From Isoetes taiwanensis (Eukaryota; Streptophyta; Lycopodiopsida; Isoetales; Isoetaceae), in the NCBI GenBank assembly GCA_021234155.1, contig JAJEKV010000051.1, forward strand, positions 7,724,761 to 7,788,760: a stretch of DNA of 64,000 nucleotides. The letters are read 5' to 3'. The translations under genes and the position numbers were made by a program. The notes under the pieces are model-generated. The model was given only the letters and a program-made list of their open reading frames with translations. It did no database searches and was not told the DNA's origin. This document shows positions 1 through 64,000 of this stretch, piece by piece (the stretch's first letter is position 1; every line of letters starts with the position of its first letter).

Positions 1-1136
1 CATGTTTTATTTATACCCAGACAAATAAACCCAGAATTTTCACTAAAATCTCCAAACTGGTACTAGAAATCCCTTTACCGTAAGCCTACCTTCAAAAATG
101 GGGCTGCTCATGTGTTTATGCTCCTCCAAAGTGATAAGATAACCTCTGCACCGAAGCTCTGCACCAATGAATGAACCGAATGTTCTGAAAATGCAAGAGA
201 TAAGAATAATTGAAGTCTTGAATCTCAGCACTACAATTCAAGAGAAACATCATTGTGCTATATTTACAAAAAGAATAGCCAGTTGTTGCAGAGCTAGCTT
301 AAAAACATCCTATAAAGCCAAATATCAATTCCAAAAATGGGTCCTTGAAACTCAGCCAAGAGTAATGCGTCTATCTCTTCTACGTCTATGCCCTAAACAT
401 AGAGTCATGCATACACAGAAGGCCTAAAAAAGAACGATTTAAAATCAAACTCTTTTACATCCATACCATTTTTTGATTACACAAACACAGGATATGGCAC
501 AATTCATTCGAAGCATTTCGGCAATGAAGGGCAGAAAACCACTCAACAATGCATGGCAGGACTCCAGAGATAATATATTACGCTCTAGGCTTATTTTTCC
601 AGCTCAAGAAATCTGGAAGTTGCTGGAAAAAATGCACACAAAGGAAGATGACTCACACAGGTGATAAGATCTCTACAAAAATGCATAACCATAGAAGCTT
701 ACCTTTCGAACAAAGCACAAACCCTCCATTTCAACTTTACCGAAATACTCAGATTAAAGCAATGCTCCGCCACGATCCTCTGCCACGATCCTCCAGAGTG
801 AAAATGGTCGCGATGAAGCTCTGGTGCTGCTTTGCCGCATATGAAAATGCAGTTTGAACACAGAAGAATGATGAAATATAGGAAAGCTAGGGAGGGAATC
901 CATCCAAATAATTAGCCGGTAGGTATATAAAGCAAGGCAGCCGTAGCGGGCAATTTTCAAGAGTTGGAAGATCTAGAAATCATATTTATATATCCAGGAG
1001 CAGAGCTGATCATTTCAATCATCCTGCCATGGCCTCCTCCGAGCAAGGAGCGCCGGTTAGCCGGTTTCCAGAGTCTCTGCCAAGCCACACAATCGACCGA
1101 CAATTTACAGCCAACAATATGTTTTGAGCAGTTTTT
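1..1136. other. No supported gene
   Basis: Only short open frames without recognisable motifs. On the minus strand a TATA-like stretch (around 925-932) precedes a short frame starting near 841, which could be a first exon of a gene lying off the window, but nothing confirms it. Confidence 0.4.
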
Positions 1137-1178
1137 GGCATATTCCGGGCATATACTAGTTTATACCCGGAATATGCC
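1137..1178. repeat. 42-bp near-perfect palindrome
   Basis: The outer 13-bp arms GGCATATTCCGGG and CCCGGAATATGCC pair perfectly, and the 16-bp centre (with ACTAGT) is nearly symmetric. It lies about 630 bp outside transposon copy A. The TATTCCGG core resembles the palindromes inside the transposon, but the flanking arms differ. Confidence 0.85.
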
Positions 1179-1407
1179 ATAAACCCACATGAACGAGGGT
1201 TTGCCCCCTTAGGGGCAACCCAAAAAGGAGGAATTGAATCTGAGCATAACCAATGAGCACAAAAAAGTTATACATGCTTGCCATTCAATTCCAAGAGCTT
1301 AAACATGCACAAAATAGAAAGGGCGACAAAATGCGAAACCATGGTCTAGCAATGCATCTGATGTCCTCGAATTAGTCACAAAACTGAGATATCTGTTACC
1401 TAACTAA
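1179..1407. other. No supported gene
   Basis: Non-coding sequence between the palindrome and the LINE tail. I see no motif in it. Confidence 0.5.
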
Positions 1408-1806
1408 TAGATTGAATTGAATTGAATGAATGCTTTTTTTATCATCCACGGAGACCAATCGGTCTATGTGACCTATATAAAAGCGCAACAGGCATATCAC
1501 TGCTCGGATTAAAAAACCCAGTCCTAAAGGGTTTTCGAGGGAAAAACCATAGTAGGAACAAGACTGCTAACAAGCTATACAAATATACATATGTACATGA
1601 TCAAGTATTTTCTGCTCATCAAGTGGTTGTCTAGGGGCATATCTGAACCCTCAGATCCATTATCTCCTGAATGTATGCTCCTAGTGATGCTGTATCATGT
1701 GTAGCGGCTCCTCGGGCCTGACCAAGACAGCTAGCATGTCCGGTGATCATATGCCGGGCAGCTCTAGAAAATAAGATGTTCATCCTCAATGGCTCCCATA
1801 ACAAGG
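1408..1806 (-). mobile_element. LINE 3' end fragment (copy 1), 5'-truncated
   Basis: On the minus strand this matches the 3' ends at 9430-9610 and 23691-24660. All share a hairpin of the form CGAAAACCC...GGGTTTTTTAATCC (here about 1505-1545) and then the block AGACCGATTGGTCTCC (about 1450-1470). The tail is an (ATTGA)n run at 1411-1426. Homology to copy 3 runs to about 1795, where the terminal repeat of transposon copy A begins. Either copy A inserted into this LINE, or the LINE copy was cut there. It has no coding capacity. Confidence 0.8.
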
Positions 1807-1858
1807 TTGCAAATTAAACGGGAGTGTTGTAGCACTCCCATTTCAAAGATTCCCTTTT
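1807..1858 (+). repeat. Terminal inverted repeat of transposon copy A
   Basis: The end starts TTGCAAATTAAACGGGAG. It contains an internal hairpin (GGGAGTG with a short loop then CACTCCC) and ends in a CAAAGATTCCCTTTT block. It matches the reverse complement of 21858-21909 almost base for base and 13650-13718 more loosely. A TTAA lies at 1814-1817 directly before ACGGGAG, so either the repeat starts at TTGC or TTAA is the target site. Confidence 0.85.
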
Positions 1859-2143
1859 CAAAACACCATGCTCTAAAAATTGACCCTTTTTGGAAAAAGT
1901 TGAGAATTTCAAAAGGTTCAGATTATTTTTCCTCTCATTTTGAATCCTCATTAAGGTAGAACCTTGTTTTTGTAAAGAAAAACACTTGAAAATGGCAAAA
2001 TTCAGACATGAGTACACAATCTTTGAAAGTAAGATATTGAAAACATCAAAATAAAGTAGAAAGAATAATTTTTTAATTTTTTTTAATACATCAATTTTGA
2101 CAATAATATAGTGTTAACAATAAATATTTTAGCATAAGACAAG

Positions 2144-5100
2144 TCAGAGGTCCAAATCATATTCTTCCTCATTTTGTTTGCTTGTCTCAGCTTGGTCCTT
2201 CTCCGTCATTTGCTCTTTTTGTGGTGATTTACTCTTGTCTATTTCTACATTTTCTTCAGGAATAGTAGCTAGAGCTACTTCTTTCAGCTTTAAAAAGGTA
2301 GCTTCATCGTCTAGAGAGCTTGTAAATGGAGGCTGTATCTCTGAAGATGTTATCTTGGCATAATCAGATGAAGTTTTGGTGCCAAATTCTTGATTCTCAT
2401 CTGGTAAAGTTGGTAAGGCAACCAATCTCATCTTGATAAAGTTCATAACCTCCTTGTCTATGTCAATGGCTACACAATTGCGGCCCTTCTTAAGTACCCG
2501 CAATTGTTGTACCAGAGCCAGAAAAAACATCAAGCACCCAATCTCCTAGACGTGAGAACACGTCAAGAAGATTGTTGATCAGTTTTTGTGGCTTCTGGTA
2601 ATGATTAACTATCCTGCCTTGTGCACTAGGGTCCTGCAGCTTCTGCAACACTGCTGGAAACTCTACGGCATTTGAAACTTTTTGGCAGGCTGCTGTGTTA
2701 AAATGTTCCATGGTTCGCTTTCCATTGAAACAACATGGAGATATTCCATCTTGCTCAGCAACCTAGGTCCTCCACCATGGTAATTAATATTTGTTTTGTA
2801 CCTACAGAAATAAAAGTAGTACAATTATCAACAAAAACTAAACACAGATCCAATGAGGTAACTATGACTGAATGCACCGTAAATAAGAAGGTCAACATGC
2901 AAACAACTTCAACAACAGAATCAAAACATGAATGAAAGTAAGAAACAACTGTATTCCAGAATAAGAACCTTACCAGACCATGTTTTCGTAACCTGCTGCA
3001 TGTACAGGGGATCCAAAGTGATTCTTGAAGGTGGGTTCCACAAGTCCTGCTTGCATGTTCGAGTGAAACACAACAAGATGCCAATTCTTGGCTGTTGTGA
3101 TCTGTTTAATGCCAGCAATGAATGCATTAAATTCAGAGTTTCTGAAGGGCTGGTCATCGTAGCGGCTGTCCTTTAGTTTGAAGCCATATGGAAGGTCTGC
3201 TATGACCAAAGTGAAATCCTGTGGCTTTACAGATCCAACCAATTTCGTGCAGCCCCCATGAATGATCGAAAACAGGTTGTTTTGATCAAACATACTAAAT
3301 CTCTCGTAGTCGGACGGCTCAGCATCTACAATCTGCCTGTCCGCTAATGACCTCTCCTCCCAGGCTGTCCTTACCAAGTGCATGGAGCCCTTTGGTAGGT
3401 CTTTGTTCTTCTTTTTGCTCTGTAACAAGAAAACGTTACTGCGACAATGTAAAACATGGAAGCTAAAGAGGAAACAGAAGAAGACGACGTTCACAACCAT
3501 CAAAATTTGGAGTGTATTGAATGATGCGTTTGTCAGAAGTGGCAATAGGGTAAAGTTCGTTACATATGTCCCAGGTGTCCACGTTTAATTATTCCATCAG
3601 ACATGTTTGACATGTTATGACATTCTTTTAGCTAAAATACAGCCAAGACAACAAAAAGTAAACCACAAACATCTTGAAAAAAGCAAGAGAAAAGATGCAA
3701 AACTAGCTTTGTATTCTGAAATACACATTCGCTATACAAGGGCAGCTAAAGTGTATTCTGGAATACACAATTGTTTTACGTTAAAGCATAAGTGAATTTG
3801 GGAATATACTTTTCGCTTTACACTACAGTAAAAGTGTATTCCAGAATACACTTTTGCTGTAGTGTAAATCAAACGTGTACTACAAAAACACTTTTGCTTT
3901 TCGAAAGAACTAACGTGCATTTCGGAATAACAAGTTGTTTACATATTGAAGTTAAGGTCAAACTTACTTGTGTAAACTTCTTGGACATTTCTTCCAACGT
4001 AAAGACCTTTGTCCACAACTTTTGTAGCAGCCTTTCTAGCAACTCCATGTCTGTAGAGCCCTGCATTTCTCTCCAGATGGTTATGGTCATCTCCTTTTTT
4101 GGTACTTCGGAGCCCTTCTTCTTGTCTGATACCTTCCCTTTGCTTTTCAATTCCCTCTGCTCAAACATATTAAAAATTTCGTTCTAGACTTCCCAGATCT
4201 GCACTTGAAAATGGAAAGCTGTTAGTGCGAGACAAGGGTAATTAAATAATAAAACTTATTCCGAAATGCAAGACATCCTTGCTCTGCTGTCTCTAAAAGC
4301 AAGTTGGAACCAATTGTCGTGGCTTATCAGTGGCTGCCTTTTATTAGCCTTGCCGTACTTAAGGCAGCATTCGATAGCATACACCTCCTTTAGCTCGAAA
4401 GAGTTGGCCGGCTTCTTGAGGTCGTCACCGAATCTTTCTTTGAAGATTATATACTCTCTGTGCATAAATCTTATCTTGTCGAGGAAGCTCATTTTAAGTT
4501 TGTACTCGTTGTCAGCATTGTGCATGTTGGTAACGATTTTTTCTTCTTCGTCTGTCAAGCCACAATAAACAGTAGAGAGGACTGAGATGTATCTCGGGTT
4601 ATTCTTTTTCTTGTATAGCTGTCTCCTTGCCTTGAAGCTGTGGTTACCTCATGAAACATAATGCATGTAAGTGTCTGCATTTTCTCTATCATACTACTGC
4701 GTTCTGTCCATAAGGACGACTATAGTAGCTACATAAGCATTGGGGATGCTCCTAATCCTGTCCTTCAGGTTCCTTAAATGGTCAGCATAAATTTTTCGAG
4801 CTTGAAGGGGCCTCCCACCAGCTTCATTCTTTGGTGGCAACCTCATTGATGTTATTGGCAAGTAAATCACACTTTGCACATACTTGTGCAAGTTTATTTC
4901 TTCCATCCTCTCCGAGGTCTTATCCACCTTCTTCTACTTGATGGCCACCCTTGGTGCCTTTCCTTTGCCTTTTTTTCTTTTGGAGCTTTCGTCTGGAATA
5001 TTTTCCACTGCAATTTGCTGCACCTTGTGTTTCTTTGATTCCTTGGCTGCAATGGTGTCTCGTAGCCAGTTCCTCTCTTGCTGCTGTTCTGATCCACTAG

Positions 5101-5290
5101 CACTTTGATCTTGTTGCTCTTTCGATCCACTTGAACTAGCAGCTTTGGGCCTTTCTTCTTCTACAATCTTGTTCTCTGATTCGTATGAAAAGTCCTCACT
5201 TAGAGTAGATTGGACCCTTTTTATGATGTCACCGAGCCTCTCTTTATTGACATAGTGTGCCATATACTTGTAGAGGGCTTCTGAGTTCAC
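2144..5290 (-). pseudogene. ParB-like / beta-class DNA methyltransferase, copy A (main part)
   Basis: Read leftward from 5290 this follows copy B exon by exon. First come an acidic, Ser/Gln-rich linker and a basic KKGKGK stretch. Next is the ParB-like region, with KIYADHLRNLKDRIRS near 4780 and NADNEYKLKMSF near 4500. A short exon near 4168-3969 follows, then an exon with YTPNFDG near 3500, then motif IV DLPYGF near 3195. The C-terminal end was the FSGSGTT motif I, near 2515. Lesions: an in-frame TAG at 4934-4936 (copy B has a Glu codon there), a frameshift near 4690, a donor changed from GT to GA near 4285, a frameshift near 2730, and a frame change near 2520. It cannot make a full protein. 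The copy was presumably once able to methylate DNA bases at the exocyclic amine; this is inferred from motifs only. Confidence 0.85.
3711..3868. repeat. Intronic palindrome cluster, copy A
   Basis: Three sites with the core GTGTATTCYRGAATACAC lie in the intron between the FERGELK-type exon and the YTPNFDG exon: 3711-3726, 3751-3768 and 3834-3851. The third sits at the centre of a 52-bp palindrome (3817-3868) whose 25-bp arms have one mismatched pair. Degenerate single sites occur at 2951-2963, near 3923 and near 4258, also in introns. Confidence 0.9.
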
Positions 5291-6089
5291 CCTGCAAGAG
5301 CTGTGCTCCCGACTTCACAGGGCCGAGAACGCGGCTCAGACTGCTACCCCGCCACAGCCTCCACGCCGGCAGCCAGGCCCCTGCACTGCTGCCCCGCACT
5401 CCAGCCACTCCACGCCATCCCAGCCACCACCACCACCCCCCCAGCACGGGACCCGGCCCTCGCCCACCTTTGACCCATGGGCCGCGAAACTCCGGGAGGC
5501 GCCAGCGGAGAGGCCTGTCGGTAGTTCGAGGCATGCGAGAAGCGGCCCGGGGAGAGTCTGCGCCCACAACATCCGAACACACATTCTCGATCGGATGACA
5601 TTCCGGGGCAGTTCACATTTCTCGAGCAGCCCGTCATGGGGCTCGGCCGTCGTGGACCGCATTGTCATATTCACGGTTGCGGATGCAGTGCGTGATGCCA
5701 TATTGCGCCCGGGGCGGATCTTTGAAGGGGACATCCACATGCGTGGACCGACCTCACCTCACACGGCGGCATGAGGCACGCAGCCGAGGGAGCTTGTCGG
5801 GTCGAGGCATTCACCACCGTGGGGTGCCGCGGGATTGGTTCGGCGGGATGCACATTTTTCGGCGGACACCGCCTGCTGCCGACCGCTGGCCCCAACCCCC
5901 AACGGTACCGCGTGGCCACCCTCTGCTTCTCCTACCACGGCCCCCTTCTCACTCTCCCTACTCCTCCCCTCCCGACCCATGCCCTCTCGACCACATCTTT
6001 TGCCTCCGCTCCATCTACTTCTCACTCAGCCTCTGCTTCCCGTCCTCCCCCCGCGACTCAGGCTGCGCATACCATCCCTGCTGACAAAT

Positions 6090-9000
6090 AGGAATTGTGC
6101 CTCCGGGTGGTCTCATGGAATTGTCGAGGCTTCCCTTGGCAGAAGGGGCGGTCCCGAACTCCGTGGGCGGCCGATATGGATCTCATCTTTCTCATGGAGA
6201 CATGGGAGCATCTTTGAGCCACGGGCTACGATCTGCCGGGTTACCAACATTTCTCGGTCTTCAATACACCATGCAGACGGAGGGGGTCATGGTGGAGTGG
6301 CTTGCTACTACCGGACAACCTTGGCACATTCGGTTACCCTCCAGAAGACAGACAGACACAACCGGTACTTGTGGGTTCGTGTGCATAATACCAATGGCAA
6401 CCCTCTTTTTCTGGCCGCCTGTTATTTCCCTCACGCAGAGAGCACCTTCTATCGCAGCCCACCCCGTCGCGGATAGGATGGACCCTTATGTCGATCTATA
6501 TGATGACATACAAAGCTTTCAACCAGCTTGGGTAGGGTCGTCCTTCTTGGAGACTTCAATGCACGGACAGGAGTAGAGCAGCCCATGCGACTTGACCCCC
6601 TCGCTGACGATGTCCTGCAGCTACGCCCCGCAGAAGCAACCTGGCCACGAGGATCGGATGACAGCCAGGTCACTCGCTTTGGCGACAGGTTGCTCTGCTA
6701 TGTGGTATTTTGACTTGATAATTTGCAATGGCACATCCGCGGTGGCCCGATTCTCGCAAGTGCACATGCGATGCAGGACAATCGAGGGGAAGGTCTAGTG
6801 TGGTGGACTATGTGCTCGTGGTTGCGCAAGATATGCATCTCATCGGTCGTTCCGGGTGGGCACAGATAATCGGGATGAGGAGGTCGACTTCGATCACCTC
6901 CCACTTTATTTGGACCTGGTTTGGCAAACCGCCGAACCCCCACTATGCCAGCCCCTCGCCCCTCGTTGAGACTAGATTATGAGCGGCAGAGGACTTCACG
7001 AGATGCTCATGGGCGCCCTCCGTAATTCTCATGGACCTCCACACTAGAGCGGCGTGAGCCGGACCAGTGACTTAGCTATTACGGGATCACGGACGGAGTG
7101 CTTTGGCGAGACCCCCACTGCGTCGCCGCTCCGGGATCAAGAACATTCCCGCGTAACCCGATGGTTTGATGCGAGTGTAAAAACGCATAGCGGCAGCTCC
7201 GTCACATTCGGATCCGTACCGCCTTGCGAGCCACCACACAATACCGCGCCCATCCGGAAGGAGACAAAGGCGGTACCTTCCGCCGAACATCGGGGAGATG
7301 TTCGCCTCGCTGACACTCATCCTCCCGAACCTTTTGGCGCAGAGTGCTTCAAGGCCAGCCCACCCTACGAGGGGACATCACACCCGGGCGGTGGGAACGG
7401 TACTTGCAGCGGCTCTATGACCCGCCAGGGGACGCGTGCGCCCATACCCCCACGGGATGGCCCCCATTGGTTCTCGTGGAGGAGGATGTTGAGGAGGCCC
7501 GCAACGGCCGCTAATGGGAAGGCGGTGACCTCGATGGTATGCGTGCCGAAAGTTACTCAAATGGGCGGGCGGCCGCGCTTGTGCGGTCCTCACTACCCTG
7601 TTCAGCGAGCATTGCGGGAAGGTCTCCCGGGCAATGGACCACAAGCGGGGTTGTTCCCATTCACAAGGTGGGCGACCCACCTTTGTCCGACCAATTCTGG
7701 GACGATCATGGTCGGTTCGATTTGCCAAACCGCTATCGGCATTCTCAAGCAGCAGTTGACCCGACCGGGCGAGGCGGCGGATATGCGAGCCCTCACACAG
7801 GCGGGCTTTAGACCCCGCCACTCAACGATTGACCATATCTTTACAACTGCGGGCACCGATTGAAGACAAACGGAATCATCTGCGGGGACTTGTATTCTTT
7901 GCTTTGTGGACTTCACGAAGGCTTTTGATACATTCCCCTGAAAAAGGCGTGGGCTAGGCTCGTCAGCTGGGGCTCCCGTACCGTGCGAGAATGCCATATA
8001 CACGGTTGTATGAGAGTTGTTTTGGCGGGATGCGGCCGGCGGGCCAAGCATTCACCAAGAGTATCGGGTCCCAAGCAGGGTTGCCCCCCCTCTCGCCAAC
8101 GCTTTTGGCCTCTACATTGATCGGGTTAGAGCCCCGGCTTCTGAGCATGGGGATGGCATACAGCGACTTTGCACCGGTCATCCGCCCGACTCATCTATCT
8201 CGAACGATGTTGGCCTGCTGGCCCACACCCCGAAGCTATGCGGTCTCACCGATGCCCTAGACACATTTTGTCGCTGATTTATGCGGCGTGAATCTAGCCA
8301 AGACCGGGTGGTTCTCATATCCTCTTCACGTCACCCCATGCATCCCCGTGACTCACATATCGGGGGCGACTGTGGAAGTCACGCCCACCTACAAGTACCT
8401 AGGGGTGGAGTTCCCCTCCTCGCTCTCTTGGGGAGGCGTCTATCCGCTTCGGGGTGACAACAGTGAAGAAAAGCGCTTTATGCCATGCGAGAACAACAAT
8501 CACCGTGCAGAGCTCTATGATTGGGGCCATCGGTCACATCTGTTCTGCCCTTACAGACGGGTCGAGGTTTGGGGCCCTGGCCGCCTCTTTGGCGACATGG
8601 AATGACTTGGAGCAGGTGTGCGAAGGCATTTTTGGCACGGCACTTGGGGTGAAACCTTCAGCCCCCTATCGATTCTCGCTGCGGAAATGGATTCTTGCCC
8701 GGTTCACGGGCAGCCCTTGATAGACACATCATCTATTTTCGAAAAGTGGTGGGTGATGCTCTGGCCCCACACCGCTTACACGTGGCAATGAGTCCGCAGC
8801 GGCTTAGGGCCCGTTGGAGGGTAAGAGAGATCGGTGGTTCGCCCGGATGGAACGTCGCGGGGAGCACGATGCATGCAGTGGACCAAATGCCGATCGTCGT
8901 GGACGGCCTCACGGGGAGTACCTAGGCGCTTGTTTCCTTGGCAAGCTCGGGGACCCCCGCTTTAGAGCAGGTCAAAACGCGACCCATTATAAGGAGCACA

Positions 9001-9270
9001 TCAACCCGTGTTAGCCCTGGGGCCCACAGCTCTACCTGCGTTCCCAAATGCCCACAAAAGCGGACTCATTGCCTCCATTCGCGAGTGCCCACCATCTTCG
9101 CATTGAGGCAGGCGGTGGATTGGGGAGCCCCCGCCAGACAGTGCTCTGTCGATCTTTGTCAAAGCGGGTGCCATTGAGGATGAGTCTCACACTTTCGAGT
9201 TGCCTAGCGTTGGTCGATCCGGGCGGATCACGCTCCCTTAGTCGGCGGACTTGCCCTTACATTTGCCGAT
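6090..9270 (+). pseudogene. LINE polyprotein remnant: endonuclease, reverse transcriptase, C-terminal CCHC-like region
   Basis: Pieces in all three forward frames align to the usual order of an APE-type LINE ORF2: endonuclease (6110-6830), RT fingers and palm (about 7630-8270), thumb (GTALGVKPSAPYRF near 8640-8675) and a C-terminal region near 9050-9180 matching the better preserved C-terminus of copy 3. The YADD-like site near 8195 is corrupted (SNDVGLLA). Copy 3 shares the ALGVK and HRLRIETG motifs, so they belong to one family. I cannot assign a clade with confidence. Confidence 0.8.
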
Positions 9271-9579
9271 GAACACACCGCCGATGCGTGCCACGGGGTC
9301 GTTACATTCGGGAGAGGTAATTGGACACCGCAAGGTCACCTTTGCCCCCGCCGCTCGGTGATTAGGCACTACGGTCTTGAGGGGCATGACTGTATATATT
9401 TGGGTGTTTACGCATTTTATATGTTAGGGACGGTTTGTCGGCCAGTGATTGTCGCCACGGTTTTTTTCCTCGAAAACCCTTCTGGTGGGGGGTTTTTAAT
9501 CCGGCAAGTCAATCCGCTTGTTGCTGCGTTTTTGTATTGGGTCCCATAGACCGATTGGTCTCCTTGGACGATAAAAGTA

Positions 9580-9610
9580 TCTTCCTTCCTTCCTTCCTTC
9601 CTTCCTTCCT
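9580..9610 (+). repeat. (CTTC)n microsatellite tail of LINE copy 2
   Basis: About seven CTTC/CCTT units directly after the conserved LINE 3' end. The other two copies of this LINE end in (ATTGA)n and (AGAAT)n, so the tail unit differs by insertion. Confidence 0.9.
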
Positions 9611-9612
9611 AG

Positions 9613-9859
9613 CCAGTCTAAAAAATGCCTGCTCCACAACCAGGCCTCCAGATTAGATTTTGATTAAACCGGCAAAATGCCGCGCTTTGTTGCTACTTAT
9701 CGGATTTTTCAAAAAATATCCTCTAATTTTCCGGATTTAACAAGCATTTTACAAAATTTTAACCAGAAATTTTCCGACATCTGTTAAAGAAACCGGATTT
9801 TAACAACTTCAACCAGAAATTCTGGGGAGGAACCCCCCAAATCTGGAGCCCTGTGGACC
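9613..9859. other. AT-rich segment between LINE tail and copy A exon
   Basis: No coding signal. It has several variants of an AACCGGATTTT / CCAGAAATTT block. Copy B has nothing at this place, so this is an extra insertion, an intron of copy A, or diverged sequence. A loosely similar CGGAAATTTT-rich stretch lies at 29190-29350. Confidence 0.4.
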
Positions 9860-10190
9860 ACAACTATAAACCCCTGGGACGGTTTGAAGGAGAGCCGTCC
9901 CTGTTGTCCAGACTGACTGGCAACCTCAGAAACTTCTTTTATAGTACCCATGCACTTAAACTCCCTATCATACCTTTTCTGTCCAGGACTTCCTAGACGT
10001 GCAAGAAAGTAAGGGTGCTGTTCTTTCCCGTCGTGCCCCTCGTTTTGGACCATTGCTTTTGAAAGTTTTTATAAATTGCTGGCTCAAATATGTCGTGGAC
10101 CTTTGCCTGTGGATGAGGCTTCTTGACAATCTTGAGTGTTCTTTTAGGAGCTCTTTTACTTCCTTCTTGCCTGTGGAAGAACAATTGTTA
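9860..10190 (-). pseudogene. ParB-like / methyltransferase, copy A N-terminal exon
   Basis: The minus strand after an acceptor-like TTCCACAG near 10165 reads QEGSKRAPKRTLKI, then TTGKNSTLTFL, PGQKRYDREF and SGQQGRLSF. This is co-linear with copy B at 17999-18310. A one-base deletion relative to copy B near 10000 adds a stop and shifts the frame. Similarity ends near 9860. The next homologous block is at 5290, on the other side of the LINE, which shows that the gene was whole before the insertion. Confidence 0.85.
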
Positions 10191-10801
10191 AAAGTAATAA
10201 AAGAAGATAAAACTGACACTAAAACATGCTAGTTATGGTGCTCGGCGTTGCCGAGCTTTACTACAATTTGAAAGGGTAGTTGTTTGATTGTTGGTTTGGT
10301 TGGTCATATTGATACATATTTACCAATCAATATACATTGAGTAATGGTGGGCATGCACATGCATGTACATGTAATATAAGACATGTTTAATAAAACAAAG
10401 GAAATGTAATGACTAACAACTCTCCTCTCTAGTAGTATAACATTCAAGCATCTCAAATTCTGACATGTAGTAAGGGGTGCCCGCATGTTTGGAAGCATGT
10501 TTGGAAGCGTCTATGAGAAAGGTTGAACTATGTGTAGGGAACTCTAAATTTCAAGTCGATGCTTTCTTTTTCACTACTATACTGGAAATAACTATATCAA
10601 GATAGCATTTAAGAACCTCAAATGGAGTATTCTGACCTATATGCATGAATCAGAAGCTAAGAATATAACTTGGGATTTCCCATTAAAGAAGAAAACTTTT
10701 TGGAATTCTCTTTAAATTATTTGGCGAAGGTTTTGATACAGATGAAATTAACAATCTGTCCCGCTTGTTTGTGACATAACGCATGTAGCTCGTAGTTATT
10801 G

Positions 10802-10936
10802 ATAAGTGCTACTTTCTATTCCATAAAGAAAATGGCATTTTATTTTTCTATTAGCTATATTAACCATAAGTGGGTGTTACTTTCAATTCCATGAACAAAA
10901 TGCCATTTTATCTTCTCTATTCGCTATATATGAACC
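10802..10936. repeat. Tandem duplication, about 64-71 bp x 2
   Basis: Units at 10802-10865 and 10866-10936 share the order ATAAGTG, TTCCAT, AAATG(C)CATTTTAT, CTATT, GCTATAT, AACC, with small indels. Confidence 0.75.
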
Positions 10937-11010
10937 ATAATCTTAATCATCAACTCCACAACGTTGACCTCACAATCAATCTTCGATAATCCTGTGACTT
11001 GTCAACTTCA

Positions 11011-11110
11011 TCGCCAACTTTATTGCTCGAACCTAAGTTTTAACTGCAAATAATATTCCTTCGTCAACTTCATTGCTCGAACCTAAGTTTTAACTGCAAA
11101 TAATATTCCT
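11011..11110. repeat. 50-bp tandem duplication
   Basis: Units 11011-11060 and 11061-11110 are identical except for two C/T differences. Confidence 0.95.
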
Positions 11111-11353
11111 GCCAAGGCTTGCATACTGGTCTTGGGATGTAAAGTGAAGGTCTACAACCAAAATCTGTGAGTGAATCTTATCATAGACTTGTTTTGTTGT
11201 CCGAAAGACACATTTTTTATTGCCTATGCATTTGGCAAAGCAAACAAAGATAGCTTTAAAATTGTGCCTCTGAAATAGAACATGAAAAGCACCCTTGATG
11301 CAGCGTCAATCTAATAGTATTTGATTAGATGAAAGTGCAACAGGGACAAAAGC

Positions 11354-11475
11354 AAATAAATGCATGCTTCAATTGTTGGATCTATCACTTATGCTTCAAG
11401 CCCACATACTCGACAAATAAACGCATGCTTCAATTGTTGGATCCATCTCTTATGCTTTAGGCCTACATACTTCTG
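11354..11475. repeat. 61-bp tandem duplication
   Basis: Units 11354-11414 and 11415-11475 share GCATGCTTCAATTGTTGGAT and flanking sequence with a few substitutions. Confidence 0.9.
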
Positions 11476-12240
11476 CGAGAACATCGTTGAAAGAAAATTT
11501 GCAAATGCAAGGAAGAAACTATCAGATAATAGAGACAATGGTTAAACTGACAATTCAGGGCCAACTTATGCTCCAAAAAATACTACAGAAGGAATTGAAA
11601 TTCAACTCAACAAATTAGCTACAACTACAGTCAGTGTCTCCGTTCTAAATATCTAGTAGGTGTTGAGACGGGGCTCTAGTTTAGTTTGAAGCACATGGGA
11701 ATGCTACATATAAATGCCTACCAAGCAAGCCATAAATAAAACAACGCTTTCTCTATAGCATTTTTGCACACAATATACTAAGTACTCAAATGCTTGCAAG
11801 ACTCTTACCTGGCTGATCATAATGACAGTGGTAAGATGCGGCCTCCAAAGTGAGGCGTCTTGCAAACAAAAGTTTGCAAATATATGCGACATACATCTCG
11901 TATAGAGTCTATATCCTGTCAATCAGCCTATGACATGTTCATGAAAAAAATATGATGTAGAAATGTGCCTGGGTGATCAAATCTAAAAACAAATAACCCT
12001 CGAACAAATACAAATCATGGATCTTAAATCATTGTTCTTGATTCAACCAGTTTTGAGGAATGTATGTTGGAAGACTTATATGCATAATATGATTGATTCT
12101 AGAGCAATCACATCCATCAAATTACGCTGTATTGAAATAGGTGCATCACACTCCGATATGGACATGTTCAGACTGGAACCTAATTTGTTATGCAAGATGT
12201 TTCATGAAAGAGGACTCCATGATATGCTTTTATATTGATG

Positions 12241-12424
12241 ATATGCCTTTATATTGATGGATTAGCATATATGAACAAAGTCTTAAAACATAAAATGCCT
12301 TAGAACTTTGTGGAATTTTAAATATGGTAATCCATAATATGCCTTTATGCTAAAGGATTTGCATATATGAAGAAGGGTCTTAACACATAGAATGCCTTTG
12401 CACTGTATGGAATTTTAAATATGA
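12241..12424. repeat. Diverged tandem duplication, about 87 bp x 2
   Basis: Units at 12241-12327 and 12338-12424 both run ATATGCCTTTAT to GGAATTTTAAATATG with about 15-20 differences. Confidence 0.85.
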
Positions 12425-13437
12425 TGAATTTGTACTATTGGAAGAACTGAGATGGAAAGGTCTACTAAAATAATAAACCAGAGTATTGGACTATCCAAGA
12501 TGCAAATGCAACATCGATTTGTTGAAATCCATTGATTATTTCACATTGTCTGTGCTCCATTAATGGTCATGATTCTTCTTTCTGCAGATCAGACAACCAG
12601 AAAATATACCTGAGAGACATCTTAATAGACTGTATTTTAGTTACAAAAGATGAAATCTCATAAGTCTTAAACATTTTATTTATCACGCATAGTGCACACC
12701 ACACAGTAAGCCAACGACATGCTGCAAGCTTGTAACAATTTAGGAGACTAATTAAAAAAAATCGCAGAGTTGCGGAGATGGAAGCCTCTTCCATGTGATA
12801 ATTCGCAAATTTAAAAAGCAAAGGGCTTACTTGTGTTTGTACTTCCATAGCTCAGTCATTTTGTGTTTTACAGCATGGATTGTGGATGCTTAGACTAATT
12901 CTAAGCCATTGGCAAAAAGGCAAGCATTGTCATAAATAAACTGTTAATACTTCACTTTCATTTAGGATCAGAATCATTTAAGATAAGAATAAACGCATTA
13001 GAGCCACCTCAATCCAAGTTGAAACATAACGTGGCATTAAAGCTTTACAAATAAACGGGGGAGATAACAATAATGGAACTTTACAAAGGTTTGAAGAAAG
13101 GCAGTTGCAAAAAGATGTCATTATCATAGAGAGATATAGAAAAAAAGAATATTCTAGTATACCTATCTATCCACGAAGTAAAACATATCCATGCTAGGAC
13201 AAGGATTTTTGAGAAGTTCCAATTGGTTTTCAACCATCATTGATTTATTTTGGAAATAATGATATTATGGATCACACTAATGATCAAAACCTTTTAACTT
13301 CCAAAACCATGTAACCGAACTTCTTCAGATAAATACAAGGACTTTCAATCTATAAACCATCTATATATGTAAAGAAACCACAAATTACACTATTAACAAA
13401 AGTATCGAATATCTAATTACAATGTAATAAGCAAACA

Positions 13438-13463
13438 ACACAGATTACATTAATAATCTGTGT
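13438..13463. repeat. Inverted repeat, 10-bp arms
   Basis: ACACAGATTA and TAATCTGTGT around a 6-nt loop. It lies about 190 bp outside the left end of transposon copy B. No function can be seen. Confidence 0.85.
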
Positions 13464-13649
13464 TCTTATCTAGTTCACAAAAACCAGCTTATGTGATAGA
13501 AGTTACACCAATAAGTTCTAGTAATCAGGCTCCAATTCACTAAAACCAGAAAATGATTCAACTCTTTGATCAGTTCGCTGCCCAACTGGGTCAATCGGTG
13601 TTAGGAATTGGCGGATTATGCAAGGCGACTGGCAATAGAATAAACAAAG

Positions 13650-13718
13650 TTGCGTATTAAACGGGAGCAAATCATTGAAACGAGAGCAAAAGGAATATTC
13701 CTCAAAGATTCCTTTTTT
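13650..13718 (+). repeat. Left terminal inverted repeat of copy B
   Basis: Starts TTGCGTATTAAACGGGAG and ends in CAAAGATTCCTTTT. Relative to the right end it carries extra bases in the middle and lacks the perfect internal hairpin. Confidence 0.8.
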
Positions 13719-13999
13719 TTTTTACAGAAAGGGGATAAAACGAGGTTAAAAAAAAAAGATGCATGAAATTCTATTTTGACCCCCCCAAATGACTATTTTT
13801 TTTTTTTTTGCAACGAAAGAATTGACTTTTTTAAAGTGTCACTTTTTTTAGCAAATAGAATGTTCTTAAAGTATGTTTTAAGAGAGAAACTCTAATTTCA
13901 GAGGATAAAATATTTAACAAAAAATTGAAGTAAGTCCAGAATCGAAATCGTAGTATTCTCAAAATTTGAAGATAGAATCTTCATATTCACATGCAAAAT

Positions 14000-16900
14000 T
14001 TCTGATCTTTTTCTAAGACTTCGGTTATGTGCAAAAGTGTGAGGAGTGATGAGAGAGGGATCCAGGGGCGTCATCATATTCATTTATGCCATCGTCATCA
14101 CCTTCACTTCTTTCATCATCACTTTCGAGGAAGTGCTTGAGTTATCTTCCTCATCACTTTGTCATCAACAGACGGTGAAGCATTGCCACCACCTTCTTCA
14201 TCATCTTCTTCATAATTACAAGCTTTTTTTAAGCAAATTGATAGTCCTCTCCATGAGATGATTGTCGATTTCAATTTAAAATCATAGCACAATATAGTCA
14301 CGTCATTAAGGTTCATTTCGTCCCTACAACCCACCTTCTTGGATTTTCTCCCTTTTCCTTGGCTTCTCATTTCTAACTCATATCTACCTTCAAAAGCATT
14401 TTCTCGAAAGGTGTTGCAAGTTAATGAATCTTGAGTTTAGTGACTAAGCCTTCCTCCTTGACTGTGTCAAGCACTTTTGCTATCCGAATCGGCCGACCTT
14501 TGTCATCCTCCTCGGTCGGAAGAGCAATTAGCATACCTTTGGTAATTTACGTGATATTACCTTGAGGCTCATTCTGCGTCTTGGTCCGAGATACATGACT
14601 CGATCCTCCCTCGTCTTCTCTCATCAAGGTGAAAATGTAGCCTTTGCTTGGACCTTGCTTTGGTTGGGGTTGATGGAAGGTGTCGCCATTGAAATGGTTC
14701 TTGCAACTGTCTTAGAGCTATATTTTGTACAACAATTTTCTGTTCGAGAAAGAAATTACTCCACTACATCCGATCTTCTTCTAAGAAGTACTTAAAGCCT
14801 GAGGAAATTCCATTTTCAATGGCTTTTAAGGATGACTCTGGGGTACTTTTCTTCTGCTTGGACTCCTTAGGATTTTTGAGAGGAAGTTGCTCAGCACGTT
14901 CTATGAAGGAAGTGTCTGGAATATATTTAAGGAAGCGTAATCCCTCTGGTGGACTCCAGTCTTTAGTTGTGGTATACTTCTTCCCCTGTAAGAAGCTTTG
15001 GCCATCCTTCAAGTAGAACTTGATGTGATGTTGAAAGGTGAGATCATTCAACTTGTTCACAGCTTGTTCTCTGTTTGAACGTTGAGAGAAAACAAACTCT
15101 CTGAAATCAGCAGTCTCTTTAAGAAGACCAACCACTGGAGTAGGAGTGTAAGAATCTTCAATAATTCGAACTAAAGCAGGAAGACAGAAAGCCTTCTTCC
15201 TTCTAAGGCGCACAAAAAATCTGCTGAACATTGATCATGAGTGTGGCCTACAAGTAAGAAACCGAACTTCACTTTTCTAAAGATCCCTAGCTCCACTAAC
15301 ATGGCACAGTACACAAAGAGTGTTTGATTCTTGTTCTCCCTTGTAGTATTGTCAAGTTGCAGATAAAGCACTGGTGGTAATTGCTCTTGCTCGCACAGGA
15401 CCTTGTTAAGAATTGTAATTGTGAGGTTCGGGTCACCATGCAAGTTTGGATACGTCAAAAATACTTTGCACTTTAGACTTCCTTCGAAGACCATAGCTCC
15501 TACAAGGTGGACCTTAACAAAACATTCCTCTGGCACATCTTTAGGAATGTTCAAGAAATGTGGTAGAGTTGTTTTGTTTTTTGTCCATTCCATCAATCAC
15601 AACAGACATGTATTGCAGTGGACGTTCAAGAGCTTTTTTTCTGTGCTTGGCAAGCTTTCTTCTCTCTGCTGCTTGTTGTTCACGATGTCTGGCAAGGTTT
15701 TGTTGCACAATATCTGTAGAAGAAATCAGGTCAAAGCATTTTCTTTAAAACAAGTGAGAGATTGGAGAACATGAGCTTACTTCTTTCGACCTCTGTCTTT
15801 GTAGTTTCTCGTTGACTCTTTAATTCTGCACACCTTGAGCAAACTGACATTCTATGTTTTCTAGGAATTTTCACAAGACCGAATTCACTTTTCCACAGTC
15901 TGGTGAAGTGTGAGTAAGAGATGTGCTGAAGCTGAGTGCAAGTCTCTTTGTACTCATTAAAAACATCTTTTTTTGTGATGTTATCAGTTAAATGATACAT
16001 GTTGCTGTTAGGTAGCTTCTCACATGTTTCTTTAAAATATTTCTCCATCCATGACACAGCAGCAAGGGCATGCATGGTTACAACTCTTCTCGGTCCACAA
16101 TGATCATCGATTGCTGGATTTTTGTCCAGTCTTTTATGTATTCTAGACATTCTGGTGGACCCTAAACGGTGGACAACCATAAAGCATTTCTGGCAAACTT
16201 CTTCACGGTTAATGTAGTGCAAGAAGGTGTTGCGGTCTGGTCTTACATGATAAGCTAAGTAGGCATTCAGTGCCGCCAATGTCATGGAACTGTAGTTGTC
16301 TCTAACTGCTCGTAATTTAGCCATGTTAAATCTGTTGATGCAACCCAATGAGTAGCATTTAGTTCTCAAAAGTCTCCTCATTTTGTGTTCATCCATAAGA
16401 TTTCTTCTTCTTACAGAGGAGCACGCCCTCAAACCAGAATCCACCTTGAATTTCTTTGAAGATTGGCTGGAGAACATATAATCTCTTTGTTCCTCGTTGG
16501 TGTCTTCATCTTCTGATGAAACTTCTACTCTGGGGGTGACTTCCTCTGTCCCCGAAAGTGGTGTGTTTGTAGAGGAAAAACAGGACCACGTGAAGTTGTT
16601 CCCTAAAAGGCGGGGTACAAATGTTAAAGGATGGTGATGGCCCATAAGAGGTTGTGGCATCAGCTGTTCTTGTACCATCTTGAAAAGGAGTTCTTGCAAA
16701 CATCTCCTTTAGAGCGGACTGGAATTCTGCAAATCCATGTGTCACAACCGTTGTGTGAAGAGGAGTGCATGCTGGAGCGTCGTCCTCATTTGTAGTGAAG
16801 TCATGGTGAGAGAAATTGTAGTGAATCTCACAGTCTTCTTTACTTTCTGTGTTCCTTGTATGTTTGAGTGAAGGGGGCGAAGCTACAAATGGGGGTAGCT

Positions 16901-17225
16901 TGTTCTTGAACACCCGTTGTTGTGGAGCTTCTGTAGGTGGTCCAGGGGATGGAACAAAGGGTGGTGGCAACATGCTCCGAACTGGTGGTGATGCTTTGGA
17001 AGGAGATGCCAGTGTACTGTCTACAGGACTTGGTGACGGTTGGAAGGGTGGTGGAATGGACTCGGTGTGTCTTCGAGAAGCAACAATGATGAAGTAGAGG
17101 TAGGAGTCGGAGAATGCCGGTCTTCAGTAGAAATGACGTTGTTCCCAAGCGTGTCCTTAGAACTAGAAGAGCTTGAGACAACAAAAGGTGGTGGAAGCTT
17201 GTTCACGAAACGGTTCGTCATCTTA
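14000..17225 (-). pseudogene. RNase H-type (DUF7869-like) transposase, decayed
   Basis: Read leftward. The N-terminus (17225-16500) is Pro/Ser-rich, with NKLPPPFV-type motifs repeated (near 17200 and 16905). A basic/Cys region follows (CSRCAEL near 15820). A 67-nt intron with GT-AG ends lies at 15714-15780. Then come the catalytic-type motifs VVIDGMD near 15585, LYLQLDN near 15365 and GHTHDQ near 15240. The C-terminus has GRPIRIAKVL near 14490 and an acidic tail near 14100. Such spaced Asp/Asp/His-Asp motifs are typical of the DUF7869 family of eukaryotic transposase-like proteins. Lesions: a frameshift near 16590, a one-base shift in an A-run near 15578, a deletion after GHTHDQ near 15237, and stops at 14400-14760. 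It presumably moved the element once. I do not assign a superfamily. Confidence 0.8.
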
Positions 17226-17553
17226 ACAACTACAAAATAGTAAAGAGATTTGAGAAACTTTCTGTAGTGCAGAGCTTTTCTTATTCCCGAATACACGCCC
17301 ACGTAGTACAAGTAGAAGTTCCAATACTAATCAAGTGAAAGTCAAAATAAACGCTATTCTGGAATACACAGGAGTAGGATAGTAAAGCTAAACGTATTCC
17401 GCTTCACATAGAAAAAGAGCAAGACGAAAATGATACCTTTAAAAGGAAATTCCGGCGCCTTCAGTTGCGTATTCCAGTCTCTGAGCTCAAGTCGCCAGCG
17501 CCAGCGTCTTCGATTAAAATATTCAGAGATCAGATTCGATCCACATAGAGAAA
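17226..17553. promoter_or_regulatory. Divergent promoter region of copy B
   Basis: About 330 bp between the 5' ends of transposase (minus) and methyltransferase (plus) genes. It holds palindromic sites TATTCCCGAATACA (17282-17295) and CTATTCTGGAATACAC (17354-17369), the same motif as in the introns. Promoter function is inferred from the gene arrangement only. I see no clear TATA box. Confidence 0.5.
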
Positions 17554-17607
17554 ATGGGCGGACAGAGTAAGAAAGTACAACGTACAATCATTTGTGTGTC
17601 TGTTTCT

Positions 17608-17745
17608 TATTCCCGAATACACTATCGCCTTCGAGTGAAAGCGAAAGTGTATTCCGGAATACACTTTCGCCTTCACTCGAAGGAGAAAGTGTATTCCGGA
17701 CACTTTCGCCTTCGAGAGAAGGCGAAGGTGTATTACGGAATACAC
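17608..17745. repeat. Palindrome array in first intron of copy B methyltransferase
   Basis: Sites at 17608-17622, 17647-17664, 17689-17703 (shortened) and 17728-17745. The second sits in a perfect 30-bp palindrome (17641-17670) with GCGAAA/TTTCGC outer arms. The sequence between sites (GCCTTCGAGAGAAGGCG and similar) also folds back on itself, so the whole 140 bp can form nested hairpins. Confidence 0.9.
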
Positions 17746-19715
17746 TTTCGCCTTCGGAATACACCTTCGTGTTTTTAGGTTTTAAAAGGTTATTTTTCCA
17801 TGAGTTTTTTAGTAATTTTAGGCGTTTTTCCTGCCTTTAGAACTTGTTTAGACCTGTTTCTTTGTCAAGATTGCAGTGCTGTTTTGGCATTTTTCTCCTT
17901 TTTTTGCCCTCTTTTTTCCCTTTGCAAGATATTTTGTATTCTGGAATAGTTTTTTGCCACTGTTTTCTCCAACAAGGTCGTGTTTACACACAATTTGCAC
18001 AGACAAGAAGGCAGCAAGAAACAACAGAAGAGGCCCCTTAAAATCCCACAGAAACCGCACCCACAGAGAAGGGTTGAGGAGACAGCTGCGCCTGCTATCT
18101 ACGAAAACTTCCAAACTCAATGGTTTTTTACAAGGGGTACTTCTGGAAAGTACAGCACCCTTACTTTCCTATATGTCTGTCGGAGCCCTGGAAATAAAAG
18201 ATACGATGACAGGGAATTTGTCTGCATGCACCATCCAGGCCGTGAGTGAAGTAGCTGGGGAGTCCGGTCAGCAAGGGAGACTGTCTTTTCAGACATCCCA
18301 AGGCTTTATTCATGTTGATGAAGCCTATCTTAGAGTGGTAAAAGTAAATCCTCAGCCTCTTTATAAGTATGTTTCTCACTACCTCAACAAGAGGTCTCTC
18401 TGTGCCATCATTAACTACATTCGAAGCACAACGAGCGAAGACTTCCCCTACAGCGAGTCATCACAAGGGGAAGAGGATAACCTACAGAGCCCGAGCAGTG
18501 CATCATCACAATCTGGGAGTCCATCACAGTCCGAAGAAAAGCCGCCGTCACCACCACCAAAGAAGCGGCAAAGGCCAACCATTGCTGCTAAAGAGCCTAA
18601 AAAGCAAACGGCTTTAATTGCAACAGAAGATGCTCCTGAGGAACCTAAGAAGAAGAAGGGGAAGGGCAAAGCACCTGGTGTTGCTATTAAAGAAAAAAAA
18701 GTTGATAAAACATATGAGAAAATGGAAGAGATTAACCTGCACAAATTTGTGCAAGGTGTCATTTATTTGCCAGTCACTTCAATGAAGCTTCCACCGAAAA
18801 ATGAAGCTGGTGAAAGGCCACTTCAGGTTCGCAAAATTTATGCCGATCACTTGAGGAACCTGAAAGACAGAATAAGGAGCAATCCAAATGCTCATGTGGC
18901 CCCAATAGTTGTCCTTGTTGACAAGGAGCAGTGCAAAACCCCCCAGGACTATGATAGAGAAAACGCAGATACCTACACTCACTATGTCTTGGGAGGAAAT
19001 CACAGCTTCAAGGCAAGAAGGCAACTTTATAAAGAGAAGAAGAACCCGAGGTACCTCTCCGTCCTCTGCGCTGTTTACTGTGATCTTACCGATGAAGAAG
19101 CAAAAATCGTTGCCAACACCCACAATGCTGACAACGAGTACAAACTAAAGATGAGCTTCGTCGACAAGATCCGGTTTATGCACAGGGAGTACGTAATTTT
19201 TAAGGAAAAGTACGGTGAGGACCTGAAGAAGCCAGCGTTTTCCTTGGAGCTTAAGGAGGCGTGTGCCATTGAATGCTGCCTGAAATATGACGAGGCCAAT
19301 AAAAGGCAGTCTCTCATTGGCCACGATAACTGGTTCCAATTAGCTTTTAGAGATGGCAAGGTAAGCACAAAACGTATTCCAGAATAACAATCCAACTATC
19401 TGACGTGAAATCTTCTTGAACAAATTTGGGAACTCCAGGACGAGATATTTACAATGTTCGAACGAGGGGAGTTAAAGAGCAAGGGCAAGGAGACAGCCAA
19501 GAAAAAATCATCTGGCGTGCCCAAAAAAGAAATGACCATTACCGTCTGGCGAGAAATGCAAGGCTTCTCCGACACAGAGCTTCTGGAGCAACTTCTCCAA
19601 AAAGTTGTTGATAAGGAGTTTAGCCTAGAAGAAATGTCAAAGGAATTGCACAAGTAAGATCTCTGACACAAACTTTACTCTTTAGATGTTAGAGTCCCAA
19701 AAACATCGGCGTAGA

Positions 19716-19977
19716 TATTCCAGAATACACATGCCTTCCTTCACATGGGCAATGTGTATTCCGGAATACACATTGCTTGTCTCTAGAAAAGCATTGTGTA
19801 TTCCGGAATACACATTGCTCCTCTGAAGAAAGGCATGTGTATTCTGGAATACACATGCCTTCTTCTAGAAAAGAATTGTGTATTTCAGAATACATATTGC
19901 TCCTCTGAAGGAAGGCATGTGTATTCTGGAATACGCATTCCTTCCTTCAGAGAAGCAATGTATATTCCGGAATACAC
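19716..19977. repeat. Seven-site palindrome array, period about 41 bp, in an intron
   Basis: Core sites start at 19716, 19754, 19796, 19837, 19878, 19919 and about 19960, i.e. steps of 38, 42, 41, 41, 41 and 41. Two units are perfect 28-bp palindromes with different outer arms: GCAAT/ATTGC (19749-19776) and GGCAT/ATGCC (19833-19860). The 23-bp stretches between cores are also loosely self-complementary. The array lies in the intron between the exons ending at 19653 and starting near 20166. Single sites follow at 20070-20084, 20773-20785 and 20811-20826, and one precedes at 19373-19387. Confidence 0.92.
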
Positions 19978-21857
19978 AATGCTTTTCTAGAGACAAGCAA
20001 TGTGTGTATCCTGTAACAGAACTATTTTCTGCATATTGTTTCGAGGTAGCATCACCAGTTAACCAGTTTGTATTCCAGAATACAAATAGCTTGACTTTTA
20101 TTTGTTTTCCTTCTACTTTGCCTTGTTTCTTACTTTTTAACTCATTGTTTCCTTAATGTCTACGTCGAGACATGGGAAAGGTGCAAGGAACTCTACCCAT
20201 TAGCCACTTCAGACGAGCGCATTGTGCAATATGCACCAAATTTTGAGGGCTGGGTAAGTACTCTCAAAATTCCTCGTCTTTGCACAAACGATCTCCTTAC
20301 AGTTGTTATGTTTTTCCTCAGAGCAAAATGAAAAACAAAGACCTTCCTGAGGGCTTTATGCATTTGGTTAGAACAGCACGGGAAGAGAGGTCGTTAGCTG
20401 AAAGAAGAACTGTTGAGCCAGAACCATCCGACTACGAGAGATTTTGCATGTTTGATCAAAACAATTTATATTCAAGCATTCATGGTGATTGCACGAACCT
20501 TGTCGAAACGGTTAAGCCACAGGACTTTACTTTGGTTATTGCTGATCTTCCCTACGGGTTTAAGCCTAAAGACAGCAGATACGATGACCAGCCCTTCAAA
20601 TTTTCAGAGTTTAATGCTTTCATTGATGGAATCAAGCAGATCACAACGGCCAAACATTGGCGTTTAGTTACGTTCCATTCGAGCATGCAGTCTGGCTTGG
20701 TAGAATCAGCTTTCAAAAACCATTTTGGTTCTCCAGTTCAGGCAGGATATGAAAACCTTGTCTGGTAAGTCTTATTCCAGAATACAGTAACTTTTCTCTT
20801 CGATTACGTAGTGTATTCCGGAATAGTATTTCCTGTTTCTGGTTTTCGAATTGTTTACTTGTTTTTGCTAACATCACTTTAAATGTTTCACTAGGTACAA
20901 AACGAACATCAACTACCATGGTGGAGGACCAAGGTTGCTCAGCAAGGTAGAGTACCTTCATGTAGCTTATTAGAGTCTTGATGGGAAGAGGACCATGGAA
21001 CACTTCAACACTGCCGCCTGTCAAAACTTTTCAAACGTCCTAGAGTTTCCAGCAGTCTTACAGAAATTGCAGGACCCAAGTGCACAAGGCAGGATTGTGA
21101 ATCACTACCAGAAACCACAAAAGCTCATCAACCATCTCCTGGACATGTTCTCGCGTCCAGGAGATTGGGTGCTTGATGCTTTCTCTGGTTCTGGTACTAC
21201 TATCGCATGTGCACTTAAGAAGGGCCGCAACTGTGTTGCCGTGGATATTGATAAGGATGCTGTGCATTTTGTGAAGATGAGACTGGCTGCCTTACCTACT
21301 TTACCAGATGAAAATCAAGAGAGAGGGGCCAAGTCTTCATCTGATTATGCTAAACTAACGTCCTCAGAGATACAGCCTCCATTCTCGAGCTCACTAGACG
21401 ACGAGGCAACCTTTGCAGAGCTTAAAGAAGTAGCTTTAGCTACCATTCCAGAGGACAAGGAGGATACAAAACTTAAGTCTCTAGCAAAGGAGCAGACGGC
21501 ACAGAAGGACGAGACGGCAGAGAACAACAAAAAGAATGATGAGGACTATGATGTAGATCTTTGACTACTGCATATTAAAACTATCATTATTTATTACAAT
21601 GAATCTTCCATAATGATGTACAAAAATTTATTAAAAACATAATACTTTTTTTTCCTTTCTATTCTGGTGCTTTTTTTTTGTCATGCTTTCAGTCTCTTCA
21701 AGTCTATGCCTAAATTTCGCTATTTTTATGATTTCTGTTTCATAAGTACAAAGTTATTGCCTAATGATGGCCCAGAATGACATGAAAAAAAATGCGAACC
21801 TCTATAAATTCTCAACAACTATAAAAAAAGGCTTATTTTAGAAACATGATGTTTTTT

Positions 21858-21909
21858 AAAAGGGAATCTTTGAAACGGGAGTGATGCAACACTCCCGTTT
21901 AATTTGCAA
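21858..21909 (-). repeat. Right terminal inverted repeat of copy B
   Basis: The reverse complement starts TTGCAAATTAAACGGGAG. The next bases form a perfect hairpin with 11-bp arms (AAACGGGAGTG and CACTCCCGTTT) around a 6-nt loop. It is nearly identical to the end of copy A at 1807-1858. Confidence 0.88.
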
Positions 21910-23690
21910 TCGTGTTAATAACTTCACAAGCAGAATAGCAAGATCTTCTTATCTGTACAAGACGTAATTTCCAAGTCCCTTTAGAATAGCAGGAAATTGT
22001 TGGGCATTCAAGTGATAGTAATCGGCTCTGCAATCTGCCAAGTCTTGCAGTAGAAAGTTCGATTTGAAACAATCATAGCTTCTCATCCAAAAATGGCCAT
22101 CCATGTATTACTGTAGCACCCCGTCCCCTTTTAATAGCAAATCGCCCTCTTCTCTTAATTATCCGCTCTCTTTTGCCTTAGATCAGTTCTATTCTAGCCT
22201 TTTAAGCATAAGAATATTATGAATTAAGAAATAATATTAAACCTTAACTATTATAAGGTTTTCTTTTGCCATTCAATTGCCTTGCCTTGCCAATTATTTG
22301 CGAAAACTAAACATCCATGCTAGTCCACCAAGACTAACATCCAAGATCGCACCCTCAAACTACTATATTCATATCAAACGATATGCAATATACTATAAAA
22401 GATAAGTGGCTCCACGATTAAATCATATCTATGGATTATACAGGAATGAATAGAAAAAGTATGGAAGAAAAAGCAATGTATTTGTATTTGACTTGGACAT
22501 TTGAATAAAAAGACGTGTTTGTGTGTGACTTGCCTACTGAAAAAAAAAAAAAAAAAATATTTCCTTGCTATCCTGATTGGTGCCTATATGTGTCAGGTGT
22601 TGCAAACTGCTTGCTTGCATGGGGCAATTCAACTATTTGAATAAATGCTTGAAATATATATTATTTTTTGGAATTGAGATTATTGTGAATATGCTCAAAG
22701 AGGATAGAGAAAATACATGTATGTAGTATAGTGACATGAAATACCATGTTCACACTTATGGGCAACAAATGTAGTTGAATGAAGTTTTAGACAAATGCTT
22801 CAAAGGAATATGGTTTTTTGAAATGCCATGCTTTAAACCCCAGCGATTCAACTTTATATAGTGGTGCTATATGTCATCTGTGTTCCTTGAAATTGGATAG
22901 AACACTCCTTATAAAGATGCCTACTAAGAAAAATCCTCCTTATACAGTTCCATATTTCCTCAAATTCTATACGCCTACCTTCGCTTTACCCCCAACTTTG
23001 TTAATTATGCTACCTTATAGCACTTATTGCCTCAAACTTCATGTCCTTATATATCTCTTCCCTTAAATTTACAAATTTAAAACAAATAACCTTACGTATA
23101 TGTACGACAATACATAGTACAAAAAAAAACCACCCAAGCACTCATGTTTTTTTTTAAGGTTCAATGGTATAAATCCCCCTTGGCTTTTAGTTTATATTTA
23201 ACATGGGAAGATGAAAGAAGCTCTGAAATTATTTGAGAAAAATGCAAAACAAGAATGTTATTGTATGGATTGTCATTTAAACTAAAGTCGATGATGGATT
23301 TTCGGGCTCATCCACAAGACAAACAACAATTAGGAGAACCAGTCCATTCATTGCATCTTATTGTAGCCAAGAAGTGGTAGGAGACTTTTTTACATCCTCT
23401 ATGGCAACCATTTGCAAGATTTTATGAGTCTATATATTGGGTTGGAGAGCTTCCATATTGATCGTTGTATTATTTGAAACATGATGTGTGTTTTATGTTT
23501 TTGAGCTATAAAATAGCTATATTTTTTCATGCCACCTTTAATAGGTAGACATATGTTTCTTATGATTCTCTCAAGGATTAACTATGCTATGCAAGCCTCA
23601 TCATATGTATTTGCTTGCCACCTCCTTAAGCTTGAGGAAGGCATTTTAAACAAGAGTTGGAAACTTTTGAAGCAATAGACTATTTATTTG
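21910..23690. other. AT-rich intergenic DNA
   Basis: No gene supported. A poly-A run of about 18 lies near 22541. The rest is AT-rich and without motifs I recognise. Confidence 0.5.
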
Positions 23691-24660
23691 AGAATAGAAT
23701 AGAATAGAATAGATTTTTAGCGTCCACGGAGACCGACTGACCTATAGGACCCAAACAAAAAAGAGAGCAGCAAACATATTACTGACAGGATTAAAAAACC
23801 CCCGCCCCGAAGGGTTTTCGAGGGAAAAACCTTAGCAGTAATAAGTCTGCTGGCATGCTGTACAATTGTGGACAGTTCAATGCCATCCTAGAAGACACAA
23901 CTGAGTCCGTGCATCCATAACCTCCTGGAGGTATGACCCCAACAAACCCACTGACGCCGTATTCAACAACTCATGCAATGGTTGGCCAGGCACTAGTAAT
24001 CGAACATACCGCTCTCTGATATGGGCAAACGCTGGGTAGATCTGGAGAGCATGACATTCATCCTCAATGGCGCCCTGGTGGCAACATTGGCAAAGCCTTT
24101 GCTCTCGTGCTTCCCGAGCCCAACGTCCTGTCTCAATACGGAGGCGATGTGCACCCGTGCGAATGGAAGCTATAAGTCTGCGCTTCTTCATGGGCAACTG
24201 GGTGTATAAGTACTAGTGTGGGCCTCTCGTGAGCCTGGGATTGACTTGCTGCTGATAGTGTGCCAGCTTAACGTGCGTCAGAGCATCTGCATCCCAGAGC
24301 TTGCGAAGGAAAGTAGCATCTAGGTACAACTTAAGTGCCTTGTGATCTTTCTTTGTCCTTACATGTACACATCTGTTTGCCTGTACACCCCAGCGTGAGA
24401 ACCACTAAGCTTGCTTGTCCTTCTAGCAGGCTTTCAGGTGTTGGGGACCCATCGCCATGGCCAAAGCAAGGTTGGGCAAACGTGTATCACCCATAGCGAC
24501 CACCTTCTGGAAGTAAATGATATGGCGTTCCAAGTAGCCCGTTGAAGGGGCAGAAAACCTGTCTCCTCGAGTAGGATCTGGTATGGAACTGTGGACTTTA
24601 CCCCAAGGGCTCGTGCCAAGAAGGCTTTCTGCACCTGCTCAAGGTCATTCCAGGTGTTGA
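23691..24660 (-). mobile_element. LINE copy 3: 3' end with C-terminal ORF2 fragment
   Basis: The minus strand from 24634 reads RALGVKSTVPYQI and FTSRRWSLWV, matching copy 2 at 8640-8740. At 24197-23877 it reads HRLRIETGRW, CQCCHQGAIEDECHAL and AFAHIRERY, the Cys-Cys-His-Cys-like end of LINE ORF2. Then come the conserved 3' hairpin (23788-23832), the GACCGACTGACC-type block (near 23735) and an (AGAAT)n tail at 23691-23712. It is 5'-truncated near 24660, as usual for LINE insertions, and is the best preserved C-terminus of the family in this window. Confidence 0.88.
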
Positions 24661-25779
24661 GAAGACTTGTGGAGATAATTTTCTAATTTCTCTACTCGTT
24701 GGATCAAGAAATAAGGATTAATCCAAGTGTGGATACTAATCCGCGTCAATTTTTAAGCGAGGTGATTAGGCTAAGAATTCAAGAATTCTTGTACCTCATA
24801 AAAGGCAAATCTACAAAAAAATTAATGTTTACGTTTTAGCAGTTGCATTGAGATCACAAGTTCTTGCATTCATACATTCATGCTATAAAAATTCAATTAG
24901 TTTCATGTTTATTTACTATTGAGCAATAAAGCAACGTATTTTTGACGTTCATGGGAAACTAATGATCTATGAGATGCACACGCCACACTAACTTTGCTTT
25001 ACAGGTCCTATGCGTGTGTATCATGTAGTCCAATTGGTCTGGACTAGTCCAGTTGGTTACTCCAATTAGTCAGTTGGTCTGCATGTTAAACACACTATTC
25101 TGTTTAATTTAGGATTAGAAAGCAAGGAATATTTCTCTTCCTAGAGAGGGCCTATCATCTAGGTCCTTCAATATGAACTCCAAGCTTAGCCACATATTCA
25201 ACTCATCCAACTTGGTACATACTAGAAATACGTTGAGATGCTCTCCTAGTTACCTTAGATCGTAGGAGTTTAGAGTTCATTTGCAAGTGCAAGATTACTT
25301 CCACATTTCAACCAAATATTAGAACTCCAAAATATATGACCCACATCTTAAATTTACTAGGGCTCCCGTCTGCGAAATGGAAATCGTTCAATTTTGCTCT
25401 AAGCTTCTTTCATTCTTGAGTAAAAATCCAATTTCTATGTTGTAGGGAAATGAAACTGGGTTGCCCATTCTTAGTACCCGCTCCAGGTTAACATCAGTCG
25501 CAAGATACCTAAACCGTGTTCCTCAATTTCTATTCCCCTTTACATCCCTCCCTACCTCTTAAAACCCAGGATGTTGTAGGTTAACCTAATTTAACTGATG
25601 TCCACCGTTGGATTACGACAAGATTATCTTGCATAACCTCCCAAATATTAGAATATTTGACTGATTATTGTGATAATCACTCATGGCTTTGTTTTTTATT
25701 TGTTTTAGCTATGTCAGGTCTCTCTCATTTCTGTTTTCATATATGCATTATGGATATGGCGAACAAGTCAGGTATTATG
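24661..25779. other. AT-rich intergenic DNA
   Basis: No gene supported. Short CCAATTGGTC-like repeats occur near 25025-25080. Confidence 0.5.
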
Positions 25780-25909
25780 ATCCGGTGTTAAGAAGGGGAT
25801 AGATACCCCTGAGAACCCATTACCTCATATAAACTGGCGTGCCTAGAGGGGCGAGCCCGTTTATCCGAGGTAATGGACGAGCATGGGTGGTTATCCCCTT
25901 TAACCGGAT
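25780..25909. repeat. 130-bp foldback element
   Basis: The ends ATCCGGTGTTAAGAAGGGGATA and TATCCCCTTTAACCGGAT pair with a few gaps. Inner arms CCATTACCTCATATAAAC and GTTTATCCGAGGTAATGG pair with two mismatches. The whole unit can fold into one long hairpin, as in small non-autonomous foldback or MITE elements. I see no target-site duplication. Confidence 0.8.
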
Positions 25910-25933
25910 AGGCAAGTTTCCTCATTCATAGCT

Positions 25934-26054
25934 GGATTATCAGAGGTTCGAGCAGGCTGTAGATGGATTATCAGAGGTTCGGCAAGCTGTAGATAGATTA
26001 TCAGAGGTTCAATAGGTTGTATATCGATTATCAGAGGTTTGGCAACCTGTATTA
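25934..26054. repeat. 30-bp tandem repeat, four units
   Basis: Units start at 25934, 25965, 25995 and 26025 and share GATTATCAGAGGTT. The first is 31 bp, the others 30 bp. Units 3 and 4 are more diverged. Length not divisible by three in the first unit argues against a coding repeat. Confidence 0.9.
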
Positions 26055-26910
26055 TTAGCACGCTTGACTTAGGAGGTTGAATCGACATGTCGCTGCCCCT
26101 CCCCAGAGTTTGCTTGCCTGTTGTGCCCTATAACAGGGCCACGACCATGAATGCTTCGATCCAAGAGCATGCCAGTTAAGAAATAGGTAAATCTGGGCTA
26201 TTTTTGTTTCTGACAAAAATAATAGATCTATCTGCATACCTTATCCCATTCAAATTTTAACTGACAGAACATATGAAGATTTCTACAAGCACACTATAAA
26301 CTTTTGACCCATGTTGATGAAATGAGGCTCTATTATGCAATAGCTATCTTCTTACCGCCTCTCATATCTATCATAGCTCATTCCTACTTGCTTACTCATC
26401 CTGACTTTTTCTTAACTTGCTTGCACTTGGGTTTACGGGAGGTCAATCTCCCCTTCTCATGGATTATGCAAACCACCCTCATAACCCTCTTAAGAGGGAG
26501 TTTAACCTCCTCTTCTCCACTAGTATTTACGAACACCAACCAGCCACGAGTCATCTCATACATGAATTGCAAGTTAAATGCCCAATAGATCTCAACAACC
26601 AATAAAGCTAGATGAGTGGTTTATAGGGGTGGTGTATTTGGCAGAGACTTTTCGATTCTGGTTCTGATTCTTATTCTGATTGTGATTGTGATTCTGATTC
26701 TGATTAAACATTAGAGTGTGGGCGCTATAGTTCAGCATCTGGGCTACAACCAAAATTCCAGATTTCGATCAAATCTGCCCTATCAAGTTTTTGACTAATT
26801 TTTCTACCCTTTATTGTTGCAATCATGGCGGGTGTGGAGTGATTTCTGGAGTAGACACAAGGCTTTACAAATGCGGATGCCCTTGTTCATGTATCTTTGG
26901 AGAATGTTAG

Positions 26911-27090
26911 TTGCAAGGGCAATGGTGAAGCAGGGGCTATGACTATGGCTATGGTAGGAATTGGACTCAGGAAGTTACAAGGGTGATGGCAGAGCAGGGG
27001 CCATAGCTATGTTATTAGTTGGACTCATGGAGTTACACTGGCAATAGGGGAACAAGGGTTATGGCTATGGTATGAGTTGGACTTGTGGAG
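26911..27090. repeat. Tandem repeat of about 58-64 bp, three units
   Basis: Units at 26911-26974, 26975-27032 and 27033-27090 share TTACAAGGG, GGGGCTATG, TTGGACTCATGGAG and similar blocks. Confidence 0.8.
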
Positions 27091-27519
27091 CGTATTGGGG
27101 GGCCCGACAAGTGCAGGAAAAGATGTTAGTGTGCATGGGAAGCCCTATTCTGCAAACCCAGTAGTAAGAGATTTGTTTTTTAGTTATAATCTTTTGCAAG
27201 TTCGAGAGCGGAATCATCTCACACAAGATATCCTCTTTGTAGCACTACTTTGTAACACAGCTGGGTTGAAAACTACAACATGCATGTGATGATTAAATAT
27301 CTGCTTGATTTACATATGGATGCTCTATTTTCTCAAAGTTGGCTTAGCAACATCATCTTCAAGAACTTTGCCACAGTTAATGATCTATTCCGTTATATAC
27401 TCAAAGTGATATTGCTTATCCTTGTCGTATGGAATGTGGAGGCTAGTGATAGCCTGGTTGCCTGTGAATGTGAGGCAACTTCAATTCTTTATATGCTGCT
27501 AACCTTTTCCAACAATATC

Positions 27520-28300
27520 GCGCAGAGTTGGAGACCAGCACAAGACAGGTGGAAGATGAGCTCGCTTGATATACTTTGAAAGGCAGCAGAACAAGCAAGA
27601 TGTCACTGACCTACGTGCTCACCTGGACTCCCTATCCACCACCATAGAAGCCATAACATAGGGCAGGCAACATGCCGTGCAAGAGATGATGGCAACCATC
27701 TCTCAACTTCAATAAGAGGTTGAGGAGGTTACCAACACGACAGTAGGAATCCAGGACGGTTTTGAGGAGGGCCAGTCACAGCTGAAAGCCCTTCAGATTA
27801 GGGTCAAGTCATGGGAAGTGCCCTCTTTCGCAACAAGCCCGGCTTTGGAAACCCGCTTGCTGGAACCCTAACGTAACCTTACTACTCGAGACCGGGAGTT
27901 GTGGGAGCTTCGGGAGGACATCACCAAACAAGCAAGGGCCTCCGTGCCGAGGCTCATGAACAGTTGCCGCAGTGCATGCACGAGATCGCAAAGCAGCAAC
28001 AATTTCAGCAGGAGCTGAGCTTCAGCTTCGCAGAGAAGAGGCCGCAGCACAGGTCGTGCCAGTCCCACATGCCCAACAGCCTACACAGCCTGCACGATGT
28101 CAACCAAGACCATGCATTGCCGCACCACCAAGCTTCCCCATGCCACCACCACCCCGACGCAGGCCGCAGCCCACCGCAGCCCCACGCCTCGCCAACCGCA
28201 AACATCACTTGCACAATAGACATCAGAAACTGTCACAGATTTTATGGAATTCTAACCATGGATCTCCAGCATATGCCGGGTATCATACCAGATTGGTGGC
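27520..28300 (+). pseudogene. Unrecognised decayed coding remnant (coiled-coil then Pro-rich)
   Basis: Joining frames by eye gives a Glu/Gln-rich segment with coiled-coil character (ELETSTRQVEDELA near 27520, DVTDLRAHLDSLSTTIEAI near 27610-27660, TISQLQ and EEVTNTTVGIQDGF near 27700-27770). A segment rich in Pro and Arg follows (PPPPRRRPQPTAAP near 28145). Stops and shifts interrupt it. It could be a retrotransposon gag remnant, but no zinc knuckle or pol lies nearby and I do not identify it. Confidence 0.35.
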
Positions 28301-29722
28301 CAGCATCTTTTTGGAAAAAAATAATAATCACAAGACACTTCCTAAGGTCTCGATTGAACACATGGTTGGCAAACACAAAAGAACCAAACAAAAAATTTAA
28401 TCAATAACCGAACCAGGCTGCCGTCTGCCTCCAGAAATCAATACTGGTAAAAGTAACACAACCAAGGTTGGAGGATTCAAACCTCCAAGCCAACGCGGCG
28501 GCCTCACCAAAACCCTTCCAATTACATCCACGAAACAAAGCAAGAAAAGAAAACCGTAGCTCCTCTTCTTTTAAATTTTTTGGCTTCTCTTTTAAACTGG
28601 TCTGTTCCATCTTATGCAATATCTGCATCACTTGAATGCAATACCCTGCAAAAAACATAAGGATCAATGCTGCTCGAGCCATGGTAGGAACCTCTGTTTC
28701 AATCGGTTTCAGGCATTTGCTGCCCTATCGCATAATCTAGGCTTCTTCCTCCTCAACAAACTTGATGTGTCGCATCAAGTCGCACTCCCCTCCATTCTCT
28801 GCCTAAGCCACCTTCTGCCCCTCCGCTCATCTGCCCATCATACTGCTGCCCTTGCCAAAACAGAAGGGAGCATCCGTTCTTATCCACGCCCTAACAAAAG
28901 GGGCTCCAAAAAAATTTATTCTTACCATTCAAAAGAAAAGCCGTCTAAAAACCCAAAAAAGAAACATGACCTCTAAATGATATTAAGCTCCTCAAACATG
29001 GCAACATATACGATTTTCTTTACAATACATCACCGAAATCATAGTCCCAACCATTGCTAGAAGCTCCTCCCACAATACCGAACTCAAACATTGGAGGTTT
29101 ATAGGATAAAGGTATCTGCTATGTGGTTACTCCTACATACGAGTGCTTGAGAAATGTACTATCAAGATAATACAAACAGTGTTGGGCAAAGTTTTTAAAC
29201 CCAATCGGAAATTTTCCTACTCTTTTACCAAATAGCCGGATATTTTCAGTTCCCAATCGGAAATTTGCATTACTCTTATACAAATATGCATAAAAATCTA
29301 CTGAATTTTTTCCTGCAATGCGCTAACTCAACCGAAAATTCTTAGTTTCATCCGGAACAAACCTTCTCTACCCCAGAATTTGCCCAACAACGAATACAAA
29401 TATCTAAATATGGGCAATCACAAATGCAGAAATTCTGGTGCAGCATACGTATTTGAATGTGATGACACGACATGTTGAACTATTGGTATTTGTCTATTGA
29501 AATTTTGAGATCCTTGTAATGGTTTTATACGTGTCGAAAAAATATGAGTTTTAGGTCATGCTATATTGGGAAAGTATGTGGCCTTTCATGTTCCACGGTG
29601 AATGTAGACGTTAACACAGTGGACTCATTCCACCTTGCAATTTTACTGCGGAAAACATTTTTATCCAACACGTGTTGAAACGTGTCAATAAGCATACTGT
29701 CGTTACAAATGAAGTAGGCTAC
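28301..29722. other. Intergenic, upstream of the STAYGREEN gene
   Basis: No gene supported. On the minus strand MARAALILMFFAG (from 28682) has a good start context and could be a small first exon, but nothing continues it. CGGAAATTTT-type repeats occur at 29190-29350. Confidence 0.4.
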
Positions 29723-29730
29723 TATAAAAA
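29723..29730 (+). promoter_or_regulatory. TATA box of the STAYGREEN gene
   Basis: TATAAAAA, 41 bases before the start codon at 29771. The transcript leader would therefore be very short, about 10-20 nt. Confidence 0.55.
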
Positions 29731-29770
29731 GAAACACTGAGGGTTGGTTTTGCAACAGAAGAAGAAAAAC

Positions 29771-31009
29771 ATGCTCAAGCAGATCTGGTCGTCTAATTTG
29801 TTGTTGGGAGTTCAAAAGATTGAGCAAAAGAAGGCGTTGTGCAGGCATCCTTTCTACCCTACTGTGGTAAGCACAGCCTGTGAGCATTACTTATCATGGT
29901 TTTCACTTGCTTCATTTCCTACATAGCAGGTTCTGAGCATTACCACTCTTTCAGAGATGATTGTTCTGGTGTATGGTTTAGTTGCTACTTATGGTGGTTT
30001 TCCTGCATTAACTTACCATGGTTTCAGCTCTTATGCTTGTTCAGAATATGGACATTACTATTGCTTGTGTTGTATTGGCAGAATGCAAGGCTTTTGGGTC
30101 CATCCACATTTGATGCTTCCAAGCTCTGTGTCAAATTTGTTGGAACTGATAAAGAGCAGCATCCTGCCAGGCTTCCTAGAGCATACACTTTAACTCACAG
30201 CGATCTAACCGCGCAACTCAATCTTGCAATTTCTTGCGAGATCAACAAAGACCAAGTAAATGCCTTGCACATTCAATTCCATTTCCATTTCCATTGGATT
30301 TGTTGGCCAACGTTTTGTGGGCTGTTGGTGTAGATAAGAGGTTGGTATAACCGCTTCCAACGAGACGAAGTCTTGGCTGAATGGAAGAAAACAAGAGGCA
30401 CCATGTCTCTCCATGTGCATTGTCATATCAGCGGTGGCCATTTTCTTTTAGGCGCCATTGCTCAGCTGAGGCGCCATATTTTCATCAAAGAGTTGCCCTT
30501 GGTATTTACTATATTATGTCGTCTTTCTTTATTTCCCATCAAATGTATATTCATTACCATTATTTCTGCTTCTTGTAGGTGCTCCAAGCTTTTCGACATG
30601 CTGATCGGGCATTGCTAGAACATCATCCAGGCACCCTACTTCATAACTTTTTTAGCTTAGAGTTTCTAGAACCTTGACGTGTTAAAACTTGATAAATGTG
30701 TTATAAATATTGAGATTTGATGAATATGTTGCAATGCAGAGCTGGACTATGCAAACGTTTGGGTACACTTCCATTCCAATTTTCATGCCTACAATCGTGT
30801 AGAGTGTTGGGGACCGCTTGTCAAAGCATCAAAGGTGAAAGTTTTTTTCTAAGTTTTTTTTTATTTTATTTTATTTTTCAGTCGTCTTTTGTTGCAGTGT
30901 TAATAACACAACACAATTCTTTCAGGGGCAACATGCTAGCATGGTCCCAAGTGCAATGAGTTGGCAAGCTTGCCCTCACTCATCCATGCAATTGTTGCAC
31001 ACGATTTAA
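29771..31009 (+). CDS. SGR: STAYGREEN-type magnesium dechelatase (SGR/SGRL)
   Basis: Removes Mg from chlorophyll a to give pheophytin a in chloroplasts, the first committed step of chlorophyll breakdown. This is known for the family. Predicted exons: 29771-29866, 30082-30255, 30334-30501, 30579-30630, 30740-30834 and 30926-31009, all phases consistent, 222 residues. Diagnostic stretches: NARLLGPSTFDASKL (33 on), YTLTHSDLTAQLNLAIS, RDEVLAEWKK, MSLHVHCHISGGHFLL, VWVHFHSN and NRVECWGPL. The N-terminus (32 residues) is short but basic, compatible with a transit peptide. Intron 4 has a GC donor (30631), chosen because it joins HHPE to LDYANVW as in the family. The C-terminus lacks the CxxCC-type Cys-rich motif of angiosperm SGR, so it is more like SGR-LIKE. 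A start further upstream is not excluded. Confidence 0.88.
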
Positions 31010-34000
31010 TGTCATATCAACATGCTAATTTCCATGCAAAAGTATGGAAGAAGCATCATATAAAATCTTAAGCAATGGCACAACTGTACATAGTTATCAC
31101 TAAGCTGTCGTGTGCTTCGAAGCACTCATGACACCTTCTATTGTATATAATGTATGTAAAGGAGCCAATTTATATGCAATGTTCCATGAACCTGTGCATA
31201 CATAATAGCAATCCATGTGACCTAGACTTTGTCTATGGTTAAGTTCCCGAAATGTTGCAAGGGTAGTTTATTACATAAGATTTAATAAGGTTGGAGGGCG
31301 TATTGGTATGTGAAATCCATAGAATGCTGATGTCAACATATGGGGTTTGAGAATTCCATGTCTTGGTTTCTTTCCGCGGACAGGGTTTCTTATTGTGGAG
31401 CACGATCTGGGTTTCTTTCTTTGCAAGGTAGGGTTCGTGGCAATTTTGTGCGACAGGGCAGGGCAGCGTGGCCATGGCGGCGTTCTTCTGGCAATTCATG
31501 GTCGACTGCCTGGCCATGACAGAGTTGTTCCGACAGTCCTTTTCTATCCTTTTTCCTTACTGTGGCTTTTTTTTACTGTGTCAGAGCTGGCACGATCTTG
31601 TGCTGAGCTTTTTTCTTATTGTAACAGAGCTTTCTATTTATTTTCTTACTGTGGCAGAGGTGGCCTTATGCCGATTTTAGGCATACAAGTCGAATAGCGA
31701 GAGCCCAGATTTAGCTCTATTCTCATATGTCAAAAGCTATGTTGAGAATGTGGATGACCTGGTAATGAAGCGCCCTGAGTTATGGCAAGGCGTTTGAGCA
31801 TTTGTTGATGTACAAAGGTTCTTGTTGGTTTATTGTTTGTAGGCAGCACATCACATATAATATGATGCTCTTGTAATGCAGCACATTTGTTTTGTAGTTG
31901 TTGATGTGTAGACGTTTGTGGGCAGCACATCATGTGATGTGCGCTTTGAGTTATGGTAGGGTTGTTTGAGCATTTGTTGATGTACAAAGGTTCTTCTTGG
32001 TCTATTGTTTGTGGGCAGCACATCATATATAAATAATAATAATAATAATAATTTATTCAAGCCATTTCGGACCCTCACTGCTATTGTAATGCAGCACAAT
32101 TGTTGTGTAGTTCTAGATGTGAGATGTGAATGGAGCCCCTTGAGTTATGGTAGTGCTGTTTTTGAGCATTTGTTGATATACACAGTTTATGAAGTATAGC
32201 ATATGTGATGTGCTTGTGTTGTACTTAGATTCAGGTCGATTGCGAGCAGACCTCATATTAATGAATAGCCACTTTCAAATGTTGATCTGAATGATGTAAT
32301 TGGAAAGTCAATCTCTTAGAAACCATTGACTTGGGGACCATTGTCCAGAATCATAGTGTGATGTGGAAAAGGGGGTTTGACCCCATCTTATTTTCCAGCG
32401 GATGGCCCAAGATGATGGGAAGGGAATATTCTGACAATATTCCCTGCATCTATGGCCAGGAATGAGCGATTATAAGGAATGAGCAAAAGTTCTTCTTTAC
32501 GTTATATTGAGCAAAAGTTCTTGTTACCGTCTTGGTCTTTGTGTTATATATTAAAATGATATATAACTCATGTTGCCTTAGGGGGTTGCTAAAATTGGAT
32601 TTACAAACCATCCAATCTTACTATGGACATCCTCACACTCCCTCTAAAAAAGAAAAAAGAGAGCCAAGCTCACATACCCACATTCAATTTTAGATATTCA
32701 TCTTCGTGAGCTTCTTTTTCTCTAGGAATGCCAAGGATGTTTGTTATCGAAAATTTTATAAGGTATCGTTAATTTCTAGCCTATCCACGTGTTATGCAAT
32801 GCCAGCTAAAGTTTCACCGAAGCACGGGAATCTATGGTTCATTGGATCTAATTTGCACATCCCAACTGAGGAAATTAGAAAGCCCATGGAGAATTAACTC
32901 AGCTTTCTTCAAAAATCTTCTTTTGACGATGGGCAGATTACAAGGAATCCTCTACATTTCCTTTGCAAGAAAAAGAAGCTTCAACCTATCAATTCCACCT
33001 GTCATAAATGACATAGCTCATCATAGGGTTCTCTTTTGAGTTTACCTATGGATCAGTGGGTGAGGTTACTATTCATGCAGTCTATGTAAGTGCTTTAACA
33101 TAGCTTCATAGTTCCAACCATATATAAGTGACCAAACCTCTAGGGGGTAGATTCTTAAAAAATGAATAAGGTTGCCTCTGATGAAAAACTCGCAAGCTTC
33201 TCTGATCCAAGAGACCGCATAAAGGCACAGTTCCTATTTGCTAGCATAAGATGCAAATGCAAAGTCAATTGTAGCGGCAGAGTGAAAAGATGATAGAAGC
33301 AGAAGCAGCATGCGGCACATGGGCAATCGGGGTTGAGGCAGCCCGAGTAGGACGTGGAGCTGGAGTGGGAGGAGCATGCTACAAAACTAGAATCAAACAC
33401 ATACTCCCTCTTGAATATGCACACGAACCTCTTCACATCCGACACAGACAGAATGCAGCAGTCAGACATGGGCATTTCCATCTCAGGATTCCTGCCACCA
33501 ATTACCTACCGGCCCCTTCCACAGATGAACTACACCTTCCAAGATAACCTGTAACCCAGCTCTTCCCAAGAGCTGCAAGGACAGAACCACATCCGGCTTC
33601 GCTGCTCGCCAAGGTCGGGCTGCTTTTAGCAACCCCCGTGAAGAGGGAACTTGCCCTCTATGGCCATGCATAGATGTGAGAAAAAATGGCTACGAACACC
33701 AACCATAGGGAAAAAAAAAACACCAAACAAATGCACACACACCCCCTCCCTCCCCCCTTCCCTTTTTTTTTTTTGCCCAACCTTTGGCCAAATCTAGGAA
33801 ACTGGTCATTTCGGGATGTATTGACCTCAATATGACTAAGCCACACAAAATCATCAACCAATATCTCTTATTTTATACCTCTATTTCCCAACAACTACTT
33901 AGCTTTTTTTATTATTTTAGCTTTGTAGATGTTCTCTAATATTGTGTTTGTGTTCTTAGAAGCATGATCAGGAGTGGCAGGACCTTCGACAAAAGGATCC

Positions 34001-36720
34001 CGAGGGTTTACATCAATGTTTGGTATCGAAGATCGCATACCTCGAGACCAGGTCCCTCGCGCCCCCACCGAGTTGGCGGATGCCCTTAATCTGAGCCAAC
34101 CCATGCCCGCACAACTCTTGTTGTGTTGGAGTGGGATCTTGATCAACATAAAGGCTTGTCCCCATCAACTACTTGCTTTGGCGCAAAATAGCTCCTCATA
34201 CTTGCACTTCTACGATCGTGAATGTGACAATACTATGGCGATATGGCATTAAGCACCATGGCGGCTTGCTTGAGTACATGCACATGAAACATCACACGGG
34301 CGATGATCAGCATCTATAGGCATTCAATGAGGTTCTTCCTTGCTTCTTCCTACAGGCCACGAGCCACCAAATTATGGCTCCTTTGTCTGAGCTCTTAGAG
34401 CTCTCTGATTCAAGTCAACATTGAAAGCACTATTTCATTACCTGTGGACTTTGCTTTGATCCATTTTGATCCCAAATTACCACCATATAGTTATAATATA
34501 TGGTTTCATTTTTATGGCAAATGAACAATCACAAGCCTGATTTGCTTGGCCACCTCAAATTGGATGATTGCCCAATGTAGCAGGTCTGTGAAGCCCTTGC
34601 AAGGAAAAAAAAAGATCCAAAAAGTCATGGAAGAGAAGCAACGAAAAAAAGTTAATCTCATTGAAGAAAATGACGAGCAATATTCATATGGTTAAGCAGC
34701 ATTCATACATTTAGACAAACAAATTGGGCGCCCACCCAATTTGATGCAAATATTACAAAATAAATACATAGATGCGAACTAAAATTACGAGCGGACGCCA
34801 ACTTTCAGGTTCATATCATATATTAGTTTTTATAGTTTGGGCTACACTTGACTACACCTCCAGATTACTTTCCACCTGCACATCATTTAGGGCAGCACCC
34901 ATTTTCTCCTCAGAACTCTTTAGAATCCAAAGAGGCATTCTCCTCCCCATGTTCTTATAGTTCCTCTTCTTAAAGGTCACTTCCTCCTCGTCTCCCTGGT
35001 TCTGTTCCTCCCCGTTAGTCTCTTTGTCGAGTGTGTTTCCCCCTGCTCCTTGTTGAAGTTCTTGTTTACAACTATTTTATCCTTTTCATGGTCCGCAGTG
35101 CTCGTATCTTCTCCATTTGGAAATCTTTCTCCAGACTTATGGGGTCGACAACTGCAACTGTGGGTCCACGTTCCACGAACAATTAGAATCTAGTGCTCGC
35201 GTCAACCACATCCTGCGTCAAGACAACATCTTGGCCGACAACAGCATTGATATTGTCCTTCTTTCTCTTGAAAGCCTCGAGCTCTTTCAGCCCAAGTCTG
35301 GCCACTCCAATGATGCCCTTGAACTGCTCCATAAGACTGCCTCTACTTATTGATTCACGAACAGAGAAGAAATTATATTGTTGGATGAGCTTTTGGAGAA
35401 TTTACAGAAGGATCTTATTACAAAAGAGTTGAATAAGAAGAAAGTGGAAATAAGAATAGAGAGGACACATCAGAAACAATTTCACTGCAAGCATCAGGAA
35501 ACCATTTTAAAACAACTTCAAACTCGTTTCTTGCTTCAACAACCCATCAAACCTACCAGGCTTCTTCAATACACAACTTTTAGATCTTATTTCTATTCTA
35601 TTATGTTATAAACTATATTCTTTGTTTGCAGGTATCCCAAAATTCCAATAATTTTGTAAGCCAGTTTCTGAAGTCTAAACCTTAAATTTGGATTGTCGCT
35701 AGATTTAAATATCTAGCGGCTTTAGTGAATTACCCTATTCATAAGCCTTTTCCAGATTTGCTTTGTGCTGGAGAGTGTTCTCCAGTGGTTATATTGAATT
35801 TTCCTCTGATGGCTTTCCTTCAAAACCAAAAGCCAAATTTTGAATATTTGTGTTACGTTGACTAAGAGGATTCTAAGGTGTTTTCTCCCTAACTTCTTTT
35901 ACTTTCTATAGCTGAAACTTTGTTAGTAAAGATTGCCTGTACCCACAGATATGAAAGCTTGATGCTGCCATAAACCTTGCCATAGGTGAATGCAGAGAAC
36001 CTCAACAACTGGAGTACAAAGTATGAGACTCATTCCCTTCTTATCTCCTGCTCCATCTAGAACTGTGGTTGCATCCCTAGATATAGTAATATGTTTTCTG
36101 GCATTAAATTGCAAGTGACTCAAGGATCTCCTGCTCCATCTAAAACTGTGGTGGCATCCCTAGATATAGTAATATGTTTTTTGGCATTAAATTGCAAGTG
36201 ACTCAAGGTTAACAATAGCTCCCAACATTTTAGAAATATATGCATCTTTTCTATTGTCCATTGCTTGACTAACCTCCAGCTTTAAGCCAATACCACTTTC
36301 AATGACATACAACATGGCTAACCTGCATTCGTTAAAAACAACATGCAGCCCATATACAAAACAACATCACGGTATTATACCTGTCATCGGTTTGTGTTGA
36401 ATTAGTCTCCATTTTTTATGATGGAGCTCAAAGCGGATTAAGTTCCCCGACCAAATCCGTGCCAGCCTTCATCTCAAAATGCCTATGCATCCTAATGCTA
36501 AATATGCTATGCCGCTACCTATGAAAGTGTTGCTAGACGAACACCTAATTGTTTAAAGATCTATAATGCTAGCTAAGATAACTAGAAACTTGCTATGAAA
36601 AGGTTAGATCTGGCAGCACAGAAAACTGGAAACTTGCATGCCATTCATATATAATCAATATGCAATAACACGTAGGTGGATTTCATTGAAGGAACTTAAT
36701 GTGTCTCTGATATACCAAAG
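31010..36720. other. Intergenic DNA with local repeats
   Basis: No gene supported. It contains three diverged copies of a block around GAGCATTTGTTGATGTACAAAGG near 31796, 31968 and 32164, and a (TAA)n run at 32030-32051. A short hairpin AAATTGGGCG/CCCAATTT lies near 34720. Short frames at 33290-33550, 33974-34250 and 35117-35611 show no motif I recognise. Confidence 0.45.
36043..36208. repeat. 83-bp tandem duplication
   Basis: Units 36043-36125 and 36126-36208 differ at only a few positions and share GCATCCCTAGATATAGTAAT. Confidence 0.95.
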
Positions 36721-37282
36721 ATGGAGATTGAAGTTGCTGAGTTGTTATGCATCTTAGAGCGAGACTTTTCTACTAGCTTCTTTGATCTTCAAGTACATCT
36801 TCTAGAGGAGATTGGTTTGATGGGATCAGCTCCTGGACATTGGATGTTCTTTTTGGAAATATATTTGAAAGTTCTAGAAGGTTTTGTTCGTCAAATGGCT
36901 AGGCCAGAAGGGTGTATGGCAGAAGGGCATTTGGTGCAGGAGATCCTTTTCTTCATGATGGATGCCACCACATGCTCCACATATATGGAAAAAAGAACAA
37001 CGTGTGGAAGATATGGCAGAAGATCTTGAAGGCCTTGGGGTAAAACACAGTCTACCACTGCCACTATATATGTAACAACTGGTGGCGCTATGTTTTGATG
37101 CTAATAGCAACATCTATAGCGTCATAACAAAATTATTGACACTTTGGATGACATAAATTGTGACTCTACTCCTGACAGAAATTGCGCCACCTATAGCATC
37201 ACCTACGTATAGATGTCAGCAATAATGTTATAATGTATATTTGCCACTTTGCTGACACTAATTGACACCTTCTCTTGTAGTG
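36721..37282 (+). mobile_element. CACTA transposon 3' remnant (DUF4218-like fragment and terminus)
   Basis: The frame at 36721-37029 reads LERDFSTSFFDLQVHLL, GHWMFFLEIYLK and ARPEGCMAEGHLVQE, typical of the DUF4218 region encoded next to the TNP2 transposase in plant CACTA (En/Spm) elements. About 250 bp later the reverse complement of 37270-37282 begins CACTACAAGAGA, the usual CACTA terminus, preceded by GACACTAATTGACACC subterminal repeats. The rest of the element is missing. The expected 3-bp target duplication cannot be checked because the other end is absent. Confidence 0.8.
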
Positions 37283-39056
37283 AGGGGCAATGACCAAATT
37301 CTTTGTTGCAAAATGACTAAAAGCATTACTTCTAGAACTATGGTTTATTCTTAGTCCTGTTGTATAAAAAATAGCAAGCCCTTTCTTCTTGTCTAGCTAG
37401 GAATAGAATAGTCCACAATTTGGAAGCATGTGGCCACTCTTCTATGAAATCACAAAAATTGCTTCCCAATTGAGTATCTAAATGTAGGAAAAAGCCTATT
37501 CTGGTCACAGAGACAATGGCAGCATATCATCTTGCACCAGTTCTTTTACTGAAAATTAACCTAAATTTCACAGCAATGATTACAGTCACAGACGAATTCC
37601 ACAGCGATAATTACGGTCTGTTTTTCATTCTTATCTCATATTCTACCTGTTTTTACCTCATAATTTGCACATCGTTAACCTAGAATAGCCTTTTGCCTTA
37701 CATTCATGTTTCAAAAATACCCCAGGCCTAATTCTCGGCACTGCTTCCACCTCAGAATCCAAGCCCCGGGTGTGTCTTGTCTACGAAAAACATAGATATC
37801 TTTATGTTGTTATCATGCAACCTTGAATTATCCAAATAAAAGGGAATCATTTTTAAAACGCACTCTAAGAGGAGGCAACGTCCTTGCCACTTTGCACAAC
37901 AGGCTTGAAACGAAAGGGTAGATATACAATTAGTATATCAGCTACCTGTATATATATGTTAAAGGAAAGTAGGTACTAAATTGTACTATCCTGACCTAAC
38001 CAGAAAAGTCAAAGCCATCAAATTGGATGCATCAAGTTGAGAGTTTTTGCAACGCACCACAAAGATATCAAAGATATGCTACTAATTCCTAGTTAATTGC
38101 ATGATTGTAAATGTGGCCTAGGAGTTGTGAAACATGACAAAAACTTAAGCCCCTCTTGTGTCTTTAGTAGGGAGCTTTTTCCAAACTTAAGCCCCTTTTC
38201 TGTCTTTAGCTAGGAAGATTTTTTCCATGACTGTCTTTTTCCATTGTTGAGATCATGACCATGAATTTGTCCTTTTCTTTTTTCTTAATATAGTATCCTA
38301 GGCCAATTGATTTTTGCAGACGATAAAGATCAATTTAATTCTCCTTAAATACAATATCTCTACATGTTAAATCTTTTGGTCATAAGACTATTATAAATTT
38401 ATACTTTCCCTTTATTTGAAGTCCATATATTAGAATTTGAAGACTTTGCTCCTTGTGAACATGGACATTTATTTGGACATTTATTTGCTAATGTTAATCC
38501 ACCTACTTGATCTTTGTCTACTAACCTTTTTTCCCTCATGGAATAAATTTAGGCACTTCTAGCATCAATTGGACTATATATAAAGTTTCATTAGATGCTC
38601 TTGAAGATTGCGTCCAATGCTAAACAATGTACCTATCAATGTTTAGGTCGAAGATATAAAGTTCACCAATATTCTAAATATCATGCTACAGTTACTAGAC
38701 ATTCTGAAAATAATGTTTCATAAACCTTTCCATAAGCTTCCAAAACTTCAAACATCATGCTATAGTTGCATACATTTCGAAGAATATGGTCCAAAAACTT
38801 GTAAGTTCAATAGTAAGTAACAACATTTACATAAATCTCTCTCATTATATAATGCAACACACGACTTCCTACATAAATCTCTCTCATTATATAATGCAAC
38901 ACACGACTTCCTTGATAAGTTACTAGAGTCATATGTACACATCATGTTCACTATATAGACATATCACACAACTTCCTCAAAAAGTTCCTATAGTCGTATG
39001 TACACACATCATGTACAGGATCAGGTTTACAAAATCGCCAATGTGAAAAGTTATAA
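37283..39056. other. Intergenic, downstream of the CBS gene
   Basis: No gene supported; AT-rich with small duplications, including a near-repeat of AACTTAAGCCCC at about 38147 and 38187. Confidence 0.5.
38828..38911. repeat. 42-bp tandem duplication
   Basis: Units 38828-38869 and 38870-38911 are identical by eye. Confidence 0.95.
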
Positions 39057-40203
39057 TCAATCTCCATTTTCTAAAGCTGCAAAAATGTCTGTCCTAGTCA
39101 CAATTCCTGCAAAATTCACCATATCAATGGCTCAATATTGAATCAAATCTCTTTGGTTTATTTACTTAGAGACTGAACTACGATTTCATACCTACAACTT
39201 CATCCAACTGATTGACAATAGGGATCCGGTGTATCTTATTCCTCAGCATTGCAACAGCAGCATCTGTTAAAGGCAGATTGAAAACATGACATTGCTGCCA
39301 CCAAAAGAAAGAAGAAAAGAAAAATGGGAAAAAAATCAACAGGATGTGAAATTAAAGAAATTGGCACCTGAGACAGTCTTATCCGCAGTTAGCGTAATGG
39401 CAGGGGAGCTCATTACTTCTGAAACCTTACATTCTGACTGCAAAAACATAATCCAATGCCAGAATAAGTAGACTACAAAGATAAGGCCTAATAAATCTAG
39501 AGACATACCCCAGAAGGAATTTTTTTCCTGTCACTCTTGGAAATAACTCCAATACACCTTCCTTCTTCATCAACAACTGCAAGTCCAGAAATGTGCTCAA
39601 AAAATTGATCAAGATCTTTAACCAGATCAGACGGCCTTGCACAGTAGATATTCCTAGACATCATATCAGCAAGTGAAGAAGAAGGATGAGCCTGCAAAAA
39701 ATATCATAAAAATTACACATCTATTAGATCCATGACTAAGAAATTTCCATATTATGTATCAGATCAAGATTCCAGATACCACATACCCCACTTTTGAAGA
39801 TCAGAGGAGCATAGTGTGCAAACATATCCTCAAAATTAAGAATGGAAAAATTGAGAGGCCACTCTCCAGATGGAATAATTTCTACATCTGTGTTCTGCGA
39901 ATCTTCCGTTTTTTCCACATTCTCTCGCAATTCTTGTGTCTTATCATCATCATTCTCATCATCAGCCACAATGGTTGGCTCTATATAATCCAAAAGATCC
40001 TGAAAATTGAGAATGGATACATTCTCAGGCCATTCTCCAGATTGAACATCAGCATCTTCCCGTTCTATCTTCAAATCCACAAATGCATGCCGACTAAAAG
40101 ACTCAAACTTACTTCTAAGACAAAAATCGGGGACAAAATTTTTGGATCGGAAACCCAAAGGGCTAAAATTTGCGCCCACATTCAAGCATCCTAATGCAGC
40201 CAT
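39057..40203 (-). CDS. CBS-domain pair protein, probably plastid-targeted
   Basis: Exons on the minus strand: 40203-39787, 39691-39509, 39437-39368, 39263-39192 and 39106-39057. All have GT-AG introns and matching phases, giving 263 residues. Residues 1-45 are poor in acids and rich in Ser/Phe/Arg, like a transit peptide. Residues 55-77 and 112-135 are two copies of an SGEWPxNxSILNFxD motif separated by an acidic linker. CBS 1 (about 140-200) has GLAVVDEEGRCIGVISKSD. CBS 2 (about 204-258) has VMSSPAITLTADKTV, KIHRIPIVNQ and GIVTRTDIFAALE. CBS pairs bind adenosyl ligands; the family includes plant plastid thioredoxin regulators. The closest plant relatives I recall carry one SGEWP motif before the CBS pair. 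The ligand and partner cannot be told from this sequence. Confidence 0.88.
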
Positions 40204-40258
40204 AGATGTTTTTTAGCGGATCGCTAGACTGATGGCCACCGCTGTAACAGGGAGGAAC

Positions 40259-40266
40259 TATTTATA
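40259..40266 (-). promoter_or_regulatory. TATA box of the CBS gene
   Basis: The minus strand reads TATAAATA about 56 bases before the start codon, a normal plant spacing. Confidence 0.6.
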
Positions 40267-40717
40267 GCATAGGCCCATAAGAAAGGAGCAGGGATATTTG
40301 TTCAAGTGGGGAATGGCAACTTGCCCTAATTTTTTTTACGGGGTTTCGGCTGCCGCCATGGAGGCGCAGCCGCAACCGACACGTGTCGACATCTGAGGCG
40401 TACAACTTTTCTGCATGGACAATGTGTGACAGGGTCCTTCTTCACGTGGGTGCCTTTTAAATTGTTCATACATGTTCATTTTTGTGGGATCCATATGTAG
40501 ATTCAATATATCTATCATTAGGAAGCAGAATCAGCCCATCCTTTGAAGAAGCTTTTTAACTCTTTTCTATTGCCTGCCACCACCTTCTCGGCCTCCTCAA
40601 AGATTTTGTATCAATTCGAACCATTCAATATTCCCATAGTGCCTTGCTAAATTTAGATAGATTGTAGCTTCTTACGACATGCATCGTGCTTGTTAGTTAT
40701 GCGTGTTGCCATATCGG

Positions 40718-41225
40718 CTCCAGTTCAACATTCTTAGCAATGCTCAGGAGTATGTATAACAGATTCCTACAATGAACCTTTGCTAATTTAGTAGGTACAA
40801 ATAATAAAATTCCAAGTTGTAGGTCCTTCCATTATATAATATAGATTCAGAGAATCGCCTTAGGGTGCTCGAAAGCCATATGAAGGTCTATGAAGGGTCG
40901 CAGAGTGTTTAGTACCTTACTAAATTTAGATAGATTGTAGCTTCTTATGACGTATCAACTCCAGTTCAACATTCTTAGCAATGCTCAAGAACATGCACAA
41001 AAGATTCCTACAATGAACCTTTGCTAATTTAGGTACAAGTAATGAAATTCCAAGTTGTAGGTCCTTCCATTATATAATAAAAATTTAGACAATCACCTTA
41101 GGGTGCCAGATCAACTCCAGTTCAACATTCTTAGCAATGCTCAAGAACATGCACAAAAGATTCCTACAATGAACCTTTGCTAATTTAGGTACAAGTAATG
41201 AAATTCCAAGTTGTAGGTCCTTCCA
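40718..41225. repeat. Three direct repeats of about 110-130 bp
   Basis: Units beginning CTCCAGTTCAACATTCTTAG at about 40718, 40959 and 41115 run to CCAAGTTGTAGGTCCTTCC. The second and third are nearly identical; the first is more diverged. Confidence 0.85.
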
Positions 41226-41442
41226 TCTTTTATATTATACAAGAAATTTATCGCAGCGGCCAAGGCCGCCACGAACATTTTTTTTGTCCAACTTGATGCA
41301 AAAAGGTTTTGTAAGTAAATCTTAATTCTGGACATGTGAAAAGTGAACTTGGAGAAAAGCATATGGATAACATAACTCGTTTACCCCATAGCACATGCAC
41401 ATGCATTAATTTGTGCAAACGACTAAGACATGCACCAAAGCG

Positions 41443-41887
41443 AGGATAGTCTTACCCCTCGATTGGGGGATCCTGAGGTGTGGATCCTGTGAGGATCTGG
41501 ATCCTCTCGAGGATCGCGGTGATCCCTGAGGACTCCGGAATCCTCTCATCAAGCAAGTAAGTAGCGAATCAGATATTTCTTTTTGGCCTCTTGAAAGGAA
41601 AAAATGGGGCATTTCGTGGGATTTTTTCCCTATCTAAACCAAATCGAATGGGATCAGCTTCGAGGATGGCTCAATGGGCCGGATCAGAAGTTGTGTAAGA
41701 GAAAAGAAGGAATTGAAGCGAAGCCAACAGAATCAAGAATGCTTCCAATCGCCAAAATCAGCCCTAAACTCAAGCAAAGAACTCCATTACCGCGCTAGCT
41801 GACTTTGTGATCCCTGAGGATCTGATTCGGCGGTGATCCCGAGAACAGGATCACCTCCGATCCCTCAATCCGTGGTAAGACTATCCT
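41443..41887. mobile_element. MITE-like element rich in GGATC
   Basis: 445 bp bounded by AGGATAGTCTTACC and its reverse complement GGTAAGACTATCCT, followed by matching GATTG/CAATC blocks. The ends are dense in GGATC, GGATCC and TGATCC motifs (more than ten). The middle has a short frame with no motif. No transposase. No clear target duplication is seen. Confidence 0.7.
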
Positions 41888-42179
41888 ACGCCCCATGCAC
41901 CAAGAGAAGGTACATTGTTATCGTCATTTCGGCATATGCTACGCCAGAGTGGAAGTCCGCATATGCTTTCCATCATTATTAAGAAATATCCACATTGTGT
42001 GCGGGATATTGGCCGAAGTAATGGGCAAGTATATGTTTGGAACCTTAGAGCATATACAAAGATTAAATTCTTTACCTAAGTATGCATGTATCAATTTCTT
42101 GAGTTCCAAGGGTTAAGTAGATCCAACGGTAGAGATCGATGGGATCTCCAGTTACCGAGAGGTTAACTTGTCAAAATTA

Positions 42180-42578
42180 CTATTTGTATATCTCGATTGG
42201 CCACTATATTTTGCCTCTAGATATGTTTCCTAAGTATAATTTTTGGTCAAAAATGCTGTTCCTGCCCCATTCTGTCTCTGTCAGTTCGTCTCCTGTCATT
42301 CACCGTCCGTCTCACTTGCCTCAATTTATCTATCCAAGAAAAGGACTTGGAATTTGGGCTTACTTTTATACGGTATAAAGCCCTAGTAGATTACACTGAT
42401 CCATATCCATCAATAATAGAAGATTAGACCAATCCATAGTTAGCCACGCAATTGATTTGCCACTAGGATTTGCCTCCACGTATGTTTCTTACATATTTTA
42501 CCAAAACTGCTATTCTTATATATCGATTGCCCACTATATTTTGCGTCGAGTATGTTTCTTACATAAATTTTGTCAAAA

Positions 42579-42650
<72 letters not shown>

Positions 42651-42667
42651 CATCTATCCATTCATTC

Positions 42668-42749
<82 letters not shown>

Positions 42750-42880
42750 TTTTCTATCTATCTATCAAAAAAAGGGACTTAGAAATTGGGCTTACTTTTA
42801 TATGCCAAAGCCCTAGTTGATTACATTGATCCATATCCATCAATAATAGAAGATTAGACCAATCCATAATAGCCACACAA
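42180..42880. repeat. Duplicated block with (CTAT)n expansion
   Basis: The block around CCACTATATTTTGCCTC (42200) and the block AAGCCCTAGT...AATCCATA (42378-42440) recur at about 42530 and 42807-42880. The second copy carries a (CTAT)n tract of about 190 bp at 42579-42766 with a few interruptions. The tract translates as a Tyr-Leu-Ser-Ile repeat but is not a gene. Confidence 0.9.
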
Positions 42881-45800
42881 TGGATTTTTGATACTCTTTA
42901 AACAAATAAAACAAAAACAACTAGCTCCCCTTAGTGTGCTTTGTACTAGATTTTATTTATTGCTATTATTTAATCTAATGCTATTTAATATAACCAACTT
43001 CACAAAAAAAAAAAAAGTAATGCACATAAGAGAAGCAACAACCACTGATATTCCATTACGGGCAACATTTTCAACAATAATTATAAATTCCTCTTTCTTC
43101 TCCTATACAATGCAATATCATAGTTGGGTCATGAATTCCTCTGGTGATATATTTTGTTGTTGCCATGTGGCATTGCAATATCCCAGAATGGTAATTGGGT
43201 CGAGAGATTCCTGGTTACATGTTGAGCAGGTCGATAAAACAGAGAAATTTGTGATATACATCCTCTTACCCTTATACATCCTCCGATTTTTCTAAAATTG
43301 GCAACCAAACATTAAGCATACTAAACTACCTACAACTGACAATTTACCATTATATTCGATGAGGTTTTTCTTACTACAATTCGTCTCATCATCCTCAATT
43401 TGTTTGTCCTCGCTAAGATACAACACTCAAATCTTCCCAAAATTGGCAAGACCTATTGAGAGAATTGGATACCACCTACAGGGCACACATTTACCATTAT
43501 GTTTGACGAAGTCTTGCTTATCACAATATATGTCATCATCCCCAATTTGTTCGTATTCTACGGGGTTTCCTACACCCCAATGGGCTGCATAGGCAAACTA
43601 TCGTTCAGACTTAACAATATATATAAGAAGACACAGAATGCTAACCAGGCCATAACCATAACTTTCTATCATCGGGCCCATGTAGATCCTTCCCACCTTC
43701 TTATCAGGTTGTTTGTTGTTGCTTGCTTATAGTCATGGCCTTCTTATATAAAGAATGCATAGTTTTCTTTTTTAACGATCTTTGACCTTTATGTATCATA
43801 CAAGAATTTATCATGTATGCCAAGGTCGCCGCTTTAACATTTCTTTATCAAAATTATGCTAAGCCTAAATGATATCAATTCTCGACCTCGCGGAAAGCCA
43901 AAGCAATACCTATGCTTGAAGAGTTCTAACCTCCATATGTGATAGTCTAGAGCACACGTATGCTCATTTACACGTAAACACATCGGCGAAATTAGCTCAA
44001 GAGAAATAGTAAACATGTGGTTACGATGCATTAGCTCAAGAGAAATAGTAAAATATGTGCGTTTGTATGGGCACAATGCAACTCTAAGTATAGAGTGGAT
44101 CTTTCCATTCGTTCGTGGAATCCAATGTATACAATAATTGGGCCTCCATTTAATCTCTCAATATAATGCTTCTTAAACCATTTTATAGCTCTAAGATGAT
44201 CAAAGTAATGATTCTTTGAATATTTCTTAAGTCCATTAAACCATTTGACATAAAATACTTTACATTTCAAAGTGCATTGCATAAACCTTGCTAGGGTTAT
44301 TTTTATATAGCCTTGTTAATAAGCACATAGTAAAAGTTGCATCAATTTCAACTAGAGAAAATATCCAATACCCAACCACGCATTTCCTCTCAGACAATTG
44401 TTAAAGGATAAGACTCAAGGAAATTTACCTATAGAATCAAACTTTGCTTGTCTTGTACATCTAGTCATTTATATTTCAGACATCTAGTCGTGTATATTTG
44501 CCCGACTTCAACTCCTCCATCTTTTTGCTTTTAGAAGCCGAATGCATTTGGAGAATCTCAAACAAATGCTATGTATATTTCCACTTAAAAATTTCAACAC
44601 TTAAAGAAAAACAACAAAAGCAACTTGTGCTCGGAGGAGGCGTAAAAGCCAGAGTGTGCATGAGGCGCAGATCTTCAAGGTATCACAAAGAAAAACATGT
44701 ATCCAATTGAAGGTAGTAGTAATAATGATATGATAACCTCGTCGCTAGACGGTCAATTGAATTTTAATTTGTTATTCCCATTCTTTTCATGTTCAAACGC
44801 CAACTTTTAAACATCGATTCTCGGGAGGAAGGAAACAATGTTATATTTACTTTCCTTGCTCGACACACAATATTTCAAAATGTTGTTAACCTACATATTT
44901 CATTCATGGTTTTGTTTTTCATCTTATCTTATCTTCTAAAAGAGCACGTTCTTGAAAAGTCAGCCATTTTATTGAGATCAAAAGAAACAATTTATATGAT
45001 GATAGGCAGCCTTGCCTTTTTAAATAACTCCGCACTTTCGGCCATGAATACTGTACCTTCTATTAAATAGTACCCTAAAAGATGCCTCTGTTTTGTATCC
45101 TTAAGAATTCTTGCTAGTTAGATGCCAATGATTCTTTAAATACCTTTATAATGAAGACTTTACTTTAATGCTTTAGCTCCTGACTCTTGCAATTTGATTT
45201 ATCATGTAACCTCCCATTATTTTCTACCGCAAGCAAAAACCAAGAAGGATGCGAGAACATACTTGATGTATTAGACACTTCCCTACTAATGGAATAAAAT
45301 TTATACTCTCAAGGGCCTTCCAATGGCTATGTGCAATGATGGAAGCTTTCTTGGGAGTTATTTCTTGAGAGCCATTATGCTCAAACAATCTACATAAATC
45401 GCCAAACATATAGTTAGCAAGACTTGGTTATATTAGATGCATAAACACTAATGTTGGTTTTATGCTTTAAATAATTTTTTAGTTCTTCTTCAATTCTCAA
45501 AAGCCTCAACTCATTCCTTCACAATTTTGTTGCACTAAAAATACGCTTATAGTCTCCCCTAAATCATGGCTACTGCTTTGTCGGACTTCAATCAATTAGT
45601 TATCACCGCTACGTAGGAAACAGAGGAGATTAAATATAAATGCGCTGTCGAATCGAGATCAACAGAATTGTAATTTAGCCTGCTCAACGAAAGGAACTTA
45701 GAACAAACCTTTTATCCAATGGGTGGAGGCCCCTACGTGTCCGGACTAGCTAATTTGCTGCCGCATCCTACGCAGTGCAAATGCTACGTATCAAGCCTCC

Positions 45801-46415
45801 TGCTATTAGAAGCGCATATCATAGCCGGATGTTAGGCACACCGCTAGACCTTTATCCCCGATGCCAAGAACATGATCGGTGAGAAATTAACACCAATTTT
45901 CTCGCTCGCTTAGATCGCACAGTTTCCATCTCGCCCGCTTTCCTTCTTGTCCCAAAGCAGTTTGTTGAGTTTCCTTCCGATGCCGCTTACTCAAGACCTA
46001 CGGTAAGGATCTAGGTGCAAAGAACGCGAAAAGAAATGAACAGAGAAGGAAAAAGGGCAAGGACGCAGCTTTCTCCCTTCAAAAGCCATGCTATAACCGA
46101 AAAGCATTGTCAATTATACTGCTCAAACAGCAACCTTCCGCCAGAGGATGATTCAGAGCAAGAACATCAAAATCAAGAAGCTTCGATCATTTTTGAGCCA
46201 AGCATAAACATCAAATCCTAAGAAGAATATAAGAACAAAGTGTGGTTTTTCTAGACCTCATGGATTTGATGTCGCTTTCCCAAGCTGCCATGGCGCATCC
46301 GACCTCTAATTCTTATCCTTATTTTTCCCTTCACGGAATTTAAACCATCGTCGCTACACGGGATCGCATTAACGCGTTCCCATATCACGCTGGATGCATA
46401 CTTATATGCCTGATA
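42881..46415. other. Intergenic DNA
   Basis: No gene supported. Two diverged repeats of about 145 bp occur at 43292-43438 and 43439-43580 (AAAATTGGCAA, TTTACCATTAT, CATCATCC, CAATTTGTT). Confidence 0.45.
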
Positions 46416-46561
46416 TAATCTTTCATTAGGAGGACATTGCAGTAGCGGCCCGACGGCTCCCGCATCGCAGGTAGCCAAGAGCGCAAGCTACGAGTGTGCC
46501 GCCGAAGTTCAAGGCGACAACGCCGGGCCCTGCATGTGTAATAGCCTCCTAATGAAGATTA
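46416..46561. mobile_element. Small inverted-repeat element, copy 1
   Basis: 146 bp with TAATCTTTCATTAGGAGG at the left end and CCTCCTAATGAAGATTA at the right. A second copy lies at 58425-58534. Right of both copies a further shared block, GGAGAAATTA then CATTAGAAATTT, extends the homology by about 50 bp. Confidence 0.75.
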
Positions 46562-46738
46562 CCGCATCGCGAAAATCGCTTTTGGAGAAATTACGCTCAT
46601 TAGAAATTTGCCACGCTGCATCCAAAGAAAACTGCCTAGAAGATTCCAAATTGACTATGGCATCGGGCGTAGATTGGCGCTGCGAGATAGCACCGACTTA
46701 GATCGCGGTTACCAGACTGCAGCTGTTTATTAGAACCC

Positions 46739-49700
46739 AAAGAAACAAGAACTCGCATTTACTCGACTGCGGCGCTTTGCTCTCAAAGAAGACATGCTTT
46801 TCTATTAATTTCACCCGTTAAATACTAAAGTACAAAGGTAATCCTATGTTTAGTTAATCAACGCTTCTACTCTTAAAATGCTGCGTCTCCCTAATGATTG
46901 TTTCCTCCTACAACAACTTCTTGTTCCAACACCTCCTCGTGAGGAAACTTCAGAACTTATGATTTCTTCTTCATCCCAAGTTCACCAAACATTCCCAAAA
47001 TTTCTCCTTGGAAGTGGCTTTGTAAATACGCCTGTGTCATCTTTTGTGTGTTCTTGCCACCGGACTGCAATCTTTCTCTTCAATCTTCTCTTGTAAAATG
47101 GTATCGACTTCGAGTATGCTGCCTTGGACCAATTATTGGGTTCTTGGCCAAGGAAATAGGCCGCTTGATTATCACAGCATGTTATCACGCTTTCCTCGAT
47201 CCTCCCCTATCTCATTACATAATCATTGTAGCCAAATTGCCTCTTTGGCGCTTGCACATAATGCTATATTCTCCGCCACAGTTTGATAGCAATGGCTTTT
47301 GCTTCTTGCTACACCAACTCACTACTCCTCCTTCATGTAGCGCCGCTATGAGTAGCTCGCACAAGGTCACCGCATAATCAAAGATCCGCGAACTGAAGAT
47401 GGCACCCCAGAGGAGACGTGGACGCATGGAAACCGAGCACAAGGTCTCCTCGAGATAACGGAGAATCGCATACCGCCTTCCAATGTTCAAAGCCCCGGGC
47501 AACTCAAGAATTGGTCATTGCAGAGGTGCATGAGACTTCCAACCCGCGACTGTAAGGAACGCCCGCATGTAGGCTACTTCTTCGATCGAGGGACCTATAT
47601 CACGAAGTGAGATGAATAGTAGGAGCGTATCGAGCGGAAATCCTCTATCACAGCGGAAATCAAACTTCTTCAAAGACCGGGGCTCACGTTCTCGAGGTCA
47701 CCAGTTGGAGAACCCACAGATCGATCTCGGTGACTTGCATTCCCAAGAAGAAGCCGAGCCCCTAAATCACATTAAACCGAAAGGCTAGTAAAGGGATTTC
47801 AGATGATCTTAGCAGCTCCGACCGCATCGCCAAGAAATCGCATCGTCTACATATAAGACAATGATAGCCGTGCCGCAACATCCTTCTAGATAAATGTTCC
47901 AACTGCATGAGACCGTTTAAATCCAAGGTCTCAGAAAAAGAGTTGATAGTGTGGTACCATGCCCGGGATCAAGTGAGACTATAGATTGCCAAGCTTGCAT
48001 CAGAGTGGGTGAGCTTCCGACACTTCAAAACCTTTGAGGCAGAGATGTATACATCTTCTCAAGTTAGATCACCATGAAGAAATGCCGCCTTCACATCCAT
48101 CTCGTCCAGCCTATGTCGTGAGTAAAGCAGCAAGTGCTAAGACAACCCAATAGAAGACAATCGTGGCAACAAAAGATCTCTTTGAAGTCAACACTGAAGC
48201 CGGAGCAACCTTGGAGCTACCAATCAGGCTTTGTAGCGCTCCACTTGATTTTGAGCATTGAACTTCAAGCGTAGATCCATTTATTACCACCAAACGCCTA
48301 CTACCGGGTAAAGGGACTAAATCCTATGTGTATTTATTTGGAGGGATTGAAACCTCCTCCATAGCTTCTGAATCCAAGTTGAGAAGAGTCATGTCCCTAA
48401 CGGTTTGCTGAAATGTAGCGGTGCTCGTGAGGATGAACAGAGCAAAATTGAGGGCAAACCGCTCAAGATCAAGGCCAAGAGGCTTCCAGTCCGTTATGAT
48501 TCCCATCAATGTAGTAGCGTGGAATCAAGATTAATCAACCAGCATCAAAGGAAGTGATCAGCTGAACAGATGGAGGAACCGGGATTCGCCCGTGATCAAG
48601 ATCACTTGAGATGTCACTTATCACCGCCACCGCCACTACCGCCTAATGTCATCCAGATCTAATCTGATCATACCAAACCTATCAGCCTTGCCTATGCCGT
48701 TCCTGCTTCATCAATCCACACACCGGCCATTGATAATCCGCTTGCTAGCTGGGATCCCAAAGCTTATAGCCTTTGTTCGGGCTTCACAATATCCCACAAA
48801 TATACACACTTGAGGCTTTACCTTCCAGCTTTCCTTGTTTTCGCTTCTTCCCATCGATAGCGTGAAGTGCACCAAAATTTGAAGTGTTTGATGACGGTTT
48901 GGTTCCACTCCAAGCCCGAACCATGGCCTCAAGTGCTTTGGTGGGAAGGCAGGATTCAATATACACGGCCAAGGAAACAAACTTCAAAAAATCCCAGCCA
49001 TGGGAGCGTAGATCCTCCACCAATCGGTCTCATTTCCCTACGCTCAATCACTCCATTCCGCCGGGTGTCGTGGAATAGATGTTGCAATAATGCCATTATC
49101 TTGTAAGAATCCTCTTGAAAGATGTTGCCTATGAATTCGCTTCACCGGCCCTCATCTGCATTCTCTTGATTTTCGATTCTTTTCATTTTCCATACTACTC
49201 TCCAATCGCCTAAAGTGCCTATAAGCTTGGGACTTCTCTCGCTTTCAAAATAAAACCTACGCCTTCGATGATCATCACCTATAAGCATGAAATACTTATC
49301 ATTTCCAAGAGACAGAAAATTCGTCAGGTCCCTACAAATCGATATGCATCGTGCCCAAGAATTTGGCTGCTCGAGTGGCTACCCTTTTGGAACAAGTACT
49401 CGCTTACTTGAATTTTCTCTTTATAGATGGCATATCCCCAACCAGCCCAAGAGTTGACATTCTTTCCATGAACTGAAGTTTGAGTGCCCTGCCGCCATGC
49501 CATAATTGTGATGTGCTCCCTTAGCTCCCATGCTACAAATGCTTGGGGAGCCTCATGTCCATAAAAGCAATGACAGATTGCCCACTGCGGCTCCATTTGG
49601 CTACAACCTCCCCGACGGATCCTTTTACAACACATCACCAAATTCAAGCTTCACATGTGCATCATCCATCTTGGCTACAGACAAGAGATTTCATCAAAGT

Positions 49701-51144
49701 CCAAAGTAATATAAAAGTACTCCACCTAATCTCCAATTCTTCTTCTGCCATCCTATTTTGATGACCTGCACCCTTCCACTTTCAATCTGCCTTTTCCAGC
49801 GCTAGGAACAATACGCCCCCTCGCTTTCTTTAGGGCTAGCAAACAATTCTTCCCTACTTGTCATGTGATCTCAGAGCACCCGAGTCAAGGTACTAAGAAT
49901 TGTTTCATGTGCAATCATTGCACATGCATCCTCATCAATCTCTTTACTTTTTAGTAGCCCGCAGCCGCTTATGGAACCATTTCCCACTACCTCATCAAGA
50001 CTTATCCTTTCCTCAAACATTCCCCATCCTAATGCTCAAAGGTTCTAGCCAGCAGAAGCTATCACACTTGAATTTCCTCTTCCTCATCACTTCTCCACCG
50101 CCTCCACAATTACGCAGGGGCACGAAGCTTCAATTGCAGCCGCCTCCCGCCTCCATGATGCTTCGCTTTTTCTTTTCCTCTCTTTGCATGCCCGCCTCCT
50201 CGGCATGCCCATCTCCCTTTGCTCGTGACAGCCGAGCAATGTGTCCACTTTGTTGCAGAATTTGTAATGTTCTGCCCTCGGCTCTCCCTCCCAAAGATAG
50301 GCTGTGGCTGATGCATCTTTGCTTCCCCTCTCTTTCTCCTCGTCGCCTTCACTTGTTCGCGACCGCCTCCCAATCAATCATATAACTTCCAGCCCCTCCA
50401 ATCACGTTCTCAACAACCCATCAAATGAAGGGGCACCCATCATAGTGCTCCCAAACAATTGTATCCTCGTGGAGTGCTTCCATCCCTGTACTGCTTGGCA
50501 AAGAGTTCTGTGATCCTTCAATGTAACTGGATGCATCTTCACATTCATTCAGCTTTGCCGAAGACTGAGCATACGCCAAAAGATAACCGGGCCGTGAAAA
50601 CTGGTCCTTCCAAATGGCTGACAAGATAATCCCATGCTTCTTTGCCGCGTTCTCCTCAACACATGGATTTGCGCCATTTAGATACTTCATGATCGGACAT
50701 TCTTGACCCGGCCAGCTCACTGTTCTTACTCTGGCCATCTCTTCTTTATACCAGCCCCATCCTTCTAACAAAATAGTGAGCCGCTTTTGCCCCGAGCAGT
50801 ATGCCCCAGAGCTCCCCTTTCTCAGCCTTAACACCCTTACTTTGATGAACCAAATATAGGAGTTGGATGCCGTAAGCTTCTCCAAATGACCTTTTCTCAC
50901 CATCACGATATCCCTTGCACTGATTGATCCTTTGGCTCTAGAGATGGCTCGGACAATTATAAAGAAACAAGAACTCAGACGACTGACCCGTAAGGCTGGT
51001 TTCAAAAGAAGACATGCTTTTCTATTAATTTACCCGTTAAATACTAAAGTACAAATGTAATCCTATGTTTAGCTAACTCTAACGTCTCTACTCTTAAATG
51101 CTATGTCTCCCTAATGATTGTTTCTCTCGCATCAACTTTGTTCC
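46739..51144 (-). mobile_element. Copia LTR retrotransposon 1, decayed
   Basis: Direct repeats of about 184 bp (46739-46922 and 50960-51144; AAAGAAACAAGAACTC to CTAATGATTGTTTC) act as short LTRs. Next to the right one, inside, the minus strand reads a degenerate TGTCCGAGCCATCTC, a damaged initiator-Met tRNA primer site. Pol and gag pieces appear in the right order for the minus strand. No TG/CA ends are clear. It is inactive. Confidence 0.75.
46980..51005 (-). pseudogene. Copia 1 gag-pol remnant
   Basis: From the 5' side (right): gag with LEKLTASNSYIWFIKVR near 50885, a broken zinc-knuckle-like region near 50270, gag-pre-integrase pieces near 49400, integrase end LPTKALEAM, WSGTKPS near 48930 and CIFVGY near 48810, RT with LDEMDVKAAFLHGDL near 48080, the RT/RNase H join RRYAILRYLE near 47470, VVSWCSKKQK near 47320, and RNase H CDNQAAYFLGQ near 47170 and FTKPLP near 47020. 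The frame changes about every 100-300 bp. Confidence 0.8.
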
Positions 51145-51149
51145 AAAAG

Positions 51150-52590
51150 AACCATTTCTATTTTCTTCTGTTATTTCATTCTCGCATAAAGACCGGCGAC
51201 GTGGATCCACTAACCATAGGAGGGCAAATGTATTGCCCATTGTCTCCAACTTGTTTGGCCTCTTCATAGAAGAATTGGAAGAATGGATGCGGATCGCTTT
51301 TGGCAGAACAAAATTGGTATGCATTTAATACAATTGTTATTGTATGTCGATGATGTGGTCTTGTTAGCAACAGAAGAAGAAAGCATTGCGTGATCTCTGA
51401 CATCTTGGTCCTTTGTGAGGGAGAAGGCAATGCGAGTAAATACATCAAAATCAAAGATACTGGTCTTTGGAACAAGGGATGTGCCAGCATTTGTCTATCG
51501 TGACAAGAACTAGGAACAAGTGGAGCTATAAATACTTGGGGCTAGATTTCTAAGAAAATATAATTGGAAGGAATGTATTAAGAGAAGAGTAACCGAGAAA
51601 ACCGTCATATAGTATGCTTGTAAATGCTCAAAGGCATCACTGCATTAGCTCAAAAAGATCTTATATAAGACCTTAGTGCAACCGGTTTTGCTTTATGAGC
51701 ACCAACTTGGGGCCAAGTATCTCTATCTAAGCTTTGGGGACAGATTGAATTCGTGCGTGTAAAGTATTCATAATGAGGAGTTAGGCATTAAGGCACGCAT
51801 ACCATATGCAATAATGTTTGCAAATGTGATGTTCCCACTTGAGCTTGAAGCATTATTTCTGTGCAATCAATTTTGTCAATGTGGCTTAAGAATCAAGCAT
51901 CGGATCGCATATCATATCAAGCATTTGTGTCCACCCGGACATCAGCGGTGGGATGGTTACATGATCCGGGAATTGGGCAAGTAAATGGGGGTAATCGATA
52001 CCTAATTGGCCGTAAAAATAAGGAAGATAATAAGGACATCGCTTGAGCAAATTTCCATTGAACGCTATGGGCGCTTCAGTAGCTTCTAAGCACATTACAT
52101 ATCATGTAAATTCAATCAAAGGAGTATAAGAGCCGGTGACTATATAAATGCTAACAGTTAAAATATTTCAAGCAAGTTACAGCGACACAGACGAGCCTGG
52201 CCACGTATCTCACAGAATGGAGACAGATGTTGGTATAAAATCCCTGCTGAGGAGAGGTTATGTGCAAAGTTTGTGAGTCGATAGCATTGAGGATGAGCAC
52301 CATGTTTTACAGCGCCCCGCTTTACAAGTGAGATAAGAGACAAGTTCGCATTCAAGCATCCGGAGATTTTAAATCTTATTTCGCTTGTCACCTCTAACAT
52401 TAGGGTTCATATTTTAAGGCGCAGACTCCACACCGCTCTTTATTATGCAGTTGTAAATTGGCTTAAACTGCACTTGAAGCTCCATGGTCTTTTCAAGGCC
52501 CAAAGTGAGCTTGACTACTGCCATTACATTACACATATTTCCCCAACCGGGATTTTATATGAACCGATCTTGCAATTCTTCTATCCGTTC
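51150..52590 (+). pseudogene. LINE RT and C-terminal fragment between the Copia elements
   Basis: Forward frames give LFGLFIEELEEWM near 51260, LLLYVDDVVLLATEEE near 51340, SKSKILVFG near 51450, KYLGLDF near 51530, LVQPVLLYE near 51680 and IEDEHHVLQ near 52285, the last with Cys residues before it. This is the RT palm (YVDD), thumb and CCHC-like end of an APE-type LINE. It resembles the family at 5.3-9.6 kb in layout but differs in sequence. Boundaries follow the neighbouring LTRs. Confidence 0.75.
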
Positions 52591-52601
52591 GCTGAGTATT
52601 G

Positions 52602-55600
52602 TGTAAAGATATGAAAAATCTCTCAGAATAGCTTATTCACAATAATAACAATCAGACTTCACAAACAAAGCAACTCTCCGTGAGACAACTCAAAAGATAA
52701 ATGTGAGCAATGAATCAATTCAAAGAACTAACTTGGCTTAACAAAAAGTAAAGAAATTTGGCTGCAGATGGATAGCACAATCCATGTGAGCTTTATCTAC
52801 CGCAATTAAAGCAATCCGTAACCAAACCCGTGAGCAGGAGAAGTACGTACCGCAGCCTATTCAATCCGCCAGACTAGAAGAAGCCCGGCAAAGAAGGCGC
52901 GGCGCGTAAGCTTTCCATCATAAATCCGATCAAGCAGAACCAAGCAAACTGACGGCAGAGTCGACGTGCAAACTGATCACAGTAATCCAAAGCAAATTCG
53001 GGTTGCAGATTCCATCGCTAAATCCGGGTCAGATGAGAGGTTAATAACTGGGTCAGCCATCCTCTAAGCAAATTCGGCTGATCCGATCATCACCAGCTGA
53101 TTCAAGAAAATTTTCGATACTAAAGCCGTAGCCTGTTCTTGACGTTTTATTCTTTGATTTTGTCGGTCTGGTTAATGTATTCCTGCCACGTGCAATTATC
53201 CATGCACATCTTAATATACAAATATTTGTGACATGATAAACATTCTAACACTCCTCCTTCATGTCACATTCCTGTTTCATAATGCCAATTTCAAGTTTGT
53301 GCTTGCTACATTTTTCTTCTCCTAAGGCCTTAGTGAGCAAATCTGCAATTTGATTGTCAGTTGACATATATACTACTTGTATCAAACCTTTTTGAACCAA
53401 ATCCCTGACAAAATGCATATGTAGCTCAATATGCTTCGTTCTTTCATGCATTATAGGATTTTTTGTCATTGCTATGCAACTCATGCTATAACTTGACCGA
53501 TTATCCTCGTGGTTATCCCCAAAATTTTCCCAATAATCCTTTTAACCATACAACTTCTTTAGCCACAAGAGACACCGCTATATATTCCCGCTCTCACAAG
53601 ACATGGCGATCAAGATTGCTTTTTACTTCCATCACCTAACATAGTAACATACCCCGACATGTGGGATTTTCGAGAACCGTGATCTCCCCGCCTAACTGCA
53701 TCAGCATATGCTTTCTCGTGAGTTATGCCAGCTTTGTTCCATTTGTATCAGAGTCTATCACTAAGTGTTCCTTCTTCAAATATCCGAGAATTCTTGTCGC
53801 TAGCCAATGTACCGTCCCTTTGATTGTTTTGCAAAGCAACTTAGAAAGTTAACTCCATAAGTAATGTCGTAGACGGTACAAATAGCGCTACAGAGTAGAC
53901 ACCTCAATTAGTTCTTTGTACTAAGACCTTTCCATAATGCAGTTTGCTCGAAATCGCTTTTGGGCACATTTCATTACTTAATTTTGCCCCAACTACCATG
54001 TGGGTGTTTTAACTACAAGTACATGTCAGCCATACCTAACCTTTCTAAAAATGCCCTCAATATTTTAGTTTGTGTAAGTATCATCCTTTTTAGCTTCTTT
54101 CTACGACTTCCGCATCAAGAAAAACTTAAGATTCCTAGATCTATCATCTTAAATCTCTCTTTAACATTGGTTCTACAAATGATCCGGGCAAATTGCATTC
54201 ATTTGATGCCATACGCTATCTACATAAAGCGCTATTATGCAAAATTTATCATTATTATGTAAAACGTAGGAAAAGATTACTACTCTATTTTTTAGTTTTC
54301 AAACCTTGCACCTTTTAGAGTAATTGTCTATGCATATGTACCTCATTGTCTCTAGGCTTGTCTCAAACCATAAATCGCCTTCCTTAGCTTCCATACTATG
54401 TCCTCTCCTTGCTCGTGATCCCTCGTGCTGTTTTACAAAGATTTTCTTTTCTCAATATCCTGCGATTAAGAATGCCGCATTTCTACATCCATATGATGTA
54501 ACTCAAGGTTACTGCATTTGCATATGCTAAAATGGCCCTAAACTAGTTAGTTTAACAATAGGAGAAAAGCTTTCATAATCTATGCCTTTTTCCCGAGAAA
54601 CCCCCGCGCGATGTCCGCTTATACTTTTGTAAGTTTCATCCGATCCCCGCTTAATCTTATAAACCCATTTGTTCCCAACTATATTTTTCCTTCGTGTATG
54701 CTTTACTAACTCATATATACGCCCTGATCATGCTAGAAATGACTGCATCTCATTGTTCATTGCACGCTTTCCATTCTTCTCTGTGATCTTCTCGCACTAA
54801 TTGCTTCCATTAAAATCATTAGGTATTCCGTGACTAAACAAAGGCTACTATTATGAACACTCATCATCCGCAAAAAAAACTGCCTGCAATCTTCTACTTT
54901 TTACCCCATTCTTGTCTTCCATATAATTCTTCGCCTACTTGCAAATTTTCTTTTAAACGCTCAACTTCACTCTTATGCTTCTTAGGAGGTTGAGAATCTA
55001 TTGCCTGCGACTTCCATCGACTATTGGTGTTTCTACGAACTGACTATGATCCGAACCTCAATGCTATTATCATCATCTATATCTATAGGAATTTCAGATT
55101 TTATATTATCTACATTCTCCTCCTTAACTTTGGTATCCTTAGCATCTTTTATATTCTTTTCTATCTTTGTATAAAACTCCATTCACAAAGGTTACATCTC
55201 CTTAATATATACCTTTTTGGAATCCTGATTGTACAATCGATAGCCTTCGGCTTTCCATCATAGCCAACGAGAAACGCCTCGCTGTTCGATCCTCAAGCTT
55301 TGTCCGTGATTCCTCCTCGAACATGAACATAAGCGACATCCATATGCTTTGAATTTATATCATAATCGCTGTTCCCGCCGTCCATATTTCTTCTGGAGTG
55401 CCACCGCCAATGCTAATCAAGGCAACTGCTTTTGATATAGAATGCCGTTTTTAATCGGCTCGCCTTATAAGTAATTAGGCAGCTTTTGCATGTTTTAGCA
55501 TTGCTCTTGCAAGATCTAATATCGTTTCTATTTTACGCTCTCAACCCATTCTCGCCGAGGACTATATCCGCAAGTAAGTCAGCTTCCGATTCTTTCTAGG

Positions 55601-58073
55601 CAAAAACCCTTGAACCTTGACAAGTATTCACCACCTCTGCCCTGACCTATACATTTAACCTTTTTACCGCCACATTCAAATTTCCGTCAGAATCGCTTAA
55701 ATGCTTCTAGTGCTTGCCTTTTCTCTGCTAAAAAATAGCATTTGGCCCTTCTATCAGAGTCATCAATAAATAAAAATGTAATAATTTCTTTCCACTTTAC
55801 ACTTCTAATATTCATAGCCCAAAGAAGGTCTCAGATGTACTCAATTCAAGCAAGTCACTTGCACTGCTTACTTTTTTAAAAGGTATTCTTTGTATGCTTT
55901 CCCTGTAGTATGCATCCACGGCAAATAAATTCATGTTTTTCATCCTGCAATCTATTAATCCCTTTTTAGCCATGTATTCAACATTCTTGGATATGTGTGT
56001 GAGCTTAGCCTTTCATGCCACAACTTAATCTGATGGGCTTATGACCGTATTCACACTAATTACCTCATCTTGTTCAACTCAAATAAATCACCATTTCTTT
56101 AGCCAGAAATACCAGCTTTATTATTATGCAAGATTTCACATACTTTCTTGTCAAATATCACTCTATATCCCAACCACTCAATTGACTAACTGAGCATCAA
56201 ATTTCCTAGATCAAGTTTGGCACACACAACACATCTTTTGCTTACTGTGTTTCCATCAAGATCAAATAACCCAGCAAACCCACTCCTCTACTCTGTTGCA
56301 AATTTCTCGCTGCCTAATTGAATATGCCTCGCTTCTAATTTCTCGAAAGCATCCTGTAGCATTTCCGAGAGCAGACTACTTGACGCTTCGCCACCCACTC
56401 ACACCTAATATAAGAGAGTTAGTATGCTGTATTACGCTTAATAGCAAGAAAGGCTTTATGAATTACCTCATCATCGCCTTTCTTCCACATTTGCTTTAAA
56501 CACACATTCACAAGACTGATTTATTCTACCTCTTCCTCTTACACTTCCACGCAACTCCTCCTCTTCTCTTGATTCTTTGGACTAGAGCACTTAGAGGAAA
56601 TATGTCCTCTCCCACCACAATTATAACAAAAATCTCTTTAGTTGGGGCCTTGACAAATTAGCCTTCATATGACCATACTCATTGGCAAGCAAAACATGGA
56701 CCACCCCCGCCTTCCTTACCTCCAATGCACTGGATCTACTAGCATATAAAACTCCTCGCCCTAATATTCTCATCTTTTACTTAATTTTTCTGCTCAATCT
56801 CAGACAAGCAATTCTTCTCGCTTTTCTCACTTACTCTTTTGCTACATTTCTATCGTGATTGCAATTTGTTCATAATCAGAAAATGCCTTTTGAAATAGCT
56901 AATAACCTTCTTTTGACAAAACAAAGACCAACAAATTTTTAAATCAAAACAATATCATATCTAAAGTTTGAAAGAAACTTCCGCATTATCACCTTCATGA
57001 TATTTAAGACGCCTTAGTTCTCCAAAACATCAATCATGGCGATGATTTACTTCTCATAATTTTATAGAAGGTATAACCACATATCTTGTATGCATGTTCT
57101 GCAAATTTCAGCAAAATACTAGAGCCTACCTTGCTACAGATAATACCTTTAGCCTCAAGTGGTTTTGTCATGTTCTCACCAGACGTGACGCTCCAGCCTT
57201 GCTTTTCTATTTGCCTTTCTTCTTCTTGATTCCTCTATCGCTAATTTCAACTTCAAGTTCCTCGCCATTGCCTCTGCAGCCTTTTATCTCATTTCTTTGG
57301 CTGCTTCAATGATATCCCAAACCCCTTCGATGGAGAACCTCTTGATCTCGTTTATATTCTGGGAGTGCCGATCCACCATTATAAACTTCTACGGCATTTA
57401 GCAACGATGCTCCAAAGTGGGTGGTCATGGTGCTGGCTCTGATACCAATGTAAAGATATGAAAATCTCTGTAACAGTTATTCAATAATAACAATCTGTAC
57501 TTCACAAACAAAGCAACTCAGAGACAACTCAAAGATAACAGATAATGAATCTGTTCTTCTGACCAGCAACTAACTTGGCTTAACAGGTGCAAGAAATTTA
57601 CAGATGGATAGCACAATCCATGAGTTTATTCACCGCGAATTAAAGCGCATCCAGTAACAAACCCAGAAAGGAGAAGAAGGTGTTCGGCCGCAGCTATTCA
57701 ATCCGCATCAGAAGAAGTTCGGCAGCAAAGGAAGTATGTGCAGAAGCTTCATCAAGCAAATCCGACCGCAGTAACTGCTAAATCGCTGCGCGAGCTCCAT
57801 CGTGCAACCGCATCAGTAATCCAAGCAAATCCGCCGAGCTCCATCAAGCAAATCCGCCAGGCGAGAGGTTATCAATCAAGCTCGCCATCTCTAAGCAAAT
57901 TCAACATCCGATCATCAACAAATTTATCCAAGAAAATTTTCGATACCAAAGCCGTAGAGCCCGCTTCTTGACGCTTTATTCTTGATTTTGGTTTCCACCG
58001 TTAATATTCCTCGCCACGCAATTATCCATGACCTTAATATACAAATATTTGTGACATGATAAACATTCTAACA
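52602..58073 (-). mobile_element. Copia LTR retrotransposon 2, complete outline
   Basis: LTRs at 52602-53250 and 57449-58073 both start TGTAAAGATATG and end AACATTCTAACA on the plus strand. On the minus strand the right LTR is 5'. Just inside it lies TGGTATCAGAGCCAGCACC, a perfect initiator-Met tRNA primer site. Inside the left LTR the minus strand has a polypurine run GAAGGAGGAG. The LTRs differ by many small indels, so the insertion is old. Five-base flanks (TATTG left, AATTT right) do not match. Confidence 0.88.
53245..56650 (-). pseudogene. Copia 2 gag-pol remnant
   Basis: The minus strand shows gag zinc knuckle CYNCGGRGHISSKC (56588-56640), integrase TPEEIW near 55405 and YRLYNPDSKKV near 55220, RT NKWVYKIKRGSDETY near 54670 and GIDYESFSPIVKLTS near 54590, and RNase H ALTKNP-like, HERTKHIELHMHFVRDLV and STDNQIADLLTKALGEEK (53450-53310). 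Frameshifts throughout; no intact frame over 100 codons. Confidence 0.85.
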
Positions 58074-58424
58074 AATTTCGTACAAGTCACAAAACCGCGG
58101 CTCCTCGAAATTTTCCGAGGCTCTATTCTTGAGTTTCTGCTCATGCTTTTGCATAGTTCGCGACAATCGCTTTGTTTGATTTAATTCCTGTGATGATCTT
58201 CAACAATGAGTCAAGGATCTCCTAAATCCAAGATTTCGGACAAAAGTACAACAGAGAAACAGAGGGATTCGAGGGCAAAGGAAAACAGTGGAAACAGAGA
58301 AATGGTATTAATAGGATCTGGTGGGCAAAGGAAAACATAGAAACATGGGCTCCCCAATGAGGGAACTTTACTGTGATAAAAATGGCCTATAATCCCCTAA
58401 TTTCAACAAACTATTATGTATCGG
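58074..58424. other. Spacer between Copia 2 and the small inverted-repeat element
   Basis: No gene or repeat recognised. Confidence 0.4.
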
Positions 58425-58534
58425 TAATCTTTCATTAAAGACATTACGCCATGTAAAAGGGCCCTACGGCTCAGCCGAAGTCCGCGGCACCACCCCACCC
58501 CTTACACGCATAATGGCCTCCCTAATGAAGATTA
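58425..58534. mobile_element. Small inverted-repeat element, copy 2
   Basis: 110 bp, ends TAATCTTTCATTA and TAATGAAGATTA, same family as 46416-46561 but shorter inside. Its right flank shares GGAGAAATTA and CATTAGAAATTT with copy 1. Confidence 0.7.
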
Positions 58535-58577
58535 CCTGGACGCACAACCGCTTGGAGAAATTAATACCCATTAGAAA

Positions 58578-61500
58578 TTTTTTTTGAAGAACTCGTACAA
58601 GAATATATTAAAAAGAATGGTAATGTTACAAAGCAAGTGAGAGGAAGGAGAATCACCGCAAAGAGACAAAGTGATACCTCGACACTCCACAACAATCGCA
58701 ACTCTCTATCAGCCAGACAAACCTACATCACCATCTACCACACCTAAGAAGTCCTCCGGCCAATGGAAAACTTCCGCCTACTAATCCTCGAACACCCAAA
58801 AAGCTTTTGAAATAGCTTCAGACTGAGTCGCAGGAATCGTGAGAGGCCGCAGGCCGAATCCCCCGAAAGATCCACAACCGCCGCCTAAATCAATCAACCA
58901 CACCAACCAAGCCACGACAGATGCAGGCTTGCTGCATTTAGCCGCTAAGCACCGTGGATATACATGAAGCGCGAATCGTTGGCTATTCAATCTCACCTCG
59001 AATTGCAGCCCCTCGGCACTCCAAACTTCGTGCAACCCGCAAAGTGAGGGCATAAAACCGCATAATGCCCACGCCTCACATGAAGGCCACAACAAGGGCA
59101 AAGAGGTCACACCGGCCTAAACTCGACTCACAAGGAATTCACCCGATACAAATGGGCACCACTCCGCCATTTAAGCACCGCTGAACCTTCTGGGGAAGTG
59201 AGCTCCATGTCCACGCCCAAACCGAAAGGCCATCGAGAACCCTGGCCGCAGAGACCACTTCACCCAAGGGGCAGAGTGTCATGAATAGCCAACACCCGTA
59301 ACAAGACCAGCACAAAACAAGAAGATACAACATCCTGATGAACCTTCCAAACCTGCACCACCACATCACCCCAGGACTATAGGTGTGTAGCTAATACTCC
59401 CCGGCCACTCGTTCCCTGCATAGCCCGCCACGCTTCAGTAAAAGTTTAACTCGAAGAACTCCCACGAAGCTACTGACCATCCCAATACTCAATCCTCCAA
59501 GGTGAGCAGCTCAGCTTCTCCAACCGCCTCGGCCCCGAAAGCATGCACGCGGCGTACCAAGGGCAGCACACAGGGGGTAGAGGAACCCACAAGAAAGGAG
59601 AAGAGTGGTGATAAACCGAGGCATAATCTAGCCGGGAAGAGCACACTCCACGCGATCCCAAGCCCAAGAACACCCCCGTGAGTAGTGCTGGGATGCATGT
59701 GGAAAGGCCTGAGACCATACAACAAAGGCCTTGGCAACTCTACATGCACGCATCTACTTTCCAAATGCCACACAATGGCTAAGAGATTGCCACAATAGTG
59801 CCGCACTGTGAGAAGATGCCCATCCTAATGCTCCAAATAAACTTAGAGACCAACACCTTACTATGCAAAGGCTAAATCCGTAATGGCTAAGCCCTCTATC
59901 TCCCGGGCGAGACACTTCCACTGCCACTTTAACAACCGCCTTCATCATCCCCCACACAAAAATTTCAACAATCTTATCCCAAAGCCCGTGATCTTACCCT
60001 CAGAGCTAACATCGCATGCCGAGTACACATGAGTGCTACAAAGCACCGACTTGGCAATAGTGACTTACCCTCGCCATGGACAACTTGGTTACCCTTCCAC
60101 CAATGAGTGTTTCGCAACCCCCGCAAAATCTCATCCCACACCCTCCCATGGAAACATCCCTCCAAAGGAATACCCAACAGCTTAGGTACACACATTACCG
60201 AAGCACCTTCCAAGGAATAGAGCCAAACAAGGGGAGAGGCGGAGTCAATCAAGCCCATAATGCGAGCATTTGCCCCAATTCGTAAGAATGCCTCGAGGCC
60301 AAGGAGAAAGTATCCAAAGAAACCTTCACATTCCGGCAGAAATTTCTTCGCCAATTAAGAAGAGAAAAGTGTCACCTGCTGAATCGTTAATAATCCACTA
60401 CCATCCCGTGATCCGGCCCATCCACCACCCTCCCTCCACCGCGTACCAAAAACAACAGACAAAGGCTCCGCCACAATCAGAACAAAATGGTGCCAAGCGG
60501 CACCTCGACGCACTCTCCGCCTAAGGAGAAAAGCGCGAGGGACTACCCCGCACACCACCGCAGGCCCGTACGACCTATGCGTACCATGTGATCGTTCTCA
60601 GAAGCGTGACCACAACTCAACGCTAACATCATGGCGCATAAGAACTCCCAATCTGACACTATCATAAGCTTTGGCAAAGCCGTTTAAGATAGGCAATGCC
60701 TTGACCTCCGTTTCTCCTCGCCCAATAAAGGCCCTCATAAGTCACAAGAATATTAGTCAAAATGTTCCTCCCAGAACAAACCCGCATCAGACCTTACTAA
60801 TGGAAGAAGTCAACACGCTTCAACTTCGCCGTGGCTTAGTCAATCTTGTACACGTAGGACAACAAAGGATATAGGCCTCCAATCATTAATAGTAGAAGGT
60901 CAAGCTAACCTAGGAATCAAGGAATGCATGCCAGATTCAAGATCCTATCCATGTGAGTAAGATCAAGAAAGAACTCAAGATACACCCGTACAATGACTCA
61001 CCAAACCCCACTCCCAATAAGTTCAAAGAACTCCACAGTGGATGCCATCCACCCCCGTGACATTTATCCTGCGGGCTGGTTTTGCCATACATGCTCCGCC
61101 TAAATCCTCTCCGAGAGCTTCCCGGCCCAAGCTCCACGCTGGTGAGGCAAAATAGGATGGCTTAACAAAATTTCAAAACAAGCTCCCGTGATCTCCCCGC
61201 CATAGGGAAGAGGCCAGCAAGAAAACCTCGAGAAATGAGCATGCACATACCGCGAACTCGATCCTCCAAAGTCCTACCATCAGCAGCGGGACGCATAGAT
61301 GCCGCGATATCGCCAGCTTAGCCGCTTCCTAAGAACACCGACTTAACTTGTATCCCCCTCCTTCAACTGTATGGGCTGCCTTCACACGCCATTTCATGCA
61401 CTTTTAACCTCGCTTCCAAAGCAACAATATACTTTCGCAACACTGCGATTCTCCTAATGCTACCGAAGGTCAGCGCTCCAATCTTCCAAATTCTCGATAA

Positions 61501-62900
61501 AGACTATGCAACTCCCTGGGCCACCTCACGCACACGCTACCAAAGACCTTTAGCAAAACGCCCACCCCTCGCTAACGCTAGCCACCATACCGCATATACC
61601 CTTCCAGATGAAAGGTATCGTTACAACTCCCCGCACTGCCGAACTGCAGATCGTACTTAAGGCCGCAAGTGTTCAAACTAACACCGCCCCGAGAAGGCCG
61701 AGTACCGCACTCGACCGACAAAACCCGAGGGTAATGACGCAATGGAGGCAGATGCACGTTACCCGGGCGCAGCGAGGGCACACCATCCACGCGCATGGGG
61801 AAGCATAGTGACCGTCATGCCTAGCATACTTCCTACTGCTCAACTGCCATTACAATAGGTGAAAGATAAGTCCCTGTGGACCTCAACTACAAACTTAACA
61901 AATCCAGACCATCGGGTCCTCTCAAATCCCTCGCATAAGCTGGTGCTGAACTGCAGAGCAATCTTCTACCGCCTACCATATTGAAATCCCTAACAACAAC
62001 TAAGCAACCTGAACCCACCAAGGGCTCTCGCCAAGAACTTATTCCTCCGGACCGTGGGTCTACAAAGCACCCTCACTGAGAAGGCTGATTAGGCATAAAC
62101 ATTAACGACCCCACTCTTGCCCGCCTCCAACCACTTAATTACGCTCACCAACAAACCTGCTCGGCCGCAGAGTATGTGACCTCGCATTAATCCATCTTCC
62201 AAGCAATAAGAGTACCCCCACTAGTCCGCCTTAAGAAGAAGCACAAAGCCAAACCGGGCCACCAACCATATTCATGAGCCTCGACATATCACCCCAGGAC
62301 ACTTATGCTCCCCGACGCAAATAATATCGACGAATCAGCTGGCGCTTAAAGAAATACTCGCCCTCTTACTACTAGAGTGACCGCACCCCCCATTCCAACC
62401 GAGGATCACCTATTCATATCTCGTGAGGAGAAGTATCCAAACACATGCCTACCACTGTGCCATCACCACCTACGAGTCAAAGATCTAGAGCCGAGGATTA
62501 ATCACAAAGAATGCGACTCCACAAACATTTACGGAGACATGCCCACTCCCAACACGGTTGAAGTCCCCTGTGCACCTCCCACAGTAGTCACAAGGGCCAC
62601 AACTGTGATATTCCACTTCCAACACGGTTGGAAGTCCCTCGTGCACTCCATAGAGTCATGGGCCACTCAGTTCTACCTCCAACCGGTTAAGTGCCACCAC
62701 CTCATGCTCAAGACATACCGCCATCGGGATATCCCGTGCTAGATCACCAAATTTCACAACCCTCGGCCTCCCCCTCGTGATCTACACACAACCAAATCAT
62801 CCGAAGCCTCCTCCCCAGCCACCACGCCCCTAGCCTCACATCAAAGGGCGCCAAAGAAGAAGCTCAGCCTGCCTCGCCCCACACCACCTCTCCCAACCAC
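58578..62900 (-). mobile_element. L1-type LINE, decayed
   Basis: A poly-A tail (T run at 58578-58585) marks the 3' end on the minus strand. Going leftward in order: endonuclease-like VVVRDFNMV near 61990, RT LNGFAKAYDSV near 60680, VRRGAAWHHFVLIVAEPLSVVF near 60500 (the RQGCPLAPFLFLLVAE motif), LTIQQVTLFS near 60370, then GCGMRFCGGCETLIGG, SMARVSHYC (the LSLAGRVTLIKSV motif) near 60080. The frames are broken throughout. The 5' end is not defined. Confidence 0.7.
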
Positions 62901-64000
62901 ACCACTCGCCCAACGCCACTTCACCGCACTACTCTGAAAGTCTCTCGCTCGCGGACCTCGGGGAATCAGGAATCCTGCCCTCAGAGATCAACACCTCGCA
63001 ACCCCTACCACATCACAAGCAATCTGCAAGCAGGACTAGCAGGATCATCAATGTGGTCAAATGGTAGCACAATAGATGGAAACATCCGGATCTCGTGAGC
63101 CATTCAAAAGCTTCCAAACTAAAAAGAAAATGCCGTGACCACTAATGCGACTTGAAGAGAAGTAGGCACAGGCCGCAAAGCAGTGTGAGCAACACAGATT
63201 CGGGGGACCGCATAAATAGAATGAGACAATATACACCTGTGCCACAATATAGAAACTAAGAAATCAGGGTAACCATCAGTCGAGGAAGATCCCGGACCGA
63301 ACCAACACGATTTTAACCGCCAAAGAACCGGGTGGACATTGCCGAGTATAATACTAATACAAATACATATGAATTTCACCAACGATCCACCCCCACTAAC
63401 CACTGTCGCGACAAGACTCCAAATTTCAAACATGATTATTAGGAAGAAATTATTTGGTAAGAATTCCCAGAGAGACCTATACCTAGTAAAACCAATCCGC
63501 CTCAGATGTCCAAAGAAGCCAAGAGCTAAACCTCCTCGCGGTCCAATACGTGAACCCGTGAAATAGCCCAACACCTAAAATGAAACTAGATTCTCACAAT
63601 CAACATGCCCGGTATGATCACATCTATCCATGGAGTCTCCGAAGAGTCATAGTCAACAAGAGTGATGATCCTCCACAAAACTTCGTGAGTTTTGAACACC
63701 TGCAGCTTCTACACCGGAAAGCTCATGCTTTAATCCAATTCAAACCCCTACTGAAAGTGGATGCGAAAGGCAACAAGGTTGCTCCGCCAGTCGGGCGCGA
63801 CAGGATTTGGGCCGCCAGCCTGCACCCCCTCGAGAGGTATCCGTGAGGCACCCCAGAGACACATCAGCTACATGCACCCTAGAAGAGGGCGATCACTGCT
63901 AGTGATCCCTTCCCGCTACGCGCAGGGTATCACGTGCATCCAGCCTAAAGGGGCATGCTTGATGGAATCAAGACCGAGTCTCCAAAACACAATCTACTTG
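62901..64000. other. Unassigned, possibly 5' part of the L1-type LINE
   Basis: The minus frame 63574-63119 is open for 151 codons, and a plus frame at 63580-63846 for 88 codons, but neither shows a motif I recognise. A LINE ORF1 or gag is possible from position only. Confidence 0.3.

Follow-up and report, generated by a model that had tools for sequence, protein, structure and literature searches.

A TIR transposon of Isoetes taiwanensis carrying a DUF7869 gene, a probable ParB-like DNA methyltransferase gene and arrays of a conserved palindrome

Background

Genes that join a ParB domain to a DNA methyltransferase (MTase) have been reported in algal transposons, and elements of this kind are therefore already known. 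The closest described case is Sola1-1_Ec32 of Ectocarpus, which carries such a gene as an accessory to its transposase, and whose authors already propose, in the passages on this element, that it serves to bind and mark the element's own sequence (PMC12477816). No functional test of MTase-carrying algal transposons was found in the literature searched, nor any ParB-MTase transposon in a land plant.

A second system is VANC of the Arabidopsis VANDAL elements. Its targets are described as tandem motifs in noncoding DNA, where they occupy introns of the VANC21 and VANB21 genes and sequence upstream of VANA21 (PMC5735166), and its reported effect is a loss of DNA methylation (PMC5735166, PMC10398659). 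Mobile elements with MTase genes also include DIRS retrotransposons with a Dam-like enzyme and DNMT retrotransposons; for Gypsy of Klebsormidium nitens the relevant section gives purifying selection with Ka/Ks < 0.2 (PMC5890265). N4CMT of bdelloid rotifers is presented as a host gene with a chromodomain and an SPPY motif whose product deposits 4mC at transposons (PMC8885841). Here we describe an element from Isoetes taiwanensis, found in a stretch of 64,000 nucleotides (the window) and compared with copies in 28 further stretches fetched from the same genome.

Results

Positions 13643-21916 of the window are occupied by a single complete TIR transposon of 8274 bp:

13643-21916, no strand: complete TIR transposon, defined by two termini and a 4-bp target site duplication (TSD); both ends also present in 13 of 20 fetched MTase-anchored copies
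13639-13642, no strand: left TSD, AATA, from the sequence
21917-21920, no strand: right TSD, AATA, from the sequence
13643-13667, plus: left TIR, 25 bp, AACAAAGTTGCGTATTAAACGGGAG, from the sequence and copy comparison
21892-21916, minus: right TIR, 25 bp, CTCCCGTTTAATTTGCAATCGTGTT, five mismatches to the left TIR

Copies of the family are 8.0-8.6 kb long, and all 18 two-ended copies (the window copy, 13 of the 20 MTase-anchored and 4 of the 8 transposase-anchored stretches) show a 4-bp TSD, the length that characterizes the Sola superfamily. TSD composition is mixed (e.g. CCAC, AGGT, TTGC) and not strictly AT-rich; the left end of one copy, L021, is diverged. That this is a two-gene TIR DNA transposon can be regarded as virtually certain.

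The first gene encodes a DUF7869 protein, which we infer to be the transposase of the element:

14020-17220, minus: transposase gene (DUF7869), frameshifted; ends approximate, from comparison with copies L029 and L030

In the window copy this gene is split over several frames, and the two minus-strand matches to PF25273 (DUF7869; E 2.8e-33 in 15174-15596 and E 1e-7 in 14767-15234) represent two frames of one gene. Copy L029 has one open frame of 987 codons with a PF25273 match at E 4.3e-51. This protein found no counterpart at E 0.001 among 7996 scored candidates from 5.8 billion proteins, and a search of the PDB with the transposase gave no match up to E 1. DUF7869 was absent from the 14 control genomes searched, and further DUF7869 subfamilies were seen in the search that included these genomes; no mention of the domain was found in the literature searched.

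The second gene lies on the opposite strand and is interrupted by introns:

18090-21564, plus: ParB-like/MTase gene with introns, broken; start approximate, exon ends from 14 aligned copies
18090-19360, plus: exon 1, with a conserved N-terminal region lacking a family match, a charged linker and the ParB-like region (GGNHSFKARRQL; TIGR03764 E 7.6e-4)
19439-19653, plus: exon 2, GT/AG ends in most of the 14 copies
20181-20253, plus: exon 3, 5' part missing in the window copy, from aligned copies
20322-20764, plus: exon 4, motif IV DLPYGF at 20544-20561, from sequence and aligned copies
20895-21564, plus: exon 5, interrupted by an in-frame stop at 20971-20973 and bearing motif I DAFSGSGTT at 21175-21201; PF01555 E 3.8e-17

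The beta-class amino-methyltransferase with DLPYGF followed by DAFSGSGTT, which the preliminary description had recognized, is confirmed by matches to PF01555 (N6_N4_Mtase) of the last exon in the window (E 3.8e-17) and of the spliced core of copy L012 (E 5.4e-19); a DxPY motif IV preceding the DAFSGSGTT motif I is the class-beta order. The second position of motif IV is leucine in seven of the eight copies read (window, second window copy, L010, L012, L016, L031, L032) and isoleucine in L030, and is thus not the usual proline. Among proteins of solved structure, the nearest in sequence are the DNA enzymes CcrM (6pbd, E 5.8e-12), MboIIA (E 8.4e-8) and RsrI (E 2.2e-7). The ParB-MTase region of the window had no match at E 0.001 among 7060 candidates from 5.8 billion proteins, and profile A2 found seven proteins at E <= 1 among 7990 scored from the same set, the best (E 1.8e-7, 25% identity) with PF01555. 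In viral contigs, five loci in 142 stretches showed 32-38% identity over the motif I part only, and a phage tblastn search with the MTase core gave 972 records, with 25-27% identity among the 20 matches listed.

The ParB-like domain named in the preliminary description has only weak backing from sequence. The region resembles TIGR03764 in three copies (E 7.6e-4 in one and, in two that are diverged, E 4.2e-4 and E 0.014), at scores that are all far below the curated cut-off, and matches PHROG 723 weakly (E 0.023); Pfam detected no ParB domain in the window frames or in a spliced copy. These similarities suggest that a ParB-like domain is probably present. Structure searches of the PDB gave no match below E 0.48 for the ParB-like exon, none up to E 5 for a profile of the ParB-like region (A3) and a best match of E 0.54 for one of the conserved N-terminal region of exon 1 (A4); a single-sequence AlphaFold model of the ParB-like part (pLDDT 37) was set aside. 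With the ParB part, phage tblastn gave six records at E <= 10: the best (E 0.6) lies next to a terminase gene, and one at E 4 is a DUF6551 protein, which in turn matches a ParB-like PHROG. A plasmid search gave one record at E 8. Judged from its sequence, the second protein would combine a probable ParB-like DNA-binding domain with a methyltransferase acting on adenine-N6 or cytosine-N4. In six other frames of the window Pfam found nothing up to E 0.01, and Rfam found nothing in the window at gathering scores.

Neither gene of the window copy is intact. In the MTase gene there is a frameshift near 18200, the 5' part of exon 3 is missing, and the last exon contains the stop at 20971-20973. A 27-bp intron in that exon was considered and rejected: all 13 other aligned copies read through these 27 bp and have no stop there, and the window copy therefore has an in-frame stop. 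A Met start at 18173 was likewise rejected, as relatives extend upstream in another frame; exon 1 is open in copy L026. Some MTase exon is broken in each of the 14 aligned copies, a count from which assembly errors are not separable; since the assembly appears to be Nanopore-based, some of the breaks may be sequencing errors. The window also contains a fragment of the family:

1800-10123, minus: second, truncated copy, with a single terminus at 1800-1824, pieces of the MTase gene in 2159-5293 and in 9859-10123, and no transposase match

This copy is interrupted by an insert of about 4.6 kb, at about 5300-9850. The preliminary description had reported the ParB-MTase gene in two copies, which is correct for the MTase pieces and the terminus at 1800, but the second copy is a fragment in which neither a second terminus nor a transposase match was detected.

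The two genes are linked throughout the genome. Among the matches listed (105 ParB places and 150 DUF7869 places), 30 of the 105 ParB places, the window's own included, have a divergent DUF7869 place at a distance of 1.8-2.9 kb, and four more have one within 15 kb, where 0.28 pairs would be expected within 15 kb. Transposase DNA is present in 17 of the 20 MTase-anchored stretches (MTase ends without transposase in the stretch occur in L013, L015 and L027) and MTase DNA in six of the eight transposase-anchored ones, one of which (L041) holds a transposase end with neither MTase nor palindrome in the stretch read. In the DUF7869 tree, MTase DNA accompanies at least one member of every deep lineage. 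The preliminary description had placed the unit at 13650-21909, which the termini and the AATA on both sides extend slightly; its divergent transposase and MTase genes within one plant TIR unit hold, and their linkage is genome-wide and old. It had also named two observations that would speak against the unit, genes that are never linked and TIRs around one gene only, and the other copies decided in favour of the unit on both counts. The family is old and abundant in a land-plant genome, and may occupy thousands of places, given 4329 ParB-exon and 7117 DUF7869 first-look candidates, most of which were not scored.

Long-term purifying selection on both genes could be demonstrated. Between subfamilies, dS of the MTase exons ranges from 1.47 to saturated with dN of 0.095-0.254, and the MTase has therefore been kept by selection; omega of DUF7869 is 0.10-0.21. 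Among close copies, omega of MTase exon 4 and the last exon is 0.17-0.66. Gene order is conserved through near-saturated synonymous divergence. At CpG and CHG columns transitions and transversions are both raised, and there is thus no clean trace of host 5mC at the elements; with this mixed signal, 5mC deamination was rejected as proof of silencing.

A new finding of this study is a conserved 14-bp palindrome, GTATTCCGGAATAC, of which 14 full-length copies hold 7-18 sites each, often spaced by 41-42 bp; 60 mononucleotide shuffles of three of these copies contained none. Over the window and the 28 fetched stretches together, element spans amounting to 209 kb hold 225 sites, and the 125 kb outside them hold one. 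In the window copy all 17 sites are noncoding by the exon map, with noncoding DNA making up 29% of the element:

17281-17949, no strand: six palindrome sites between the two genes (GTATTCCGGAATAC, up to two mismatches)
19374-19387, no strand: one palindrome site in intron 1, by site count
19715-20083, no strand: eight sites of the palindrome within intron 2, of which seven are spaced 41-42 bp, by site count
20772-20826, no strand: two sites of the palindrome within intron 4, spaced 41 bp, by site count

Some of the sites are beside the transposase start and in the intergenic stretch, and 11 of the 17 lie in MTase introns. None was found at or near the TIRs of the window copy, and the idea that the enzyme might mark the ends of the element is therefore not borne out, the candidate sites being intergenic or within introns of the MTase gene. 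In four copies (window, L024, L030, L031), all 11 ten-mers and all seven twelve-mers that occur at least three times in each copy are pieces of the palindrome, of its variants or of its flank. The palindromes look like candidate landing sites for one of the element's own proteins.

Discussion

As a whole, the locus is best explained as a two-gene transposon whose MTase protein marks its own DNA, a reading to which we give moderate credence. The self-marking role taken by itself we regard as evenly balanced, and anti-silencing in particular as somewhat less likely than not. The DNA-marking role of the preliminary description survives as a conjecture, but for the marking of ends. The ParB-like/MTase protein or a partner would bind the candidate palindrome arrays as a dimer, and the bound MTase would methylate the element's own noncoding DNA. 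This self-methylation could keep the element promoter active against host silencing, in a role like that of VANC of VANDAL elements but by other chemistry; a further effect of methylation may be to couple expression or transposition to DNA replication. In its most specific and rather doubtful form, the ParB-MTase fusion would load on the GTATTCCGGAATAC array in the element's own promoter and introns, with a spacing of about four helical turns, and write 6mA or 4mC, which plant cytosine-C5 silencing does not use, so that the element stays active. If true, this system and VANC would be convergent counterparts that differ in their chemistry.

The palindrome-binding protein could also be the transposase. 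The palindromes would then be repressor or enhancer sites for the transposase or its N-terminal part, and the MTase would act elsewhere, e.g. at the ends, where it would confine transposition to one phase of replication in the way that Dam acts on IS10. Sites that adjoin the transposase start and lie between the genes are consistent with this, and PMC3627910 mentions, in its text and reference list, that adenine methylation regulates IS10; however, the window copy is devoid of sites around its TIRs, and the presence of 11 of its 17 sites in MTase introns favours a link of the palindrome with the MTase gene. We thus consider this alternative unlikely.

Distinctly less probable is that the arrays are a matter of structure, with the inverted repeats of intron 2 forming hairpin RNA or cruciforms (as a source of small RNAs or as slippage-prone repeats) and the MTase being unrelated. 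Intron 2 does contain inverted repeat arms of 117 nt that are 87% complementary, and around the 142 tandem units flank symmetry exceeds that of shuffles (0.574 versus 0.461, highest shuffle 0.499). The 93 isolated sites, however, keep the core despite little flank symmetry (0.380 versus 0.346, highest of 500 shuffles 0.394), although their core match is partly a matter of choice, the sites having been picked by the core.

Amino-MTase folds can take non-DNA substrates, and the protein might modify RNA, or compete with the host or rival elements, instead of acting on its own DNA; with CcrM, MboIIA and RsrI, all DNA enzymes, as nearest solved relatives, this is highly improbable. That the MTase is a captured, decaying passenger without a role for the element would fit the lack of an unbroken gene in any of the 14 aligned copies and an omega of up to 0.66 among close copies, but is barely credible in view of the purifying selection between subfamilies, a gene order kept through near-saturated synonymous divergence and MTase DNA in at least one member of each deep DUF7869 lineage.

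Transposons with bacterial-type DNA MTases are a recently noted algal class, which this family extends to a vascular plant, and purifying selection together with a conserved candidate target makes binding and marking of the own element directly testable. The presence of 6mA and 4mC in plant nuclear DNA is a disputed subject, and the Isoetes taiwanensis family is a clean place to look for them.

Among known systems, N4CMT has, according to the part of its account that concerns the enzyme, a bacterial-type N6_N4_MTase domain, active in a eukaryote; it differs in being a host gene with SPPY, where the element gene here has DLPY. The DIRS and DNMT elements are mobile, with their own DNA MTase and reported purifying selection, but are described as retrotransposons with Dam-like or C5 enzymes. 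The eukaryotic and giant-virus DNA transposons that include a Mariner with an extra MTase share the MTase cargo, and Sola2 shares the 4-bp TSD, with an 888-aa transposase; in the excerpts on this set the MTases are of the Methyltransf_26 and cytosine-C5 types, and the TSDs of Sola2 are AT-rich (AWWT) and not mixed as here. VANDAL elements are a Mutator-like family with a TSD of about 9 bp, whereas DUF7869 and a 4-bp TSD were found here, which argues against membership. The likeness to VANDAL21 and VANC, as far as outlined in its accounts, is thus one of analogy: an accessory protein beside the transposase, and short motifs that are repeated in tandem in noncoding DNA, both within the introns of the accessory gene and upstream of the transposase. 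There VANC leads to methylation loss; here the gene codes for a methyltransferase and the motif is palindromic. Sola1-1_Ec32 comes closest, being a DNA transposon with the accessory gene on the strand opposite to the transposase; its accessory protein of 1104 aa joins a ParB-like region to an MTase of the 4mC/6mA type, as the protein described here probably does. It is 21.5 kb long, compared with 8.0-8.6 kb here, and transposons of its kind are described from brown, green and red algae, whereas the present family inhabits a land plant. The passages on Sola1-1_Ec32 (PMC12477816) do not mention palindrome arrays, which are present in the Isoetes taiwanensis family.

Termini, copies and target site duplication

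The quillwort element is a real, abundant family of two-gene transposons under selection. Two members lie in the window:

13643-21916: window element, 8274 bp, termini compared in register with fetched copies; DUF7869 gene on the minus strand, ParB-like/methyltransferase (MTase) gene on the plus strand
1800-10123, minus strand: second window copy, truncated, with one terminus and MTase pieces, belonging to another subfamily than the window element

The terminal inverted repeats of the window element read AAC at the start and GTT at the end, and AATA flanks it on both the left and the right. Its last MTase exon matches no fewer than 40 places in the genome among those listed, its own included (1111 first-look candidates), and 20 of the 39 other listed places (ranks 2-21) were fetched. 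Both ends are present in 13 of these 20 copies, which are 8.0-8.6 kb long and all show a 4-bp duplication, taken for L016, L019 and L021 from termini read in register (the left end of L021 is diverged); in the other seven (L009, L011, L013, L015, L018, L023, L027) an end is missing within the stretch. Four of eight stretches anchored on the transposase (L030, L031, L032, L038) likewise have both ends and the duplication, which with the window element gives 18 of 18 two-ended copies. A 4-bp target site duplication agrees with Sola.

No transposase match was found in the second window copy, which is interrupted at 5300-9850 by about 4.6 kb of inserted GC-rich DNA with several long frames, including 5775-6476 and 7048-7863. 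Judged by eye, this insert looks like a decayed non-LTR retrotransposon; a Pfam search of its frames, allowing E values up to 0.01, found nothing. Elsewhere in the window, a long simple repeat at about 42500-42810 translates into YLSI repeats in two frames.

Linkage of the two genes

Among 105 listed places of the ParB exon (of 4329 candidates) and 150 listed places of DUF7869 (of 7117), at least 34 ParB-exon places lie within 15 kb of a DUF7869 place, where 0.28 would be expected; at least 30 of these 34 pairs, the window's own included, are 1759-2898 bp apart on opposite strands. Transposase DNA is present in 17 of the 20 MTase-anchored stretches and was not found within L013, L015 and L027. 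Of the eight transposase-anchored stretches, four were picked for long open frames and four from list ranks 25, 75, 100 and 125, ranks 50 and 150 being omitted because a ParB neighbour had already been found there. Six of the eight contain MTase DNA, L029 only part of the first exon. No MTase DNA was found within stretch L039, whose DUF7869 place lies 11.6 kb from a ParB place, and the two are possibly one interrupted element. L041 has a TIR-bearing transposase end with neither MTase nor palindrome in 9.8 kb; it would be either a derivative that arose by deletion or a relative of the family that lacks the MTase. A genome search with PF25273 gave 9903 first-look candidates, of which 150 were scored, some at places outside the DUF7869 list of the window subfamily; this is a very large expansion, of which no description was found in the literature searched.

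Coding capacity and decay

The minus strand of the window element matches PF25273 (DUF7869) in two frames (E 2.8e-33 and 1e-7), and in L029 this gene stays open in one frame over 987 codons (E 4.3e-51). At the N-terminus of the L029 transposase (1752-4697, minus strand) a peptide like RLPPPFVPSP is repeated several times. The plus-strand gene, whose exon ends are visible in most of 14 aligned copies, encodes a protein that opens with a conserved N-terminal region of no known family and continues through a charged linker and a ParB-like region to the core of a class-beta amino-MTase. This MTase core matches PF01555 (E 5.4e-19) and CcrM (6pbd; E 5.8e-12 across positions 51-286 of 289). For the ParB-like part there is no Pfam match, and TIGR03764 is the top NCBIfam match in three copies, weakly so (E 7.6e-4, 4.2e-4 and 0.014).

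Both genes are broken in the window copy, and at least one MTase exon is broken in all 14 aligned copies, exon-1 break counts framed on the window copy being left out of the tally. Some single exons are open (exon 1 in L026; exon 4 and the last exon in L010 and L012), and a few transposase frames are long. Small indels are a usual error of Nanopore assemblies, and decay is therefore perhaps overestimated. At CpG and CHG columns of the 14 copies, transitions and transversions are both above those at other C/G columns; these excess changes are perhaps basecalling errors at modified bases. The window's assembly has 1110 contigs and 1,658,258,908 bases; for the published assembly, the parts of the paper available give 1658.30 Mb in 204 scaffolds and 909 contigs, built from Illumina, Nanopore and Bionano data (PMC8566536).

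Selection and exchange

By the Nei-Gojobori method, the MTase of the window copy differs from that of L031 by dN 0.098 and dS 2.9 in part of exon 1, dN 0.125 in exon 4 (dS saturated) and dN 0.102 and dS 1.5 in the last exon, and from that of L030 by dN 0.095 (exon 1) and 0.216 (exon 4), dS being saturated. Among L026, L030 and L031, exon 1 gives dN 0.21-0.25, again with saturated dS. Omega is 0.10 for exon 1 between the window copy and L026, 0.17-0.66 for exon 4 and the last exon of close copies, 0.10-0.21 for DUF7869 between subfamilies, and 0.33 (L029, L030) and 0.63 (L031, L032) for close transposase pairs. Both genes have clearly been kept by selection, the exact ratios being unreliable because dS is saturated. 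Between the window copy and L031, a DUF7869 piece of 141 codons has dS 0.62, the MTase exons at least 1.5; L038 and the second window copy also shift position between trees, which suggests that copies may exchange halves.

Palindrome arrays

The palindrome GTATTCCGGAATAC, allowing up to 2 mismatches, occurs at 17 sites in the window element, at 7-18 sites in each of the other 13 full-length copies and at 8-14 in each of L029-L032, and at none in 60 mononucleotide shuffles of three copies. Many adjacent sites are spaced 41-42 bp, about four helical turns. By our exon map, which places sites for the window copy only, all 17 are noncoding:

between the genes: 6 sites
intron 1: 1 site
intron 2: 8 sites
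intron 4: 2 sites

Repeated words were compared between the window element, its family member L024, and L030 and L031, both of which are far diverged. The words repeated at least three times in every one of these four copies number 11 of ten letters and 7 of twelve, and all are pieces, variants or flank of the palindrome. With up to 1 mismatch, the window and 28 stretches hold 225 sites inside element spans, which total 209 kb (merged across gaps of up to 1.5 kb), versus 1 in 125 kb outside, the latter in L015, 340 bp from another element fragment. Site information is about 2 bits in TATTC..GAATA and drops outside, only this fall-off being informative because sites were chosen by their core. 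Flank symmetry exceeds that of shuffles in tandem units and hardly does so in isolated sites, a pattern that speaks for a protein site rather than a hairpin.

Comparison with known systems

In the portions of the literature available, ParB-MTase transposons are a kind already known, from algae. The literature searched, to which most subscription journals do not belong, yielded neither a ParB-MTase transposon of land plants nor palindrome-like target arrays for a ParB-MTase. A candidate target sequence makes the function of the family testable. The MTase would be a candidate for marking DNA near the arrays, and such a mark might keep the element expressed; the main rival is that the system serves the control of transposition. 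As for the putative binder of the arrays, the accessory protein seems the better candidate and the transposase a less likely one. In the parts of the reports available, the targets of VANC21, the anti-silencing protein of Arabidopsis VANDAL21, are motifs repeated in tandem in DNA that does not code for protein, among it introns of VANC21 and VANB21 and DNA upstream of VANA21 (PMC5735166; PMC10398659). In layout they resemble the dyad sites of the quillwort element, which recur in the space between its two genes and inside the accessory gene's introns, and it is for this match in layout that we propose the accessory protein as the one that may bind the arrays.
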